DNA of 64,000 nucleotides, from contig NZ_CP127165.1 of NCBI RefSeq assembly GCF_030264275.1, positions 1,414,001 to 1,478,000 of the forward strand, written 5' to 3'. The translations under genes and the position numbers were made by a program. Below the pieces are notes generated by a model. It made no database searches and had not been told where the DNA came from. It saw only the letters and a program-made list of their open reading frames with translations. The stretch comes from Marivivens sp. LCG002 (GTDB taxonomy: Bacteria; Pseudomonadota; Alphaproteobacteria; Rhodobacterales; Rhodobacteraceae). This document shows, piece by piece, positions 1 through 64,000 of this stretch; positions within the stretch are counted from its first letter, which is position 1; every line of letters starts with the position of its first letter.

Positions 1-1204
1 CTTTGCGAAGCGCAATCACCGCATTCAACCCGCCAAAGGCAAAGGTATTGGACAAAACCACTTCGACCTTGGCCTCGCGGGCGACATTGGGCACCACATC
101 AAGCGCACATTCGGGATCGGGCTCTTCGTAATTGATCGTCGGGGCAATCACCCCATCCTTGAGCGCCATGATGCAGGCAAGAAGTTCGACCGCGCCCGTA
201 CCGCCGATCAGATGCCCGTGCATGGATTTGGTCGAGGAGATCATCAACCGATCCGCATGGGGTCCGAACACATCGGCCACCGCTGCGCATTCGGTCTTGT
301 CATTTGCAGCCGTACCGGTGCCGTGGGCATTGATATAGCCAACAGCATTCCTGTCGATCTTTGCGTCCTTGAGCGCGCCCGAGATCGCTCGCGCCGCGCC
401 CGCCTTGGAGGGCATGACGATATCGGACGAATCGGAAGACATAGCAAAACCAATGACTTCCGCGAGGATGTTCGCGCCGCGCGCACGGGCGCGGTCATAA
501 TCCTCGAAGACATAGACCCCTGCGCCTTCGGACTGAACCATGCCGTTGCGATTGGCCGAAAACGGTCGGCAGGCGTCGCGCGACATGACGCGCAGCCCTT
601 CCCACGCCTTGATCCCACCGAAGCAAAGCATCGCCTCTGACCCGCCCGTAAGCATGATCGGCGCAGCGCCCGAGCGAACCATCTGAAAGGCAAGTCCCAT
701 GGCATGGTTCGACGACGCACAAGCTGTCGCCACGGTGAACGAGGGACCGCGGAGGTTATAGGCCATCGAGACATGGCTCGCGGCGGCGTTGTTCATCAAC
801 TTGGGCACGATAAAGGGGTGAACTCGGTTTTTTCCCTCTTCGTAAACGGCACGGTAATTCTCGTCCTGGGTATTAAGCCCGCCGCCAGAGGTGCCGAGGA
901 TCACGCCCGAGCGGTCCGCCTCGTCCCCGTGAAGATCGATGCCTGCCTGCGCAATGGCTTCTTTGGCAGCAATCAGCGTGAATTGGGTGAAACGGTCATA
1001 GAGCGAGATTTGCTGGCGATTGAAATGCTCTGCCTCGTCATAGCCGCGCACCTGCCCGCCGATCTGGACCATCAGGCGATCAACATCGCGAATATCAAGC
1101 GGTCCGATCCCCGAACGTCCCTCGCGCATTGCCTCGAAGGTTGCGGCCACAGTGCCGCCGAGCGGATTGATTGTGCCCGCGCCTGTAATGACAACGCGCT
1201 TCAT
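1..1204 (-). CDS. beta-ketoacyl-ACP synthase II-like (KAS), 3' end cut by window
   Basis: Condensing enzyme that would elongate an acyl-ACP with malonyl-ACP in the cytoplasm. About 401 codons are visible from an ATG at 1204; the reading frame is still open at base 1, and the last residues match the usual FabF ending, so only a few are missing. The thiolase-fold triad is visible: the nucleophile Cys in TACASSNHAMG, His in NAHGTGT, and His in KSMHGHLIGGTGA. It lies 7 bases downstream of a small acyl carrier protein gene, so the two are almost certainly co-transcribed. FabF family membership is clear. A role in a dedicated (LPS or secondary) acyl chain rather than bulk fatty acid synthesis is inferred from the neighbours. 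Confidence 0.9.
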   Translation of the reverse strand, partial: MKRVVITGAGTINPLGGTVAATFEAMREGRSGIGPLDIRDVDRLMVQIGGQVRGYDEAEHFNRQQISLYDRFTQFTLIAAKEAIAQAGIDLHGDEADRSGVILGTSGGGLNTQDENYRAVYEEGKNRVHPFIVPKLMNNAAASHVSMAYNLRGPSFTVATACASSNHAMGLAFQMVRSGAAPIMLTGGSEAMLCFGGIKAWEGLRVMSRDACRPFSANRNGMVQSEGAGVYVFEDYDRARARGANILAEVIGFAMSSDSSDIVMPSKAGAARAISGALKDAKIDRNAVGYINAHGTGTAANDKTECAAVADVFGPHADRLMISSTKSMHGHLIGGTGAVELLACIMALKDGVIAPTINYEEPDPECALDVVPNVAREAKVEVVLSNTFAFGGLNAVIALRK

Positions 1205-1211
1205 CGGGCGC

Positions 1212-1469
1212 TCAGACCTGCTCTTTCATCAGCTCTTCGATTGCCTGCACAATGGCGGCAACCGAGGAAATGTCGAAGTCACTGGCTGAGGGTTCATTGG
1301 CATTGAAAGGGACGGAAATATCAAAGGCTTCTTCGATTGCGAAAATGCATTCGACAAGTCCCATGCTGTCGATGCCAAGCTCTTCAAGAGAGTTTTCAAG
1401 TTTCACATCGCTTGGCTCGAGAAACGCCTGTTCAGCGATGATGGCGATGACTTTATCCTGAATGCTCAT
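1212..1469 (-). CDS. specialised acyl carrier protein (AcpXL-like)
   Basis: Acyl carrier protein of 85 residues. The phosphopantetheine attachment serine is in ELGIDSMGLVE. The start is the ATG of MSIQDK at 1469; an upstream in-frame ATG (1511) would add 14 unconserved residues. Compared with housekeeping AcpP it has a longer loop after helix II (VPFNANEPSASDFDIS), resembling the AcpXL group that carries very long acyl chains for lipid A in rhizobia. It sits between an LpxD-like acyltransferase and a ketoacyl-ACP synthase, which supports a dedicated carrier. That it acts on lipid A is inference. Confidence 0.82.
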   Translation of the reverse strand: MSIQDKVIAIIAEQAFLEPSDVKLENSLEELGIDSMGLVECIFAIEEAFDISVPFNANEPSASDFDISSVAAIVQAIEELMKEQV

Positions 1470-1511
1470 ATCGTGCCCCACTTTGGTTGCGTAGCAGCTC
1501 ATGCCTGCCAT

Positions 1512-2609
1512 CTAGGAAGTCTCGTCCGAGTTTGAAACCGTTTTTTGACGATTTGTGAAATCCTTCATGAAACGCGGTAAACGGCGAAGCGCTTTGTACA
1601 TGTCCACATGCGTCTGGATCGGCACCGCAGGATAGCCCATCATAACACGTTTTTCAGGCACATTCGAGGAAACGCCGCTGTTGCCTGTAATGACGACATC
1701 AGAACCCACCTTGAGATTGTCGGCAATGAGAGCCCCGCCCCCGACCACAACGCGGTCGCCCACAACGGTCGAACCCGCAACGCCCGATTTGCCTGCCAAG
1801 AGACAGTCGTTGCCCAAGACGACATTATGCCCGACCTGAACAAGGTTATCGATCTTGCAGCCATTGCCGATACGGGTCGGACGGATCGTGCCTGCGTCGA
1901 TCGTGGTGTTGCAACCGATCTCGCAGTCATTGCCGATCACCACGCCGCCCAGAGAATGGATGCGGTGCCATGTGCCGTCGCTCGGCGTTTCGATCCCCTC
2001 CTCGCCCATAGAGGATCGCGCCCGCTCTACATTCGCCTCTTGTTCAGTGACGAAGGAGAACCCGTCGCCCCCGATCACGGCATTGGGGTGCACGATACAG
2101 CGATCCCCCATCACGACACGGCGGCGGATCTTGGCGCCTTCGAGGATGAGACACCCCTCGCCGATGACGGCAGAGCCAGAGACGACCACATGCGCTCCGA
2201 TGCGGGTGCCCTTCCCGATCACTGCCCCTTCACCGATCACGGCAAAGGGACCGATGTCGACGCCCTCGCCGATCTGCGCGCCTTGACCGATTAGCGCCGT
2301 GGAATGGATGCCCTTGGCAATCTCTTCATCGCTGTCGAGCATTTGCGTCAATCGCGCCATGGCGAGACGCGCCCGCGGCGCGATGATTGCAGCCTTGAGA
2401 CCCAAGGCTTCCCAATCGGCACCGGGCCAAACCACCGCCGCCCGCGCCTGACCAAGCTTGAGCTGGTCGCCGTATGCAGGTGCCATCGCAAGAGCGAGGT
2501 CGGAACTGCCTGCTGTCGAAGGCTCTGATGCGCCGCTCACGCGGAGGGACACATCCCCAAAGCATTCGGCCCCAAGAGCCTGTGCGATTTCCTGAACGCT
2601 GTGTGACAT
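1512..2609 (-). CDS. lpxD: LpxD-like UDP-3-O-acylglucosamine N-acyltransferase
   Basis: The family transfers a 3-hydroxyacyl chain from ACP to UDP-3-O-acyl-glucosamine, the third step of lipid A synthesis, in the cytoplasm. The protein has 365 residues: an N-terminal uridine-binding type domain (about 1-100), then a left-handed beta helix of many hexapeptide repeats (about 105-320), and a C-terminal helical tail. The LpxD catalytic histidine context is visible in [10 protein letters not shown]. Start ATG 2609 has AAAGGG five bases upstream. The canonical lpxD of proteobacteria is normally in a bamA-lpxD-fabZ-lpxA cluster, which is not here, so this may be a paralogue with its own ACP. It lies 27 bases after the L,D-transpeptidase gene. 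Confidence 0.85.
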
Positions 2610-2636
2610 GGTGGCCCTTTCGTCTTTGGGGACGAT

Positions 2637-4247
2637 TTAGCCCTGAACCGCGCCGATCGCCACCCCTTCGCGTGCCAGAGCCTCCCAGATCCGTGCGTCG
2701 CGACCGTAAATGTCGGGTCGATACTGCATCTCGCCCGTCACACTGGTAAAGGCCGTGCGATAGACGATGTGCACTGGAACATGCTTTTCGAGATCGACGC
2801 GGGTCTCGGCGCCTGTACGAAGGCGAGACTGGAAAAAGTCCACAGGATCAGAGGTTTGCACCGCAAGCAGCGCATATGCGAATTCATGCGGCTGGGCCAG
2901 ACGGATACAGCCGTGGCTAAAGGCTCTGACCTGACGCTGGAACAGGGACTTTGCGGGCGTGTCGTGCAGGTAAATGTTGTATTTGTTGGGGAAGAGGAAC
3001 TTGACGGTTCCCAATGCATTGCCCGGACCCGGAAGCTGGCGCATCGAAAACGGGAAGCTGGACGCGGAGTATCCCGAGAAATCACGATCGCGACTCACAA
3101 CGGCACCGTTCGAGGCCACCACCTGAAGGTGGCTCACTGCGCCCGGATTGGCGCGAAGCTGCGGCAAATATTCGTTGACGATGATCGAGCGCGGCACGAA
3201 CCAGCTCGGGTTGATGACCATATGCTCCATCTCGTCCGAAAACTCGGGGCTTTGACGGTCATCCGATGTCGCGCCGATCACAGCCACGGTTTCAAAGGTC
3301 ACGATATCATGATCGACGATCCGCGCGGTAAAGTCGGTCAGATTGACCCAGATATGACGCTCGCCCCGTTCGAAATTGGTCCAGCGCTCGCGCTCGAGCG
3401 CCACAAGAACCGACTTGAGCCGCTCGGTCGCAGTTGTGTTGAGCGCACGGATCGTCTCCTCTCCTGCAACGCCGTCGGCAGGAAGGCCGAAATCTTCCTG
3501 CGCACGCTGGACCGCCGATTGCATCGCGGGATCATAGCGCCCCGACACCGAGCGTTCCAGATACCCCATTGCCACCAGACGGTTGCGAAGCGCGATCACG
3601 GCCTCGCCCTGATCGCCCGGACGCAGGGTGCGCACTGGAACAGGCCCGCCCCATGCATCATTCAGCACGACATTCTCGAGCTCGAACTTTTGGCGCAGCA
3701 ATCGGGCGTATTCGTGGGATTTGGGCGCAAGATCACGGAGGTATCCGGTCGGAGACGGTGCGGCAAGAAACTCGGCAAGGAGAGACTTGCGGTCATGCAC
3801 GGGCACTTCGCGCTTGATTTCGGACACAACATCACCGGGGTTCAAAAGACCGGTGTTGATCGCGCGGGCATAATCGAGAAAGGCGCGCGACAATTCGACG
3901 TCCATCGCGCCAAGCTCGGCAGCGGTCTTGGCATTCTGGATGCGGGCCACCAAAGCATCGGGCGAAAAGCGCTCACGCGGAAGCCCGTGCAGATGCGCAT
4001 CTGCCAAAGCAGTGAGCAAGGCGTTGCGGCGGGTCTGTGCCTCTTGGCTGGAGCCGGTCCAGATCCCTTCGAAGACGCGGGCGCGATAGACCTCGGCAAG
4101 ATCGGCATCACTCGACGCCGTCTCGGCGACAGCCTGCTTGAACGCGGTCACCTGAGCCTGAGCCGAAGGTGCCGTTGCGATCAGGGCCATCGAAAAACAC
4201 AGCCCGACAACCGAAGCGCGTAGCCCGAACACAGACTTACTCACCAT
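2637..4247 (-). CDS. L,D-transpeptidase (YcbB/LdtD type)
   Basis: Periplasmic enzyme of the YkuD family that makes 3-3 cross-links in peptidoglycan. The protein has 536 residues from ATG 4247, which has a GGGGGA ribosome site; a longer frame to 4292 is less likely. An N-terminal signal peptide ends near APSAQA. A peptidoglycan-binding domain lies roughly at residues 205-270 (LRPGDQGEAVIALRNR...). The YkuD catalytic motif SHGCIRLAQ has its nucleophile Cys near residue 447. Long two-domain architecture matches E. coli LdtD. It is first in a leftward operon with lpxD, acp and KAS, and divergent from a DUF882/MepK-like peptidase, the same functional pairing as ycbB-ycbK in E. coli. Confidence 0.93.
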   Translation of the reverse strand: MVSKSVFGLRASVVGLCFSMALIATAPSAQAQVTAFKQAVAETASSDADLAEVYRARVFEGIWTGSSQEAQTRRNALLTALADAHLHGLPRERFSPDALVARIQNAKTAAELGAMDVELSRAFLDYARAINTGLLNPGDVVSEIKREVPVHDRKSLLAEFLAAPSPTGYLRDLAPKSHEYARLLRQKFELENVVLNDAWGGPVPVRTLRPGDQGEAVIALRNRLVAMGYLERSVSGRYDPAMQSAVQRAQEDFGLPADGVAGEETIRALNTTATERLKSVLVALERERWTNFERGERHIWVNLTDFTARIVDHDIVTFETVAVIGATSDDRQSPEFSDEMEHMVINPSWFVPRSIIVNEYLPQLRANPGAVSHLQVVASNGAVVSRDRDFSGYSASSFPFSMRQLPGPGNALGTVKFLFPNKYNIYLHDTPAKSLFQRQVRAFSHGCIRLAQPHEFAYALLAVQTSDPVDFFQSRLRTGAETRVDLEKHVPVHIVYRTAFTSVTGEMQYRPDIYGRDARIWEALAREGVAIGAVQG

Positions 4248-4575
4248 AAATCCCCCAAAAACCAATCTTTCCAAGTTTTTACCAACATCCATCGGCCAGA
4301 GTCAGCCTGTCCACTCACAATTGAGTTCCAAACGCTTTTGTTGTGGTTTTGTTGCACCTAAGGCCCAAATTCTGGGCCGCTGCGCCATATTCACTTGGCC
4401 GCCTTGCGACCCTTTGCGCAAAAACCCGCCGATTTTTGCCTAGGTTACCAGAACCTTAAGAAAAAAGGGTTGGTTCGTGAATCACCCTATGCCATAAAAA
4501 TCGCACATCTGGGGAGATGGTAACCAGCCACCGTTTACGAGTGGCGATCATAATAGCGACGGGACAGACGCAATC
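4248..4575. other. 328-base intergenic region between divergent cell-wall genes
   Basis: No gene is visible. It must hold the promoters for the L,D-transpeptidase operon (leftward) and the DUF882 peptidase (rightward). Visible structure: an inverted repeat GGCCCA-AATTC-TGGGCC at 4362-4378 without a T-run, and two copies of a GGTTACC/GGTAACC element near 4443 and 4519 in opposite orientation. A CATAAT element near 4549 could be a -10 box for the peptidase. None of these is assigned to a known regulator. Confidence 0.4.
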
Positions 4576-5145
4576 ATGACCAAAACCAGCTCTTCGGGCA
4601 TTACTCGGCGCGGACTTCTCGGCGCGTTTGCCGCCACCGCGGTTGTAGCTGCCCCGACTTATGCAAATGCTTTTGGCTTCTTGCGCAACGCTGGCGATAT
4701 CCGCCGCATTCAAATGTATTCGGGCCGCACCGGTGAAAAGATCGACATGATCTACTGGATCGAAGGCGAATACATCGGTGAAGCGGTCAAAGAGATCAAC
4801 CATTTCATGCGGGACTGGCGGAACAACAAAACCGTCAACATCGACACCCGCACCATCGACATCATGGCTGCTTCGCACGCGCTTCTTGATGTGAGCGAGC
4901 CCTATATGCTCCTGTCCGGCTATCGCTCGCCCGAGACCAACGCGATGCTGCGCAGCCAATCTTCAGGTGTGGCCCGCAATTCGCTCCATATGCGTGGTCA
5001 GGCGGCAGACCTTCGTTTGGCAAGCCGTTCGGTAAGCCAGATGGCGCGCGCCGCTGCAGCCTGCGCTGCGGGCGGCGTCGGCAAATACTCGGGTTCCAAC
5101 TTTGTGCATATGGACTGCGGCGATGTGAGGACCTGGGGGTCCTGA
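4576..5145 (+). CDS. DUF882 / M15-like peptidoglycan peptidase (MepK/YcbK-like), Tat-exported
   Basis: Likely periplasmic zinc peptidase acting on peptidoglycan cross-links; the E. coli member YcbK (MepK) cleaves L,D (3-3) cross-links. The protein has 189 residues. The N-terminus carries a twin-arginine signal (ITRRGLLGAF followed by a hydrophobic stretch ending near TYANA). Metal ligands of the family are visible as SLHMRGQAADL (His...Asp) and FVHMDCG (HxD). It is transcribed away from an L,D-transpeptidase gene, so maker and cutter of the same bond may share one promoter region. Catalytic specificity is inferred from family and context. Confidence 0.88.
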   Translation: MTKTSSSGITRRGLLGAFAATAVVAAPTYANAFGFLRNAGDIRRIQMYSGRTGEKIDMIYWIEGEYIGEAVKEINHFMRDWRNNKTVNIDTRTIDIMAASHALLDVSEPYMLLSGYRSPETNAMLRSQSSGVARNSLHMRGQAADLRLASRSVSQMARAAAACAAGGVGKYSGSNFVHMDCGDVRTWGS

Positions 5146-5169
5146 TCCCCATCACATCCGAACGCAAAG

Positions 5170-5192
5170 AGCGCCCGATCGGGCGCTTTTTT
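5170..5192 (+). terminator. Rho-independent terminator of the DUF882 gene
   Basis: Stem AGCGCCC, loop GATC, stem GGGCGCT followed by TTTTT, 25 bases after the peptidase stop. Its T-run overlaps the last bases of the convergent LysR-like gene, so the two transcription units end against each other. Confidence 0.85.
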
Positions 5193-5961
5193 ATTGGTGG
5201 ACTTCGGAAAAGGTGCCGACACCCGTCGACCCATCGGGAAAACGGATCAGCATCGCAAGACGCATGAACTCCACGCTTTCGCCGCTGGATTTCACGCGCA
5301 GCCGAACACGGTCGAGACGCACATCGCTGGCGCTGTTCACGCTTGCAAACAGGTCCTCGACAAAATCGCCGTCGGCGCAGCCATCAAGGATCTGACCCAA
5401 GGTCATACCGACCGAAGACGCGGCCCTTACTTCGCCGATCAGACCCGCAAGCACGCTTTGCGCGCCGAGCCAGACACAGACCCAATCCTCTCCGAGCGGA
5501 CGGAACACGACAAGACGTGAGCGGAAGCGATCAAGCGCCTTGTGGCCAAGAACACCACGCGCCGCGCTCCACGCATCATAGGCTTCGGTGCAGCTGCCTT
5601 CGTTTTCCCACAGCGCCCGCAAAGGAAGCTGGCGAGAGGAATAATGACCATCCGCGCTCTCGACTTTCTGGAGGCCGTCTACCCAAGGATCCTCGGCTCT
5701 GACCCAAGCCACGCTTCTTTCGAGGAGCGCCTTGGCTTCGGGCAAAGCGGCCTCACCCTCGCTGGTGAGCACATAGCGCCGATCGACAAGCTCGAAGAGC
5801 GGAGCGCCGCGTAACTCCTCTAGGTTGCTGATGTGACGCTTGAGCGTTTGCCGCGTCAACCCCGTCAACTCGGTCGCGCGCGACAGATTGAGCGCGTTTG
5901 CAAGCTCGACAAACGAGCGCAACATCTCGAACAAAAGGTTTGGTGGTTGGTGAACTGTCAA
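5191..5961 (-). CDS. LysR-type helix-turn-helix protein with atypical C-terminal half
   Basis: DNA-binding protein of 256 residues. The N-terminal 60 residues form a LysR-type winged HTH (LFEMLRSFVELANALNLSRA, then LTRQTLKRHISNLE). The rest does not look like the usual LysR effector-binding domain and is shorter (the family is about 300); it may be a PAS-like sensor, but I cannot name it. I prefer a TTG start at 5961 because a GGAG sits about nine bases upstream; the first ATG is at 5925, inside the HTH. It is divergent from an XRE regulator. Target and ligand unknown. Confidence 0.75.
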   Translation of the reverse strand: MTVHQPPNLLFEMLRSFVELANALNLSRATELTGLTRQTLKRHISNLEELRGAPLFELVDRRYVLTSEGEAALPEAKALLERSVAWVRAEDPWVDGLQKVESADGHYSSRQLPLRALWENEGSCTEAYDAWSAARGVLGHKALDRFRSRLVVFRPLGEDWVCVWLGAQSVLAGLIGEVRAASSVGMTLGQILDGCADGDFVEDLFASVNSASDVRLDRVRLRVKSSGESVEFMRLAMLIRFPDGSTGVGTFSEVHQ

Positions 5962-6097
5962 AATCTAACTCCAGCGGATGTTAGGATTTTCCCAAATTCC
6001 CAAGGCCAAAACAAGTTATCCGCACGTATCCCATACTATCCTGACGAGTGATAAATCACCCCTTAACAGATGATCCGTTTGACCGAACAAATTATCG

Positions 6098-6112
6098 TTA
6101 ATCAATTGTTAA
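6098..6112 (+). promoter_or_regulatory. candidate CtrA binding site upstream of the XRE gene
   Basis: TTAATCAATTGTTAA is an exact match to the CtrA core consensus TTAA-N7-TTAA of alphaproteobacteria. It lies 51 bases before the ATG at 6163, a position where CtrA could act at a -35 element; CACAAT at 6128-6133 is a weak -10. The surrounding region is AT-rich, so a chance match is possible. Confidence 0.35.
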
Positions 6113-6162
6113 AGAAGGCAAAATTTCCACAATAAGGGGAAATGTAGCTTATGAGGCACTTT

Positions 6163-6513
6163 ATGTCCCATCCGGTCGATCTTCATGTTGCGAACCAAAT
6201 TCGCAATGCTCGCGTGATGCGCGGAATGACCCAATCCGCTCTTGCCAAACACATCGGCTGTTCGTTCCAACAGCTTCAAAAATACGAAACAGGCCAGAAC
6301 CGCGTCTCTGCAAGCCGTCTGCATGACATAGCGATTGCGCTCGGGCTTCCTGTTGCGCATTTCTTCGAAGGCTATGAAGGCGGCGAAGTTGCACCGCTCG
6401 ACAACCAGACCCAGCGTATTTTCTTTGCGCTCTCGCGTCTCAAGAGCGAGGAAGTCAAAGAAACGCTGTGCCGCATGGTCACTGCCATTGCAGAAGAGCA
6501 CGCTCCGGCCTAA
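6163..6513 (+). CDS. XRE-family helix-turn-helix regulator
   Basis: Small DNA-binding protein of 116 residues. A Cro/CI-type HTH spans about residues 10-65 (IRNARVMRGMTQSALAKHIG, then QQLQKYETGQNRVSASRL), followed by a helical C-terminus. The start at 6163 is chosen over ATG 6151 because GAGG lies six bases upstream and the protein then begins MSHPVDLHV, as family members do. This is the SinR/HipB-like regulator type common in alphaproteobacteria. It has its own terminator and is monocistronic. Target genes unknown. Confidence 0.85.
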   Translation: MSHPVDLHVANQIRNARVMRGMTQSALAKHIGCSFQQLQKYETGQNRVSASRLHDIAIALGLPVAHFFEGYEGGEVAPLDNQTQRIFFALSRLKSEEVKETLCRMVTAIAEEHAPA

Positions 6514-6533
6514 GCCGAACGACATCACAAGAA

Positions 6534-6562
6534 ACGCCGCAGCCCCCGCTGCGGTGTTTTTC
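6534..6562 (+). terminator. Rho-independent terminator of the XRE gene
   Basis: Stem CCGCAGC, loop CCCC, stem GCTGCGG, extended by two more pairs, then TTTTTC. It starts about 20 bases after the XRE stop codon. Confidence 0.85.
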
Positions 6563-6631
6563 TTTGGCCAAACGATGATTGCACCTGTGGCGGAGTCTGA
6601 TATTTCGGGCGGGCATCATCGAGACGGACCT

Positions 6632-7036
6632 ATGACCACCCACCCCAAGCAATCCATGGCCAGAACGACGACGATGTTCACCATCGTCGGTCTCGTGGCG
6701 TCGGGGTCACATTTTTTGATCGCGGCGTTCCTGCATGAAACGCTCGGGCTTGGTCTGATCCTCGCCAATTGCCTCGGCTTTACGTCGTCTTTCGTGATTT
6801 CCTATTTCGGTCATCGCAGGTTCAGCTTTCGCTCGGACCGTCCGCACAGGTCCGCCATTCCCAAATATGCCGTCACCGCAGGCAGCGGGTTTTCCGCAAA
6901 TACGCTCACGGTCTATGCGCTGATCCGTTATTTCGGCGCAGAGCATCTGTTCTATATTCTGATTGGGATCAGTGTCGGCGCGGCGGTTGTGTTCGTCGCA
7001 TCGAAATACTGGGCCTTTGCAGCGCCCAAACCTTGA
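6632..7036 (+). CDS. GtrA-like four-helix membrane protein
   Basis: Inner-membrane protein of 134 residues with four predicted transmembrane segments, matching the GtrA family. Members are thought to flip or pass lipid-linked sugars (for example bactoprenol-glucose) across the membrane. The typical GtrA feature [10 protein letters not shown] after TM2 and SKYWAF at the C-terminus are present. The start ATG 6632 gives MTTHPKQSM; a second ATG follows at codon 9. No glycosyltransferase partner lies nearby, so the substrate is open. Confidence 0.78.
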
Positions 7037-7056
7037 TCTCGGTGTATTGACGGAAA

Positions 7057-7133
7057 TGGCGCACCCAAGTGGATTCGAACCACTGGCCTTTGCCTTCGGA
7101 GGGCAACGCTCTATCCAGCTGAGCTATGGGTGC
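7057..7133 (-). tRNA. tRNA-Arg (anticodon CCG)
   Basis: On the minus strand the sequence folds as a full cloverleaf: acceptor GCACCCA, D arm GCTCAGCTGGATAGAGC, anticodon arm TTGCC-CTCCGAA-GGCAA, T arm with GGTTCGAATCC, and an encoded CCA end. Length 77. The loop gives anticodon CCG, reading CGG arginine codons. Confidence 0.96.
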
Positions 7134-7168
7134 GTGTTGAGGACTCTATAGCCCTGCCACAGACGCGC

Positions 7169-7192
7169 CGCAACGCGAAATAACGCATTGCG
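7169..7192 (-). terminator. stem-loop after sufS
   Basis: Nine-pair stem (one G-U) with loop of six, CGCAACGCG-AAATAA-CGCATTGCG as read on the plus strand, 11 bases beyond the sufS stop codon. There is no T-run, so it may be a transcript-end stabiliser rather than an intrinsic terminator. Confidence 0.4.
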
Positions 7193-7202
7193 ACACGGAA
7201 AT

Positions 7203-8423
7203 TCAGGCAAAGAGCTCGTTACAAAGCTCGAGCGCCTCGACCAATTTGTCCACCTCTTCCAAGGTGTTGTAGAGCCCGAAAGACGCGCGACAGGTCGCGC
7301 CTACGCCCATATGCTCCATCAATGGCATTGCGCAATGCGTCCCTGCCCGAACCGCAACGCCCTTTTTGTCGAGCACGGTCGAAATGTCATGCGCATGGGC
7401 CATACCCTGAAGCGTGAACGAGAAGATCGCCGCCTTGTTGGCCGAATTCCCTTGAATGTTCATCCAGTTGAGACCTGCGAATTTCTCGCGAGCATAGGCG
7501 CACAGCTTGGCCTCGTGCGCCGCGACATTCTCCATGCCGAGCGCCATAAGGTAGTCGAGCGCGACACCAAGCCCGATGGTCTGGACGATACCGGGGGTGC
7601 CGGCCTCGAACTTGAGGGGCGCGTCGTTATAGGTCACCTCGTCCTTGGTCACATCGCGGATCATATCCCCGCCACCAAAGAACGGGCGCATTTCGGCTTG
7701 ACGCTCTTTGCGGACATAGATCGCACCCGATCCCGAGGGGCCATAAAGCTTGTGACCCGTAATAGGATAGAAGTCACAGCCGATATCCTGAACATCGACG
7801 GGCATGTGAACCGCGCCTTGGCTTCCGTCTACAAGAACGGGAACACCCTTGGCGCGGGCCGCGTGGCAGATGGTTTTCACATCGACAATGGTCCCGAGCA
7901 CGTTCGAGCACTGTGTCACCGCAACGAGCTTGGTTTTCGGGCCGATCGCATCGATCACCGCTTGCGGATCAAGGTCTCCGTTGGCATCCACATCGACCCA
8001 TTTCAGGACAACACCCTGACGTTCGCGCAGGAAATGCCACGGCACGATATTCGCGTGGTGCTCCATGACCGACAAAACGATCTCGTCCCCAGCCTGAAGG
8101 CGCGGCGCGGCCCAGGCATAAGCGACCATATTGATGCCCTCGGTCGTGCCCGAGTTGAAAATGATCTCGTCCTCATCGGCCGCATTGAGGAACTTGGCAA
8201 CGATGCCGCGCACGCTCTCGTATTTTTCGGTCGCAAGGTTGGACAGGAAATGCAACCCGCGGTGCACGTTGGCATATTCCTCGGAATAGGCCTTGGTCAC
8301 TGCGTCGATCACCACTTTGGGCTTTTGCGCCGACGCACCGTTGTCGAGATAGACAAGCGGCTTGCCGTTCACCTGCCGCGACAGGATCGGAAAGTCCTTT
8401 CGGATTTCGTTGACATCATACAT
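7203..8423 (-). CDS. sufS: cysteine desulfurase SufS
   Basis: PLP enzyme that takes sulfur from L-cysteine for Fe-S cluster assembly by SufBCD. The protein has 406 residues. PLP lysine in ITGHKLYGPSG (about residue 225) and active-site cysteine in RAGTHCAMPLMEH (about residue 364) are visible, with the type II (SufS) spacing. I take ATG 8423 (MYDVNEIRKDF) because AGAAGG is nine bases upstream; ATG 8432 lies right against the same site. Its start overlaps the end of the YIP1 gene. It closes the suf operon. No sufE or sufU partner is visible in the window. Confidence 0.95.
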   Translation of the reverse strand: MYDVNEIRKDFPILSRQVNGKPLVYLDNGASAQKPKVVIDAVTKAYSEEYANVHRGLHFLSNLATEKYESVRGIVAKFLNAADEDEIIFNSGTTEGINMVAYAWAAPRLQAGDEIVLSVMEHHANIVPWHFLRERQGVVLKWVDVDANGDLDPQAVIDAIGPKTKLVAVTQCSNVLGTIVDVKTICHAARAKGVPVLVDGSQGAVHMPVDVQDIGCDFYPITGHKLYGPSGSGAIYVRKERQAEMRPFFGGGDMIRDVTKDEVTYNDAPLKFEAGTPGIVQTIGLGVALDYLMALGMENVAAHEAKLCAYAREKFAGLNWMNIQGNSANKAAIFSFTLQGMAHAHDISTVLDKKGVAVRAGTHCAMPLMEHMGVGATCRASFGLYNTLEEVDKLVEALELCNELFA

Positions 8424-8907
8424 CGGCGCCATCCTTCTCGGCTTCGATAAGAGTTGCGATCCAGATTACGACAAAGGCAACAAGCCAGAGCGCGCCCACG
8501 ATCTGGGTCGCGGCTACATTCCCGTTCAGCCCCGTCAGCAGACCGTAAAAGAGCATGATCGGGGTCGTCGACAGCAGCGTCCAGAACAGCGAAAGCCGCG
8601 CACTGTAGAACGTGCCTTTGCCGCGAAACAGTTTGGCAACCAAATGCGCAATTGCCGCAATCCCATAGAGCACGAGAGGCCACATGAAGATCCACGCAAG
8701 CAGATCATAGGACATGAGCTGGGTGAAATCCTCGCCCGTCATGAACGCTTCGCGCTGGAGACGCGGCCACTGGGCTACAAAGGTGATCGCGCAGCCCGCC
8801 ATGAGAAAGGCAAGCGCGCGATCCTCGCGGCGCCCCATCGCCAACAGCTCCCGCATCACAAGACGCGGGTGCCGCCATGTGCGGAACATATCGCGGCTGA
8901 CGGCCAT
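8416..8907 (-). CDS. YIP1-family membrane protein in the suf operon
   Basis: Protein of 163 residues with an N-terminal cytoplasmic stretch and four hydrophobic segments (for example DLLAWIFMWPLVLYGIAAI), matching the YIP1 family of integral membrane proteins. Function unknown. Its ATG shares one base with the sufD stop codon and its end overlaps the sufS start, so it is firmly embedded between sufD and sufS. A link to Fe-S assembly rests only on that position. Confidence 0.75.
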   Translation of the reverse strand: MAVSRDMFRTWRHPRLVMRELLAMGRREDRALAFLMAGCAITFVAQWPRLQREAFMTGEDFTQLMSYDLLAWIFMWPLVLYGIAAIAHLVAKLFRGKGTFYSARLSLFWTLLSTTPIMLFYGLLTGLNGNVAATQIVGALWLVAFVVIWIATLIEAEKDGADV

Positions 8908-10193
8908 CAGTTGTGCCGATCAAGCCATTCGGACATGCGGGCAAGCACCTCTTCGGCAAGCCCTTCGTCCTCGATTTCCTGAACCGCTTCGGCAAGGAAG
9001 GCGAGCGTCAACAGGTTCTTGGCGGCCTTTTCGGGCACCCCGCGCGAACGCAGATAGAAGAGCGCCGTGTCGTCGATCGCGCCCACCGTCGAACCGTGCG
9101 AACAGGCGACGTCATCGGCATAAATCTCGAGCTCGGGCTTGGCGAGGAACTGGCTGTCATCGTCAAGGAGAAGGCCTTGGCTGATCTGGTAGCCATCGGT
9201 TTTCTGTGCCCCCGCTTTGACAAGGATCTTGCCTTGGAACACGCCGACCGCACCGTTGCGCAGCACCTTCTTGAACACCTGACGGCTTTCGCAGTTTACG
9301 GCATCATGGGTGATGAACACGGTGTCGTCGTGATGGAAGTCCTTACCGTCCCCAACGCAAGCGCCCGCCACATGGGCAATCGCATCATCGCCGGTGAGTT
9401 CCAGAACCACTTCGTTGCGGGTCAGAACACCATTGGCGGTGAGCGTGAACGACTTGAACTTGGACTCGGTTCCCAGACGGGCGAAAAGCCCCGTTACCGC
9501 GCGGCGCTCGTGGTCGCGGCCTTGGGTGCGCACGTGGTGGAAGGACGCCTTATCCGCAATCTCGACTTCGGTCACTTTGTTGAAACGTGCCGCCGCGGGA
9601 CCCGCTTCGAGGAGGGTGAAATCCGCCCCCTCTTCAAGCTTGATCACATGGTGGAGATTGGCGTCCGAGGTTTCTTCCTTGTGCAGATAGGTGATCGCGA
9701 CGGGACGCGGCGCTTGGCCCGTCACACGGATCACAAGACCGTCGGTTGCAAAAGCGGTGTTCAGCGCCGAAAGCGGACGCTCGACAGGTGTCTGGCCACG
9801 GCTCTCAAGAACGCCATAAACGTCTTTGGCCCAGTGGATATCCTGTTGCGTCGCGCTGGCGAGACGGCTGATCTCGACGCCTTCCATCGACAGATCGTCC
9901 GAGGCTTCGGCATCGAAAACGCCGTCGACAAACACGACCTTGAGCGCCTCGACACCCGAAAACGTCGGGGCTTCGCCGCTCTCGAAGACCGCCGCTTTGG
10001 GAGCGCTCGGCGCAGTCAGATCGGCAGGATTGGTAAAGCGCCAATATTCATCGCGGCGCGCAGGAATGCCCATGGCGGCCACGCGGGCCAAGGCCTCTTT
10101 GCGTGCTTTGATCGCCCACTCTGCCCCAGAAGGAAGGGTCAGAGCCGACAGACGCGCTTCGGTCGCGTCGGCTTTGATCTTGGGCAGAGCCAT
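8907..10193 (-). CDS. sufD: Fe-S assembly scaffold protein SufD
   Basis: Component of the SufBC2D scaffold complex in the cytoplasm. The protein has 428 residues and the beta-helix SufB/D core in the C-terminal two thirds, with the conserved ending region CSHGSTVGAIDDTALFYLRSRG. The start at 10193 has GGAGG seven bases upstream and shares one base with the sufC stop (TAATG). Neighbours sufC, sufB and sufS make the assignment secure. Confidence 0.96.
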   Translation of the reverse strand: MALPKIKADATEARLSALTLPSGAEWAIKARKEALARVAAMGIPARRDEYWRFTNPADLTAPSAPKAAVFESGEAPTFSGVEALKVVFVDGVFDAEASDDLSMEGVEISRLASATQQDIHWAKDVYGVLESRGQTPVERPLSALNTAFATDGLVIRVTGQAPRPVAITYLHKEETSDANLHHVIKLEEGADFTLLEAGPAAARFNKVTEVEIADKASFHHVRTQGRDHERRAVTGLFARLGTESKFKSFTLTANGVLTRNEVVLELTGDDAIAHVAGACVGDGKDFHHDDTVFITHDAVNCESRQVFKKVLRNGAVGVFQGKILVKAGAQKTDGYQISQGLLLDDDSQFLAKPELEIYADDVACSHGSTVGAIDDTALFYLRSRGVPEKAAKNLLTLAFLAEAVQEIEDEGLAEEVLARMSEWLDRHN

Positions 10194-10948
10194 TATTCGA
10201 CCTCCGCCAGAATATCGGCATACCCGTTGTTTTCAACTTCGAGAGCAAGCTCGGGGCCGCCCGATTTGACGATACGGCCATTGGCGAGGATATGCACGAC
10301 ATCGGGTTTTATGTGATCGAGAAGACGCTGGTAGTGCGTGATGACAAGGAACGAACGACCTTCGGAGCGCAGCGCATTAACGCCTTCGGAGACGAGCTTC
10401 ATCGCATCGACGTCAAGACCCGAGTCCGTCTCGTCAAGGATGCACATCTTGGGTTCCAGCATCGCCATCTGGAGGATTTCGTTGCGCTTCTTTTCGCCGC
10501 CCGAAAAACCGACGTTAACGGGGCGCTTGAGCATATCCGCGTCGATGTTGAGCGTTTTGGCCTTTGCGCGCACTTCCTTGAGGAAATCGGCTGCCGACAG
10601 CTCTTCTTCGCCGCGGGCTTTGCGCTGTGCATTCACTGCGGTGCGCAGAAAGGTCATGTTGCCGACACCGGGGATTTCAACCGGATACTGGAACGCAAGG
10701 AACAGACCCGCCGCCGCGCGCTCTTCGGGCTCCATTGCAAGGATATCGACGCCATCAAGCGTCGCGGAGCCTTCAGTCACCTCATAGCCTTCGCGGCCTG
10801 CAAGCACATAGGAAGTGGTGGATTTACCCGATCCGTTCGGGCCCATGATCGCATGGACTTCGCCCGCCCCGATGGTCAGGTTCACACCCTTGAGGATTTC
10901 CTTGCCCTCTTCTTCAAGTTTGACGTGCAGGTTCTTGATTTCCAGCAT
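10193..10948 (-). CDS. sufC: Fe-S assembly ATPase SufC
   Basis: ABC-type ATPase of 251 residues that powers the SufBCD scaffold. Walker [10 protein letters not shown] at about 36-44, signature SGGEKKRNE near 150, Walker [13 protein letters not shown], switch His in VITHYQRLL. No membrane segment, as expected for SufC. Directly upstream of sufD with one shared base. Confidence 0.97.
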
Positions 10949-11023
10949 TATTCTTCTCCGTTGATCGCCCCTGCGACCGTTGATTGAATGGGCGTGCAGC
11001 CGCCCCTAAGTCAGGTGGCGGGA

Positions 11024-11335
11024 CTAGCCGAGCACCACTGCGGTGCCCGATGCGGACACCATGAGCATGTTGTTGATGACCTCGTAATCGAGATCGACAC
11101 CGACCACAGCCGTCGCACCGCGATCGGCTGCGCGTTCTTCCATTTCCTTGAGCGCGGTTTCGCGCGCTTCGGCAAGGCTCTTTTCATAAGCGCCCGAGCG
11201 GCCGCCGATGATGTCGGTGATGCCTGCGAAAATATCGCGGAACACGTTCGCACCAAGGATCGCCTCACCCGTGACGATGCCCTTGTATTCGGCGATCTGA
11301 TAGCCTTCGACGGTCGGAGTAGTCGTTACGATCAT
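11024..11335 (-). CDS. YbjQ/UPF0145 family protein
   Basis: Protein of 103 residues of the YbjQ family (heavy-metal-binding domain by annotation, function not established). Typical features: N-terminal [12 protein letters not shown], the [24 protein letters not shown] stretch (described by its ends GANVF and SGAYE), and the C-terminal DLDYEVI...[11 protein letters not shown]. It forms pentamers in known structures. It lies between sufB and sufC, four bases after a DUF486 gene, so it is probably carried on the suf transcript. A role in metal or cluster handling would be a guess. Confidence 0.85.
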
Positions 11336-11339
11336 GGTC

Positions 11340-11675
11340 TTACCCTCTGAATACGAGCGCCGCGCCGATTGCGATAAAGCCGAAACCGGCCATCGTCATC
11401 CAGCTGACGCTTTCCTTGAGATAAAACACCGAAAATCCCACAAAGATGATCAGCGTGATGACTTCTTGAATGGTCTTGAGCTGCGCCGCCGAATAGACCT
11501 GATGGCCGATACGGTTGGCGGGCACGGCGAGGAAATACTCGAACAGCGCAATGCCCCAGCTTGCCAGAATGACGACAAGCAACGGCGCTGCCTTGAACTT
11601 GAGATGCCCATACCAGGCGAACGTCATAAAGACGTTCGAGAGGAGCAAGAGCGCTATCGGAGCGACATAAGGCAT
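11340..11675 (-). CDS. DUF486 small membrane protein (DMT-like)
   Basis: Protein of 111 residues with four transmembrane segments, matching DUF486, a family related to drug/metabolite transporters. The N-terminus [14 protein letters not shown] and the AWYGHLKF segment after TM1 are typical. It sits between sufB and ybjQ on the same strand with small gaps. Substrate unknown. Why it belongs to an Fe-S operon is not evident from sequence. Confidence 0.8.
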
Positions 11676-11708
11676 CTTGGCCGGTTCCTATGACTGGGCG
11701 CAGGGGCA

Positions 11709-13229
11709 TCAGCCCACCGAACCCTCGAGCGAGATTGCAACGAGCTGTTGCGCTTCCATGGCGAATTCCATCGGGAGCGCCTGAAGCACCTCTTTGCAGA
11801 AACCGTTGACGACAAGAGCGACGGCCTCTTCCTCGTCCATGCCGCGCGAACGGCAATAGAAGAGCTGATCGTCATCCACCTTGGAGGTGGTGGCCTCGTG
11901 CTCGACGCGGGACGAGTTGTTCTTGACCTCGATATAGGGAACGGTGTGCGCCCCACATTTATCGCCGATCAGAAGGCTGTCACACTGGGTATAGTTGCGG
12001 CTGTTCTTGGCCTTGGGGTGCATCGACACAAGACCGCGATAGGTGTTCTGGGCCTTGCCGGCCGAAATACCCTTGGAGACGATGCGGCTCTTGGTGTTCT
12101 TTCCAAGATGCACCATCTTGGTGCCCGTGTCGGCCTGTTGCATGTTGTTGGCAATGGCGATCGAGTAGAATTCGCCTTGGCTGTCGTCGCCACGAAGGAT
12201 GCAGGACGGGTATTTCCACGTCACCGCAGAGCCCGTCTCGACTTGGGTCCACATCACCTTGGACCGATCCCCGCGGCAATCGGCGCGCTTGGTCACAAAG
12301 TTATAGATCCCGCCCTTGCCGTTCTCGTCACCGGGGAACCAGTTCTGGACGGTCGAGTATTTCACTTCGGCGTCTTCTTCGAGGATGATCTCGACCACGG
12401 CAGCGTGAAGCTGCGCAGTGTCACGCTTGGGCGCGGTGCAGCCTTCGAGGTAGGACACATAAGAGCCCTTGTCCGCGATGATCAGCGTGCGCTCGAACTG
12501 GCCCGTGTTTTCCGCATTGATCCGGAAATAGGTCGAAAGTTCCATCGGGCAGCGGGTGTTCGGCGGGATGTAAACGAACGATCCGTCCGAGAACACGGCG
12601 CTGTTGAGCGTGGCGTAGAAGTTGTCGGACGCGGGCACGACCGAACCGAGGTATTTCTTGACCAGTTCGGGGTGCTCGCGGATCGCTTCCGAGATCGAGC
12701 AGAAGATCACGCCCGCTTTCTCAAGCTCTTTCTTGAAAGTCGTGCCGACCGACACCGAGTCAAAGACCGCATCGACCGCAACCTTGCGCTCGCCCTGAAC
12801 CTCTTCTGCGCCTTCGACGCCCGCAAGGATCATCTGTTCCTTGAGCGGAATACCGAGCTTCTCATAGGTGGCCAGCAGCTTGGGGTCCACGTCGTCAAGC
12901 GACTTGGGCTTTTCAATCATGCTCTTGGGGCGGGCATAGTAATACTGATCCTGAAAATCGATTTCAGGATAGTTGACCATGGCCCATTTGGGCTCTTCCA
13001 TGCCTTGCCAGCGTTCGAGCGCCTGAAGACGCCATTCGGTCATCCACTCGGGCTCTTCGTTCTTTTCGCTGATCAAGCGGACGATATCGGCGTTCACGCC
13101 CTTGGGCGCGTATTCCATCTCGATATCGGTGTTCCAACCGTATTTGTAGGTGCCGGACAGTTTGGAGACCGCGTCGACCGTTTCCTGATCAACACCTTCT
13201 TTTACGTCCATTTTATCCAATGCAGCCAT
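11709..13229 (-). CDS. sufB: Fe-S assembly scaffold protein SufB
   Basis: Core scaffold on which clusters are built. The protein has 506 residues, the normal SufB length. The C-terminal region [23 protein letters not shown] is highly conserved (quoted by ends RVEHEA and CRSRG), and the cysteine in SYLEGCTAP is present. Two adjacent ATGs exist (13232, 13229); the second has better spacing from AAGGGG and matches the usual MAALD start. It lies ten bases after the iscS-like gene. Confidence 0.97.
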
Positions 13230-13242
13230 CATCTACCCCTTT

Positions 13243-14286
13243 TCACGCGGCACGCGCGCGCATCTTTCGATATCTGTCGGACCAAGCCTCTGCGAACCGC
13301 AGAACTTCGTCCTGTGTTGTGTCTCGACCAAGCGACACGCGGATCGCGCATCCCGCCGCCTCTTCATCGAACCCCATTGCGCGCAGCACGCGCGAGGATT
13401 TCACTTTGCCGCTGGAACAGGCCGACCCCGCAGAAATCGCGAAACCGGCAAGATCCATGACCATCACCTGCGTCTCTCCCTTCCATCCCCGCGTAATCAT
13501 GCAGGAGGTGTTCGGGAGCCGCGCAGCCCCTTTCCCGACAAAAATAGTTTCGGGTGCGGAGTTCTCAATGGCCTTTTCTAGAATATTTCTAAGTTCGGCA
13601 ACCCGTTCCCATACGCCATTTGTCAAATCTTGTTGCGCAGCGACCGCAGCAGCCGCAAAACCCGCGATACCGACAAGGTTTTCGGTCCCTGCCCGCCAGC
13701 CGCGCTCTTGACCGCCGCCTTTGAGCTGCGCCGCAACATCGGTGCCTTGCGGAAAGACCAAAGCGCCGATCCCGCGCGGTCCGCCGAATTTATGGGCCGA
13801 GACAAAGCCCATGCCGACGCCCGACCACTCGAAGGCAAAAGGCACTTTGCCGAAACCCTGGGTCAGATCCGAAACCGCGAGCCCTTGCGGAAGGGTTTGA
13901 AGAACGCCCGTTTCGGAATTGGCAAGCTGGAGCGCGGTGTGCTCGGGGGCATCGACTGTTGCGATCCCGTTTTCATCCACCGCGATGTCAACCGCGCACC
14001 AACTGGTCACGGCGTCATGTTCCACGCCTGCGCAATGCAGTCCGCGACCCGATAGCGCCAAAGCCGCCGCCTCTGTCGATCCCGAGGTGAAAACGATATC
14101 CGCATTAGCGGCGCCAAGCGCTTCGGCGATTTGGCCGCGTGCCTTTTCCATGAGTGCCTTGGCGGCACGCCCCTCTGTATGCACCGACGACGGATTTCCT
14201 ACGATGTCCATCGCGGCAAGCATCGCCTCGCGCACTTCGGCGCGAAGAGGAGTTGTCGCATTGTGGTCAAGGTAGGATCGGCTCAT
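13243..14286 (-). CDS. short IscS/NifS-type cysteine desulfurase
   Basis: Class V aminotransferase of 347 residues, shorter than E. coli IscS (about 404). Catalytic His in GVEHDAV (about 90), PLP lysine in SAHKFGGPRG (about 166) and the mobile-loop cysteine in SAGSACSSGKVKSS (about 290) are present, giving the type I (IscS/NifS) arrangement. It starts directly after the iscR stop codon and is followed by sufB. Together with sufS the operon encodes two different desulfurases, one of each type. The first is usually labelled iscS in Rhodobacterales. Confidence 0.92.
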   Translation of the reverse strand: MSRSYLDHNATTPLRAEVREAMLAAMDIVGNPSSVHTEGRAAKALMEKARGQIAEALGAANADIVFTSGSTEAAALALSGRGLHCAGVEHDAVTSWCAVDIAVDENGIATVDAPEHTALQLANSETGVLQTLPQGLAVSDLTQGFGKVPFAFEWSGVGMGFVSAHKFGGPRGIGALVFPQGTDVAAQLKGGGQERGWRAGTENLVGIAGFAAAAVAAQQDLTNGVWERVAELRNILEKAIENSAPETIFVGKGAARLPNTSCMITRGWKGETQVMVMDLAGFAISAGSACSSGKVKSSRVLRAMGFDEEAAGCAIRVSLGRDTTQDEVLRFAEAWSDRYRKMRARAA

Positions 14287-14745
14287 TTACTCGTCCACGA
14301 CCTCGAAGAGTGCAGGCACCGCAGGACAAGGCGCGAGCGTATTGCCGATGACATCGGACAAGCGCGCCTGATGCAGGAACACATAGACATGGGCCGACAG
14401 CCCCTCCCACAAACGGTTGGTGAGGGATTGCGCACGGCTACCCGATGTCGCGCCCGAAGCGCCTGCCCCTTTGTGCATGGCGCTGACCGTTTCATCGACG
14501 GCGCCCAGAACCTCTGAGACGCGGATTTCCGACGGCGGCTTGGCAAGCTTGTATCCCCCGCCTGGACCGCGCACAGACTCGACCAATCCTTCACGGCGCA
14601 GCTTGACGAAAAGCTGTTCCAGATAGGGAAGCGATATATCCTGACGTTTGGAAACCTCGTTCAATGTCACGAGCGAACCGGGAGGCTGCAATGCCAGATC
14701 GGCAAGCGCCACCATCGCATAACGGCCTTTCGTGCTCAGTTTCAT
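14287..14745 (-). CDS. iscR: Rrf2-family regulator IscR
   Basis: Transcription regulator of 152 residues heading the suf operon. The winged HTH fits the Rrf2 family (MKLSTKGRYAMVALADLAL, then ISLPYLEQLFVKLRREGLV and RGPGGGYKLA). The start is ATG 14745 with AAGGG upstream; the ATG at 14760 is not conserved. The three cysteines that bind [2Fe-2S] in E. coli IscR are absent; the corresponding stretch is AMHKGAGASGATSGS and the only cysteine is in APCPAVPAL near the C-terminus. This one-cysteine form is known from Rhodobacter sphaeroides IscR. It probably represses its own operon. Confidence 0.93.
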   Translation of the reverse strand: MKLSTKGRYAMVALADLALQPPGSLVTLNEVSKRQDISLPYLEQLFVKLRREGLVESVRGPGGGYKLAKPPSEIRVSEVLGAVDETVSAMHKGAGASGATSGSRAQSLTNRLWEGLSAHVYVFLHQARLSDVIGNTLAPCPAVPALFEVVDE

Positions 14746-14848
14746 GTCCAAACCCTTCATTCAAAGCCAAAACAAGGCCCATTTAGATTGACGCCGCGCC
14801 TCGGCGTCATTACTTCAAACCGACGAGTCCACGGCCTTCCGTCGCGGA

Positions 14849-14865
14849 TTTAGAACACTTCTAAG
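14849..14865 (-). promoter_or_regulatory. Irr (ICE) box on the iscR-suf promoter
   Basis: TTTAGAACACTTCTAAG matches the Irr iron-control element consensus TTTAGAA-N3-TTCTAAA in 13 of the 14 specified positions. It overlaps a possible leftward promoter: TTGACG at 14886-14881, 17 bases, then TAGAAG at 14863-14858. A bound Irr would cover the -10 region, so repression of iscR-suf is the simplest reading. It is also 55 bases upstream of the rightward hydrolase gene. Confidence 0.75.
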
Positions 14866-14919
14866 GTGCCTGAGAATTTTCGTCAAGAATTCGATGGCCA
14901 ACAACAAACAGGGACACCT

Positions 14920-15573
14920 ATGCCCGAAGTCATTTTCCCTGGCCCCGAGGGCCGTCTCGAAGGTCGCTACCATCCGCAAAAAGACCGTGATGCTCCGATT
15001 GCGATCGTTCTGCACCCTCACCCGCAGTTCGGCGGCACCATGAACAACCGCGTGGTCTACAACCTGCACTATGCGTTCCACAAAATGGGCTTCACGGTTC
15101 TGCGCTTCAACTTCCGCGGCGTCGGTCGAAGCCAAGGTGAATACGATCAGGGCATCGGCGAGCTTTCGGACGCTGCATCGGCACTCGATTATCTCCAGTC
15201 GATGAACACCGGCTCCAAGCATTGCTGGGTGGCGGGTTTCTCGTTCGGCGCATGGATCGGCATGCAGCTCTTGATGCGCCGCCCCGAAATTACGGGCTTC
15301 ATCTCGGTGGCTCCGCCCGCCAATATGTATGACTTCAGCTTCCTTGCGCCCTGCCCGTCCTCGGGTCTTATCATCAACGGCAGCGCGGACCGCGTTGCGC
15401 CGCCCGCGGACACGGTAAGCCTCGTGAACAAACTCCACGAGCAAAAAGGCATCACCATCACCCATGAGGTCGTCGAAGGTGCAGGTCACTTCTTTGAAGA
15501 CCCGCATATGGAAACGATGGTCGATACGGTCCAATCCTATGTCAAACGCCGCCTGACGGAGAATACGCGCTAA
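14920..15573 (+). CDS. alpha/beta hydrolase (COG2945 type)
   Basis: Cytoplasmic serine hydrolase of 217 residues. Nucleophile elbow GFSFGAW (GxSxG), oxyanion HPHPQFGG near the N-terminus, and a late GAGHFF histidine complete an alpha/beta-hydrolase triad. The start is ATG 14920 with AGGGA upstream; an upstream in-frame start at 14866 would run into the ICE box. The following 78-residue gene starts two bases after the stop. Substrate unknown. Divergent from iscR. Confidence 0.85.
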   Translation: MPEVIFPGPEGRLEGRYHPQKDRDAPIAIVLHPHPQFGGTMNNRVVYNLHYAFHKMGFTVLRFNFRGVGRSQGEYDQGIGELSDAASALDYLQSMNTGSKHCWVAGFSFGAWIGMQLLMRRPEITGFISVAPPANMYDFSFLAPCPSSGLIINGSADRVAPPADTVSLVNKLHEQKGITITHEVVEGAGHFFEDPHMETMVDTVQSYVKRRLTENTR

Positions 15574-15575
15574 CC

Positions 15576-15812
15576 ATGGGACTTCTCGACGACATGGCCG
15601 ATGAAATCGCGGTGGCCGCGCTTGCGGACGAACTGCGCTCGGGCGACGACAAAATCGTCGCCCAGATCGGCGAAATACTCGGATCCTCCTCGCAAACCCT
15701 GCAAGAGGCCTATCTGACCGCCATCCGCGTCAGACGGGCCGAAAAGCGCGCCAAGGCGCTTTTGGCCGAAAGGTTGCAAGCGCACAAAGTCGCGCAGGCG
15801 AAAAAAGAATGA
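15576..15812 (+). CDS. conserved small protein of unknown function (78 aa)
   Basis: Acidic N-terminus and basic helical C-terminus (RVRRAEKRAKALLAERLQ), no membrane segment, no cysteine. It starts two bases after the hydrolase stop and its TGA overlaps the next ATG by four bases (ATGA), so it is translationally coupled on both sides. The tight packing and ordinary codon use support a real gene. I do not recognise the family. Confidence 0.7.
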   Translation: MGLLDDMADEIAVAALADELRSGDDKIVAQIGEILGSSSQTLQEAYLTAIRVRRAEKRAKALLAERLQAHKVAQAKKE

Positions 15813-16762
15813 CGGATCAGAGCGCGCTTGCGGAAAGTTTACAGTATCTCGATGACGTAGACGCGCTCAAATCCACCCCTGCACAAAGCCATCGGCTCGG
15901 GTCTTTCGCCCTTGAAAGCCATGCCGACCAGCGTTGGCACAGTGCGCTCACCGCGCTCGTTCTCGGCCCCCGCCTCGCGGACAAAGCTACGGTCGACGGT
16001 GCGATCCTCTTTATTTTGCTTGGGCTCGGGTATGACGGGCTATGGCAGAGCAAACTCCCTGCCCGCTGTCGCGCTCGGCTTGATCCGGTTTTGACGCCGC
16101 AGTCCATATCGCTCGGATCGACCTTGCTGTCGGTCTATCTCGACCGCCATGGCGCAAAGCGCGATCACGCCGATTACGGTCTTGCGAGCATCGAGCAGAG
16201 CGATTTTCTCGCCGAATGCGACAAACTCAAAGACGTCTTTCGCGCCACCCGACTGCATGATGACAGTCGGCATGAAAACACGGCTGAACACAGCTTTCAT
16301 GTGGCACTCCATGCGCTTTTGCTCGAAGATTTCGCCAAAGAGCCCGTCGATGTGTTCCATGTCGTCCGCATGCTCTTGGTGCATGACATCGTAGAGATCG
16401 ACGCAGGTGACACCCCGATCCACGGTGCAGGCGATCCACAGGCACAGGCGGAAAAGGAACAGGCCGCTGCGGATCGGATTTTCGGCCTTTTGCCCGCCGC
16501 GCAGGGCGCAGAACTCGGGGCGCTCTGGACCGAATTCGAAGCCAATACCACGCCCGAAGCCCAATTCGCCAAGTCTCTTGATCGGGTGCCACCGATTTGC
16601 GCCAATCTTGCGAACGGGGGCGGCACTTGGGTCGATTACAATGTTACATACGACCAACTCGTCGCCCGCGTCGGGCAAAAAATGGCGAACGGAGCGCCCT
16701 TGATTTGGCGTCATCTCGACGCGCGCATCCGCATTTTTCCATGGTTTGCGGCGCAACTGTAA
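15809..16762 (+). CDS. HD-domain phosphohydrolase with N-terminal extension
   Basis: Protein of 317 residues. The C-terminal part (about 130-317) is an HD hydrolase of the YfbR/COG1896 type, with HENTAEHSFHVALHA and LLVHDIVEIDAGD giving the metal-binding His and HD residues; such enzymes remove phosphate from deoxynucleoside monophosphates. The first 130 residues are an extra segment not found in the usual roughly 190-residue enzyme and not recognised here. Overlaps the preceding small gene by four bases. Confidence 0.82.
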   Translation: MTDQSALAESLQYLDDVDALKSTPAQSHRLGSFALESHADQRWHSALTALVLGPRLADKATVDGAILFILLGLGYDGLWQSKLPARCRARLDPVLTPQSISLGSTLLSVYLDRHGAKRDHADYGLASIEQSDFLAECDKLKDVFRATRLHDDSRHENTAEHSFHVALHALLLEDFAKEPVDVFHVVRMLLVHDIVEIDAGDTPIHGAGDPQAQAEKEQAAADRIFGLLPAAQGAELGALWTEFEANTTPEAQFAKSLDRVPPICANLANGGGTWVDYNVTYDQLVARVGQKMANGAPLIWRHLDARIRIFPWFAAQL

Positions 16763-16865
16763 CATTGGTCTTGCGCATTTGACGGCGGCAAGCGACAAGT
16801 GTCCCTGAAAATTTGATCAAATGCTCCCCATCCCGTATTGGGGGCTATTCAGACGTAATTGTAAG

Positions 16866-17471
16866 ATGACACCGACTTCGACCAAACACACCCTTCAGGA
16901 AGACGCCCTCGGTATCCTCTTCGGCACGACCATGGCATCCTTCGGGATCATCATCCTGACCCATCTTGGCCTTGTGACGGGCCAGACAGCAGGGCTCGCA
17001 GTTCTGATTTCCTATGCGACAGGTTGGTCCTTTGGCCCCGTGTTCTTTGTTGTGAATCTTCCGTTCTACTACCTCGGCTACAAACGCTTGGGCAAAGTCT
17101 TTACGATCAAGACCCTTGCTGCGGTGTCGATCCTCTCAGTCTTGAGCACCTTTATGCCGCGCTGGATCAGCTTTGAGCATCTGGACCCCATCTTTGGCGC
17201 GCTTCTGTTCGGCGCGCTTGTCGGCACAGGACTTCTTGCGTTGATCAGGCACGGTGCGTCACTCGGAGGGATCGGAATTGTCGCGATCTATCTTCAGGAC
17301 AAAACAGGCTTCAAAGCGGGCTATACGCAGCTCCTTTTTGATGCAGTGCTTTTCATCGCAGCGCTTTTCCTGCGCGAACCACTGATTGTCTTCTACAGTT
17401 TTATCGGCGCTTTCGTCGTCAACATCGTCATCGCCGTAAACCATCGGCGCGACCGCTATATTGCTACGTGA
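16866..17471 (+). CDS. YitT-family membrane protein
   Basis: Integral membrane protein of 201 residues with about five to six transmembrane segments, matching the YitT/DUF161 family (LVTGQTAGLAVLIS near TM1-2, RHGASLGGIGIVAIYLQD in the middle). Function not known. I use ATG 16866; an ATG at 16821 is in frame but has no ribosome site and sits beside a small palindrome (ATTTGATCAAAT, 16811-16822). The SMR gene follows six bases later. Confidence 0.8.
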   Translation: MTPTSTKHTLQEDALGILFGTTMASFGIIILTHLGLVTGQTAGLAVLISYATGWSFGPVFFVVNLPFYYLGYKRLGKVFTIKTLAAVSILSVLSTFMPRWISFEHLDPIFGALLFGALVGTGLLALIRHGASLGGIGIVAIYLQDKTGFKAGYTQLLFDAVLFIAALFLREPLIVFYSFIGAFVVNIVIAVNHRRDRYIAT

Positions 17472-17477
17472 GGCTTT

Positions 17478-17813
17478 ATGAAACTCCACATTGCCGCTCT
17501 TTTGATTGCAATCGTCTTCGAGACCATCGCGACCTCGGCGCTCAAGGCCAGTGACCAATTCACCAAGCTGACGCCGACCCTCATTGTGATCTTCGGCTAT
17601 GCGGCATCGTTCTGGCTCTTGGCCTATGCCGTGCGCTTCATGCCTGTGGGCATCGTCTACGCCATTTGGTCCGGCCTTGGGATCGTGCTTGTCGCCGTCA
17701 TCGCGTTCGTTGTCTTCGGACAGAAACTGGACCTTCCCGCCGTCATCGGCCTTGGGCTTATCCTTGCGGGGATTCTCGTGATCAATATCTTTTCGAACAC
17801 GACGGGACACTAA
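17478..17813 (+). CDS. small multidrug resistance (SMR) efflux protein
   Basis: EmrE-type proton-coupled exporter of 111 residues with four transmembrane helices. The essential membrane glutamate is in VFETIATSALKAS (about residue 15), and the TM3 motif MPVGIVYAIWSGLG is typical of the QacE/EmrE/SugE superfamily. Works as a dimer in the inner membrane; substrates are usually lipophilic cations. Directly after the YitT gene. Confidence 0.92.
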   Translation: MKLHIAALLIAIVFETIATSALKASDQFTKLTPTLIVIFGYAASFWLLAYAVRFMPVGIVYAIWSGLGIVLVAVIAFVVFGQKLDLPAVIGLGLILAGILVINIFSNTTGH

Positions 17814-17894
17814 AAGCCCCCAAGTCGGCATTAGGTCTGGATTTTGCTGCGATTGCACGGTATGGCGCGGCCAATCCCGAAAAAAGGCTGACCT

Positions 17895-19712
17895 ATGGAT
17901 ATCCGTAATATCGCGATTATCGCGCACGTCGACCACGGCAAAACTACGCTGGTGGACGAACTTCTCAAGCAATCCGGCGCATTCCGCGAAAACCAAGCCG
18001 TGGCCGAACGCGCCATGGATAGCAACGACATCGAACGTGAACGTGGCATCACCATTCTCGCAAAATGCACTAGCGTGGAATGGAAAGGCACCCGTATCAA
18101 CATCGTCGACACCCCCGGCCACGCCGACTTCGGCGGTGAAGTCGAGCGCATCCTCTCGATGGTGGACGGCGTTGTTCTTCTCGTGGACGCGGCCGAAGGC
18201 CCGATGCCCCAGACCAAATTCGTGACCTCCAAGGCGCTGGCACTCGGTCTCAAGCCGATCGTCGTTCTGAACAAGGTCGACAAGCCCGACGCCGAGCCCG
18301 ATCGTGCTCTGGACGAGTGCTTCGATCTATTCGCAAGCCTCGACGCCAACGACGAACAACTTGATTTCCCTCATCTATATGCATCCGGTCGTTCGGGCTG
18401 GTGTGATGCCGAGCTTGACGGGCCGCGCAAGAACCTCGACGCTTTGTTCGAGCTCGTCGTCAAGCACGTCGAAGCCCCCAAGCAGATCGCAGCCAAGAAC
18501 GAGCCCTTCCGCATGCTCGCCACAACGCTATCCGCCGACCCCTTTATCGGCCGTATTCTGACGGGCCGCGTCGAGAGCGGCACGCTGCGCACGGGCGACA
18601 GCCTCAAGGCGCTTTCGCGCAAGGGCGACAAGATCGAGAACTTCCGCGTGACCAAGATCCTCGCGTTCCGCGGTCTCGCCCAAGCGCCGATCGATGTGGC
18701 CGAAGCCGGCGATATCGTCACCGTTGCGGGCATGACCAAGGCCACTGTGGCCGATACGCTCTGTGATGTTTCGGTCGAAGAGCCGATCGACGCCCAGCCG
18801 ATCGATCCGCCGACTATCTCGGTGCTGTTCGGCATCAACGATTCGCCTCTTGCGGGTCGTGACGGCAAAAAGGTCCAGTCGCGCGTGATCCGTGACCGTC
18901 TCATGAAAGAGGCGGAAACCAACGTAGCGATCAAGATCGAAGACACGCCCGGCGGTGAAGCCTTTATCGTGTCGGGTCGCGGCGAACTCCAGATGGGCGT
19001 TCTGATCGAGAACATGCGCCGCGAAGGGTTCGAGCTGTCGATTTCGCGTCCGCAGGTGATCTTCCGCGATGTGGACGGCCAGCGTATGGAGCCGATCGAA
19101 GAAGCCACTATCGACGTCGATGACGAATACACCGGCGTTGTGGTTGAAAAGCTCACAGGTCCGCGCAAAGGCGATCTCGTCGAGATGCGTCCCGCCGGTG
19201 CGGGCAAGACCCGTATCGTGATGCACGTGCCCTCGCGCGGGCTCATCGGCTATCACGGTGAATTCCTCACCGACACGCGCGGTTCGGGCGTTCTCAACCG
19301 CATCTTCCACAGCTGGGCCCCCTACAAAGGCCCGATTCAGGGCCGCCGTCAGGGCGTTCTGATCTCGATGGAAAACGGTCAGGCCGTGGCCTATGCGCTC
19401 TGGAACCTCGAAGAGCGCGGCAAGATGTTCATCAACCCGCAGGCAGATGTCTATGAGGGAATGATCATCGGCGAGCACAGCCGTGACAACGATCTTGAAG
19501 TAAACCCGCTCAAGGGCAAGAAGCTCACCAACGTGCGCGCCTCGGGCACCGACGAAGCCGTGCGTCTGACACCGCCTGTCGTGATGTCGCTCGAGCAGGC
19601 CATCGCCTATATCGACGATGACGAGCTCGTTGAAGTGACGCCAAACGCGATCCGTCTGCGCAAGCGTTTCCTTGACCCGCACGAACGCAAGCGGATGGCA
19701 AAAGCCTCCTGA
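17895..19712 (+). CDS. typA: ribosome-binding GTPase TypA/BipA
   Basis: Translational GTPase of 605 residues. G1 [10 protein letters not shown] at about 11-20, G2 region with RGITI, G3 [12 protein letters not shown]4 NKVDKPDA; then domains II, III, V and the BipA-specific C-terminal domain. Involved in 50S assembly and stress or cold adaptation in other bacteria. Start ATG 17895 has AAGG upstream. Followed by a strong terminator, so monocistronic. Confidence 0.97.
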
Positions 19713-19725
19713 GTTTAGGCTAAGG

Positions 19726-19750
19726 CGGGCCCTTCGGGGCCCGTTTTCTT
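19726..19750 (+). terminator. Rho-independent terminator of typA
   Basis: Stem CGGGCCC, tetraloop TTCG, stem GGGCCCG, then TTTTCTTT. Fourteen bases after the typA stop. Confidence 0.92.
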
Positions 19751-19759
19751 TGGAAGAGA

Positions 19760-19814
19760 TTGGGGGCTCCGCCCCCGCCGCGATGCGGCTCCCCCGGGAT
19801 ATTTTCGGCACAAA
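19760..19814. repeat. Rhodobacteraceae-type intergenic GC-palindrome element
   Basis: A run of short GC palindromes (GGGGGCTCCGCCCCC, then GCCGC-GATGC-GGC) ending in CCCCCGGGATATTTTCGG. Sequences of this shape, ending in CCCCCGGAGTATTT-like text, recur between genes in many Rhodobacteraceae genomes. Only one copy is in this window, so its repeat status is from general knowledge, not seen here. Confidence 0.45.
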
Positions 19815-19821
19815 GGCAAGC

Positions 19822-19860
19822 AAAAGGCGCGCGAAGGGATCCCCCTCGCGCGCCTTTTTT
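19822..19860. terminator. bidirectional terminator between typA and DUF1330 gene
   Basis: AAAA, stem GGCGCGCGA, loop of 11, stem TCGCGCGCC, TTTTTT. The flanking A and T runs let it work on both strands; it mainly ends the leftward alaS-DUF1330 transcript whose last stop is at 19877. Confidence 0.85.
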
Positions 19861-19876
19861 GCTCTATGAGCGGCGT

Positions 19877-20167
19877 TTACTCGAGCGCTTCGACGATGAT
19901 CAGATCGCGTTCTGCGGCGGTTTTCGCAAAGCTCAATGCCTCTTGGTAGGCAGTCGAATGGTAGCAGTCATGAGCAGCCTGAAGGCTGGGGAACTGCGCG
20001 ACGACGTGTCGGGCGCGGTCGGCACCTTCGAGGATCTCATATTTACCCCCACGGGCGAGAAACTTGCCCCCATGGGCTTCGATCGCGGCCGGGGCGCGCT
20101 TTGCGTATTCGGCATAAGCGGCCTCGTCCGTGACTTTCACATGGGCAATCCAGAAGGCAACAGGCAT
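19877..20167 (-). CDS. DUF1330 family protein
   Basis: Small ferredoxin-like (dimeric alpha-beta barrel) protein of 96 residues: MPVAFWIAHVKV, then YAEYAKRAPAAIEAHGGKFLARGG, typical of DUF1330. Function unknown. Its ATG is one base after the alaS stop, so it is the second gene of the alaS operon. Confidence 0.85.
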   Translation of the reverse strand: MPVAFWIAHVKVTDEAAYAEYAKRAPAAIEAHGGKFLARGGKYEILEGADRARHVVAQFPSLQAAHDCYHSTAYQEALSFAKTAAERDLIIVEALE

Positions 20168-20168
20168 C

Positions 20169-22829
20169 TTACAGACCTGCGATGACCGCTTCTGCGGCTT
20201 TAACGGCGGCTTCTGCGTTGGCGGCAGAGGCACCGCCCCCTTGGGCCATATCGGGACGTCCACCGCCGCCCTTGCCGCCCAGCTCGGGCGTGACGGCGCG
20301 TAGAATATCGACGGCAGAGAGACGATCCGTCAGGTCGGCGGTCACGCCGACCGCAACGGCGGCTTTGTCGCCCGTATCTGCAATCAGCAGCACAGCGCCC
20401 GAGCCCATGGCGGCCTTCATCTCGTCGATGAGAGCGGGAAGATCTTTGCCAGTGACACCGGAAAGAACTTGAGCTTTGAAGGCGATACCATTGATATCTT
20501 TGGCTTCTGCTTCGGACTTGGTACCCCCTGCCATTGCCAGTTCACGGCGCAGCTGCGCCACTTCGTTGGCGAGTGCCTTGCGTTCATCGGCCAGCGCCTT
20601 GACGCGTTCGGCAGCCTCGGAGGCAGGTGCCTTGAGGATGGCGGCGACAGCGTTGAGACGCTCGCCCTGTTCCTTGAGGTAGTCGATCGCGACCTGACCT
20701 GTCAGAGCCTCGACACGGCGGACGCCAGCGGAGGAAGCGCTGTCCGAGAGCACGACAAACGCCCCGATCTCGCCGAGTTGGCGCACATGGGTGCCGCCGC
20801 AAAGTTCAAGCGAGTAGACATCACCTGTGGTGCCCTTACCCGAGCCATCCTTGCGGCCCATCGAGACGACACGCACTTCATCGCCGTATTTTTCGCCAAA
20901 GAGCGCTTGGGCACCGAGGCCGCGCGCCTCATCAGGGGTCATGATCCGCGTTTCCACCTTGGTGTTCTGACGGATCATTGCGTTGACCTCGTTCTCGACG
21001 CGGGTGATCTCGTCGGAGGACAGTCCCTTGCCGTGGCTGAAATCAAAGCGCAGACGGTCGGGCGCATTGAGCGAGCCGCGCTGCGCAATGTGATCGCCGA
21101 GCACCTCGCGAAGCGCCTCGTTCAAGAGGTGCGTGGCCGAGTGGTTGGCACGGATATCGGTCCGGCGCGCGCGGTCCACGTCGAGACGGGCCGCCTGCCC
21201 TTTGCTCACGCTGCCTTCGGTGACTTCACCGATGTGGATGAAAATCCCTGCCGCCTTTTTGGTGTCGGTGACGGTGATCACGCCGCTTTCAGTCTTGATC
21301 ACGCCCGCATCACCGACCTGACCGCCCGATTCCGCATAGAACGGGGTCTGGTTGACAACGATCTGGACCGCCTCGCCTTTGGTGGCCTCCGTCGCAATTT
21401 CGGAGCCTTTGACGACCGCGACGATCTGGCCCTCTGCGGTTTCAGTGTCATAGCCGAGAAATTCGGTCACGCCCGATTTGTCGGCAAGATCGAACCAGAC
21501 AGAAGCATCTGCCGCTTCGCCAGAGCCCGACCATGCGGCGCGGGCCTTGGCCTTTTGCTCGGCGATTGCGGCGTCAAAGCCGTCGAGTTCGACGGCGCGG
21601 CCCTTTTCACGGAGCGCGTCCTGCGTGAGATCGAGGGGGAAGCCGTATGTGTCGTAGAGCTTGAACGCGGTTGCACCGGGGAGATCGGCCCCATCGTCCA
21701 GGCCAGAAAGCTCGTCATCGAGTAGCTTGAGACCACGATCGAGAGTGGTTTTGAAGCGGGTTTCTTCAGCTTTGAGCGTTTCGGTGATCAGGGCCTGAGC
21801 CTGACCAAGTTCGGGATAGGCCGCGCCCATCTGCTTGACCAGTTCGGGCACGAGACGGAACATCAGCGGGTCCTTTGCGCCCAGAAGATGCGCATGTCGC
21901 ATGGCGCGGCGCATGATGCGGCGCAGAACATAGCCGCGACCTTCGTTCGAGGGCATGACGCCATCTGCAATCAGGAACGACGTCGAGCGCAGGTGATCCG
22001 CGATCACACGGTGGTGCACATTGACCTTGCCGTCGGGATCGGTCGAAGTGGCATGTGCCGATGCTTCGATCAAAGCACGCATCAGATCGGTGTCGTAGTT
22101 GTCGTGCTTGCCCTGCAAAAGCGCGCCGATCCGCTCGAGCCCCATGCCCGTGTCGATCGACTGCATTTCGAGGTCGATCATCGAGCCGTCTTCAAACTGT
22201 TCGTTCTGCATGAAGACGTTGTTCCAGATCTCGATGAAGCGGTCACCGTCCTCGTCGGGCGAACCGGGAGGGCCCCCAGCAATATGTTCGCCGTGGTCGA
22301 AGAAAATCTCGGTGCAAGGACCGCAAGGACCCGTCGGACCCATCTGCCAGAAGTTGTCCTTGGTCGGGATGCGAATGATGCGGTGATCCTCAAGGCCTGC
22401 AACCTTTTTCCAGATTTCGGCCGCTTCATCATCGGTGTGGTAGACGGTGACGAGGAGCTTGTCCTTGGGAATGTCGAAATCCTTGGTCAGGAGTTCCCAA
22501 GCAAAGGTGATCGCCTGTTCCTTGAAATAATCGCCAAAGGAGAAGTTTCCGAGCATTTCAAAGAACGTGTGGTGGCGGGCGGTATAGCCCACGTTGTCAA
22601 GGTCGTTGTGCTTGCCGCCTGCACGCACACATTTCTGCGCGGTCGTGGCGCGGACATAGTCGCGGCGCTCGACGCCGGTAAAGCAGTTCTTGAACTGCAC
22701 CATCCCCGAGTTGGTGAACATCAGCGTCGGATCGTTCCGCGGAACGAGCGAGGAAGACGGCACAACGGTGTGACCGTTACGCTCGAAAAAGTTCAGGAAA
22801 GTAGAACGGATGTCGGCAAGGCTCGTCAT
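20169..22829 (-). CDS. alaS: alanyl-tRNA synthetase
   Basis: Charges tRNA-Ala. The full 886 residues are present: class II catalytic core (N-terminal; [33 protein letters not shown]), tRNA-binding helical domain, editing domain with zinc ligands HSATHLL and CGGTHV, and C-terminal DHHA1 domain with the glycine-rich [16 protein letters not shown]. No alteration seen. A free-standing editing homologue (AlaX) is encoded at 38442-39161. Confidence 0.98.
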
Positions 22830-22860
22830 TGGCGGAATATCTCATGCAGGCAGGATTTTG

Positions 22861-22880
22861 CGTTGGTTTACAGACCAACG
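22861..22880 (-). other. stem-loop between MOSC gene and alaS
   Basis: Seven-pair stem CGTTGGT-TTACAG-ACCAACG in the 76-base gap, 32 bases before the alaS ATG. No T-run follows on the minus strand. It could be a transcript-end structure for recA-MOSC or an alaS leader element. Confidence 0.3.
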
Positions 22881-22905
22881 GGGGCGCTGTCCATGCCAAC
22901 AAAGC

Positions 22906-23451
22906 CTATTGCTGCTTGAATAGCCGATCCCCTGTCCGAATGAGGCCATCTTGCACGATGGAGCACAGGATTCCACGGGGTCGAAGGTGACGGTTGGCGG
23001 GGTCGCGCGCCCAGTCATAGGCATCAACGCCGTAGCGTGCCTTCCATTTGACACAGCCTTCGTTGAAGACGTCCGAGACCTCGATCACAGCCGTGCCGAT
23101 GGCAAGACGGGTCCCTGTCGGAAGGTTCTCCATCGACAGGTCCATATCGGCAATAAAACTGTCCCCCGGAAAGATCACATCGTCCTTCCAGACAAGGTCG
23201 AGCACGCGTTTTGCAAGCACGCAGACCTGAATTCCGGGATGACCCTTGCCGTCTTCGGTCTTGAGCCAAGGTTCATTAAGCCAACGCGGATCGCCCTTGA
23301 TCCCCGAAGACGCGCTGAGTTCAAGCGCGTCGACGAAGCGGCGGGCATTACGCTCGGGGCGAATGCACAAATGCGAAATAGCCGCCCCATCCTTTGGGGC
23401 GGCCAGAATATGCGGCCAGGCGCGATCCAGTGTCTCGCGCGTCGGCGTCAT
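22906..23451 (-). CDS. MOSC-domain protein
   Basis: Protein of 181 residues of the MOSC (molybdenum cofactor sulfurase C-terminal) superfamily. The conserved cysteine is in [17 protein letters not shown], and [18 protein letters not shown] fits the core. MOSC proteins handle sulfur at metal centres or bind molybdenum cofactor. It overlaps the recA stop by four bases (ATGA), so it is translated with recA. A functional link to recA is not evident. Confidence 0.85.
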
Positions 23452-24527
23452 TCCATATCCACGAGATCGTCTTCCGAACCATCTCCGTCGGACATGTGGA
23501 AATCGAGACCGTGGGCGGCGCGGATTTTATCCTCGATCTCATAGGCGATCTGGGGATTGTCCTTGAGGAACTGTTTCGAGTTCTCGCGTCCCTGACCGAT
23601 ACGCTCGTCCCCATAAGAGAACCACGCACCCGATTTCTCGACCACACCCGCTTTGACACCAAGATCGAGAAGCTCGCCCGTTTTGGAGATGCCTTCGCCA
23701 TACATGATGTCGAATTCCACCTGCTTGAAGGGCGGTGCCACCTTGTTCTTGACGACCTTGACGCGGGTGGTGTTGCCAACCACCTCGTCCTTGTCCTTGA
23801 TCGCACCGATGCGACGGATATCAAGACGGACAGATGCATAGAATTTCAATGCGTTACCGCCCGTTGTGGTCTCGGGCGAGCCGAACATCACGCCGATCTT
23901 CATACGGATCTGGTTGATAAAGATAACCATACAGTTCGAACGGGCAATCGAACCCGTCAGCTTCCGCATCGCCTGCGACATCAGTCGGGCATGAACGCCG
24001 ACGCTGCTGTCGCCCATATCGCCTTCGAGTTCGGACTTGGGTGTCAGAGCGGCAACCGAGTCGACAACGACGAGGTTCACAGCCCCCGAACGCACGAGCG
24101 TATCGACGATCTCGAGCGCCTGTTCGCCGGTATCGGGCTGCGAGATCAGAAGCTCGTCAAGGTTCACTCCAAGCTTTTTCGCATAGAGCGGATCAAGCGC
24201 ATGTTCTGCGTCGACAAAGGCGCAAACGCCGCCCTTTTTCTGCTCTTCCGCAACTGCGTGCAGGGTCAGAGTGGTTTTCCCCGAGGATTCAGGCCCATAG
24301 ATTTCGATGATACGACCCTTGGGCAGACCGCCGATGCCGAGCGCGATATCAAGACCGAGCGAACCCGTCGAGGTCGACTCGATTTCTGCGACGGGATTGT
24401 CCGCACCGAGCCTCATGATCGAGCCCTTGCCGAACTGTCGTTCGATCTGTGCGAGCGCGGATTCCAGTGCCTTTTGCTTATCGGCTGTTTTTTTGTCGTT
24501 CATGCTGAGAAGTTCTGCCATTGCCAT
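23448..24527 (-). CDS. recA: recombinase RecA
   Basis: DNA strand-exchange ATPase and SOS co-protease. The protein has 359 residues. Walker [11 protein letters not shown] at about 78-87, Walker [14 protein letters not shown]-binding loops L1/L2 around SQAMRKLTG and [20 protein letters not shown] (ends quoted), acidic C-terminal tail. Start ATG 24527 with AAGGA nine bases upstream. A LexA box lies 52-66 bases before the start. Confidence 0.98.
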
Positions 24528-24578
24528 TGTTTGACATCCTTATTCCACACCCTGTCGAGGGCGGCAATTCCTGCTTGT

Positions 24579-24593
24579 GTTCGCCTCTTGTTC
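24579..24593. promoter_or_regulatory. LexA (SOS) box between recA and the mutasome operon
   Basis: GTTCGCCTCTTGTTC is an exact match to the alphaproteobacterial LexA direct repeat GTTC-N7-GTTC. It is 52 bases upstream of the recA ATG and 117 bases upstream of the rightward sulfotransferase-imuA-imuB-dnaE2 genes. No second box is visible in the 183-base gap, so one site may serve both directions. Confidence 0.85.
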
Positions 24594-24710
24594 TCATGCA
24601 ACATGAGACCAAAAGGAGAACATTTCAAGATAAATCTTTCTAAGCTACCTTTCTCCACGGTTGGTTAAAGAGTAGTTTACAACCCAAGAGATAGAAGGAG
24701 TTCGGCCCAT

Positions 24711-25310
24711 ATGCTTGTTTTCTGGAAAGAAAAGCTTGTTTTCCTTGCAGTTCCCAAGACGGGCACGACCTCGCTCGAGGGCGCTCTGGCCCCCAAAGCC
24801 GCAATGGTGATGCGCGATCCGCCGATTCTCAAACATTCGCCCATCTATCGCTATCGCCGCTTTATCGAGCCCTATTTCGGCGTGGCGGGTGACGACAAGC
24901 TTGAAACTCTGGCTGTGATCCGCAATCCCGTGGACTGGCTGTCGAGCTGGTATCGCTACCGTCACCGTGATGATCTCGTGGGCCATCCCAACAGCACGCG
25001 GGACATCAGCTTTGACGATTTTGTCGAGGAATACTGCAAGGGCAAGCCGGCCCCCTATGCGGGCGTCGGCTCTCAGGCCAAGTTCGTCTGCGGCAACGAG
25101 GACGAGATCGTTGTCGATCATCTGTTCCAATACGAACAGCAGGACAAGCTGGTCGCCTTCCTGGAAGACCGTCTGAACACCAAGATCGAGCTTCCCCGCC
25201 TGAACATCTCGCCTGTTCTGGAAACGCCGCTTTCCGATAAGATCGAGGACAAGCTGCGCCGCAAACGCGAGATCGAGTTCAAAGTCTGGGATGCTGCGCG
25301 GCGCGACTGA
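24711..25310 (+). CDS. sulfotransferase-like protein
   Basis: Protein of 199 residues. The 5'-phosphosulfate loop PKTGTTSLEGAL (about 15-26) and the 3'-phosphate motif VIRNPVDWLSSWYRYR (about 69-84) are those of PAPS-dependent sulfotransferases. Proteins of this type in Rhodobacterales are often mislabelled gamma-glutamyl kinase. Acceptor unknown. The stop codon shares its last base with the imuA ATG, placing it first in the mutasome operon. Ribosome site AAGGAG lies ten bases upstream. Confidence 0.78.
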   Translation: MLVFWKEKLVFLAVPKTGTTSLEGALAPKAAMVMRDPPILKHSPIYRYRRFIEPYFGVAGDDKLETLAVIRNPVDWLSSWYRYRHRDDLVGHPNSTRDISFDDFVEEYCKGKPAPYAGVGSQAKFVCGNEDEIVVDHLFQYEQQDKLVAFLEDRLNTKIELPRLNISPVLETPLSDKIEDKLRRKREIEFKVWDAARRD

Positions 25311-25864
25311 TGGAGCTTCCTGCCTTTCCTCTGCGCCGCAAACGCGTGCACGAAGCCTATGGCGCCGGAGCCACGGGCTTTGCCGCTGTGGTCTGTGCAG
25401 GGCTGCAAGGCCCCGTGATCTGGATCACCGAAGGCTGGAAGAGCGAGAGGCTCTACCCCGTCGGATTTGGTGCTTTTGCCGATCCCTCGCGTCTTTTGGT
25501 GGCCGAGGCACAGGGGCCTGACGATGTGCTTGCGGTGGGCGAAGAGGCCTTGCGCGATGGTGCTGCGCCTATGGTGGTGATGGAAATCACCCAGACTTTG
25601 GGACTCACGGCGGGGCGCAGGCTGCAACTTGCTGCCGAAACGGGGCGCACCACGGGTCTGTGTCTGATCCCCGAAGGGATGGGCAGCAATGCGGCAGAAA
25701 CCCGCTGGCACTGCATCCCGAAAGCGGACCCTACCCCATTGGCGGACTCGACTCTGATGCGGTGGGAGCTTAAAAAGAACAAACAGGGAACACTAGGAGC
25801 CTGGGATGTTCGATGGCAGCACACGACGGGTCGTCTCGCTGTGGTTTCCGCGTCTCGCGAGTGA
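25310..25864 (+). CDS. imuA: mutasome protein ImuA
   Basis: RecA/SulA-like accessory protein of 184 residues, needed with ImuB and DnaE2 for damage-induced mutagenesis in alphaproteobacteria. It has the short alphaproteobacterial form (RKRVHEAYGAGATGFAAVV at the start, MVVMEITQTLGLTAGRRLQLA in the middle). Start overlaps the preceding stop by one base; its 3' end overlaps imuB by 59 bases. Confidence 0.88.
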   Translation: MELPAFPLRRKRVHEAYGAGATGFAAVVCAGLQGPVIWITEGWKSERLYPVGFGAFADPSRLLVAEAQGPDDVLAVGEEALRDGAAPMVVMEITQTLGLTAGRRLQLAAETGRTTGLCLIPEGMGSNAAETRWHCIPKADPTPLADSTLMRWELKKNKQGTLGAWDVRWQHTTGRLAVVSASRE

Positions 25865-27287
25865 CCGCATTCTGCGCGCACGCCCTGTGTCCGGCCCCTT
25901 TGCCGTCACGCTGCGCCAGAGCAATTCCGACCGCCTCCATTGCCTTAATCATGCCGCCGAGCGCTTGGGTCTGTCGCGGGGCATGTCGCTTGCCGACGCG
26001 CGGGTGTTCTGCCCCGACCTCATCACCCGCCCTGCCGAGCTTTCGAACGATCTTCGGTTCCTGAGCACCCTGCGCCGCTGGGCCACGCGCTATTGTCCTT
26101 GGGTCGGGCACGAAGGCGAAGACGGCCTTGTGCTCGACGTGACGGGGGCGACGCATCTTATGGGTGGAGAAATGGCAATGCTCTCCGATATGCGGATGCG
26201 GCTTGTGCGTGCGGGTATCTCGGTGCGCATCGGGCTTGCCGACACCCGCGGGGCGGCCTTTGCACTGGCCCATTTCGACGAGGGCGTGGCCCAAGCAGGC
26301 CGAATGCTCGACGGAATCGGAGAACTGCCCGTCGCCGCGCTCCGCCTGCCCGATGCCACCGTTGTCGGCCTTGAGCGGCTTGGCCTGCGCAAGATCCGCG
26401 ATCTGGCCGCCTCGCCGCGCGCGCCCCTGACGCGGCGCTTTGGCCCCGAGGTGCTCTTGCGGCTCGATCAGGCGCTTGGCCACTATCCCGAGCAAATCTC
26501 GCCCGAGGCCGAGCCGCCCCATTACGGCGTGCGTATGACCATGCCCGACCCCATCGGCCTCACCGATGATGTGATGGCCGCAACCGAGCGGCTCTTGCGC
26601 CAACTCTGCGACAAGCTCAAAGCCCAAGAGATGGGCGCGCGGGTGCTGGCGCTGACCCTGCGCCGCGTCGATCAGGGCAGCCAACAGGTAGAGTTGCGGC
26701 TGGCCAGCGCGATGCGGGACGCGGGCCGTATCCTGCCGCTCTTTGCGCGGGGCGTGGCTGAGGTGGACGCGGGCTTCGGCATCGACCAGATGCGGCTCGA
26801 AGCGGTGCGGGTCGAACCGCTCCCTGTGCAACAGATCGGCCAGAGAAGCAGCGACCGCAAAGAGGCGCTCGATGATCTCATCACGCGGATCGGCAACCGC
26901 ATCGGGCTCGAGAATATCCTGCGGTTTCTCCCCGCCGACAGCCATATCCCCGAACGCGGGTTCATCACCGCCCCCGCCGCCTATAGCCGCCCCGAGCCTT
27001 TCCCCGCGCTCGCCCGTCCGCGCCCCTTGCGGATGTTCCCGCCCGAGTTGGTCCACGCCCCTGCCGAGCGCACCCCGCCCCGCCATTTCCGCTGGCGGCG
27101 CATGCCGCTTCGGACGCTGCACGCCATCGGCCCCGAGAGGATCGCGCCTGAATGGTGGATGGCGGACGAGGCGTGGAGCACAGGCATCAGGGATTACTGG
27201 CGGATCGAAACGGCCCAAGGGCGGCGGCTCTGGATGTTCCACACGCCGCAAAACCCCGGTTGGTTTGTTCAGGGGGAATTCCCGTGA
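25806..27287 (+). CDS. imuB: Y-family polymerase-like mutasome protein ImuB
   Basis: Protein of 493 residues related to DinB-type polymerases but lacking the catalytic acidic residues: the motif usually reading DMDxFF is SLWFPRL, and SIDEAYLD is LDVTGATHL. In Caulobacter and Mycobacterium ImuB is the hub that binds the beta clamp, ImuA and DnaE2. Finger/palm/little-finger order is retained through about residue 330, followed by the ImuB-specific tail. Start ATG 25806 has AGGAG six bases upstream. Confidence 0.93.
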   Translation: MFDGSTRRVVSLWFPRLASDRILRARPVSGPFAVTLRQSNSDRLHCLNHAAERLGLSRGMSLADARVFCPDLITRPAELSNDLRFLSTLRRWATRYCPWVGHEGEDGLVLDVTGATHLMGGEMAMLSDMRMRLVRAGISVRIGLADTRGAAFALAHFDEGVAQAGRMLDGIGELPVAALRLPDATVVGLERLGLRKIRDLAASPRAPLTRRFGPEVLLRLDQALGHYPEQISPEAEPPHYGVRMTMPDPIGLTDDVMAATERLLRQLCDKLKAQEMGARVLALTLRRVDQGSQQVELRLASAMRDAGRILPLFARGVAEVDAGFGIDQMRLEAVRVEPLPVQQIGQRSSDRKEALDDLITRIGNRIGLENILRFLPADSHIPERGFITAPAAYSRPEPFPALARPRPLRMFPPELVHAPAERTPPRHFRWRRMPLRTLHAIGPERIAPEWWMADEAWSTGIRDYWRIETAQGRRLWMFHTPQNPGWFVQGEFP

Positions 27288-30200
27288 CCAGCTACGCCGA
27301 ACTTGCCGTCACCAGCAATTTCACCTTTCTGCGCGGGGCCTCGCATCCCGAAGAGCTTGTCGCGCGCGCCGCAGAACTCGGGCTTGAGGCGATTGCCATC
27401 ACGGATCGTAACTCTCTTGCGGGGGTGGTGCGGGCCTTTGCCGCGCTCAAGGAACTCAGGCGCGAGGCCGAGGATGCGCTTCGGGTCCGCTCGCACATCC
27501 GCGTCGATCCTTCCTCGCGGCAGGTGGTCGGCAAAGACGCGCCACTTCCGATACCGCGCGGCACCAAGCTGCCCAAGCTGATCGTAGGTGCGCGGCTTGT
27601 CTTGCGGGATTGCACGGTCGAATGGATCGCGCTGCCCACGGATCGCGCCGCCTATGAACGGCTCTCGCAGCTTCTCACCCTTGGCAAACGCCGCGCGGAA
27701 AAGGGCGAGTGCCACCTTGACCTCGACGACCTTGCCCAAAGCGCCAAGGGGATGATCCTCATCGCCCTTCCCCAAGGTCCGCTGCGCAGCGCCCGCGCCG
27801 CGATCCAGAAGCTCCAGCGCCGCTATCCCGCCCATGTCTTTCTCGGGGCTGCGCCGCGCTATGACGGCACCGATCAGGCCTATTTCAAAGACTGCGCCGA
27901 AATGGCGCTTCGGATGGCCGCCCCGATGGTCGCGGTGGGTGATGTGCTCATGCACCGAGCGGCAAGGCGGCAGCTTGCCGATGTGCTCACCTGCCTGCGC
28001 GAGGGATGCACCATCGACACCATCGGCACCCGCGCGCTTCCCAATGCCGAACGAAGGCTCAAAGGCGGGGCCGAGATGGCGCATATCTTCCGCCATCATC
28101 CCGCCGCACTCAGACGCAGCTGCGAGATTGCAGCGCGGTGCAGCTTTGACCTCGGCGAACTGAGTTATGAATATCCCGACGAGGCTTCCGTTACCGAAGC
28201 GCCGCAAGAGCGGCTTGAACGGCTCACGGCAGAAGGGCTGCGCCGCCGCTGTCCGAACGGCATCCCCGAGCGGTACCAGGCGCTTGCGGACAAGGAACTT
28301 CGCATGGTGTCGGAGCTTGGGTTCGCGGCCTATTTCCTGACCGTGCATGACATCGTGCACTATGCCCGCTCTATCGGCATCCTGTGCCAAGGACGCGGCT
28401 CTGCGGCGAACTCGATCCTCTGTTGGGCCTTGGGCGTCACCGATGTGTCCCCCGATCAGATCAGCATGGTCTTCGAGCGCTTCGTCTCGAAATACCGGGG
28501 CGAGCCGCCCGACATCGACGTGGACTTCGAGCACGAGCGCCGCGAAGAGGTGATCCAGCACATCTATGAAACCTATGGCCGCGACCGCGCAGGGCTTTGC
28601 GCCACCGTGATCCATTTCCGCACCCGCGCCGCCATCCGCGAGGTGGGCAAGGTCATGGGACTTTCCCAAGATGTGACGGCCAGCCTGTCGAGCCAGATCT
28701 GGGGCCAGTCGAACAAAGGGGCGGACCCTGAACGCATCCGCGAGCTGGGGCTTGATCCCGGCGACCGGCGGCTGTCCCAAACCATCGAGCTTATCCGCGA
28801 GATCATCGGCTTTCCCCGCCATCTCAGCCAGCATGTCGGCGGCTTTATCATCACCAAGGGGCGGCTTGATGCGCTCTGCCCCATCGAGAACGCTGCGATG
28901 GAGGATCGCACGGTCATCGAATGGGATAAGGACGACATCGACACGCTCGGTATTCTCAAGGTGGATATCCTGAGCCTCGGAATGCTCACCTGTATCCGCA
29001 AGGCCTTTGATCTTCTGGAAGAGCACGACAAGACGCGGCTCACGCTCGGCACCGTGCCGCAAGAGGACCCCGCCACCTATGACATGCTCTGCAAAGCCGA
29101 CGCCGTGGGCGTGTTTCAGGTCGAGAGCCGCGCCCAGATGAATTTCCTGCCGCGGATGCGGCCCCGCACCTTTTACGATCTGGTGATCGAGGTTGCCATC
29201 GTCCGGCCCGGTCCGATCCAGGGCGGGATGGTGAAACCCTATGTCAAACGCCGTCAGGGGCTCGAGGCGGTGAGCTTTCCCTCCAAAGCGCTCGAAGGCG
29301 TCTTGGGCAAAACACTCGGGGTGCCGCTCTTTCAGGAACAGGCGATGCAGATCGCCGTGGTCGCCGCCAATTTCACCCCCGAAGATGCCGACCGCCTCCG
29401 TCGCTCGCTCGCCACCTTCCGCAAGATGGGCACCATCGGCGGTTTTCGGGACCAATTCGTCGCAGGGATGCTGTCGAACGGCTATACGCCCGAGTTCGCA
29501 GCGCAATGCTTTTCCCAGATCGAAGGCTTTGCCGAATACGGGTTTCCCGAGAGCCATGCCGCCGCCTTTGCCATGCTGACCTATGTGTCCTCTTGGCTCA
29601 AATGCCATCACCCCGCGATCTTTGCCTGTGCGTTGCTCAATTCCCAGCCCATGGGGTTCTATGCCCCCGCCCAGATCGTGCGCGACGCCCGCGAACACGG
29701 GATCGAGGTGCGGCCCATCTGTGTGAACCAGAGCGCATGGGACTGCACGCTGGAGCGCCGCGCCGATGGCGGCCTTGCCCTGCGGCTCGGCTTTCGCCAG
29801 ATCAAGGGCTTTCGCCAGCAGGACGCGGACTGGATCGTGGCGGCACGCGGCAACGGCTATTCCGACCCCGAGGCGCTCTGGCTTCGGGCGGGGCTGTCGC
29901 CTGCCGCACTCGAAAGGCTGGCCGAGGCGGACGCTTTCCTCGGGCTTGGCATGACCCGCCGCGCCGCCCTCTGGGAGGTGCGCGCCATCCGCGCGCCCGC
30001 GCCGCTCCCGCTCTTTAACGATCCGCTGGACGGCGAAGGCATCCGCGAACCCGAAGTGCTTCTTCCCACCATGCATCTGGGCGAAGAGGTGGTCGAGGAT
30101 TACGTCTCGATGCGCCTCACGCTGCGCGCCCATCCGATGGAGCTGTTGCGCCCCAAGATCACGGGGCTGACCCCGCATGACCAGCTCCCCCATGTGCCGA

Positions 30201-30595
30201 TGGGACGGATCAGCGTCTGCGGGCTTGTCATCACGCGCCAGCGTCCGGGAACCGCATCCGGGGTCATCTTTCTCACGCTCGAGGATGAAACGGGCGTCTC
30301 GAACGTGGTCGTCTGGCCCAAGGTCTATGAGCGTTTCCGCCGCGAGGTGATGGGCGGGCGTTTGGTGCGTGTCACGGGACATCTTCAGCGCGAAGGCATC
30401 GTTGTTCACGTCATCGCCGAACATGTCGAGGATCTCTCGCCACGCCTGTCCGAGCTTGGCCACCCGATGGATGAAGCGGTGGGCATCACGCAGCCACAGG
30501 CCGACGATGCCCCCCGTCCGCGCCGCGCCCAGACCAGCGCCCGCCATCCGCGCGAACAGGCCAAAAAGCTCTTTCCCAGCCGCGACTTTCACTAG
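27284..30595 (+). CDS. dnaE2: error-prone DNA polymerase DnaE2 (ImuC)
   Basis: Translesion C-family polymerase of 1103 residues. N-terminal PHP domain (ITDRNSLAGVVRAFAAL), polymerase core with the catalytic aspartates in GEPPDIDVDFEHERR (ends with DIDVDFEHERREEV), HhH and a C-terminal OB fold (GLVITRQRPGTASGVIFLTLEDETG in part). The GTG start at 27284 overlaps the imuB stop (GTGA) and has GGGGGA upstream; a longer frame to 27152 lies inside imuB. SOS-induced with ImuAB. Confidence 0.95.
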   Translation: MTSYAELAVTSNFTFLRGASHPEELVARAAELGLEAIAITDRNSLAGVVRAFAALKELRREAEDALRVRSHIRVDPSSRQVVGKDAPLPIPRGTKLPKLIVGARLVLRDCTVEWIALPTDRAAYERLSQLLTLGKRRAEKGECHLDLDDLAQSAKGMILIALPQGPLRSARAAIQKLQRRYPAHVFLGAAPRYDGTDQAYFKDCAEMALRMAAPMVAVGDVLMHRAARRQLADVLTCLREGCTIDTIGTRALPNAERRLKGGAEMAHIFRHHPAALRRSCEIAARCSFDLGELSYEYPDEASVTEAPQERLERLTAEGLRRRCPNGIPERYQALADKELRMVSELGFAAYFLTVHDIVHYARSIGILCQGRGSAANSILCWALGVTDVSPDQISMVFERFVSKYRGEPPDIDVDFEHERREEVIQHIYETYGRDRAGLCATVIHFRTRAAIREVGKVMGLSQDVTASLSSQIWGQSNKGADPERIRELGLDPGDRRLSQTIELIREIIGFPRHLSQHVGGFIITKGRLDALCPIENAAMEDRTVIEWDKDDIDTLGILKVDILSLGMLTCIRKAFDLLEEHDKTRLTLGTVPQEDPATYDMLCKADAVGVFQVESRAQMNFLPRMRPRTFYDLVIEVAIVRPGPIQGGMVKPYVKRRQGLEAVSFPSKALEGVLGKTLGVPLFQEQAMQIAVVAANFTPEDADRLRRSLATFRKMGTIGGFRDQFVAGMLSNGYTPEFAAQCFSQIEGFAEYGFPESHAAAFAMLTYVSSWLKCHHPAIFACALLNSQPMGFYAPAQIVRDAREHGIEVRPICVNQSAWDCTLERRADGGLALRLGFRQIKGFRQQDADWIVAARGNGYSDPEALWLRAGLSPAALERLAEADAFLGLGMTRRAALWEVRAIRAPAPLPLFNDPLDGEGIREPEVLLPTMHLGEEVVEDYVSMRLTLRAHPMELLRPKITGLTPHDQLPHVPMGRISVCGLVITRQRPGTASGVIFLTLEDETGVSNVVVWPKVYERFRREVMGGRLVRVTGHLQREGIVVHVIAEHVEDLSPRLSELGHPMDEAVGITQPQADDAPRPRRAQTSARHPREQAKKLFPSRDFH

Positions 30596-30627
30596 AGAAA
30601 GAACAAAGCAGCGCAAAGGAACGCCCC

Positions 30628-31500
30628 GTGACCTACACTTCGCTCACTCTCGTCATCCTTGCCGCCCTGATCCATGCGATCTGGAACCTCTTGGCCAAGA
30701 CTTCGGCCTCTGCGGGACCCGTCTTTGTGCTCGCCTATAGTGTGGTCGCCTCGGTGCTCTATCTGCCATGGGTGCTCTATCTCGTTTTTCAGGGAGACCT
30801 TGGCCTCTCGCCGGTGATCCTCGGGGTTCTGATCCTGAGCAGCGCGGTGCATCTCGCCTATAATCTTTGCCTGCAACGCGGCTATCAGGTCGCGGATCTT
30901 TCGGTGGTCTATCCCGTTGCACGCGGCACAGGGCCGATGCTCTCGACCTTGGGGGCCTTCGTCGTTCTGGGAGAGACACCCGTTATCACGGGCATCATCG
31001 GGCTTTTCCTGGTGATCGGCGGCATCGTGATGATCGCAACCCAAGGCCGACTGCGCGCCTTTCTCGACCGCAAGGGTCAGGCCGGCGTCCGCTGGGGCAT
31101 GGCAACGGGCGGGCTCATCGCCTCCTATACGGTGATCGATGCATATGCTGTCAAAGCCTTGGGCGTGGCGCCTGTGGTGCTCGACTGGTTCAACAATCTC
31201 CTGCGCTCTTTCTTGCTTGCGCCGATCGTGCTTCGCAATCCACGCGCAGCGGCCTTGCGGATGAAGGGGCATTGGACGACGGCCCTGATCGTCGGGATTT
31301 TGTCCCCGCTCTCCTATATCCTCGTGCTGATGGCCCTTTCGATGGATGCCCCGCTCAGTCTCGTGGCACCGATGCGGGAAATGTCGATGATGATCGGCGC
31401 CGTGCTCGCGCTTGTCATCCTGCGCGAACCTGTCGGGACATGGCGACTTGCAGGGTCCGCTCTTTTGCTGATCGGTGTTGTCCTCCTCGGGATGAGCTAG
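30628..31500 (+). CDS. EamA/DMT-family transporter
   Basis: Inner-membrane carrier of 290 residues with ten hydrophobic helices in two EamA repeats (about 1-140 and 150-290). GTG start with AAAGGA upstream. Thirty-two bases after dnaE2, so possibly on the same transcript. Substrate unknown; members export amino acids or other metabolites. Ends in a four-base convergent overlap with the next gene. Confidence 0.88.
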   Translation: MTYTSLTLVILAALIHAIWNLLAKTSASAGPVFVLAYSVVASVLYLPWVLYLVFQGDLGLSPVILGVLILSSAVHLAYNLCLQRGYQVADLSVVYPVARGTGPMLSTLGAFVVLGETPVITGIIGLFLVIGGIVMIATQGRLRAFLDRKGQAGVRWGMATGGLIASYTVIDAYAVKALGVAPVVLDWFNNLLRSFLLAPIVLRNPRAAALRMKGHWTTALIVGILSPLSYILVLMALSMDAPLSLVAPMREMSMMIGAVLALVILREPVGTWRLAGSALLLIGVVLLGMS

Positions 31501-32315
31501 CTCGCCCGCCCATCAGATTTGAGCCGCAGCGCCATACGGCTCGCCACCTCGTAAAGCTCGCCCGCATCCTTGCTCCATGCTGCCACCTCGGCCCCTTGCG
31601 CAGCAAGAACCGCGTGGTCCCCCCGCGCCGCAGGACCGGTGAGTGCCGCTTGTGGACCAAGCCTTGCCACATTCACGGCAGCCCCCTCGAGAAGGGTTCG
31701 GCATAGGGCCTCTGCAATGTCATGAGGAACGCCCGAAGCGGCATAGGCCTCCAGAGCGATGCCTTGGAGCAAAGTGGAAAAGTTGTTCGAAAAAACGGCA
31801 GCCGCATGATAGAGCGCCTTTTTCGTCGGATCGACGTGGAACGGGATCGCACCGAGTGCTTCGCAAAACGTCCAGAGCGTGGCGACCGCCTCCTCTTCGC
31901 CTTCGATCGCGCAATGGGTCCCGATGAACGACCCCGCCGCCACTTCGGGATCGGCAAAGCTCTTGACGGGATGGAAGGACGCCGTCCGCCAGCCCTTTTC
32001 GGCCAGAGGAGCCAAGACGGAAGAGGATGAAAAACCGCTGCAATGCACAGCCATCGACGGTGCGGCACCCGCGTCGGACAAGGCTTCGGCAACCGTGGAA
32101 ATCATGTCGTCGGGCACCGTGAGAAACCACAGGTCTGCCGCCTCCATGTCCGAAACGGACGCTGCCGCCTTCCCCGCACCGATGACGTTCACCGCATCTG
32201 CGCTTGTCTCGAAACGGCGCGCCGAGACGGATCCCACGTCATATCCATCATGCCCCGCGATCAATCGCATCAGGGTTTGCCCGACCTTGCCCGCACCGAT
32301 GATGTTGATCCGCAT
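31497..32315 (-). CDS. Rossmann-fold protein with DUF2520
   Basis: Protein of 272 residues. N-terminal NAD(P)-binding fold INIIGAGKVGQTLMRLI, like ProC/6-phosphogluconate dehydrogenase relatives, then a C-terminal helical DUF2520 domain (about 125-260; HPVKSFADPE, AVFSNNFSTLLQGIA). Predicted oxidoreductase of unknown substrate; in other bacteria often near pantothenate genes, not here. ATG 32315 is chosen for its GAGGAGG site; the frame extends to 32456 without support. Confidence 0.82.
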   Translation of the reverse strand: MRINIIGAGKVGQTLMRLIAGHDGYDVGSVSARRFETSADAVNVIGAGKAAASVSDMEAADLWFLTVPDDMISTVAEALSDAGAAPSMAVHCSGFSSSSVLAPLAEKGWRTASFHPVKSFADPEVAAGSFIGTHCAIEGEEEAVATLWTFCEALGAIPFHVDPTKKALYHAAAVFSNNFSTLLQGIALEAYAASGVPHDIAEALCRTLLEGAAVNVARLGPQAALTGPAARGDHAVLAAQGAEVAAWSKDAGELYEVASRMALRLKSDGRAS

Positions 32316-32442
32316 AACCGCCTCCTCTTTCGGCTCGAGCATATAAGCACGATCGCATTTCCGACAGACCCAAAGCGATTGGCTATTTACAGTGCGCCCC
32401 AGTTCTCTACCCTCGGTTCGGTATACCATTTCGGAGGACCCC

Positions 32443-33579
32443 ATGGGGCTGATCAACTATGTCACGCGCATCCAGTTTGCGAGCGGCGCCCTCTCGACAC
32501 TCAAGGACGAAGCCGCGCTTGCCGGCATCAAGAGACCGATGATCGTCACCGACAAAGGTGTCAGTGCGCTTGGCTATCTCGCGCGCGTCGAAACCGCCCT
32601 CGGCCAAACGCCTGTTACGGTTTTTGACGACACGCCGAGCAACCCGACCGAAGCCGCTGTGCGCGCCGCGACCGACGCCTTTCTCGCGGCAGAGGCCGAC
32701 GGGATCATCGCCATCGGCGGCGGCTCGGCGCTTGATCTGGCCAAGGCGGTCGCCATCCTTGCCGCCCACGGCGGCGAGATGAAAACCTATGCGGTGATCG
32801 AAGGCGGGCTTGAAAAGATAACGAGCCGCACCTTTCCGACCATCGCCATTCCGACCACTTCGGGAACAGGCTCTGAAGTCGGGCGCGGCGCGATCATCAT
32901 CCTCGACGACGGGCGCAAGGTCGGCCTCTTGTCGCCCTTTATCATACCCAAAGCGGCGATCGTCGATCCGGACCTGACAACCTCTCTGCCGCCGCATTTG
33001 ACCGCCGCCACGGGGATGGACGCCATCAGCCATTGCATCGAAACCTTCCTTGCTTCGGCGGTCAACCCGCCCGCTGACGGTATCGCGCTCGAAGGGTTGC
33101 GCCTTGCTTGGGACAGCATTGAAACCGCCACCCACGACGGGCAGAACGACCAAGCGCGCGCAAATATGGCGATTGCGGCGACCATGGGCGCGATGGCGTT
33201 TCAAAAGGGGCTCGGATGTGTTCACAGCCTGAGCCACGCGCTCGGCGGCGCAGACCCCAGACTTCACCACGGAATGCTGAACGCAGTCTTTATGCCCGCC
33301 GTGCTCGAATTCAACGCGGACGAGCCTTCGGTCGTCGCTTTGAAGAAATTCGACCGCCTCGCGGCAGCCATGGGTCTTTCGTCGGGGGCCGAGGTCGTGC
33401 CAGCCCTTCGGGACATGACCAAACGTCTCGGACTTCCTGAAACGCTCTCGGCGATGGGTGTCAAAGAGGACCTCTTCGAGCGTGTGATCGAAGGGGCGCT
33501 CAAGGACCACTGCCACAAGACCAACCCGAAGACCGCGAGCGCCGAGGATTATCGCGCGATGCTCGAGGCCTCGTTCTAA
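32443..33579 (+). CDS. iron-containing alcohol dehydrogenase (group III)
   Basis: NAD(P)-dependent dehydrogenase of 378 residues. Nucleotide-binding GGGSALDLAKA, the IPTTSGTGSEVG stretch, and metal ligands in GMDAISHCIE and CVHSLSHALGG plus a later His (DPRLHHGMLN) are visible. Start ATG 32443 has GGAGG five bases upstream. Substrate (primary alcohol, aldehyde, diol) cannot be read from sequence. Divergent from the DUF2520 gene. Confidence 0.93.
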   Translation: MGLINYVTRIQFASGALSTLKDEAALAGIKRPMIVTDKGVSALGYLARVETALGQTPVTVFDDTPSNPTEAAVRAATDAFLAAEADGIIAIGGGSALDLAKAVAILAAHGGEMKTYAVIEGGLEKITSRTFPTIAIPTTSGTGSEVGRGAIIILDDGRKVGLLSPFIIPKAAIVDPDLTTSLPPHLTAATGMDAISHCIETFLASAVNPPADGIALEGLRLAWDSIETATHDGQNDQARANMAIAATMGAMAFQKGLGCVHSLSHALGGADPRLHHGMLNAVFMPAVLEFNADEPSVVALKKFDRLAAAMGLSSGAEVVPALRDMTKRLGLPETLSAMGVKEDLFERVIEGALKDHCHKTNPKTASAEDYRAMLEASF

Positions 33580-33587
33580 AATAAATG

Positions 33588-33610
33588 CGATGGGCCCTAA
33601 CGGCCCATCG
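33588..33610 (-). terminator. stem-loop at the converging ends of ADH and AhpD-like genes
   Basis: Nine-pair stem CGATGGGCC-CTAAC-GGCCCATCG. It includes the last codons and the stop of the leftward AhpD-like gene. On the minus strand it is followed by GCATTTATTTTAG, a weak T-rich tail; on the plus strand there is none. Confidence 0.5.
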
Positions 33611-34163
33611 TATAGAATTCTGCGTTCGCACGCATACTGGTGACATTGGCCATACGGTTCGACATTCCGAAAAACGCCGCAATCGAGGCGATGTCCCAGG
33701 CATCCTCCTGACTGAACCCATGCGCTGCAAGTGCCTCGAAATCGGGCTCGCCCAAGACATGGGCCTGTTGCGACACCTTGACCGCAAAGTCGAGCATGGC
33801 CATTTGCCGCGCTGTGATATCGGCCTTGCGATAGTTGGTGGCAAGCTGATCGGCAATCAGCGCGTCCTTGGCCCTGATCCGCAGGATCGCGCCATGTGCA
33901 ATCACGCAATACTGGCATTGATTGAGCGCCGATGTAGCGACGACGATCATTTCGCGCTCGGCCTTGGACAACCCGCCAGGCTTGTCCATCAAAGCATCAT
34001 GATAGGCCATAAAGGCGCGAAACTCGTCGGGACGGCGCGCCATCACCAAAAAGACGTTGGGAACGAACCCCGACTTTTCCTGAACCGTTTCGATCCGCTC
34101 GCGAATATCCTGAGGGAGATCGTCGAGCTCGGGAACGTCAAAACGGCTTACAGGGTGTGACAT
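33597..34163 (-). CDS. carboxymuconolactone decarboxylase / AhpD-like protein
   Basis: Protein of 188 residues of the peroxidase-related AhpD-like family. The catalytic disulfide motif NQCQYCVIAHGAI (CxxC followed by His) is intact. Such proteins act as small alkylhydroperoxidases or disulfide reductases. Start ATG 34163 has AGGAGG eight bases upstream. An FNR-type site lies 61 bases upstream, shared with the divergent YeeE/YedE gene. Confidence 0.88.
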   Translation of the reverse strand: MSHPVSRFDVPELDDLPQDIRERIETVQEKSGFVPNVFLVMARRPDEFRAFMAYHDALMDKPGGLSKAEREMIVVATSALNQCQYCVIAHGAILRIRAKDALIADQLATNYRKADITARQMAMLDFAVKVSQQAHVLGEPDFEALAAHGFSQEDAWDIASIAAFFGMSNRMANVTSMRANAEFYTMGR

Positions 34164-34223
34164 GGGCAATTCCTCCTTGGCTTGGTCCCGACCCTGCCGC
34201 AATCGGGGGCGCCTGTCACCTGT

Positions 34224-34237
34224 CTGATTTATATCAA
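34224..34237. promoter_or_regulatory. FNR/FnrL-type box
   Basis: CTGATTTATATCAA matches the FNR consensus TTGAT-N4-ATCAA at nine of ten specified positions. It lies near the middle of the 132-base gap between the AhpD-like gene and the YeeE/YedE gene, so it could control either by oxygen. FnrL is the usual regulator in Rhodobacterales. Confidence 0.6.
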
Positions 34238-34295
34238 GGACGGGACACATTCACGCATGCAATTGCCATGATGTTTAACCGCAATAGGACCTATC

Positions 34296-35335
34296 ATGAC
34301 GTTGATCGACCTGACCGAACGACTTGGAGACGCCCCCGTTGCGGCGCTCTTCGGATTGCTGACTGGCCTGACCTTTGGTGTCGCAGCACAGCGCTCGCGG
34401 TTTTGTTTGCGGGCGGCGACGATCTCTTTTGCTCACGGACGGCTCGATGACAAGGTTGCGGTTTGGCTTTTGACCTTTTCAACCGCCGTCGTCTGGGTTC
34501 AGGGTGCCTCGCTACTGGGGCTAATCTCCATTCCCGAGGCACGGATGATGTCCGTCACAGGGAGCTGGTCGGGCGCCATCATCGGCGGGCTGTTGTTCGG
34601 GGTGGGCATGGTCCTTGCGCGGGGATGCTCTGGCCGTCTGTTGGTTCTGGCTGCAACGGGAAACCTGCGCTCGGTGGTTTCGGGACTTGTCTTTGCCGTG
34701 GTGGCCCAGATGACGCTCGGCGGCGCTTTGAAACCACTGCGCGACACCCTCGCATCGCTTTGGACGACCACGGGTGGACGGAACCTTGATCTTCTCTCGG
34801 CGCTCCATTTGCCCGACTGGTCGGGCCTTGCCATCGGGGTGGTCTTCGCGCTTCTCGCACTCGAGATTTCACGGCGCAACAAGATCGGAGCCGCGCGGCT
34901 TGTCTTTGGTGCGGGCGTAGGATTTGCCGTGGCGTTGGGCTGGGGACTGACCACAGCGCTTGCGCGGATTTCCTTTGAGCCGATGGCGATAGAAAGCGCA
35001 ACATTCACAGGCCCTTCGGCCAATATGCTCATGTTTTTCTAGAGGAAAACCCGCTTCTCGAATTCGATATCGGTCTGGTTCCGGGAGTGTTTATCGGCGC
35101 CTTCGTCGCGTCGATCCTGTCGCGCGAATTCCAGTTTCAGGGCTTCGAGAACGAAGCCAACATGCGCCGCGCCCTTACGGGAGCCGCGCTCATGGGCTTT
35201 GGGGGAATGCTCGCGGGGGGATGCGCGATCGGTGCAGGCGTGACGGGCGGTTCAATTTTCGCCGGAACGGCTTGGGTCGCGCTCTTTGCCTTCTGGATCG
35301 GCGGCATGGCGACAGAGCGGATTCTCGCCCCGTAA
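34296..35335 (+). pseudogene. YeeE/YedE (TsuA-like) transporter, frameshifted
   Basis: Membrane protein of the YeeE/YedE family; TsuA members take up thiosulfate. As read, codons 1-248 end at TAG 35040-35042, but the family continues in the -1 frame (EENPLLEFDIGLVPGVFIGA...) to 35335. One extra T in the T5 run at 35034-35038 would restore a 346-residue protein of normal length. All three family cysteine motifs survive: RFCLRA and RGCSGRL before the break, GGCAIGAG after it. Possibilities are a true mutation, a sequencing or assembly error in the homopolymer, or -1 slippage at G-TTT-TTC just before the stop. Confidence 0.8.
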
Positions 35336-35344
35336 CACCAAAGA

Positions 35345-35369
35345 AAAGGGCCGGTCGAGCCGGCCCTTT
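35345..35369. terminator. bidirectional terminator between YeeE/YedE and uracil permease genes
   Basis: Ten-pair stem AAAGGGCCGG-TCGAG-CCGGCCCTTT. On the minus strand it is followed by TCTTTGG, giving a good U-tract for the permease gene; it begins six bases past that gene's stop. Confidence 0.85.
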
Positions 35370-35374
35370 CGTGG

Positions 35375-36814
35375 TTATTTCTTCGAACCGGCCATGCCGC
35401 CCGACATTTCCTCGGTCGCTTCATCCGCGAGTTCGGCTGGAAGGATGAGGTTCAGAACGATCGCGATCAAAGCGGCGGGTAGAATGCCCGAAGCGCCAAG
35501 GATCTGGAGGCTCGACGGCAAGTGCTGAAGCGCATTCGCCGAACCAGGTGCAAGGTTCATAACTTCGAGCTGAAGACCAAGACCAACCGAAAGGGCAACC
35601 GCAAAGATCACCATGTTGCGGCGGTTCCAGACCACGTCCGAAAGCATCGACACACCCGACGCAACAACCATGCCGAACATCACGACAACGCCGCCGCCGA
35701 GAACTTCGATAGGAACGGTGCGGATGACGCCGCCCACTTTGGGGATCAGGCCGCAAATGATCAGGAAGATTGCGCCGATGGTGACAACGTGGCGGCTCAT
35801 GACGCCCGTCATCGCGATCAGACCAACGTTCTGGCTGAACGAGGTGTTCGGCAATGCACCGAAGACGCCCGCAACCGCGGTGCCCAGACCGTCTGCATAG
35901 GTTGCCCCTGCGATTTCCTTGTCGGTGGCTTCGCGGCCAGCGCCGCCTTTGCAGATACCCGAAACGTCGCCAACGGTTTCAACCGCCGAGACAAAGGCCA
36001 TCAGACAGAACCCGATGACAGCGGCCATCGAGAATTCAAAGCCGTATTTGAACGGAACGGGAAGCGAAAAGATCGCCGAACGGGTCCAGCTGTTCGCAAC
36101 CGCTTCGAACGAGAGAAGTCCGATCGCCATCGAGTAGAAATAACCGACAACGATCCCGATCAGCACGGCGGACACCGCCAACATGCCGCGGGCATAGAAC
36201 TTGAGACCGAGGGTCACAAAGATCACGACCAATGCAGCCGACCAGCTCTTGAAGCTGCCATAGCTTTCGGCGCCTGCAGCCTTGGCCGGAACGCCACCTG
36301 CTGCGTATTCGATCCCGACCTTGACCAGTGCAAGACCGATGAGCGTCACAACAAGGCCCGTCACCAACGGCGGAAGCGCAAAGCGGATCTTGCCGATGAC
36401 GGTCCCGAGGGCAGCGTGGAAAATACCGCCGATGAGCACGCCGCCATATAGCGCAGCAAGGCCGTCAACACCCTTTCCCACAACAAGCGGGATCATGATC
36501 GGAATAAAGGCGAACGAAGTGCCCTGAACAATCGGGAGTGCAGCGCCGACGGGCCCAAAGGTGATGGTCTGGAAAAGCGTGGCAATACCCGCAAAGAGCA
36601 TCGACATCTGGATCATGTAGAGAAGTTCGGGGAAGTCGGGCGAGTTCGACCCGAATCCGAAGCCGGCCGCACCAGCCAAAACGATTGCAGGTGTCACGTT
36701 CGAAACGAACATGGCAAGCACGTGCTGGATCCCCAGCGGGATCGCTTTGCCTAAGGGGGGCGTATAATTGGGATCGCGGAGCTGCTCCGGCGTCCCGAGT
36801 GTTTCATCGGCCAT
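35375..36814 (-). CDS. NCS2 uracil/xanthine permease
   Basis: Nucleobase:cation symporter of 479 residues with about 14 hydrophobic segments. The NCS2 signature is present as SFSQNVGLIAMTGV, and the half-helix glutamate region is AFVSAVETVGDVSG. Start ATG 36814 with AGGGA upstream; the frame extends to 36919 without support. Uracil versus xanthine or urate cannot be decided. Monocistronic with its own terminator. Confidence 0.92.
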   Translation of the reverse strand: MADETLGTPEQLRDPNYTPPLGKAIPLGIQHVLAMFVSNVTPAIVLAGAAGFGFGSNSPDFPELLYMIQMSMLFAGIATLFQTITFGPVGAALPIVQGTSFAFIPIMIPLVVGKGVDGLAALYGGVLIGGIFHAALGTVIGKIRFALPPLVTGLVVTLIGLALVKVGIEYAAGGVPAKAAGAESYGSFKSWSAALVVIFVTLGLKFYARGMLAVSAVLIGIVVGYFYSMAIGLLSFEAVANSWTRSAIFSLPVPFKYGFEFSMAAVIGFCLMAFVSAVETVGDVSGICKGGAGREATDKEIAGATYADGLGTAVAGVFGALPNTSFSQNVGLIAMTGVMSRHVVTIGAIFLIICGLIPKVGGVIRTVPIEVLGGGVVVMFGMVVASGVSMLSDVVWNRRNMVIFAVALSVGLGLQLEVMNLAPGSANALQHLPSSLQILGASGILPAALIAIVLNLILPAELADEATEEMSGGMAGSKK

Positions 36815-37101
36815 TCTGTTTATCCCTGTTCTGTCACTGGACTGACGCCAGCTGTTCACTCGGCGAAGAGATTTTCCCTTCGCGCGTGCGGATATGCTAA
36901 TCCGAAACAATCCCCACAATTATCAAAAAAAAGCGAATACTGTCTCAGTGAATAAGGAGGGCCAAGGTCTGCACTTCTAGGCGGAATGACTCTAAATCGG
37001 GCAGATTGCAAAATCCGAACACTCGTCCGTGATCGACGTCATCAGACCGGCTCGAAGGGATACAGAACCAAAAGGTTCACATCGCAGCAAAAGAAGAGAA
37101 A

Positions 37102-37191
37102 TGGCGGACAGTGAGGGATTCGAACCCTCGAGACGGTTCCCCGCCTACACACTTTCCAGGCGTGCGCCTTCGACCACTCGGCCAACTGTCC
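37102..37191 (-). tRNA. tRNA-Ser (anticodon GGA)
   Basis: Minus-strand cloverleaf of 90 bases with acceptor GGACAGT, anticodon loop CTGGAAA (anticodon GGA), a long variable arm typical of serine tRNAs, T arm GGGTTCGAATCCC and encoded CCA. A five-pair hairpin GAACC-AAAA-GGTTC lies at 37065-37078 downstream. Confidence 0.96.
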
Positions 37192-37314
37192 GTGACGCGG
37201 GGTTTATCCGCATGTGCAGGAGAATTGCAAGGGGCGAAAACGAGAAAAGCGGCACGTTGTAACTTTGTTCGAGAATGGCCATATTCGAAGGCAACTCCAC
37301 AGCTTGCGAAGATC

Positions 37315-38445
37315 ATGACACCCAAAGGCCACTCACCCGAACCGAACCGTGAACCGCATGGCATGGACTATGGCAGAATCCAGACGATAGCGCTTGTCAT
37401 CATTGCCTTTGCCGTTGTTCTTTTCTTGCTCGTTCAGGCGCGCTTCATGCTCATCGCGCTGGCCACGGCGATCATCATTTTCGCGCTGACCTCGGATGTG
37501 ATCAACTTTATCGCGCGGCAAAAGATCGGGCGGGTGCATGTGCCCAATTGGTTGGCCAGCCTCGGCGCACTTCTCCTGATTTCCCTTGCGCTGATCGTCC
37601 TGTCCACGATCTTTCTGACCCAGGTCAACACGGTGCTCAGCACGACGATTTCCTATCTCGAACGTGCCCCCCAAGCCGTTGCGACACTCTTCAAATGGAT
37701 CAGTCCCGAAGCCGAACAGACGATCCTCAACTCGCTCAGCTCGATCAATATTTCAAGCTATGTGCGCACATTCGCAGGTCAGGCCGGAAACCTTGCCAGT
37801 GGGATCAGCTCGTTCACCGTTCTGGTGATCCTCTTTGTCGGTTTTCTGTTCGCAGAACGGGTCTGGTTCGACACCAAGCTCAACAACCTCGTCGGCGACC
37901 CTGTCCAGGCCGACAAGATCCGCCGCATCATCACCTCGATCATCCGCCGCGTGAACTATTACCTTCTGGTGAAAACGGTGGTGAGTGTGGTGACGGGCGG
38001 CATGGTCTTTGCGGTCGCCAAGGCGTTCAAGCTCGACCTGGCCTCGGCGCTTGGCGTGCTGACCTTCGTGCTGAATTATATTCCGAATGTCGGCTCTATC
38101 ATTGCGACCGTCATGGTGGCTCTTGTCGCTTTTGTCCAAACGGGCGATCCCACGTCAACGGGGGCGATCTTTGTGATTACGGGCGCGATCCAATTCGTCA
38201 ACGGCAGCATTCTAGACCCGATGATGATGGGGCACGCGCTGCGTGTGTCTTCCTTCGGGATCATCATCAGCCTTGCCTTCTGGGGCGCTGTCTGGGGCAT
38301 TCCGGGGATGTTCCTCTCGGTGCCGATCATGGTGATGCTCATGGTCGTCTGTAGCCATGTGCCCATGCTGCGCCCGATTGCCGTGCTCTTGTCGAGACAG
38401 GGTCTACCCGATGATGAAAGCGATTTGATCGCGAACGACCTTTAA
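37315..38445 (+). CDS. AI-2E family membrane permease
   Basis: Integral membrane protein of 376 residues of the PerM/AI-2E (TqsA) family, with two N-terminal helices, a central hydrophilic stretch and five C-terminal helices. The VLNYIPNVGSIIA and GSILDPMMMG motifs are typical. Members export AI-2 or act as Na+/H+ antiporters; which applies here is unknown. The start is uncertain (37315 or 37363). The stop overlaps the convergent alaX gene by four bases. Confidence 0.88.
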   Translation: MTPKGHSPEPNREPHGMDYGRIQTIALVIIAFAVVLFLLVQARFMLIALATAIIIFALTSDVINFIARQKIGRVHVPNWLASLGALLLISLALIVLSTIFLTQVNTVLSTTISYLERAPQAVATLFKWISPEAEQTILNSLSSINISSYVRTFAGQAGNLASGISSFTVLVILFVGFLFAERVWFDTKLNNLVGDPVQADKIRRIITSIIRRVNYYLLVKTVVSVVTGGMVFAVAKAFKLDLASALGVLTFVLNYIPNVGSIIATVMVALVAFVQTGDPTSTGAIFVITGAIQFVNGSILDPMMMGHALRVSSFGIIISLAFWGAVWGIPGMFLSVPIMVMLMVVCSHVPMLRPIAVLLSRQGLPDDESDLIANDL

Positions 38446-39161
38446 TCCAGCAGGATCAGGTTCACGCGGCGGTTCTGCTTGCCTTTGCTCTCGATCTTGC
38501 CGATTTGCACGCGGCCGATCTCGCTCGTCCAAGCGACATGAGTGCCGCCACAGGGCTGAAGGTCGGCGGTATTCTCGCCCTGTCCGATACGCACAAGGCG
38601 GATGCGCCCCGCGCCTCTGGGCGGTTTCACCGACATCGTTTTCACAAGATCGGGCTTGGTATCAAGCTCGTCCTCGGTGATCCACTCTTCGCTCACCATG
38701 AAATCACAGGCGATGAGCTTGTTGAGCGTCTCTTCCAGCTCGTCCTTGTTCTCGGGCGGCTCGGGCATGAGGAAATCAAGCCGGCCCTTGTCCGCGCCGA
38801 TCTGCCCGCCCGTGACGGGAAGCGGAATAACGACGGACAAAAGATGAAGCGCCGTATGCACGCGCATGTGGCGGTGACGCCGTTCCCATGTGATGAACTG
38901 GCGCAGCGTGGTCCCGACGGCAGGAAGCCGCGAGGGTTCGGCAGGCACAAGGATCACATCTTCCCCCTGCCCCTTGATCGCCGTTGCGATCTCGATCCGG
39001 CCGTTGTCCCATTCGAGATGGCCTGAATCTCCGGGTTGGCCCCCTCCTGTGGGATAGAAAATCGTGCGGTCCAGCACGATGCCGCCTTCGTCCGTGATCG
39101 AGGTGACCCGCGCGGACAGGTCCCGAAGATAGGCATCCTCACGAAAGACAAGCTCGGTCAT
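38442..39161 (-). CDS. free-standing alanyl-tRNA editing protein (AlaX)
   Basis: Trans-editing enzyme of 239 residues that hydrolyses mischarged Ser- or Gly-tRNA-Ala. Zinc ligands HTALHLL and CGGTHV match the AlaS editing domain; an N-terminal beta-barrel part (YPTGGGQPGDSG) places it in the longer AlaX class. Its ATG overlaps the mscS stop by four bases, so it is the last gene of the trg operon region. Confidence 0.92.
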   Translation of the reverse strand: MTELVFREDAYLRDLSARVTSITDEGGIVLDRTIFYPTGGGQPGDSGHLEWDNGRIEIATAIKGQGEDVILVPAEPSRLPAVGTTLRQFITWERRHRHMRVHTALHLLSVVIPLPVTGGQIGADKGRLDFLMPEPPENKDELEETLNKLIACDFMVSEEWITEDELDTKPDLVKTMSVKPPRGAGRIRLVRIGQGENTADLQPCGGTHVAWTSEIGRVQIGKIESKGKQNRRVNLILLD

Positions 39162-41578
39162 GCGCTGTCGGCTCCTGTTTGGGGCGGCTGCGGCGGATAT
39201 AAGGCTTCGGCGTTCTTGATCCAGATATCGCGCTGGGCAAACGGAATTTCGATCCCCGCTTCGGCAAACCGCTTGGCAATCTGGTGGTTCATGTCGGACT
39301 TGGTGTGCAGTTTGAAACGCACGTCCCGAATAATCGCCCGAATTTCAAAGTCCACGCTGTCGGCGCCGAAGCCGATCAGCATCACCTGAGGTTCGGGATC
39401 GAAAACAACAAGCGGATGGGAATCCGCGATCTCTTTGAGGATGGTCGCCACCTTGTCGAGATCGGTGCCATAGGCCACGCCGACGGGCACCACGACGCGG
39501 CCTACGGAATTTCCGCGTGTCCAGTTGGTGACTTGGGTCGAGACTAGATCGGCATTGGGCACGATCACATCGGTGCGGTCAAAGGTTTCGATCCGCGTCG
39601 AGCGCACCGAAATCGAACGCACGAAACCTGCTTGGTTCCCCACCTCGATCAGATCACCCTCGGAAATCGGGCGTTCGATCAAAAGGATGATCCCCGAAAC
39701 AAAATTCGAAACGATATTCTGGAGACCGAAACCGATCCCGACCGAGAGCGCCCCCGCCACAATCGCAAGGGACGAAAGGTCGATCCCCGCAGAGGTGATG
39801 GCAATCAGGGCAGCCAGGAAAATCCCGAGATACCCGACGCCCGACACAATCGCATTGCGCCCCCCGATGTCGAGCTTGGTCTTGGGTAGAATTGTGTGGC
39901 GCAGCATGTTCTGGATCAGCCGCGTGGCCGAATACCCGATCCCGAAGACCAGAACAAAGGTCAGCAAATCGGTCGGCGAGATCTTGGTATCTCCGATCGA
40001 GAAGCCTTCGCGGAAGCGGGTCCATATCTCGACGAGATCATCAACGCTTGCGCCCCAGATCAGCGCAAGGAACGGCAACGACAAAAGGATCAACAGGGTT
40101 GCGATGATCACGGCGCTCAGACCTTCGCTTTCGGGCTCCTCCCCCTCTTCGCGCGCTCGATTGCGATAGGTCTCGTAAAGCTCGACCATCAAACCGTTGG
40201 CGATGAGCAGAACACCCATCACGGCAAGGCTTTTGGTCGTCGGCACAAGAAGCGCGCGGTAAGCCGCAGAATAGCCGATAGCGGCAAAGGCAGGCCCCAG
40301 AACAGCGACCATCATGGTCAGCCGCCCGACCAGCCCCAGAAAGGTGCGCAGCGTGCCGGAGTCGCTCGTTTTTTGCGTTCGGTGTTGGTAAAGCAGGTTG
40401 CCGAAGCCGAAGAGCACCCAGCCAAGTGCGATCACGATGGGAAAGATCAAGACCGAGCCGACCGTGCCTGTCGCATCGACGCTGCCGATCAGAACAAAGA
40501 CCATGGAGCCAAGCGCCATGACCCAGCCCAGACCGCCGACGAGACGGCGGGCCCGATGACGTTCGCTGTCCGAGAAATGCACAGGCGCTTCAAAGCGTCC
40601 CTTGGTGAAAAACTGGATCGAAAGCCAGCGCCCGACGAGAACATAGGCCCCTGCGAGCGGGATGTTCTGGATCACCTGAATCCCGCGAAATCCGAAAAGG
40701 TTCGACGCATCAAGCCCGCGCGCCAGCAAACCGAGCCCCATGAGCGGCAGAACAAGCGCAGCGCCCGTTACGACAGCATGAAGAAACGCCTCCCATGGCC
40801 CCGCTTCAATCGTGCGGCGTTTCCAGAAACTTTCGACCCAGATCCGCCCGCGCAGCAAGAGCACAAAGCCGACCACGACCAAAAACAAAGCTCCGGGAAG
40901 CCCCAGAGAGAGATGACCGCTCAAGGATCTAGCGGAGATTATAGAGGTCGTCTCGACCGCAAGCGCGCTGATCCCATCGGTCAATGCAATCGTGGCCGCA
41001 CCCCAGTTTTCGGGCACAAGCGGCGACGACCCTCTGGAGGTCAGAGCCGCGGCCTGCCTGCTCCGGATGATCGCGTCGATCTCACCGATAAGTCCATCGG
41101 CGCGGGCATAGGCTTCGGCCGCGAGAATAAGTGGCGCGCTCAACTCGTCGAGTTGCGCGCCGAGCATGTCACGACGCGCGGCGATGGCGCTCGCTTCGCC
41201 CTCTTCGGGCGCGGTGCCGAGGGCCGCAAGCTGACGACGCACCGTGTCGATGCGATCCGCATTCAATCCCTCTACTTCGGAAAAGCGCTGACGCCATTCG
41301 ACGAGTTCGCTGCGCAGTTTGGTGAGCGCGAAATTGGTCCCGGCCGACGGTCCGACCGATTGCTCGGCGCGGGCAGCGATGCCTTCCCAAAGATCATAAT
41401 CCGCAACAAAAGCGGCAAGACCTGCGATCTCGTTCTCGGCCTCGACCATTTCGTCGAGCGCCTCGACAACGCTGTCGGCAGGGGCCGCGGTCGGGTCGGA
41501 CTGAGCCGAAGCGGCGCCCACCCCCGAAAGGGTCAGCGCCAGAAAAACAGCGAAAATGCCCGACCGTGCTTGGATCAT
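39158..41578 (-). CDS. large MscS-type mechanosensitive channel with periplasmic domain
   Basis: Protein of 806 residues. Signal peptide (GIFAVFLALTLSGVGAASAQ), a coiled periplasmic N-terminal region (about 25-185), several membrane helices, then the MscS core near the C-terminus: pore helix GALSVGIGFGLQNIVSNFVS and beta domain GDLIEVGNQAGFVRSISVRS. Architecture matches MscK/YbdG-like large channels (DUF3772 type). Start ATG 41578 overlaps the cysK stop by four bases; the frame to 41794 lies inside cysK. Confidence 0.9.
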   Translation of the reverse strand: MIQARSGIFAVFLALTLSGVGAASAQSDPTAAPADSVVEALDEMVEAENEIAGLAAFVADYDLWEGIAARAEQSVGPSAGTNFALTKLRSELVEWRQRFSEVEGLNADRIDTVRRQLAALGTAPEEGEASAIAARRDMLGAQLDELSAPLILAAEAYARADGLIGEIDAIIRSRQAAALTSRGSSPLVPENWGAATIALTDGISALAVETTSIISARSLSGHLSLGLPGALFLVVVGFVLLLRGRIWVESFWKRRTIEAGPWEAFLHAVVTGAALVLPLMGLGLLARGLDASNLFGFRGIQVIQNIPLAGAYVLVGRWLSIQFFTKGRFEAPVHFSDSERHRARRLVGGLGWVMALGSMVFVLIGSVDATGTVGSVLIFPIVIALGWVLFGFGNLLYQHRTQKTSDSGTLRTFLGLVGRLTMMVAVLGPAFAAIGYSAAYRALLVPTTKSLAVMGVLLIANGLMVELYETYRNRAREEGEEPESEGLSAVIIATLLILLSLPFLALIWGASVDDLVEIWTRFREGFSIGDTKISPTDLLTFVLVFGIGYSATRLIQNMLRHTILPKTKLDIGGRNAIVSGVGYLGIFLAALIAITSAGIDLSSLAIVAGALSVGIGFGLQNIVSNFVSGIILLIERPISEGDLIEVGNQAGFVRSISVRSTRIETFDRTDVIVPNADLVSTQVTNWTRGNSVGRVVVPVGVAYGTDLDKVATILKEIADSHPLVVFDPEPQVMLIGFGADSVDFEIRAIIRDVRFKLHTKSDMNHQIAKRFAEAGIEIPFAQRDIWIKNAEALYPPQPPQTGADSA

Positions 41579-42609
41579 ACGTCCTCGAACACACCTGGGA
41601 TGGAGGACGGACCCGTCGCGAGCCAACCGGGAACAGGGAGTCCCTTGCCCTTGAGGAATTCGGGATTGAAGAGCTTGGACTGATAGCGCGTGCCATAGTC
41701 GCAAAGGATGGTGACGATGGTATGACCCGGCCCCATTTCCTTGGCCATGCGGATGGCACCTGCCACATTCACACCCGAAGAGCCGCCAAGGCAAAGCCCC
41801 TCGTTCTCGAGCAAATCGAACACAATCGGGAGCGCCTCTGCGTCAGGAATATTGAAGCTCATGTCGGGCGTGAACCCTTCGAGGTTGGCGGTGATGCGCC
41901 CCTGACCGATGCCCTCGGTGATCGAGTCGCCCGCACTCTTCAGCTCGCCCGTCGTATAGAAACTATGGAGCGCCGCACCATCAGGATCGGCCAGACCGAT
42001 TTTTACACCCTTGGGCTGAAGCGCCATGCCGACGCCTGCAAGCGTGCCGCCCGACCCCACCGCACAAATGAAACCGTCGACCTTCCCGCCTGTCTGTTCC
42101 CAGATCTCGGGGCCCGTGGTTTCGATATGTGCCTGACGGTTCGCGGTGTTGTCGAACTGGTTCGCCCAGATCACACCTTCGGGGGTCGTTTTGGCAAGCT
42201 CTTGGGCCAGACGACCCGAATAACGCACATAGTTGTTGGGATTGCGATAGGGTGCAGCGGGCACCTGAACAAGCTCGGCCCCTGCAAGGCGGAGCATGTC
42301 CTTTTTCTCTTGAGACTGGGTTTCGGGGATCACGATCACGGTCTTGAACCCCATAGAGGCGCCCACGAGCGCAAGCCCGATGCCCGTATTGCCTGCGGTC
42401 CCTTCTACAATGGTGCCACCCGGCTTGAGGTCACCGCGGGCAATCGCGTCCTTGATGATGTAAAGCGCGGCGCGGTCCTTGACCGACTGACCCGGGTTCA
42501 TGAATTCTGCTTTGCCCAGAATGGTGCAGCCCGTCGCCTCGGAAGCGGCCTTGAGCTTGATGAGGGGCGTATTGCCGATTGCTGCGGCGAGATCAGATTT
42601 GAACTGCAT
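41575..42609 (-). CDS. cysK: cysteine synthase (O-acetylserine sulfhydrylase)
   Basis: PLP enzyme of 344 residues making cysteine from O-acetylserine and sulfide. PLP lysine in NPGQSVKDRAA, substrate loop EGTAGNTGIG, phosphate-binding GSGGTLAG. The motifs differ slightly from E. coli CysK (NPGGSVKDR, TSGNTG), so a related activity such as cysteine desulfhydrase is possible. In Rhodobacter sphaeroides a cysK gene directly follows trgAB and contributes to tellurite resistance; the order here is the same. Confidence 0.88.
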   Translation of the reverse strand: MQFKSDLAAAIGNTPLIKLKAASEATGCTILGKAEFMNPGQSVKDRAALYIIKDAIARGDLKPGGTIVEGTAGNTGIGLALVGASMGFKTVIVIPETQSQEKKDMLRLAGAELVQVPAAPYRNPNNYVRYSGRLAQELAKTTPEGVIWANQFDNTANRQAHIETTGPEIWEQTGGKVDGFICAVGSGGTLAGVGMALQPKGVKIGLADPDGAALHSFYTTGELKSAGDSITEGIGQGRITANLEGFTPDMSFNIPDAEALPIVFDLLENEGLCLGGSSGVNVAGAIRMAKEMGPGHTIVTILCDYGTRYQSKLFNPEFLKGKGLPVPGWLATGPSSIPGVFEDV

Positions 42610-42662
42610 TTTCGGGCCTTATCGTTGTGTTGTCTTCTTAGTAAGCGCCACGGCATTGGAAC

Positions 42663-43775
42663 TCAAGCAGATGCGCGTAATTCGGGGCGTTTTCGGTCTA
42701 GCCAAAGCAGCATGGCAATGGCAGGCCCGACGTTGATTTCGCCGGTGTCGATCAAACCCAAGGCCTGATCGAAGGGCACGATATGGAGCTTGAGGTCTTC
42801 TGCCTCTTCTTCCAGACCGCCCGCATAGCTGTGCACCTCGGGCAAATCCGTAATCCCCAGAAAACAATAGAAATAATCCGTGGCATTCCCCGGAGAGGCA
42901 TATTGGCTGAACATCGGGATCAAAGCGGAAAAGCGCAGTCCCGCTTCTTCCATTCCCTCGCGGTGCGCGGCTTGCTCCGGCGTTTCGCCGCCATCCACCA
43001 TCCCTGCAATGGGTTCAAGACACCAAGGGTTGGGATTTCCGTGCGCCAGCGGCCCCATCCGAACCTGTTCGACCAAGAGCACATTGTCGGATTTCGGATC
43101 ATAGGCCAGAACAAGCGCAGCATCCGGACCGATGAACACTTCTCGCGGCAATTCACCCGAAGATTTGCCCGCAAAGGTTTCGTATTCCACAACCTTTTGC
43201 GCAAAACGGAAGAACCCGCCCGCCCGCGATACCTCTCGTAAAAAGCGGGCGCGGCGCGGTGCGGAGCGCAAGCGATGCGTGGTCGGAAGCGAAGCGGCGC
43301 GAAGTGTTGCACTTGCTCTGCCGCGCATCATTCCCCACTGCCGCGCGATCTCGTCATGCGGTGTATCGGGTGGGAAAAAAGCGAATTCTTGCGCAGTCAA
43401 AAGTGTTATTTCACGGTCTTTTGCAGCCCATTCTTCAAGTGACCAAACACCTTGCGACTGGCACCCGACGGGCGGATCATAGACTTCGGCGTCGATCATC
43501 CGATCCCCTGCGCGCACTTGAACCGAACGCCGCACATAGCCAAAGGGCGCCTCATAGGCGTCAAATCGGGCGGCCACCGCATCGGTCACATCACAAAGCA
43601 GCAGCCCATGTGCTATCGCGCCATCGCACCCCACCAAAACAGGCAGAATCCCGTCTTTCTCACATTCCACCGCATGATCGGAAAGCATGGCATCAAGCGG
43701 TTCAAGCCCCGCCTCGCCACTCACGATTGCCAAAAGATCGCGGTCCTTGAGCGTCCCGTAGAGGAAAAAATTCAT
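42663..43775 (-). CDS. trgB: TrgB-like protein: GGCT-type domain plus NUDIX hydrolase
   Basis: Protein of 370 residues with two domains. Residues 1-115 look like a gamma-glutamylcyclotransferase/AIG2-like fold (MNFFLYGTLKDRDLL). Residues 190-365 are an ADP-ribose pyrophosphatase type NUDIX domain with box G-x5-E-x7-REGMEEAGL. The name follows the Rhodobacter trgB tellurite-resistance gene, and the trgA-trgB-cysK order agrees. Biochemical activity in tellurite resistance is unknown. Shares one base with the trgA stop. Confidence 0.85.
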   Translation of the reverse strand: MNFFLYGTLKDRDLLAIVSGEAGLEPLDAMLSDHAVECEKDGILPVLVGCDGAIAHGLLLCDVTDAVAARFDAYEAPFGYVRRSVQVRAGDRMIDAEVYDPPVGCQSQGVWSLEEWAAKDREITLLTAQEFAFFPPDTPHDEIARQWGMMRGRASATLRAASLPTTHRLRSAPRRARFLREVSRAGGFFRFAQKVVEYETFAGKSSGELPREVFIGPDAALVLAYDPKSDNVLLVEQVRMGPLAHGNPNPWCLEPIAGMVDGGETPEQAAHREGMEEAGLRFSALIPMFSQYASPGNATDYFYCFLGITDLPEVHSYAGGLEEEAEDLKLHIVPFDQALGLIDTGEINVGPAIAMLLWLDRKRPELRASA

Positions 43776-44215
43776 CAGCCAAATCGCTTGTTGAGAATTT
43801 GAAGCAAAATACCCGCGACGGCACCACCGCCGAAGACGACAGCAGTCAATTCAGGGCTTTGGATCGACTTGGCGAGTTCCAAAGCCGCCTCGAGCACTCC
43901 GACCAAGGCATCCATGATACCGTCATAGCGAAGGTCTCGGGTGAATTTGAACATCTGGATGGCCCCATGCACCCCCATCGCAAGGAACGAGATCACGACA
44001 GACCCCGTGATGCCGTTGGCAAAGCCAACCGCAATCCTATCGCCGGGCACACGTCCCACAAGATGCCACCCCATCGCACTCGCCACCGCAATATTGATTT
44101 CAAGAAAGAAAGACGGCGGAACAGGTCTTGGATAATCCGCAAGCGCGAGCACCGAAGCATATCCGAAAATAGCGGCGAAAAAGACTGCACCGAGCAGTCG
44201 GCTCATCGTTGGCAT
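43775..44215 (-). CDS. trgA: TrgA family membrane protein
   Basis: Small inner-membrane protein of 146 residues with four hydrophobic segments; a conserved amphipathic stretch FKFTRDLRYDGIMDALVG lies between the second and last helices. The family is defined by TrgA of the Rhodobacter tellurite locus. Start ATG 44215 has AGGGGG six bases upstream. Couples directly to trgB. Confidence 0.85.
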   Translation of the reverse strand: MPTMSRLLGAVFFAAIFGYASVLALADYPRPVPPSFFLEINIAVASAMGWHLVGRVPGDRIAVGFANGITGSVVISFLAMGVHGAIQMFKFTRDLRYDGIMDALVGVLEAALELAKSIQSPELTAVVFGGGAVAGILLQILNKRFG

Positions 44216-44254
44216 GGGGCGCCCCCTTGAACTAAGTGGGCGGCCCCGCTTGGA

Positions 44255-45463
44255 TCACATGGGCCGCGAAATCGTGATTTGAGTTACGTCACAATTTCCG
44301 ACGTGAAAGGTTCCGGCGCAAGACGCAAGATAAAAGTTCCACATTCTTTTGAAACGATCATCGAAACCAAAGGCTTTGACCTCGTCCCAACGCGCGTTGA
44401 ACGTCTCGTACCAGCGGCGCAGCGTCTGGCTGTAGCTTTCGCCGAATTCGATCGAGCCATCCACCTTGAGCCCCGATTTGCGCACCTCTTCGCGCAAGAT
44501 CGACGGGCTGGGAAGCATACCGCCGGGAAAGATGTACTTCTGGATGAAGTCGACACCGCTGTTATAGACCGCCCAACGCGAGTCCTTGATCGTGATGATC
44601 TGGAGGGTCGCCTTTTTCCCGGGTTTCAACCGTTCGCGCACGGTTTCGAAATAGGCGGGCCAATACTGGCGTCCGACTGCTTCGAACATCTCGATGCTGG
44701 CGATACCGTCATAGGTGCCACGTTCGTCGCGATAGTCCTGAAGCTTGAAGGTCACGCGATCCGAAAGACCGGCTTTTTCAATGCGTTCCACAGCATACTT
44801 ATACTGCTCTTTACTGATCGTAAGGCACGTCACCTTGAGCCCGCGCTCTTTGGCGGCGTATTCGGCAAACCCGCCCCAGCCACAGCCGATCTCAAGGACA
44901 TGATCGCCCTCTTTCACGCCCATAAGATCGACAATCGACGCGTATTTCTGTGTCTGCGCGGTCTCGAGACTTTCCTGACCCGTTTTGAACAGAGCCGAGG
45001 AATAGGTCATCGTCTCGTCCAGCCAGAGCGCATAGAAATCATTGCCGAGATCGTAATGCGCACTGATGTTCTTTTTCGCCTGACGTTTGGAATTGCGCTG
45101 CATCCAGAACCGCATCTGCTCGTAAAGACGGAGCAATGCCTGGCCCGGGAAGCTGTCATACATTTCTTCCGAGGTGTCATGGATGAAGTCCATGAAAGTC
45201 ATCAGATCGGGCGTGCTCCACCATCCGTCGAGATAGGCCTCGCAAAATCCAAGATCACCCTCGCGGATCAGCCGCGCGAAGAGATCGGGATTGTGAATGG
45301 TGACTTCCGCAACGTAACCCGGAGCCTTGCCCTGAAACTGGAAGCGCCGCCCGTCGGGGAGCGTCACATCAAGCCGACCTCTCTCCATCTTCGAGAGCAT
45401 TGATGACACCTGCGTGAAATAACGCGGTAGGTTCGTTTCGGACTTGATATCGTTCTGGATCAT
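44255..45463 (-). CDS. cyclopropane-fatty-acyl-phospholipid synthase family methyltransferase
   Basis: SAM-dependent enzyme of 402 residues acting on phospholipid acyl chains. SAM-binding VLEIGCGWGGFAEYAA, the NISAHYDLGNDFYALWLD stretch and SIEMFEAVG are diagnostic of the CFA family. Start ATG 45463 has GAGGGA five bases upstream. It follows phr by 80 bases. In Rhodobacter sphaeroides a photolyase and a cfa gene are in the singlet-oxygen (sigma-E) response; no matching promoter was found here. Furan or cyclopropane product cannot be told. Confidence 0.9.
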   Translation of the reverse strand: MIQNDIKSETNLPRYFTQVSSMLSKMERGRLDVTLPDGRRFQFQGKAPGYVAEVTIHNPDLFARLIREGDLGFCEAYLDGWWSTPDLMTFMDFIHDTSEEMYDSFPGQALLRLYEQMRFWMQRNSKRQAKKNISAHYDLGNDFYALWLDETMTYSSALFKTGQESLETAQTQKYASIVDLMGVKEGDHVLEIGCGWGGFAEYAAKERGLKVTCLTISKEQYKYAVERIEKAGLSDRVTFKLQDYRDERGTYDGIASIEMFEAVGRQYWPAYFETVRERLKPGKKATLQIITIKDSRWAVYNSGVDFIQKYIFPGGMLPSPSILREEVRKSGLKVDGSIEFGESYSQTLRRWYETFNARWDEVKAFGFDDRFKRMWNFYLASCAGTFHVGNCDVTQITISRPM

Positions 45464-45543
45464 GAAATCCCTCAGTAGGTAGTCCCGCAATGCGCGGCGT
45501 GTTGAAATGGTAGTCGAAGAGTGGCACAAGTCACGGCTTTTCT

Positions 45544-46959
45544 TTAACGCGCCTCGTAAGCGGCCAAGGCGCGGTCCCGTCCCTCGGCCAAAGTCACGAT
45601 GCGTTCGGGATAGGAAGCCTTGGGATCAAGCCCCCAACTCAGCGGCACTGCATCAAAGTAACTCAGCGCGGTTTCACTCGGGCGCGCCGAGCCTTCCGCG
45701 ATCCAGCGACGGCGATAGGCGTCCTTGGCATCGAATTTCTCGAGCTGGGTCGCGGGATTGAAAATGCGGAAATAAGGCGCCGCATCGGGCCCCGACCCCG
45801 CCGTCCACTGCCACCCCATCGCATTTGCCGCGGGGTCCCAATCGGTCAAACACTCCTCGAACCAGCGTTGGCCGATTTTCCAATGGGACATCAGATGCTT
45901 GCAAAGATATGACGCAACAATCATCCGCGCGCGATTGTGCATTTTACCTGTAACATACATCTCGCGCATGGCGGCATCGACAAAAGGTTCGCCCGTGCGC
46001 CCCTGTTTCCATGCGATCACATTGGGGTGGCTTTCGTCCTCGTTCCACGGAAATTCGTCCCACTCAGGGCGCCAGTTCCGCTCGACGATCTCGGGGGTAT
46101 GATAGGCGAGATGATAGGAGAATTCGCGCCAGACCAACTCTTTGACGAAATGCTCGGCCCCTTTTGCTCCCTCGTGATGCGCACGCCAGCCCGCATGCCA
46201 GATCACGCGCGGTGAAATTTCACCATAGGCGAGGTTCTCGGAAAGCTGCGATGTTGCCTCTTCGGCGGGAAAATCGCGCCGCTCCTTATAGGCTTCGACC
46301 TTTGCATCGAAAAAATCGTCAAGTCGCTTGCGTGCAGCGCCCTCACCGACACATTGCCACGCCGCGACAATCGATGCGCCGCGCCGCATCGCTGCGGCAA
46401 GCGCCCAGCTCTCCAAGGTATCGCTCTGAGGCCAAGTCTCGGGCGCTGGGATTGCCGTGGGTTTTGCAATGGCATCGGGAACCGCACGATCCTTTACGGT
46501 TTTCCACATCGGCGTGTAAACGCGATAGAACCCTCCAGTGCCCGTCTGCACCGTCCAAGGCTCAAAGAGCACTTGCCCCGCGAAACTCTTGGCATCGATC
46601 CCGCGTTCTTTGAGCGCAGCCTTGACGGTTTCATCGCGCTTGCGGGTCACGGGGTCATACATGCGTGACCAATAAACCGAACCTGCCCCCGTCTCCTCGA
46701 TAAGCTGGAGGAGCGTTTCGAGCGCGGGACCTTTGCGCAGGATCAACCGAGAGCCGTTTTCCTCAAGCGCGCGCTGAAGGCTTTCCACCGATTGGCCAAG
46801 CCGCATCAGAGGCGCTGCACCATGCGAACGGGTCAACTCGTCATGCAGAAATACCGGGATCACAGGCCGCCCCGACTGACAGGCAGCAGTCAATGCCTCG
46901 TGATCGGAAAGCCGAAGATCTCGGCGGAACCACATGAGAATGGGGGGTTTTTCGCTCAT
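45544..46959 (-). CDS. phrB: deoxyribodipyrimidine photolyase
   Basis: Light-driven CPD repair flavoprotein of 471 residues. N-terminal antenna-binding fold (LMWFRRDLRLSDHEAL), C-terminal FAD domain with GRTGEPFVDAAMREMYVTG, MHNRARMIVASYL and DWDPAANAMGWQW, all diagnostic for the class I photolyase/cryptochrome family. Conserved tryptophans present. Start ATG 46959 with AAAGG. First gene of the phr-cfa-trg block, divergent from xthA. Confidence 0.93.
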   Translation of the reverse strand: MSEKPPILMWFRRDLRLSDHEALTAACQSGRPVIPVFLHDELTRSHGAAPLMRLGQSVESLQRALEENGSRLILRKGPALETLLQLIEETGAGSVYWSRMYDPVTRKRDETVKAALKERGIDAKSFAGQVLFEPWTVQTGTGGFYRVYTPMWKTVKDRAVPDAIAKPTAIPAPETWPQSDTLESWALAAAMRRGASIVAAWQCVGEGAARKRLDDFFDAKVEAYKERRDFPAEEATSQLSENLAYGEISPRVIWHAGWRAHHEGAKGAEHFVKELVWREFSYHLAYHTPEIVERNWRPEWDEFPWNEDESHPNVIAWKQGRTGEPFVDAAMREMYVTGKMHNRARMIVASYLCKHLMSHWKIGQRWFEECLTDWDPAANAMGWQWTAGSGPDAAPYFRIFNPATQLEKFDAKDAYRRRWIAEGSARPSETALSYFDAVPLSWGLDPKASYPERIVTLAEGRDRALAAYEAR

Positions 46960-47101
46960 AACGGCCTTTGGCTTTCTTTGTTTGTGGACGATGTGTTCCG
47001 TCGATGCCCGAGGTCAAGGGCCGCTTGGGAAACATTTGCGCGTTAATCTCCTTGCGCCCACCCCCGAGGGAGGCCAAAATCGCCGCAACCAAGGAGCTGA
47101 C

Positions 47102-47881
47102 ATGAAAATCGCAACATTCAACATCAACGGTGTCAAAGCCCGTATCACCGCTTTGACGGACTGGCTGACCGAGAGCAAACCCGATGTTGCGATCCTCCAA
47201 GAGATCAAATCCGTCGACGAAGGTTTCCCCCGCGAGATTTTCGAGGATATGGGCTATAACGTCGAAACCCACGGCCAAAAAGGCTTCAACGGTGTCGCTC
47301 TATTGTCGAAATTCCCGCTCGAGGATGTGGTGCGCGGCCTTCCCGGTGACGAGACCGACGAACAGGCCCGCTGGATCGAAGCGACCGTTGTCGGTGACAA
47401 AGCCGTTCGGATCTGCGGGCTTTATCTTCCCAACGGCAATCCCGTGCCGGGTCCCAAGTATGACTACAAACTCGCATGGATGGAGCGTCTGAGAACGCGG
47501 GCAGAGGCGCTTTTGGCCGATGAAATGCCCGCGCTCATGGTCGGCGACTATAACATCATCCCCCAAGCCGAAGATGCCGCTCGCCCCGACGCCTGGCGCG
47601 AGGACGCGCTCTTCCGACTCGAAAGCCGCGAAGCATTTCGCCGCATCCTGAACCTCGGCTTCACCGAGGCCTTCAGAACCCAAACAAGCGCAGCGGGTCA
47701 CTATTCCTTTTGGGATTATCAAGCGGGCGCATGGGACCGGAACGACGGCATCCGCATCGACCACTTCCTCCTGACGCCGCAATGCGCCGATCTTCTGAAT
47801 GAGTGCTGGATCGAAAAAGACGTGCGCGGACGTGAAAAGCCGTCGGACCACGTGCCTGTTTGGGTGGATCTCGCAGCCTAG
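47102..47881 (+). CDS. xthA: exodeoxyribonuclease III
   Basis: AP endonuclease and 3'-5' exonuclease of 259 residues in base excision repair. Metal and catalytic motifs: FNINGVKAR, LQEIKS, GLYLPNGN, GDYNI and the final SDHVPVWVDL. Start ATG 47102 has AAGGAG five bases upstream. Divergent from photolyase, so two DNA repair genes share a 142-base promoter region. Stop overlaps the convergent monooxygenase gene by four bases (CTAG). Confidence 0.95.
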   Translation: MKIATFNINGVKARITALTDWLTESKPDVAILQEIKSVDEGFPREIFEDMGYNVETHGQKGFNGVALLSKFPLEDVVRGLPGDETDEQARWIEATVVGDKAVRICGLYLPNGNPVPGPKYDYKLAWMERLRTRAEALLADEMPALMVGDYNIIPQAEDAARPDAWREDALFRLESREAFRRILNLGFTEAFRTQTSAAGHYSFWDYQAGAWDRNDGIRIDHFLLTPQCADLLNECWIEKDVRGREKPSDHVPVWVDLAA

Positions 47882-49056
47882 GCCGTCACATCATGGCCAT
47901 AGAGCCAATCCATGCGGTCCAGAAACGCACGCGGCGCAACAAGTCCTAGGGTTTTAAGTCCCTTGTGGGCGACAAAGCGTTTAACGCCCGACAGATGATA
48001 GTTCGTCGCATTGGCATTCGCCGCCTCGATCGCGCGGATCACCCGCGCACGACGCTTGGCCTGATACAGTCCAAGCCCCGCCTCGACCCCGTTTTCGGCA
48101 ACCGCGCGCGCAAGAACATAGGCATCCTCGAACGCAAGATTTGCCCCTTGCGCCAGAAACGGAAGGGTCGGATGAGCAGCGTCCCCGACGAGTGCGACTT
48201 TGCCGCTGTGCCAGACTTCGGCCACGGGATGGCGGAACAACCCCCAAAGCCGCACAGTCTGCACCTCGGACAAAACCGAACGGAGCGCCGCGCTACAATC
48301 GGCAAAGGCGGCTTGGAGCGCATGCGGCTCATCAAAAAAGTTCCACCCTTCGGCGGCCCATTCTTTGCGTTCCTGCACGGCAACAACGTTCAGACGACCC
48401 CCGATCAGCGGATAGGTGACAACATGACGGTGCGGCGCCATCCAGATGCGGGCAATCGGGTCTTCGTCTTTGACTTTGACGACCGAACGCCATGCAACCT
48501 GCCCCGTGAAGAACGGCGCATCCTCTCCATTGAGGCGTTTGCGCGTAACCGAATGGAGACCGTCGGCGCCGACCACCAGATCGGCTTCGATGGTCTGCCC
48601 GTTCTCGAACCCGACCACGCCGCTTTGTGTGACTTCAACCGCTTTCGCATCGAGAACGATTTCGACGCCCGCCTCGGCACAGCCTTCGGCAAGAAGATCG
48701 AGAAGATCTGCCCGATGGAAAAAGCGGTAAGGCTCGCCCCCCAGTTGCCCCAGATCGAACCGCGTCACTGCGCGCCCCGTGAGTGCGTCCATCGGCATGA
48801 CCGCAGCGGCCTGGATCGACCGGTGATCGGCCGCATCCGACAATCCCAACGCGCGTAGAACGGCGGCTCCGTTGGGCGTGATCTGGAGCCCTGCCCCGAC
48901 CTCGCGCAGTTCGGCCGCCTGTTCAAAGACGCGGACCGAGGCGCCCCGTCTGGCAAAGGCCAAAGCCGAAGCAAGCCCACCGACCCCGCCGCCGAGAACA
49001 GCAACAGAAAGGCCCGCGAGCGAGCGGGCCTGATCTTGGTGTTTATCGTTTGTCAT
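47878..49056 (-). CDS. FAD-dependent monooxygenase (salicylate hydroxylase type)
   Basis: Group A flavin monooxygenase of 392 residues. GxGxxG motif VLGGGVGGLASAL near residue 20, DG motif VVGADGLHSVTR, and GD motif LVGDAAHPTLPFLAQGANL. NAD(P)H-dependent aromatic hydroxylation is the family role; no catabolic genes adjoin, so the substrate is unknown. Probably co-transcribed after dksA (13 bases). Confidence 0.9.
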   Translation of the reverse strand: MTNDKHQDQARSLAGLSVAVLGGGVGGLASALAFARRGASVRVFEQAAELREVGAGLQITPNGAAVLRALGLSDAADHRSIQAAAVMPMDALTGRAVTRFDLGQLGGEPYRFFHRADLLDLLAEGCAEAGVEIVLDAKAVEVTQSGVVGFENGQTIEADLVVGADGLHSVTRKRLNGEDAPFFTGQVAWRSVVKVKDEDPIARIWMAPHRHVVTYPLIGGRLNVVAVQERKEWAAEGWNFFDEPHALQAAFADCSAALRSVLSEVQTVRLWGLFRHPVAEVWHSGKVALVGDAAHPTLPFLAQGANLAFEDAYVLARAVAENGVEAGLGLYQAKRRARVIRAIEAANANATNYHLSGVKRFVAHKGLKTLGLVAPRAFLDRMDWLYGHDVTA

Positions 49057-49069
49057 TCGCGATCAAAGA

Positions 49070-49492
49070 TCAGTCGTCACGATGCACTTTTTCGCGGCGC
49101 TCGTGGCGCTCTTGCGCTTCGAGCGTCATCGTGGCGATCGGACGCGCATCAAGCCGCTTGAGGCTGATCGGTTCGCCCGTTACTTCGCAATAGCCGAATT
49201 CACCGTTCTCGATACGGCGCAAGGCCGCGTCGATCTTGGACACCAGCTTGCGCTCGCGATCCCGAGTCCGCAATTCCAAAGCGCGATCCGTCTCTTCCGA
49301 GGCACGATCGGCGATATCGGGAATATTGCGAGTCGAGTCTTTCATCCCTTCGATGGTATCGCGGCTATCCTCGAGGATTTCCGCCTTCCACGCCAAAAGC
49401 TTACGACGAAAATACTCGAGCTGACGCTCGTTCATGAAAGGTTCGTCCTCAGCCGGACGATAATCCTCAGGAAGAAAGTTCTCCGCTTTCAT
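49070..49492 (-). CDS. dksA: RNA polymerase-binding regulator DksA
   Basis: Secondary-channel regulator that works with ppGpp. About 140 residues from ATG 49492 (MKAENFLPEDYRP); an upstream ATG at 49543 with GAGAGG would give 157, and both are plausible. The coiled-coil tip motif DxxDxA is present as DIADRA. Of the four zinc-finger cysteines only the first remains (GYCEVTGEPIS), the others being replaced, as in the functional DksA of Rhodobacter sphaeroides. Confidence 0.93.
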   Translation of the reverse strand: MKAENFLPEDYRPAEDEPFMNERQLEYFRRKLLAWKAEILEDSRDTIEGMKDSTRNIPDIADRASEETDRALELRTRDRERKLVSKIDAALRRIENGEFGYCEVTGEPISLKRLDARPIATMTLEAQERHERREKVHRDD

Positions 49493-49681
49493 ACCACCAC
49501 CCTTAGTCTCGCCAACGACCGGAGTCTCAATATCTGCGGCCATCAGCCTCTCCCAAACCTTTTGGACCGTTTACCCCTCTCCTGAGGGGAAGTCACCCCC
49601 CGAAATACCAATTTTTGTTCACAAGTTGCGACCCCCTCCCGAGGTGGTAATGTGGCGAGAATCCGACCCCAGAGAGAGCCT

Positions 49682-50518
49682 ATGCATTTCACCGGAACAA
49701 AATCATACGTTGCAACACAAGACCTTAAGGTTGCAGTCAACGCCGCGATCACACTCGAGCGCCCGCTTCTCGTCAAAGGCGAGCCGGGAACGGGTAAAAC
49801 CGAGCTGGCGCGCCAGGTGGCAAATGCGCTCGATCTTTCGATGATCGAGTGGAACATCAAATCGACGACCAAGGCGCAACAGGGTCTCTATGAGTATGAT
49901 GCCGTCAGCCGACTTCGCGATAGCCAGTTGGGCGATGAGCGGGTGCATGACGTCAAGAACTACATCCGCAAAGGCAAACTCTGGCAGGCGTTCGAAACCG
50001 AGAGTCGCGTCGTGCTTCTCATCGACGAGATCGACAAAGCTGATATCGAATTTCCCAATGATCTGTTGCAGGAACTCGATAAAATGGAGTTCCACGTTTA
50101 CGAAACGGGCGAGACGATCAAGGCCAAGATCCGCCCCATCGTTATCATCACATCGAACAACGAAAAGGATCTTCCCGATGCCTTTTTGCGGCGATGTTTT
50201 TTCCACTACATCCGTTTTCCCGATCCCGACACGCTCGCCAAAATCGTCGAGGTGCATCACCCCGGCATCAAACCGCGCCTGCTCGAAGCCGCGTTGACCC
50301 AGTTTTACGAAATTCGCGAAACGAACGGGCTCAAGAAAAAACCATCGACCTCCGAAGTGCTCGATTGGCTCAAATTGCTTCTGGCCGAAGACCTCACGCC
50401 CGAGGACCTCAAAGCCGATCCGAGCTCACTCTTGCCACGTTTGCACGGGGCGCTTTTGAAGAACGAACAAGACGTTCAGCTTTTTGAAAAACTGGCCTTC
50501 CTCAATCGTCGTCGCTGA
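49682..50518 (+). CDS. MoxR-family AAA+ ATPase
   Basis: ATPase of 278 residues. Walker A GEPGTGKTELA (about 35-45), Walker B VVLLIDEIDKAD, sensor 1 ITSNNEKDLPDAFLRRCFFHY with arginine finger. MoxR proteins act as chaperones with VWA-domain partners to mature metal enzymes or complexes; a CoxE-like VWA protein is encoded about 2 kb downstream on the same strand. Start ATG 49682. Divergent from dksA. Confidence 0.93.
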   Translation: MHFTGTKSYVATQDLKVAVNAAITLERPLLVKGEPGTGKTELARQVANALDLSMIEWNIKSTTKAQQGLYEYDAVSRLRDSQLGDERVHDVKNYIRKGKLWQAFETESRVVLLIDEIDKADIEFPNDLLQELDKMEFHVYETGETIKAKIRPIVIITSNNEKDLPDAFLRRCFFHYIRFPDPDTLAKIVEVHHPGIKPRLLEAALTQFYEIRETNGLKKKPSTSEVLDWLKLLLAEDLTPEDLKADPSSLLPRLHGALLKNEQDVQLFEKLAFLNRRR

Positions 50519-50530
50519 GAAAACAATATT

Positions 50531-50582
50531 TAGTGGCGCAAGACACATCGCTTACTAGAAACCTGCGACCTTCGCGCCACTA
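50531..50582 (+). other. stem-loop downstream of moxR
   Basis: Nine-base inverted repeat TAGTGGCGC (50531-50539) and GCGCCACTA (50574-50582) with a 34-base loop, starting 12 bases after the moxR stop. No T-run. It may protect the moxR transcript end or be part of a structured RNA. Confidence 0.45.
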
Positions 50583-50659
50583 TTCGCTGAATTTGATGCA
50601 CCCTCGCGATTCCCGAGTGCTTTGGGTTCGTCTTTGCGCACTAATGAACTCGTCATCGG

Positions 50660-50687
50660 CGAATTGTCTCTAAATTTTCACAATTCG
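50660..50687. promoter_or_regulatory. inverted repeat, possible operator
   Basis: CGAATTGT (50660-50667) and ACAATTCG (50680-50687), a perfect eight-base inverted repeat around an AT-rich 12-base centre CTCTAAATTTTC. It lies 60 bases before a Shine-Dalgarno-like AGGAGAG. Regulator unknown. Confidence 0.35.
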
Positions 50688-50746
50688 ATCCAACGGTGGC
50701 CGCACTCTGCGGGCAGGTTCGGAGTGTGAAAATTCAGGAGAGCACT

Positions 50747-50947
50747 TTGGCCAAGGCAAAAATGCCGGTCGAAATGGGCGCCTCGTCTCCCTCGCTTGCG
50801 GGGGCGAAGAACGCGTTGCGGACCGAAAGCAATGTCAAACCCACGGGACAGGCCCGTTCGTTTGGCGCATTGAACATCTCCCCTTGTGCTGCTTTAGCAG
50901 TACATGCGCCCTTGCCTTCGCTCGGTTTGTTCAGGGGTTGCATATGA
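50747..50947 (+). CDS. possible 66-residue small ORF, TTG start
   Basis: Reading frame from TTG at 50747 preceded by AGGAGAG five bases upstream; it ends at TGA 50945-50947, overlapping the DUF2927 ATG in the ATGA manner seen at true junctions here. The product (LAKAKMPVEMGASSPSLAG at the start, ...FRGCI at the end) has no recognised domain and includes two cysteines near the C-terminus. Codon use is less biased than neighbours. Could equally be a leader region read by chance. Confidence 0.3.
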   Translation: MAKAKMPVEMGASSPSLAGAKNALRTESNVKPTGQARSFGALNISPCAALAVHAPLPSLGLFRGCI

Positions 50948-52290
50948 GAAAGCTTGCTCTTGCCGCCATTACGGCGCTCTCCGCTTGCACTCCGACACCA
51001 CAGGACCCACCCGGTCGCGCGGCGGTCAACCCGGACTCTCTTCCTCCGATGAAGAGCTTTTTGGGCACGCGGGTCAGCCCCTCGACGCGGCCCAACGCCG
51101 AAATCGCGCGCGATTTTCTCGACCTGTCGTTCCAAATGGAAAGCGGCCGTGCAATCCCGCGACTCACCCGCTTCGAAGGTCCGATCAGCGTGCGCGTCGA
51201 CGGCATGGTGCCGCCGAGCCTCGTGCCCGACCTCCGTACGCTTTTATCGCGTTTTCGCGCAGAAGCAGGGCTTGATATTTTCCTGACTGGCGCAGAACAG
51301 GCGAATATTTCCGTTGTCGCCGTGCCCCGCGACGAACTCAGCCGCGCAGTCCCCAAAGCCGCCTGTTTCGTGGTGCCCCGCGTTTCAAGCTGGGAAGAAT
51401 TCAAAGCGAGCCGCAATACACCCGTGGTCGATTGGACCACACTTGAACGTCGGGACCGTGCGGCGGTCTTCGTGCCTTCCGATGTTGCTCCACAAGAAAT
51501 CCGCGATTGCCTTCATGAGGAGCTCGCTCAGGCGCTAGGGCCTTTGAACGATCTTTACCGCCTGCCTGATTCCGTTTTCAACGACGACAACATGCATGCG
51601 GTGCTTACGGGCTTTGATATGCTCGTGCTCAGGGCCTATTACGACCCCGCCCTTCGCAACGGAATGACCCGAGGCGAAGTCGCCACCCGTATCCCGTCGA
51701 TCCTCGCACGGATCAACCCGTCGGGTGAAAATAAACCCGCCCGCCCGCAAAACGACACCACGCGCGACTGGATCGAAGCGATGGAAGCGGCTTTGTCATC
51801 GGGGAGCACCCCGCTTCGCCGCCGCGCCGCTGCCGAAACCGCCATGAACCTCGGCCGCGCCTTTGGCTGGTCAGGCACCCGCGAAGGCTTTGCTCTTTTT
51901 GCCTATGGTCGCCTGAACGTCGGCTCTGACCCGACGCTAGCACTTGGCGCCTTCCGCGCCGCCGACCGTGCCTATCGCGAGTCGCCCGAAACGCGTCTCC
52001 AGACGGCACATGTCGCCGTGCAGCTTGCCGCCTTTAGCCTGTCTTCGGGGGACGGCTATGGAACACTCTCCATCGTGGACGAGGCGATCCCAATTGCTGC
52101 CGAGAATGAAAACGCGGCTCTTCTCGCCACGCTTTTGATGTTCAAGTCCGAAGCACTACGACTGCTTGGCCGCGACGCCGAGGCGCAGACGGTGCGTCTG
52201 GACAGTCTGGCTTGGGCGCGTTACGGATTTGGTTCAGAACAGAAAGTAAGTGCCCGTCTGGCAGAGGTCTCGTCCCTGAGCCCGCGCTAG
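50944..52290 (+). CDS. DUF2927 lipoprotein
   Basis: Predicted lipoprotein of 448 residues: signal MRKLALAAITALSAC with lipobox LSAC, so anchored in the periplasm or outer membrane. The DUF2927 domain (about 70-260) has CLHEELAQALGPLND and DNMHAVLTGFDMLVLRAYYDP; the HE in CLHEELAQ suggests a metalloprotease-like site, which is inference. The C-terminal part (about 280-448) is helical and repeat-like (TPR-like). Start ATG 50944 with AGGGG. It sits between moxR and the VWA gene. Confidence 0.85.
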   Translation: MRKLALAAITALSACTPTPQDPPGRAAVNPDSLPPMKSFLGTRVSPSTRPNAEIARDFLDLSFQMESGRAIPRLTRFEGPISVRVDGMVPPSLVPDLRTLLSRFRAEAGLDIFLTGAEQANISVVAVPRDELSRAVPKAACFVVPRVSSWEEFKASRNTPVVDWTTLERRDRAAVFVPSDVAPQEIRDCLHEELAQALGPLNDLYRLPDSVFNDDNMHAVLTGFDMLVLRAYYDPALRNGMTRGEVATRIPSILARINPSGENKPARPQNDTTRDWIEAMEAALSSGSTPLRRRAAAETAMNLGRAFGWSGTREGFALFAYGRLNVGSDPTLALGAFRAADRAYRESPETRLQTAHVAVQLAAFSLSSGDGYGTLSIVDEAIPIAAENENAALLATLLMFKSEALRLLGRDAEAQTVRLDSLAWARYGFGSEQKVSARLAEVSSLSPR

Positions 52291-52308
52291 GGGCAAAAGG
52301 ATCAGACC

Positions 52309-52482
52309 ATGATTTTCCCCCTTGCAGGCCTTCTTATCGGACTGATTTTCGGAGCTTTTCGCGCAAAACGGCGTGGCGGCAAGACCTTTGATCTTTTGCA
52401 ATGGGCGGCTGTCTACGGGATGCTTTTTGCGATCATCGGGCTGTTCGTCATGATCTTTATCGATCGCAGCTATCTGGTCTAA
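52309..52482 (+). CDS. very small membrane protein (57 aa)
   Basis: Two hydrophobic helices (FPLAGLLIGLIFGAF and AAVYGMLFAIIGLFVMIFI) joined by a basic loop AKRRGGKTFD, ending DRSYLV. ATG 52309 has AAGGA seven bases upstream, and the VWA gene starts four bases after its stop. Strong codon and context support despite the short length. Function unknown; the basic loop should face the cytoplasm. Confidence 0.8.
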   Translation: MIFPLAGLLIGLIFGAFRAKRRGGKTFDLLQWAAVYGMLFAIIGLFVMIFIDRSYLV

Positions 52483-52485
52483 GGT

Positions 52486-53673
52486 ATGTTCCTCCCCTTC
52501 TTCTCGACCCTGAGAGACGAAGGCGTTCCTGTTTCGCTGCGCGAGTTCCTCACCTTTCTCGAGGGTCTCGCTCAAAACCTTGTGATCTATGACACCGAAG
52601 GGTTCTACCTTTTGGCCCGCACGATCCTCGTCAAGGACGAGCGTCATCTTGATCGTTTCGACCGTGCCTTTTCCAAGAGCTTTTCCGGCCTTGATACGAT
52701 CTCGCCCGAAGCGATGATAGAAGCAATGGATCTTCCGCGGGACTGGCTCGAAAAGCTCGCCGAAAAGACCCTTTCGGACGAAGAAAAGTCCAAGATCGAG
52801 GCGCTGGGCGGCTTCGACAAGCTCATGGAAACCCTGCGCGAACGTTTGAAGGAACAGCAAAAGCGCCATCAGGGCGGCAACAAATGGATCGGCACCGCAG
52901 GCACATCACCCTTTGGTGCCTATGGTTACAATCCCGAAGGCGTGCGTATCGGCCAAGACAAATCACGTCATCAACGCGCTGTAAAAGTCTGGGATAAAAG
53001 AGAATTCCGAAATCTGGACGACACGCGCGAACTTGGCACGCGGAATATCAAGGTTGCTCTCAAGCGTTTGCGTAAATGGGCGCGCACGGGTGCTGCCGAA
53101 GAACTGGACCTGGATCAGACGATCTCGTCCACCGCCAAGCACGGCTATCTTGACGTCCAGACCCGCCCCGAGAGACGCAACGCGGTCAAAGTTCTTTTGT
53201 TCTTTGATGTCGGCGGCTCGATGGACCCGCATATCCGCGTTCTGGAAGAGCTTTTTTCCGCCGCAAAAGCCGAGTTCAAGCACCTTGAACACTTCTACTT
53301 CCACAACTGCCTCTACGAAGGCGTGTGGCGCGACAATGCGCGCCGCTGGAACGCACAGACCCCGACGTGGGAAGTGCTGCGCACTTATGGCCCCGACTAC
53401 AAATGCATTTTTGTCGGTGACGCCTCTATGTCGCCCTATGAAATCGCCTATCAGGGTGGTGCGAACGAACATTGGAACGAAGAATCCGGCGAGGTCTGGC
53501 TCCGCCGCGCGATCGAACACTGGCCGCAAACGCTCTGGATCAACCCCGTTCAGGAAGAGCACTGGAAATACACCCACTCGATCGGCATGATCCGCACGAT
53601 CTTCGGTGCGGACCGCATGGTGCCGATGACACTCGAGGGGCTCGAACGCGGCTTCAAACTCCTTGCGCGGTGA
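52486..53673 (+). CDS. CoxE-like VWA-domain protein
   Basis: Protein of 395 residues. The C-terminal half is a von Willebrand A-like domain with MIDAS motif FFDVGGSMD (DxGxS, about 242-250) and later GDASMSPYE. The N-terminal half is helical and basic. CoxE/ViaA-type proteins pair with MoxR ATPases, here found upstream. The pair probably remodels a protein complex; the client may be the intervening lipoprotein or membrane protein, but that is inference. Confidence 0.9.
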   Translation: MFLPFFSTLRDEGVPVSLREFLTFLEGLAQNLVIYDTEGFYLLARTILVKDERHLDRFDRAFSKSFSGLDTISPEAMIEAMDLPRDWLEKLAEKTLSDEEKSKIEALGGFDKLMETLRERLKEQQKRHQGGNKWIGTAGTSPFGAYGYNPEGVRIGQDKSRHQRAVKVWDKREFRNLDDTRELGTRNIKVALKRLRKWARTGAAEELDLDQTISSTAKHGYLDVQTRPERRNAVKVLLFFDVGGSMDPHIRVLEELFSAAKAEFKHLEHFYFHNCLYEGVWRDNARRWNAQTPTWEVLRTYGPDYKCIFVGDASMSPYEIAYQGGANEHWNEESGEVWLRRAIEHWPQTLWINPVQEEHWKYTHSIGMIRTIFGADRMVPMTLEGLERGFKLLAR

Positions 53674-53726
53674 AATCGGCAAAGCCCGCTATTGACGGGC
53701 GGACCCATGGGAACAATCTAAGAGAC

Positions 53727-54077
53727 ATGCGCCATCTCATTTCTTTCATCCGGCATCACAAATACATGTCGCTCGCCTTTGTTGTGGCGCTCAGCGCGAC
53801 CATGTTCTTCGCCTTTGACGTGCTCAGCGATGCACGGAACTGGAAAGACCCGCAATCGCGCAATGTCGATCCACAGGTCTGGATGACGCCGATGTATATC
53901 GCACACAGCTGGAAGGTGGACCCCAAAGAGCTTGGCGCGGCCATCGGCATCACCGAAAGACCCAGGAAACGCACGACCCTCGAAGACATCGCAAAAGAGC
54001 GCGGCGTTCCCGTTGCGCAGGTCATTCTCGAAGTCCAGGAATTTCTGGCCGCATCCTCGACCCGCGAGAAGCGATAA
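53727..54077 (+). CDS. hypothetical single-pass membrane protein (116 aa)
   Basis: N-terminal membrane helix (SLAFVVALSATMFFAFDVLS, about 15-34) followed by a soluble part with PQVWMTPMYIAHSWKVDPKELGAAIG (ends PQVWM and GAAIG) and a helix-turn-like stretch TLEDIAKERGVPVAQVILEV. Five bases before the DedA gene, so probably co-transcribed. Family not recognised. The start is ATG 53727; the ribosome site is weak. Confidence 0.7.
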   Translation: MRHLISFIRHHKYMSLAFVVALSATMFFAFDVLSDARNWKDPQSRNVDPQVWMTPMYIAHSWKVDPKELGAAIGITERPRKRTTLEDIAKERGVPVAQVILEVQEFLAASSTREKR

Positions 54078-54082
54078 CCCAC

Positions 54083-54691
54083 ATGACGGATTGGCTCCTT
54101 CTCAATCTGACGACCTATGGCTACTCGCTGTTGTTTCTGACAACCTTTCTGAGCTGCCTCGCCCTGCCCGTTCCTGCGTCTTTGGCAATGATGACGGCGG
54201 GGGCCTTTGCGGCTTCGGGCGATCTTATTCTTTGGGCCACCGCAGGCTCGGCCTTGGGGGGCGCGGTGCTCGGCGACCAGACAGGGTTCATTCTGGCGCG
54301 CATGGGATCGGGCCGACTGTCGCCCTATATGCTGCGTCACCGCGGACGTGCCAAACTGATCTCGCGGGCAAAGCGTCTGACCGAGCGCTATGGCGGGCCG
54401 GGGATATTCCTCTCCCGCTGGCTCGTCAGCCCGCTTGGGCCATATGCGAATTTCGTAAGCGGCGCGACCCATTACCAGTGGCACCGCTTCACCCTCTGGG
54501 GCGTCTCGGGTGAACTCGTCTGGGTCGTCATTTACACCAGCCTTGGATATATCTTTGCCGCAAACATCGACCTAGTGGCACAGATCGCCGCCGATACCAG
54601 CGGGCTTATTGCTGCAAGTGCCATAACGGTCGGCATCGGGCTTTACCTGATCCACGCCATGCATCGTCACGCGAAACGTCGGAGGGCCTAG
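54083..54691 (+). CDS. DedA-family membrane protein
   Basis: Inner-membrane protein of 202 residues of the DedA/VTT superfamily, implicated in lipid flipping and proton-linked membrane homeostasis. The family pattern is visible as GSALGGAVLGDQTGFILAR and RYGGPGIFLSRWLVSPLGPYANFVSGA (ends quoted), with a conserved glutamate-like position replaced in part. Three bases before the M48 protease gene. Confidence 0.85.
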   Translation: MTDWLLLNLTTYGYSLLFLTTFLSCLALPVPASLAMMTAGAFAASGDLILWATAGSALGGAVLGDQTGFILARMGSGRLSPYMLRHRGRAKLISRAKRLTERYGGPGIFLSRWLVSPLGPYANFVSGATHYQWHRFTLWGVSGELVWVVIYTSLGYIFAANIDLVAQIAADTSGLIAASAITVGIGLYLIHAMHRHAKRRRA

Positions 54692-54694
54692 GAT

Positions 54695-55378
54695 ATGCTC
54701 CGTTATACACCCATCCTTCTTGCGCTCCTTTACGGGGTCGGCCTCTATCTTTTTTCAGCCCATCGCACGAAAAAGCATCTGGCGGAACAGTCGGTCGAGC
54801 TTGCCGATCCTTCGCTGCTTCCGATCCTTCAAAGACTTGCCAAGGCGCTTGATCTGCCCCGCATCAGGGTCTTTGTCTATAACGTCCCGCAAGTGAACGG
54901 GCTCGCCGCGCCCGACGGCAAGATTTACCTCACGCGCGGTTTTCTCGACAAATACCGCAGCGGCGAGATCAGCGACACAGAACTGGCCAGTGTGATCGCC
55001 CATGAAATGGGGCATGTCGCCTTGGGCCATACCCGCAGGCGCCTGATCGACTTTTCGTCCCAGAACGCCTTGCGCACCGCGCTGGCGATGTTTCTCGGAC
55101 GTATTCTTCCCGGAATCGGGCCGTTTCTGGCGAATGCCGCGATGTCGCTTCTGATGGCGCGGCTTTCGCGCGGCGACGAATACGAGGCGGACGCCTATGC
55201 CAGCGCCCTTTTGATCAAGGCGGGGATCGGGACCGAGCCGCAAATCTCGCTCTTTCGCAAACTCGATCGCCTGACGGGGGGCGCGGGTGGAAATAGCCCC
55301 GCTTGGCTTCTCAGCCATCCCAAAACCCAAGCCCGCATTCACGCCATCGAGCGCAATTCCGAAAAGTGGCAGGGTTAG
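54695..55378 (+). CDS. M48-family zinc metalloprotease
   Basis: Membrane-anchored protease of 227 residues: one N-terminal helix (ILLALLYGVGLYLFSAH), then the gluzincin site AHEMGHVALGH with third ligand in RGDEYEADAYASALL. HtpX/Oma1-like; likely membrane-protein quality control or periplasmic processing. Last gene of a rightward run of membrane-linked genes. Convergent four-base overlap with the PIN gene. Confidence 0.9.
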   Translation: MLRYTPILLALLYGVGLYLFSAHRTKKHLAEQSVELADPSLLPILQRLAKALDLPRIRVFVYNVPQVNGLAAPDGKIYLTRGFLDKYRSGEISDTELASVIAHEMGHVALGHTRRRLIDFSSQNALRTALAMFLGRILPGIGPFLANAAMSLLMARLSRGDEYEADAYASALLIKAGIGTEPQISLFRKLDRLTGGAGGNSPAWLLSHPKTQARIHAIERNSEKWQG

Positions 55379-55923
55379 GCCAATGCCTTGCCCAATCTGG
55401 GAAGCCGCGCTTTTTTCATAAGCTTGCGCATCTCCCAAGGCATCCCCGAAAGCCGCTCTGCTTCTGCAGACACGCGGGCGCAGGCCCGTTCCACCGCCTC
55501 TGGCGCATCAAGCCAGAGGCCATAGAGAAACCCATCGGGGTCCACCCGCTCGATCCCCTCGTCCCGCAAGAGATTGAGCGGAAAATCCGACACGTTCATC
55601 GTGACGATCGCATCGCAAGAGCCTGAAATTGCGGCAGCGAGCACATGCACATCGGCAGGATCGGGAAGCCAGAGCCGTCCTTCGATCCCTTCGCGGATAC
55701 GGATACTGGCGACAGGAAAGCGCAGCCCAAGCTGCACGATCTCGCCGCGGGCAATGGCTTCGGCCCCATCGCCGAGCTTGACCGTCGCCCGCGCCCATTC
55801 TTCAAGGATACGCGGGCTCCATCTGGGCTCGTAGAGCCCCTCGTCCGCGACCGCGAGGAGCACTTCGCGCATGACGGTCGGAAAAAGGACGCAAGCGTCA
55901 AGGAGCATGCGCCGCTTGGTCAT
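55375..55923 (-). CDS. PIN-domain protein
   Basis: Predicted RNase-like protein of 182 residues. Acidic residues of the PIN fold: MLLDACVLFP at the start, LEEWARA, LPDPADVHVLAAAI and IVTMNVSDFP. It is longer than the usual VapC toxin (about 130) and no antitoxin gene adjoins; its ATG overlaps the rlmI stop by four bases. Housekeeping RNA processing or an orphan toxin are both possible. Confidence 0.85.
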   Translation of the reverse strand: MTKRRMLLDACVLFPTVMREVLLAVADEGLYEPRWSPRILEEWARATVKLGDGAEAIARGEIVQLGLRFPVASIRIREGIEGRLWLPDPADVHVLAAAISGSCDAIVTMNVSDFPLNLLRDEGIERVDPDGFLYGLWLDAPEAVERACARVSAEAERLSGMPWEMRKLMKKARLPRLGKALA

Positions 55924-57113
55924 AGGCGGAAGAACACCGCCTTGAGGTATCCGCTTTCGGCCAGATGCGGCATGAGCGGATGGTCCGCTCCCGCAAAGCC
56001 TGTGTAAACGATCTGCCCGCGCCGACCGCCCTTGCCGATCCCGCGGGCCGAAGCGTTGCGGAATTTGGTCAAATCGGCGGCATGGGAACAGGAGCACAGC
56101 CCGAGATACCCCCCCTCGCGCACCAGAGGCGCGGCAAGCTTTGCAACCCGCTCATAGGCCCGAAGACCTGCTTCGAGGGATTGTTTAGAGGGCGCAAAAG
56201 CGGGCGGATCACAGATCACCACATCAAAGGTCTCGCCCTCTTCGGCAAGCGCGGTGAGCACGTCGAAGGCATCGCCCTTGCGGGTGGTAAAGGCATCGCC
56301 CTTGCCCATCGCCTTGGCGCCCGCTTCGGCAAGCTCGAGCGCGGCGGCAGATCCGTCAACCGCCATGGCAGATGCGGCACCCCCCGCCAAAGCAGCAAGG
56401 GAAAAGCCGCCCACATGCGAAAAGACGTCAAGAACCTTTGCGCCGCGCGAGAGTCGCGCGGCAAAGGCGTGGTTCGGACGCTGGTCGTAAAAGAGCCCCG
56501 TCTTTTGTCCGCCCATGACATCGGCCATATAAATCGCGCCGTTCATCGGCACTTCGATCGGTGCTGCGGGCGCTGCGCCCAAAACGACTTCGGTCTTTTC
56601 CTCAAGCCCCTCGAGCGCACGTGCACGGCCCGACCCGTTCATGATGACGGTGGTCACGCCCGTCACTTCGGCCAAGGCGGCGACCATCGGCGCAAGCAAG
56701 GCATCGGCCCAAGCAGCATTCGGCTGCACCACGGCCAGATCACCGAAACGGTCGATCACCACTCCGGGGAGCCCGTCGGCCTCGGCATGGACAAGCCGAT
56801 AGAACGGATGCTCGAAGAGCCGCGCGCGATGCGCCAGAGCGATACGCAATCTTGCTGCAAACCACGCCTGATCGATCACCGCTTCGGGATCGCGGTCGAG
56901 CATGCGGCAGGTGATCTTGGAGGCGGAATTGACCGCAACGATCCCCATCGGACGCCGTTCGGCATCCTCAAGAACCGCAAGCGCGCCCGAGGCAAGCGCC
57001 TTGGTTCGGCGATCCAGCACCAATTCATTGGAATATACCCAAGGAAAGCCGTGACGGATGGCACGGGCATCGGCTTTGGGCGAGAGACGGACAACAGAAT
57101 AAGAGGAGGACAT
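55920..57113 (-). CDS. rlmI: 23S rRNA (cytosine-C5) methyltransferase RlmI
   Basis: SAM-dependent m5C methyltransferase of 397 residues: N-terminal PUA domain (about 1-80), then EEhEE and Rossmann domains. VLDVFSHVGGFSLAAL binds SAM; ICDPPAFAPSK and the catalytic cysteine in LCSCSH are present. Two adjacent ATGs (57116, 57113); the second has better spacing to AGGAGG. E. coli RlmI modifies C1962 of 23S rRNA. Confidence 0.92.
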   Translation of the reverse strand: MSSSYSVVRLSPKADARAIRHGFPWVYSNELVLDRRTKALASGALAVLEDAERRPMGIVAVNSASKITCRMLDRDPEAVIDQAWFAARLRIALAHRARLFEHPFYRLVHAEADGLPGVVIDRFGDLAVVQPNAAWADALLAPMVAALAEVTGVTTVIMNGSGRARALEGLEEKTEVVLGAAPAAPIEVPMNGAIYMADVMGGQKTGLFYDQRPNHAFAARLSRGAKVLDVFSHVGGFSLAALAGGAASAMAVDGSAAALELAEAGAKAMGKGDAFTTRKGDAFDVLTALAEEGETFDVVICDPPAFAPSKQSLEAGLRAYERVAKLAAPLVREGGYLGLCSCSHAADLTKFRNASARGIGKGGRRGQIVYTGFAGADHPLMPHLAESGYLKAVFFRL

Positions 57114-57166
57114 CATGCCCTCCTCCTAGCTGGTTTCTAAAATGTCTGAAAGAACTTTTGCGAGCC

Positions 57167-57769
57167 TTAGGCACCAAGTGCGGGAGAGCTCAGGTCTTGG
57201 ATAAATTTCTGGGTCATAAAGTCGAGAACGCGGACTTTTTCGGTCTGGCCCGCATGTTCGAGCGCCATCGCGGCATCCCCACCGGGGGCGTCGAGTCTGT
57301 ATTTCACCATCTTTGACGGCTCGATCACTTCGCCCGTCACAGCGTTGCGCACGGTCATCACATAGTGGATGTCATAGTCGCCGCCGATCGAGAAACGGGT
57401 CTTTTCCGTCACCCCATGGAAACGGGCAAGTTCGACGTCCACAACGACAGGCACCGCGCCGTTCATTCGCTCGGCACCACGTGCCGCAGCCTGTTCGAAC
57501 AAAGCACTAAGCTGCTGGTGACGGTTGCCGAATGCATCCCCGCGCCAGACAATATCGGCGCGCGGGAAGTAGGAGTTGGCCTCGGAAACGCTCAGTTCTT
57601 CGGGAACCGAAACCCTGATGTCGGTCACTTTGTAGTCGCGGACAAAAGCACCTGCCTTTGCAAAACCGGTTTCCAACGGTTCGTTCCGCGAAGCAACACC
57701 GCCGTCCATCGAGCAGGCAGCGGAAAAACTCGTTACGCAAAGCACAAGAATAAGCCGAATAATGTTCAT
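57167..57769 (-). CDS. predicted lipoprotein of unknown function
   Basis: Protein of 200 residues with a lipoprotein signal (LILVLCVTSFSAAC, lipobox FSAAC). The mature part is beta-rich, with TDIRVSVPEELSVSEANSYFPRADIVWRGD and a middle segment VVVDVELARFHGVTEKTRF (ends quoted). This type is frequent in Rhodobacterales but I cannot name a characterised member. ATG 57769; the frame extends to 57925 without a ribosome site. Divergent from edd. Confidence 0.75.
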   Translation of the reverse strand: MNIIRLILVLCVTSFSAACSMDGGVASRNEPLETGFAKAGAFVRDYKVTDIRVSVPEELSVSEANSYFPRADIVWRGDAFGNRHQQLSALFEQAAARGAERMNGAVPVVVDVELARFHGVTEKTRFSIGGDYDIHYVMTVRNAVTGEVIEPSKMVKYRLDAPGGDAAMALEHAGQTEKVRVLDFMTQKFIQDLSSPALGA

Positions 57770-57947
57770 CTTAATGTCGGGGGAACCCCGTCCCTTGTTT
57801 CTTTGGATTGATCCGAATTTCCCTCTCCTTTTGGGCGAGAATATGTCGAGGACGTGCTCTTTTAAGGATTTGGTAACTTTCTTGGCCCGCGACAAATTGC
57901 GCCCGTTAATGCTTGATATTTCCATTCGGCATACAAAAGTATCCGTT

Positions 57948-57959
57948 GTTAGCGCTAAC
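57948..57959. promoter_or_regulatory. LacI/GntR-type operator before edd
   Basis: GTTAGCGCTAAC is a perfect 12-base palindrome with central CG, the form recognised by LacI-family regulators. It lies 42 bases before the edd ATG. A sugar-acid-responsive repressor of edd-eda is the natural guess; no LacI-type gene is in the window. Confidence 0.65.
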
Positions 57960-58000
57960 TATCCATGTTACGAGTGCGCGACTCGAACAAGGAGACGAAA

Positions 58001-59806
58001 ATGGCCCTCAACCCGATCATCGCAGCCGTCACCGACCGCATCCGCGCGCGCAGTGAGCAATCGCGGGGTCGTTATCTGGACCTGATGTCGCGCTCGGCAG
58101 CCGAAGGTCCGCGCCGTGCGCATCTCACCTGTGGAAACCAGGCTCACGCCTATGCAGCCATGGGTCAGGACAAAGACGCTCTGATCGCAGAGCGCGCCCC
58201 CAATATCGGGATCGTGACCGCCTATAACGACATGCTCTCGGCCCACCAGCCCTATGAGCGCTATCCCGAACTCATCCGCGAAACCGCACGCAAGCTCGGT
58301 GCAACGGCGCAGGTCGCTGGCGGCGTGCCCGCAATGTGCGACGGCGTGACCCAAGGCCAGACGGGCATGGAGCTTTCGCTCTTTTCGCGTGATGTCATCG
58401 CGCTTGCTGCAGGCGTCTCGCTCTCGCACAATGTCTATGACAGCGCGATCTATCTCGGGGTTTGCGACAAGATCGTTCCCGGTCTGATCATTGCTGCGGC
58501 CACTTTCGGCTATATCCCCGGCATTTTCCTTCCTGCCGGTCCGATGACCTCGGGCATCCCGAACGACCAAAAGGCCAAGGTGCGCCAACAGTTCGCCACG
58601 GGCGAGGTCGGTCGTGAAGAGCTGATGAAGGCGGAAATGGCCTCTTATCACGGGCCGGGCACCTGTACATTCTACGGCACCGCAAACACCAACCAGATGC
58701 TCATGGAGTTCATGGGGCTCCATCTTCCGGGGGCATCGTTCGTGAACCCCAACACGCCTCTGCGGGACGCTCTGACCGTCGCAGGTGTGGAACGCGCCGC
58801 CGCGATCACCGCGCTCGGCAACGATTATCGTCCAGTGAGCGAGATTCTCGACGAGCGCGCCTTTGTGAACGGGATTGTCGGGCTCATGGCGACGGGTGGC
58901 TCGACCAACCTCGTGCTGCATTTGCCCGCCATGGCGCGTGCTGCGGGTGTGATCCTCGATCTCGAAGACTTCCATAACCTTTCGGAAGCCGTCCCGCTCA
59001 TGGCCAAGGTCTATCCCAACGGTCTTGCCGATGTGAACCATTTCCACGCAGCGGGCGGTCTGGGTTATATGATCGGCGAGCTGCTCAACGCGGGCCTTTT
59101 GCACGATGACGTCAGCACGGTCGCAGGTGACGGCCTCGAGCGCTATACCCAAGAGCCGCAGCTCAAGGATGGCCGCGTCTCCTATGTCGAGGGCACGAAG
59201 ACGTCGCTCAACGACAAAATCCTGCGCCCTGCCACGAACCCGTTCAACAAACACGGCGGTTTGACCCGTCTCAAGGGCAACCTCGGCGTCGGCGTGATCA
59301 AAACCTCCGCAGTTGCCGAAGAGCGCCACATCGTCGAAGCCAAAGCCCGCGTGTTCAACGACCAGCATTCGGTCAAAGCCGCCTTCCAGCGCGGTGAATT
59401 CACTGAAGACACCGTCGTCGTCGTCCGTTTCCAAGGACCAAAGGCCAACGGGATGCCCGAGTTGCACTCGCTGACCCCGACCCTTGCGGTTCTTCAGGAT
59501 CGCGGCCTCAAGGTCGCTCTCGTGACTGATGGCCGTATGTCGGGCGCTTCGGGCAAAGTGCCCGCCGCGATCCACGTCTCGCCCGAGGCTGCAAACGGCG
59601 GTCCGCTCTCCTTTATTCAGGACGGTGACGTGATCCGTCTCGATGCGACCAAGGGCACGATCGACGTGATCGGTGTCGATCTTTCGACCCGCACCGCAGC
59701 GGTTGCCGATATGAGCGGCAACGGCAACGGCGTAGGTCGCGAACTGTTCGAAGTGTTCCGCCAGAATGTCGGACTGTCTTCGGACGGCGCGGCCGTCGTG
59801 GTTTGA
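58001..59806 (+). CDS. edd: 6-phosphogluconate dehydratase
   Basis: Entner-Doudoroff enzyme of 601 residues, converting 6-phosphogluconate to KDPG with a [4Fe-4S] cluster. IlvD/Edd family cysteines are in [23 protein letters not shown] and [15 protein letters not shown], with the late [16 protein letters not shown] stretch. Start ATG 58001 with AAGGAG six bases upstream. Operon with eda. Rhodobacteraceae typically break down glucose through this pathway. Confidence 0.97.
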
Positions 59807-59836
59807 ACTTCGCGCCGGAAACGCCATAAATACCTT

Positions 59837-59863
59837 TGTCAGAGACGAAACCTGTCTCTGACA
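59837..59863 (+). other. stem-loop between edd and eda
   Basis: Perfect ten-pair stem TGTCAGAGAC-GAAACCT-GTCTCTGACA in the 77-base spacer, 17 bases before the eda ribosome site. No T-run follows, so it is more likely an mRNA processing or stabilising structure than a terminator. Confidence 0.7.
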
Positions 59864-59883
59864 CACCCACCAAAGGATATGAA

Positions 59884-60525
59884 ATGACCCCTGAACACGC
59901 CTCCGAACTCGCGCGTAAAATCTGTGATCTTGCGCCGGTCGTCCCCGTCTTGGTGATCAAAGACGCCGCTCAGGCCGAAGGTCTGGCGCGTGCATTGGTC
60001 AAGGGCGGTCTTCCTGCTCTCGAAGTCACGCTGCGCACGCCCTGCGCGCTCGAAGCCATTTCGGAAATGGCGAAAGTCGCGGGCGGCGCTGTCGGCGCAG
60101 GCACGCTTTTGACCACGCAGGACGTCGAAAACGCCAAGAAAGCGGGCGCAACTTTCGGTGTTTCTCCGGGTGCGACGGACCGTCTTCTGGATGCTTGCGA
60201 GGCAAACGATCTGCCGCTTCTTCCGGGGGCTGCGACCTCGTCCGAAGTGATGCGCCTTCTTGAGCGCGGCTATAACGTTCAGAAATTCTTTCCCGCAGAA
60301 GCCAATGGCGGCGCTCCCGCGCTCAAGGCCATCGGCGCGCCGTTGCCGCAGGTCAAATTCTGCCCGACGGGCGGTATTTCGATCAAGAACGTGAATGATT
60401 ATCTCTCGCTCTCGAACGTTCTATGCTGCGGCGGCTCTTGGGTTGCCCCCTCGGACCTCGTCGATGCGGGCGACTGGGACGGGATCGAAGCGCTTGCCCG
60501 CGAAGCCGCTGCACTCAAGCGATAA
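59884..60525 (+). CDS. eda: KDPG aldolase
   Basis: 2-keto-3-deoxy-6-phosphogluconate aldolase of 213 residues, splitting KDPG to pyruvate and glyceraldehyde-3-phosphate. TIM barrel with catalytic glutamate in LEVTLRTPCALEAI and Schiff-base lysine in VQKFFPAEANGG. Phosphate site FCPTGGIS. ATG 59884 with AAGGA. Completes the Entner-Doudoroff pair. Confidence 0.97.
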   Translation: MTPEHASELARKICDLAPVVPVLVIKDAAQAEGLARALVKGGLPALEVTLRTPCALEAISEMAKVAGGAVGAGTLLTTQDVENAKKAGATFGVSPGATDRLLDACEANDLPLLPGAATSSEVMRLLERGYNVQKFFPAEANGGAPALKAIGAPLPQVKFCPTGGISIKNVNDYLSLSNVLCCGGSWVAPSDLVDAGDWDGIEALAREAAALKR

Positions 60526-60583
60526 AGCTTGCAATTGAAACGGAGCAGTCCGACACTCGCGCCATTCCACTAGGGGGACCGAG

Positions 60584-61048
60584 ATGACTGCTCCGACCGC
60601 AACCACCTGCCTTTGGTATGACGACACCGCCGAAGAGGCGGCGATGCTCTATACCTCTTTGTTCGAGGATGCCCGCATCCTGAACATCACGCGCCAAGTG
60701 GGCGGCGACAAAGCCTTTATCGTGGAAATGGAGCTTTTGGGTCAGCGTTACACGATGATGAACGGCGGCCCGCGTTACAAGCTATCCCCTGCTGTCTCGA
60801 TCCAAGTCTATGTCGAAACCCAAGAAGAAATCGACAGGCTCTGGACGGCCTTGGGCGAAGGCGGCGAGGAAATGCGCTGCGGCTGGCTTGCCGATCGCTT
60901 CGGGTTGAGCTGGCAAATCCTGCCCAAAGCGCTCTCGCAATGGATGTCAGATCCCAAGACCGCCCCCGCCGTGGGAGCAGCCTTTTTGCAGATGGTCAAA
61001 TTCGACATCGCAACCCTTCAGCGGGCCGCAGACGGCGCGACGGCCTAA
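60584..61048 (+). CDS. VOC-superfamily PhnB-like protein
   Basis: Protein of 154 residues of the PhnB/glyoxalase-like fold (TTCLWYDDTAEEAAMLYTSLFED in the first repeat, the second from AVSIQVYVETQEEIDRLW, then GWLADRFGLSWQILP). This is the group often named 3-demethylubiquinone methyltransferase-like, though activity is not established. GGGGGA five bases upstream of ATG 60584. Convergent four-base overlap with the next gene. Confidence 0.85.
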   Translation: MTAPTATTCLWYDDTAEEAAMLYTSLFEDARILNITRQVGGDKAFIVEMELLGQRYTMMNGGPRYKLSPAVSIQVYVETQEEIDRLWTALGEGGEEMRCGWLADRFGLSWQILPKALSQWMSDPKTAPAVGAAFLQMVKFDIATLQRAADGATA

Positions 61049-61317
61049 CCGTTCATCCGCGCCGCACGTCCTCCGCGACGCTTGGGGGCAAGTGGACCCT
61101 CGAGTGCCGCATTGAGCACCGACTTCATCGGGTGATCGGCTGGCTCCCCCTCGTACCGCTCCAGAAGCGCACGGATCACGGGCGTGGTGTCCGACGTTGG
61201 CACCGAAAGCGCCCAATCAAGAAAGATCGTGCGGCACTCTTCGATGGTGATCCCCTCGATGCGAAAGGACTCTCGAATGAGGCCCTTGGGATCGTTCGGG
61301 TCTTTTGGCTGAGCCAT
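61045..61317 (-). CDS. conserved small protein of unknown function (90 aa)
   Basis: Soluble protein with a conserved helical core (GITIEECRTIFLDWALSVP, then TPVIRALLERYEGEPADHPM) and a basic tail (KRRGGRAARMNG). It starts 13 bases after the glnE stop and is probably co-transcribed with it. Start ATG 61317 with AAAGGA. Family not recognised. Confidence 0.75.
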   Translation of the reverse strand: MAQPKDPNDPKGLIRESFRIEGITIEECRTIFLDWALSVPTSDTTPVIRALLERYEGEPADHPMKSVLNAALEGPLAPKRRGGRAARMNG

Positions 61318-61330
61318 GATCAAAAATCCT

Positions 61331-64000
61331 TTATCCAAGCAGACGCGTGACCACCGCGTCCGCCTCTTGTGCTGCCTCGGCCATTGCCTGCCTGAGCGCT
61401 TCGATGTTTTCATAACCTGTCTCACGCAAGATAAACCGCCGTCCGCCTTCGCCAAGGTCTTCGGGCTTTAAAACGCCGCCCGTCAGCAATCGCGCCGACG
61501 CCTGCAGTTGCCAGAAGAGCGCCGCCGCACGACAAAGCGCCGCTTCATCTGCGGCATTGAACCAACCGGACGCGACACCGGCTGCGATTTGCTCGGACAC
61601 AAGCCGTGCATCGCTGCCCGCACAAAGCGCTGCGGTCTGGGCGATGAGTTCTACATCCTGCAAGCGCCCTGCCCCGATTTTCGCGTCCCAGTCCCCTTGG
61701 GGGGCTTTGGCGGCGGCAATCCGGCTGCGCATTTCACTCACGTCGGCAAGGACCGATCCGCCTTTGGACTTCTCGGCCAAAAGCACGCGGCGGAATGCCT
61801 CGACCTCGGCACCAAGCTCCATGTTCCCCGCCACAGGCCGCGCACGGGTGAGCGCGAGATGCTCCCATGTCCATGCCTCGTTCCGTTGGTAATCCTGAAA
61901 CGCGGTGAAAGACGTGGCGACAGGCCCCTGCCGCCCAGAGGGACGCAGACGCATATCCACCTCGTAAAGCCGCCCGTCCGACATGGGCACGGTCACAGCG
62001 GTCACCAAAGCTTGCGTCAGCCGAGCATAATAGGCACGCGTCGCCAACGGACGACGTCCCTCCGAAGCTTCGACCCCTTCCGCGTCATAGATCATGATCA
62101 GATCAAGATCAGAGGCGGAATTCAGCCGCGCCGCTCCGAGCGATCCCATCCCGAGCACGACCGCGCCCCGCCCCGGCGGGTTGCCGTGTTTGGCGCTGAA
62201 ATCCTCGAGCACGAGCGGCCAAAGACCTGCAATCACCGCCTCGGCCAGATCAGCATATTCGCGTCCCGCCTCGACCGCGGTGATCAGGCCGCGCAAATGA
62301 TGGACCCCGACGCGGAAGTGCCATTCCTTCATAAAGCGGCGCGCCATGTTCAGCTTGTCTTCGTAATCGCGCGCCTCGCGCATCGCCCGTTCAAGCCGTT
62401 TGGTAAGCTTTTCGGCCCCCGGCCATTCGCTAAAGAACCCCCCCGAGATGACCATGTCGAACACATCGGCGTTCCGCGACAGATACTGCGCAAGCGCCGG
62501 CGCCGTCGCGCAAATATCCACGATCAATTGGTTCAGTTGCGGGTTCGCCTCGAAAAGCGAAAAGAGCTGCACCCCCGCAGGAAGCCCCTTGAGAAAGGCG
62601 TCGAACTGCAAGAGCGCCTCGTCGGGCTTTGCCGCCTCTTTCAGTCGCGAGAGGATTTCAGGCCGAAGCCGCTTGAAAATCTCGACTGCGCGATCCGAGC
62701 GAAACGCGGGATAGTCCATCCAGCGCTGCACGATCTCTGCACCGAAATCATCGAGTGGCTTGGCCTCTCCCGGAGCAAAGAACCCTTCGGTGAGGGTGTG
62801 GACCTCTTCGATGCGCTGGACCAGCTCGGCCCGAAGCGCCGCTGTCTCGTAGCCCATGAGCGCCGCCAACCGATCGAACCCCTCAGGCGTTGTGGGGAGC
62901 GCATGGGTTTGTTGATCGTTGATCATCTGGACGCGGTGTTCCACCGTTCGATGGAACACGTAGTGGTCATAAAGCGTATCGGCGACCTCTTGCGGGATCC
63001 ACTCGGCCCGCGCCAGTTCTTGCAGCCCCTCGCGGGTTTGTCGCACGCGAAGCGCAGGGTTGCGCCCCCCCGCGATGAGCTGGCGGGTTTGGGTAAAGAA
63101 CTCGATCTCGCGAATACCGCCACGACCAAGCTTCATATTATGGCCTTCAAGAACCAGCGGCCCATGCAGCCCCTTGTGATCGCGGATCTTAAGCCGCATG
63201 TCGTGGGCATCCTGAATGGCCGCAAAATCGAGATGCTTGCGCCAGACAAAGGGACGCAGTGTTTCAAGGAAAGCAGCGCCCGCTTTGATATCGCCCGCGC
63301 AGGGGTTCGCCTTGATATAGGCCGCGCGCTCCCACGTGCGGCCCACGCTTTCGTAATAATGCTCGGCAGCAAGGGTCGAGAGGCACACAGGCGTCACACT
63401 CGCATCGGGACGCAGCCGAAGATCGGTGCGGAACACATAGCCATCGGCGGTCACATCCGAGAGGATCGAAGTCATCTTGCGCGTGACGCGGATAAAGGCC
63501 GCGCGCGCGTCGAAATAGCTATCCTCGTCAAAGCGGCTCTCGTCAAAGAGCATGATAAGGTCGATGTCCGACGAATAGTTGAGCTCGCCCGCCCCCATCT
63601 TGCCCATGGCAAGCGCGATCATACCGCCTGCGACCTCTGCATCCTCGATCCCGAGACTGGGGATTTTGCCGCGATTGATCTCTGCCGCCACAAGACGGCG
63701 CAGACAGACATCGACCGCCGCCGCTGCGAAATCCGACAACGCGCCCGTCACCTTTTCAAGCGGCCAGACACCGCCAAGATCGGCAAGCGCGGTCAAGGCG
63801 GCGATCCGCCGTTTTGCGCGGCGAAGCTCAACGGCCAAAGCGTCGGCCTCGAGCGCCCGCACGACGGCCAAGGCTGCATCCAATGCAGCTTCGGGGTCGT
63901 GGAAGGCGCCCGCAAGCCAATCCGCCTCTTTTTGCATCAACCCGAGAAGATAGGGGCTCGATCCCCCTGTCCCCGCAACAAGTCGAGCTGTGTTGTCGGA
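61331..64000 (-). CDS. glnE: glutamine synthetase adenylyltransferase/adenylyl-removing enzyme, N-terminus cut
   Basis: Bifunctional regulator that adds and removes AMP on glutamine synthetase under PII control. About 889 residues are visible; the frame is open to base 64000 (SSPYLLGLMQKEADWLAG near the edge), so the start lies to the right. Two nucleotidyltransferase sites are present: GKMGAGELNYSSDIDLIM (deadenylation half) and GSLGAARLNSASDLDLIM (adenylylation half), separated by the helical R domain. The TTG that could open a frame at 63940 is internal. Confidence 0.95.
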   Translation of the reverse strand, partial: SDNTARLVAGTGGSSPYLLGLMQKEADWLAGAFHDPEAALDAALAVVRALEADALAVELRRAKRRIAALTALADLGGVWPLEKVTGALSDFAAAAVDVCLRRLVAAEINRGKIPSLGIEDAEVAGGMIALAMGKMGAGELNYSSDIDLIMLFDESRFDEDSYFDARAAFIRVTRKMTSILSDVTADGYVFRTDLRLRPDASVTPVCLSTLAAEHYYESVGRTWERAAYIKANPCAGDIKAGAAFLETLRPFVWRKHLDFAAIQDAHDMRLKIRDHKGLHGPLVLEGHNMKLGRGGIREIEFFTQTRQLIAGGRNPALRVRQTREGLQELARAEWIPQEVADTLYDHYVFHRTVEHRVQMINDQQTHALPTTPEGFDRLAALMGYETAALRAELVQRIEEVHTLTEGFFAPGEAKPLDDFGAEIVQRWMDYPAFRSDRAVEIFKRLRPEILSRLKEAAKPDEALLQFDAFLKGLPAGVQLFSLFEANPQLNQLIVDICATAPALAQYLSRNADVFDMVISGGFFSEWPGAEKLTKRLERAMREARDYEDKLNMARRFMKEWHFRVGVHHLRGLITAVEAGREYADLAEAVIAGLWPLVLEDFSAKHGNPPGRGAVVLGMGSLGAARLNSASDLDLIMIYDAEGVEASEGRRPLATRAYYARLTQALVTAVTVPMSDGRLYEVDMRLRPSGRQGPVATSFTAFQDYQRNEAWTWEHLALTRARPVAGNMELGAEVEAFRRVLLAEKSKGGSVLADVSEMRSRIAAAKAPQGDWDAKIGAGRLQDVELIAQTAALCAGSDARLVSEQIAAGVASGWFNAADEAALCRAAALFWQLQASARLLTGGVLKPEDLGEGGRRFILRETGYENIEALRQAMAEAAQEADAVVTRLLG

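Follow-up and report, generated by a model that had tools for sequence, protein, structure and literature searches.

At the left edge of the window (the whole stretch of 64,000 nucleotides of Marivivens sp. LCG002 that was analysed) lies a run of four genes on the minus strand, beginning with an L,D-transpeptidase (LDT) and continuing with lpxD, an acyl carrier protein (ACP), and a beta-ketoacyl-ACP synthase (KAS):

1..1204, minus strand: FabF-type beta-ketoacyl-ACP synthase (KAS), its last 8 bases past the window edge
1212..1469, minus strand: dedicated ACP, 85 aa from Met15, with a GIDSM phosphopantetheine site (PF00550, 40.0 bits)
1512..2609, minus strand: LpxD, UDP-3-O-acylglucosamine N-acyltransferase of the long-loop subfamily, 365 aa (TIGR01853, 273.1 bits)
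1968..2051, minus strand: loop of LpxD, residues about 187-214 (28 residues; 6-11 in canonical alphaproteobacterial LpxDs)
2637..4292, minus strand: L,D-transpeptidase with YkuD, PG_binding_1, and scaffold domains, at the head of the run

The three tightly spaced genes that the original prediction had recognized here (KAS, ACP, and LpxD) are all where it had put them, on the minus strand. By their coordinates, 27 nt separate LDT from lpxD, 42 nt lpxD from the ACP gene (counted from Met15), and 7 nt the ACP gene from KAS. The longest open reading frame for the ACP is 1212-1511 (99 aa), and homologues and an upstream GGGG stretch make Met15 the likely start. When the sequence was extended left of the window, the KAS gene was completed (403 aa, L009:15993-17204), and no further fab or lpx genes came to light beyond base 1, where it had been suggested they be sought. 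KAS is the last gene of the run, since its leftward neighbor, an IalB-like gene, is convergent.

Positions 2637-5145 of the window hold the LDT gene and a divergent Tat-type DUF882 gene. In the available text of PMC9275681, RSP_1199 of R. sphaeroides is an L,D-transpeptidase under the control of CenR, and it may be the counterpart of the LDT that heads the lpxD operon, but RSP_1200, listed there as its neighbor, has a different annotation.

One LpxD above the cut-off

A search of the whole genome with TIGR01853 gave 16 matches, of which only the LpxD at 1512-2609 exceeds the cut-off (273.1 vs 242.5 bits). The genome has a lipid A cluster, rseP-bamA-skp-fabZ-lpxA-lpxI-lpxB, in which the usual slot of lpxD, from bamA to fabZ-lpxA, is empty; the second lpxD that might have been expected there is absent. 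Because the operon LpxD is the sole LpxD above the cut-off, because the bamA cluster lacks lpxD, and because the block recurs across almost all genera of the family (see below), it is this LpxD that the main pathway to lipid A relies on. Its sequence predicts that it N-acylates UDP-3-O-acyl-glucosamine. On these grounds the proposal that the enzyme is a supernumerary LpxD taking the place of LpxXL was rejected (an AcpXL model score below the cut-off also disfavors it), and the proposal that it serves some other amino-sugar lipid finds no support.

A second LpxD-like gene (L010:6751-7668; G000:C1:558752-559669) encodes 305 aa and scores 184.9 bits, below the cut-off. It sits within a low-GC3 island of polysaccharide type and is probably a sugar N-acyltransferase for a surface glycan.

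A distinct clade of LpxD with a long loop

The operon LpxD shares with the canonical enzymes of bamA-skp-lpxD-fabZ-lpxA clusters (E. coli 4ihf, P. aeruginosa 3pmo, C. trachomatis 2iu8) its family score, its fold motifs, and the equivalents of His239, Gly257, and Asp232. It differs from them in genomic site, in an insertion of about 19 residues between Phe183 and Trp, near the acyl site, in Asp at position 275, and in having an ACP and a KAS of its own. By each of three marks it departs from the canonical alphaproteobacterial type: it does not lie between bamA/skp and lpxA, its loop has 28 residues, and it belongs to another clade. When 98 LpxD rows were placed in a tree, all 33 KAS-linked rows fell within one clade of 46 (SH-aLRT 100), together with 12 that are unlinked or unread and one from L293, and the remaining 45 bamA-cluster rows fell outside that clade. 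The tree was made by a quick method with no bootstrap, from columns filled in at least 70% of rows, so most of the insertion had no part in it.

In an alignment of 116 KAS-linked and 46 bamA-cluster rows, the loop from Phe183 to Trp has 24-31 residues in all 116 of the former and 6-11 in 45 of the latter; Asp275 is present in 116/116 vs 11/46, and Asn276 in 98/116 vs 0/46. According to the available text of PMC6286764, His239 of the E. coli enzyme is catalytic, Gly257 provides the oxyanion site, Asp232 holds the 3-hydroxyl, His276 aids the binding of pyrophosphate, and Phe183 lies near the acyl groups. By E. coli numbering, the operon LpxD has both His239 and Gly257, and 116/116 KAS-linked rows keep these two residues as well as Asp232.

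An altered contact with the 3-hydroxyl, which might have served as a switch to 3-oxo substrates, was sought and is not supported: Asp232 is kept, and the position of Gln236 varies among canonical and KAS-linked LpxDs alike. The position of E. coli Met290, associated with chain length, is Lys in 71 of the 116 KAS-linked LpxDs and Gly in that of the window; the lysine would sit, unusually, at the end of an acyl pocket.

Two genomes of another family (G132 and G306, family f72) carry both types, a canonical lpxD in the bamA cluster and a long-loop lpxD with ACP and KAS. The simplest history is therefore that a second LpxD was gained with its own supply and that the canonical gene was then lost in the family of the window. 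If so, an entire family would have given up its housekeeping lpxD in favor of a separate paralogue that comes with a substrate line of its own. Such an exchange was not found in the available text of PMC3087551, on the evolution of the lipid A pathway.

A private ACP and KAS

At E<=10 the genome yields just two matches for ACP: AcpP and the private ACP, which are 41% identical to each other. In the ACP tree (84 columns, and weak inside) a branch with SH-aLRT of 98 lies between the ACPs paired with a KAS and the family's AcpPs. The original prediction had named two observations that together would tell against it, a sole lpxD in the genome and an ACP that clusters with AcpP; the first holds here, and that branch speaks against the second. 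The KAS scores 432.6 bits against NF005589, above the cut-off of 387, and 453.5 bits against the FabF equivalog TIGR03150, below the cut-off of 493.75. Its active site (Cys162, His294, Lys326, His331) is intact and kept in 174/174 KAS rows, and in the KAS tree the clade of its type stands apart from five housekeeping FabF paralogues (support 99). All three proteins, then, belong to clades separate from their housekeeping relatives. The idea of a dedicated acyl line is borne out insofar as the private ACP does not go with AcpP nor the KAS with housekeeping FabF, and a line dedicated to LpxD is likely.

The rhizobial AcpXL-FabF-LpxXL line, which makes 27-hydroxy very-long chains, is similar in being an acyl line for lipid A with its own ACP and KAS. 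It differs in that the partner here is LpxD, responsible for primary amide acylation, in that the ACP falls below the AcpXL cut-off, and in that the operon has no XL dehydratase or reductase. Of the AcpXL-like extended loop ascribed to the ACP, what holds is that the segment leading into the final helix exceeds that of AcpP in length; the AcpXL model PRK06508 itself gives 30.2 bits against a cut-off of 83. The serine palmitoyltransferase with a specialised ACP (PMC9386255) likewise pairs an acyltransferring enzyme with an adjoining private ACP, but in our operon LpxD takes the place of the palmitoyltransferase and there is a ketosynthase partner.

Distribution of the block

LpxD is found once per genome in all 61 sampled genomes of the family (E<=1e-40). 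Among the matches listed (30 of the 61), the gene order LDT-lpxD-ACP-KAS is kept in 29 of 30 family loci, so the arrangement is not due to chance; the lone exception is the locus of G003 (L018), where ACP and KAS are absent. LDT precedes lpxD in all 29 other family loci among these matches. When the LpxD of G003 was used as the query, the closest named relatives were Rhodobacterales (e.g., Litoreibacter, Gemmobacter, Phaeovulum, Rhodovulum, Paracoccus), and the family of the window is accordingly taken to be Rhodobacteraceae as GTDB defines it. In the 80 named loci, LDT precedes lpxD in 78, ACP follows it in 77, and KAS follows it in 75; of the five without KAS, three (L172-L174) lack both ACP and KAS and two (L208, L229) end soon after ACP.

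In a sample of nearly one genome per genus, KAS of this type occurs in 289 of 296 family genomes (E<=1e-105). Going by these counts, R. sphaeroides and R. capsulatus should also carry the block. In a sample of the class, KAS is found at E<=1e-110 in 23 of 289 genomes, 5 of the same family and 18 outside it, and in 10 of the 18 outside loci, from nine families, lpxD lies next to ACP and KAS.

The position of lpxD was readable with respect to bamA/skp and lpxA in 54 loci (some genomes entering more than once): 47 have it between the two, and 7 do not. Six of the seven belong to the family of the window (5 genomes, including that of the window), and the seventh (L293), from another family, has a long-loop lpxD after lpxB.

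Natural loss of ACP and KAS

Seven family genomes of the 296 have no KAS of this type at E<=1e-105 (G003, G013, G754, G775, G809, G850, G889). One of these, G850, has a diverged KAS adjoining lpxD. In G003, G013, and G889, LDT and lpxD are kept and the IalB-like gene adjoins lpxD, with no ACP or KAS between them. G754 keeps lpxD, and in its short stretch of contig ACP and KAS were not seen; LpxA is not found in it. G775 and G809 give no match to LpxD, and G775 none to LpxA, but these assemblies (90-140 contigs, as for G754) are so fragmented that co-loss and missing sequence look alike. The retention of lpxD after loss of ACP and KAS indicates that the long-loop LpxD does not depend on the private pair. 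This would suit a pair that selects the chain and is not needed for lipid A synthesis as such. The loop of LpxD has drifted in two of four KAS-less lineages (L252, L071) and not in the L018 group or L254, but outliers just as large turn up in the control stretches. These losses provide ready controls for the lpxD-ACP-KAS candidate.

A possible source of 3-oxo lipid A

A KAS produces 3-oxoacyl-ACP, and LpxD uses acyl-ACP to N-acylate UDP-3-O-acylglucosamine. Rhodobacter lipid A carries an amide-linked 3-oxo group, and with its 3-oxo-tetradecanoyl amides it was the model of the TLR4 antagonist eritoran; chain lengths in Rhodobacter point to the extension of a C12 primer to C14. In the mechanism we propose, KAS would condense an acyl primer with malonyl on the private ACP, the ACP would dock on the long-loop LpxD, and LpxD would take the chain off and attach it to UDP-3-O-acylglucosamine at the 2-amino position. 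Some of the chain, at least, would leave before FabG acts, giving lipid A with amide-linked 3-oxoacyl (3-oxo-14:0). That the main N-acylation step of lipid A is performed in this way, by a long-loop LpxD with its own acyl supply that takes part of the chain before reduction by FabG and so yields amide-linked 3-oxo-14:0, strikes us as nearly as probable as its contrary. The stricter form, in which KAS and private ACP hand an unreduced 3-oxoacyl chain straight to LpxD and the fatty acid cycle is purposely cut after its first step, is offered more tentatively, with the balance leaning against it.

The conservation of KAS and ACP with LpxD, without a reductase, fits delivery of the chain before reduction. 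No ketoreductase gene lies within 4.5 kb of 74 of the 75 named KAS copies; the one SDR match is at L219, and there is none in 18 other ACP-KAS loci. In the available text of PMC5923411, 3-oxo fatty acids are reported for the lipid A of R. sphaeroides and R. capsulatus, which the block may explain; the paper also notes that 3-oxo acids escape the usual procedure for fatty acids. If the block does explain them, it would be where the 3-oxo-tetradecanoyl amides in the lipid A of Rhodobacter are made. The block is a concrete three-gene candidate for the 3-oxo group, nearly universal in the family. A literature search, covering titles and abstracts with most subscription papers outside it, found nothing tying the block, or indeed any gene, to 3-oxo lipid A; this does not prove novelty.

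Several observations argue against the 3-oxo reading, and three of them suit a different account. In it the chain is reduced by FabG while still on the private ACP, so that the substrate of LpxD is the usual (R)-3-hydroxyacyl group; the pair only sets length and separates a C14 stream from membrane lipid synthesis, and any 3-oxo groups arise by later oxidation. Asp232, expected of a 3-hydroxyacyl enzyme, is kept in all 116 KAS-linked LpxD rows; housekeeping fabG, which adjoins acpP and fabF elsewhere in the genome, could reduce the chain; and a review, in its available text (PMC7956469), shows R. sphaeroides lipid A with both amide positions occupied by 3-OH-14:0. Reduction by itself leaves the 3-oxo acids of lipid A unexplained, however, and the block has no linked oxidase; we regard this account as a real contender about which, on the whole, we are doubtful.

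Two further points go against the 3-oxo reading. Amide-linked 3-oxo-14:0 is reported, in the available text of PMC5923411, from the Gammaproteobacteria Spiribacter salinus and Ectothiorhodospira halophila, and the seven ACP-KAS pairs inspected outside the class have no lpxD beside them. Also, LpxD persists where KAS and ACP are lost (G003, G013, G889, and, on a short contig, G754). That LpxD outlasts the pair would also be natural if ACP and KAS served some other purpose (an ornithine lipid, a signal, secondary acylation) and were merely co-transcribed with lpxD; related pairs do lie away from lpxD in 8 of the 18 class loci outside the family and in 18 further loci, and G049 has the pair and lpxD apart. 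This we consider improbable, given that KAS is linked to lpxD at 75 of the 80 named loci, that nine other families show such linkage at 10 loci, and that the LpxD clade matches the linkage to ACP and KAS. A very-long-chain line like that of AcpXL and LpxXL, suggested by the long loop of the private ACP and by the presence of a dedicated KAS, is scarcely credible in view of the low AcpXL score, the missing XL dehydratase and reductase, and the poor scores of the KAS against PRK06519 (30.4 vs 320) and PRK06501 (247.6 vs 629), which we take to be the rhizobial XL synthases.

Related ACP-KAS pairs elsewhere

In a sample of the phylum, KAS is found at E<=1e-105 in 61 of 397 genomes, 8 of them outside the class. 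None of the seven loci inspected from these eight genomes has lpxD beside the pair. Outside the class, and in other alphaproteobacterial families, the ACP-KAS pair occurs alone or with other enzymes. Two genomes (G125 and G222; L057 and L056) have the pair and no match to LpxA or LpxD (E<=1e-25). In other Proteobacteria, related pairs lie beside a class-III aminotransferase, recognized by Pfam at L138 and L143 and by eye at L142, and the pair at L143 lies also beside a HAD phosphatase. Perhaps the aminotransferase-linked pairs take part in the conversion of 3-oxoacyl to 3-aminoacyl chains.
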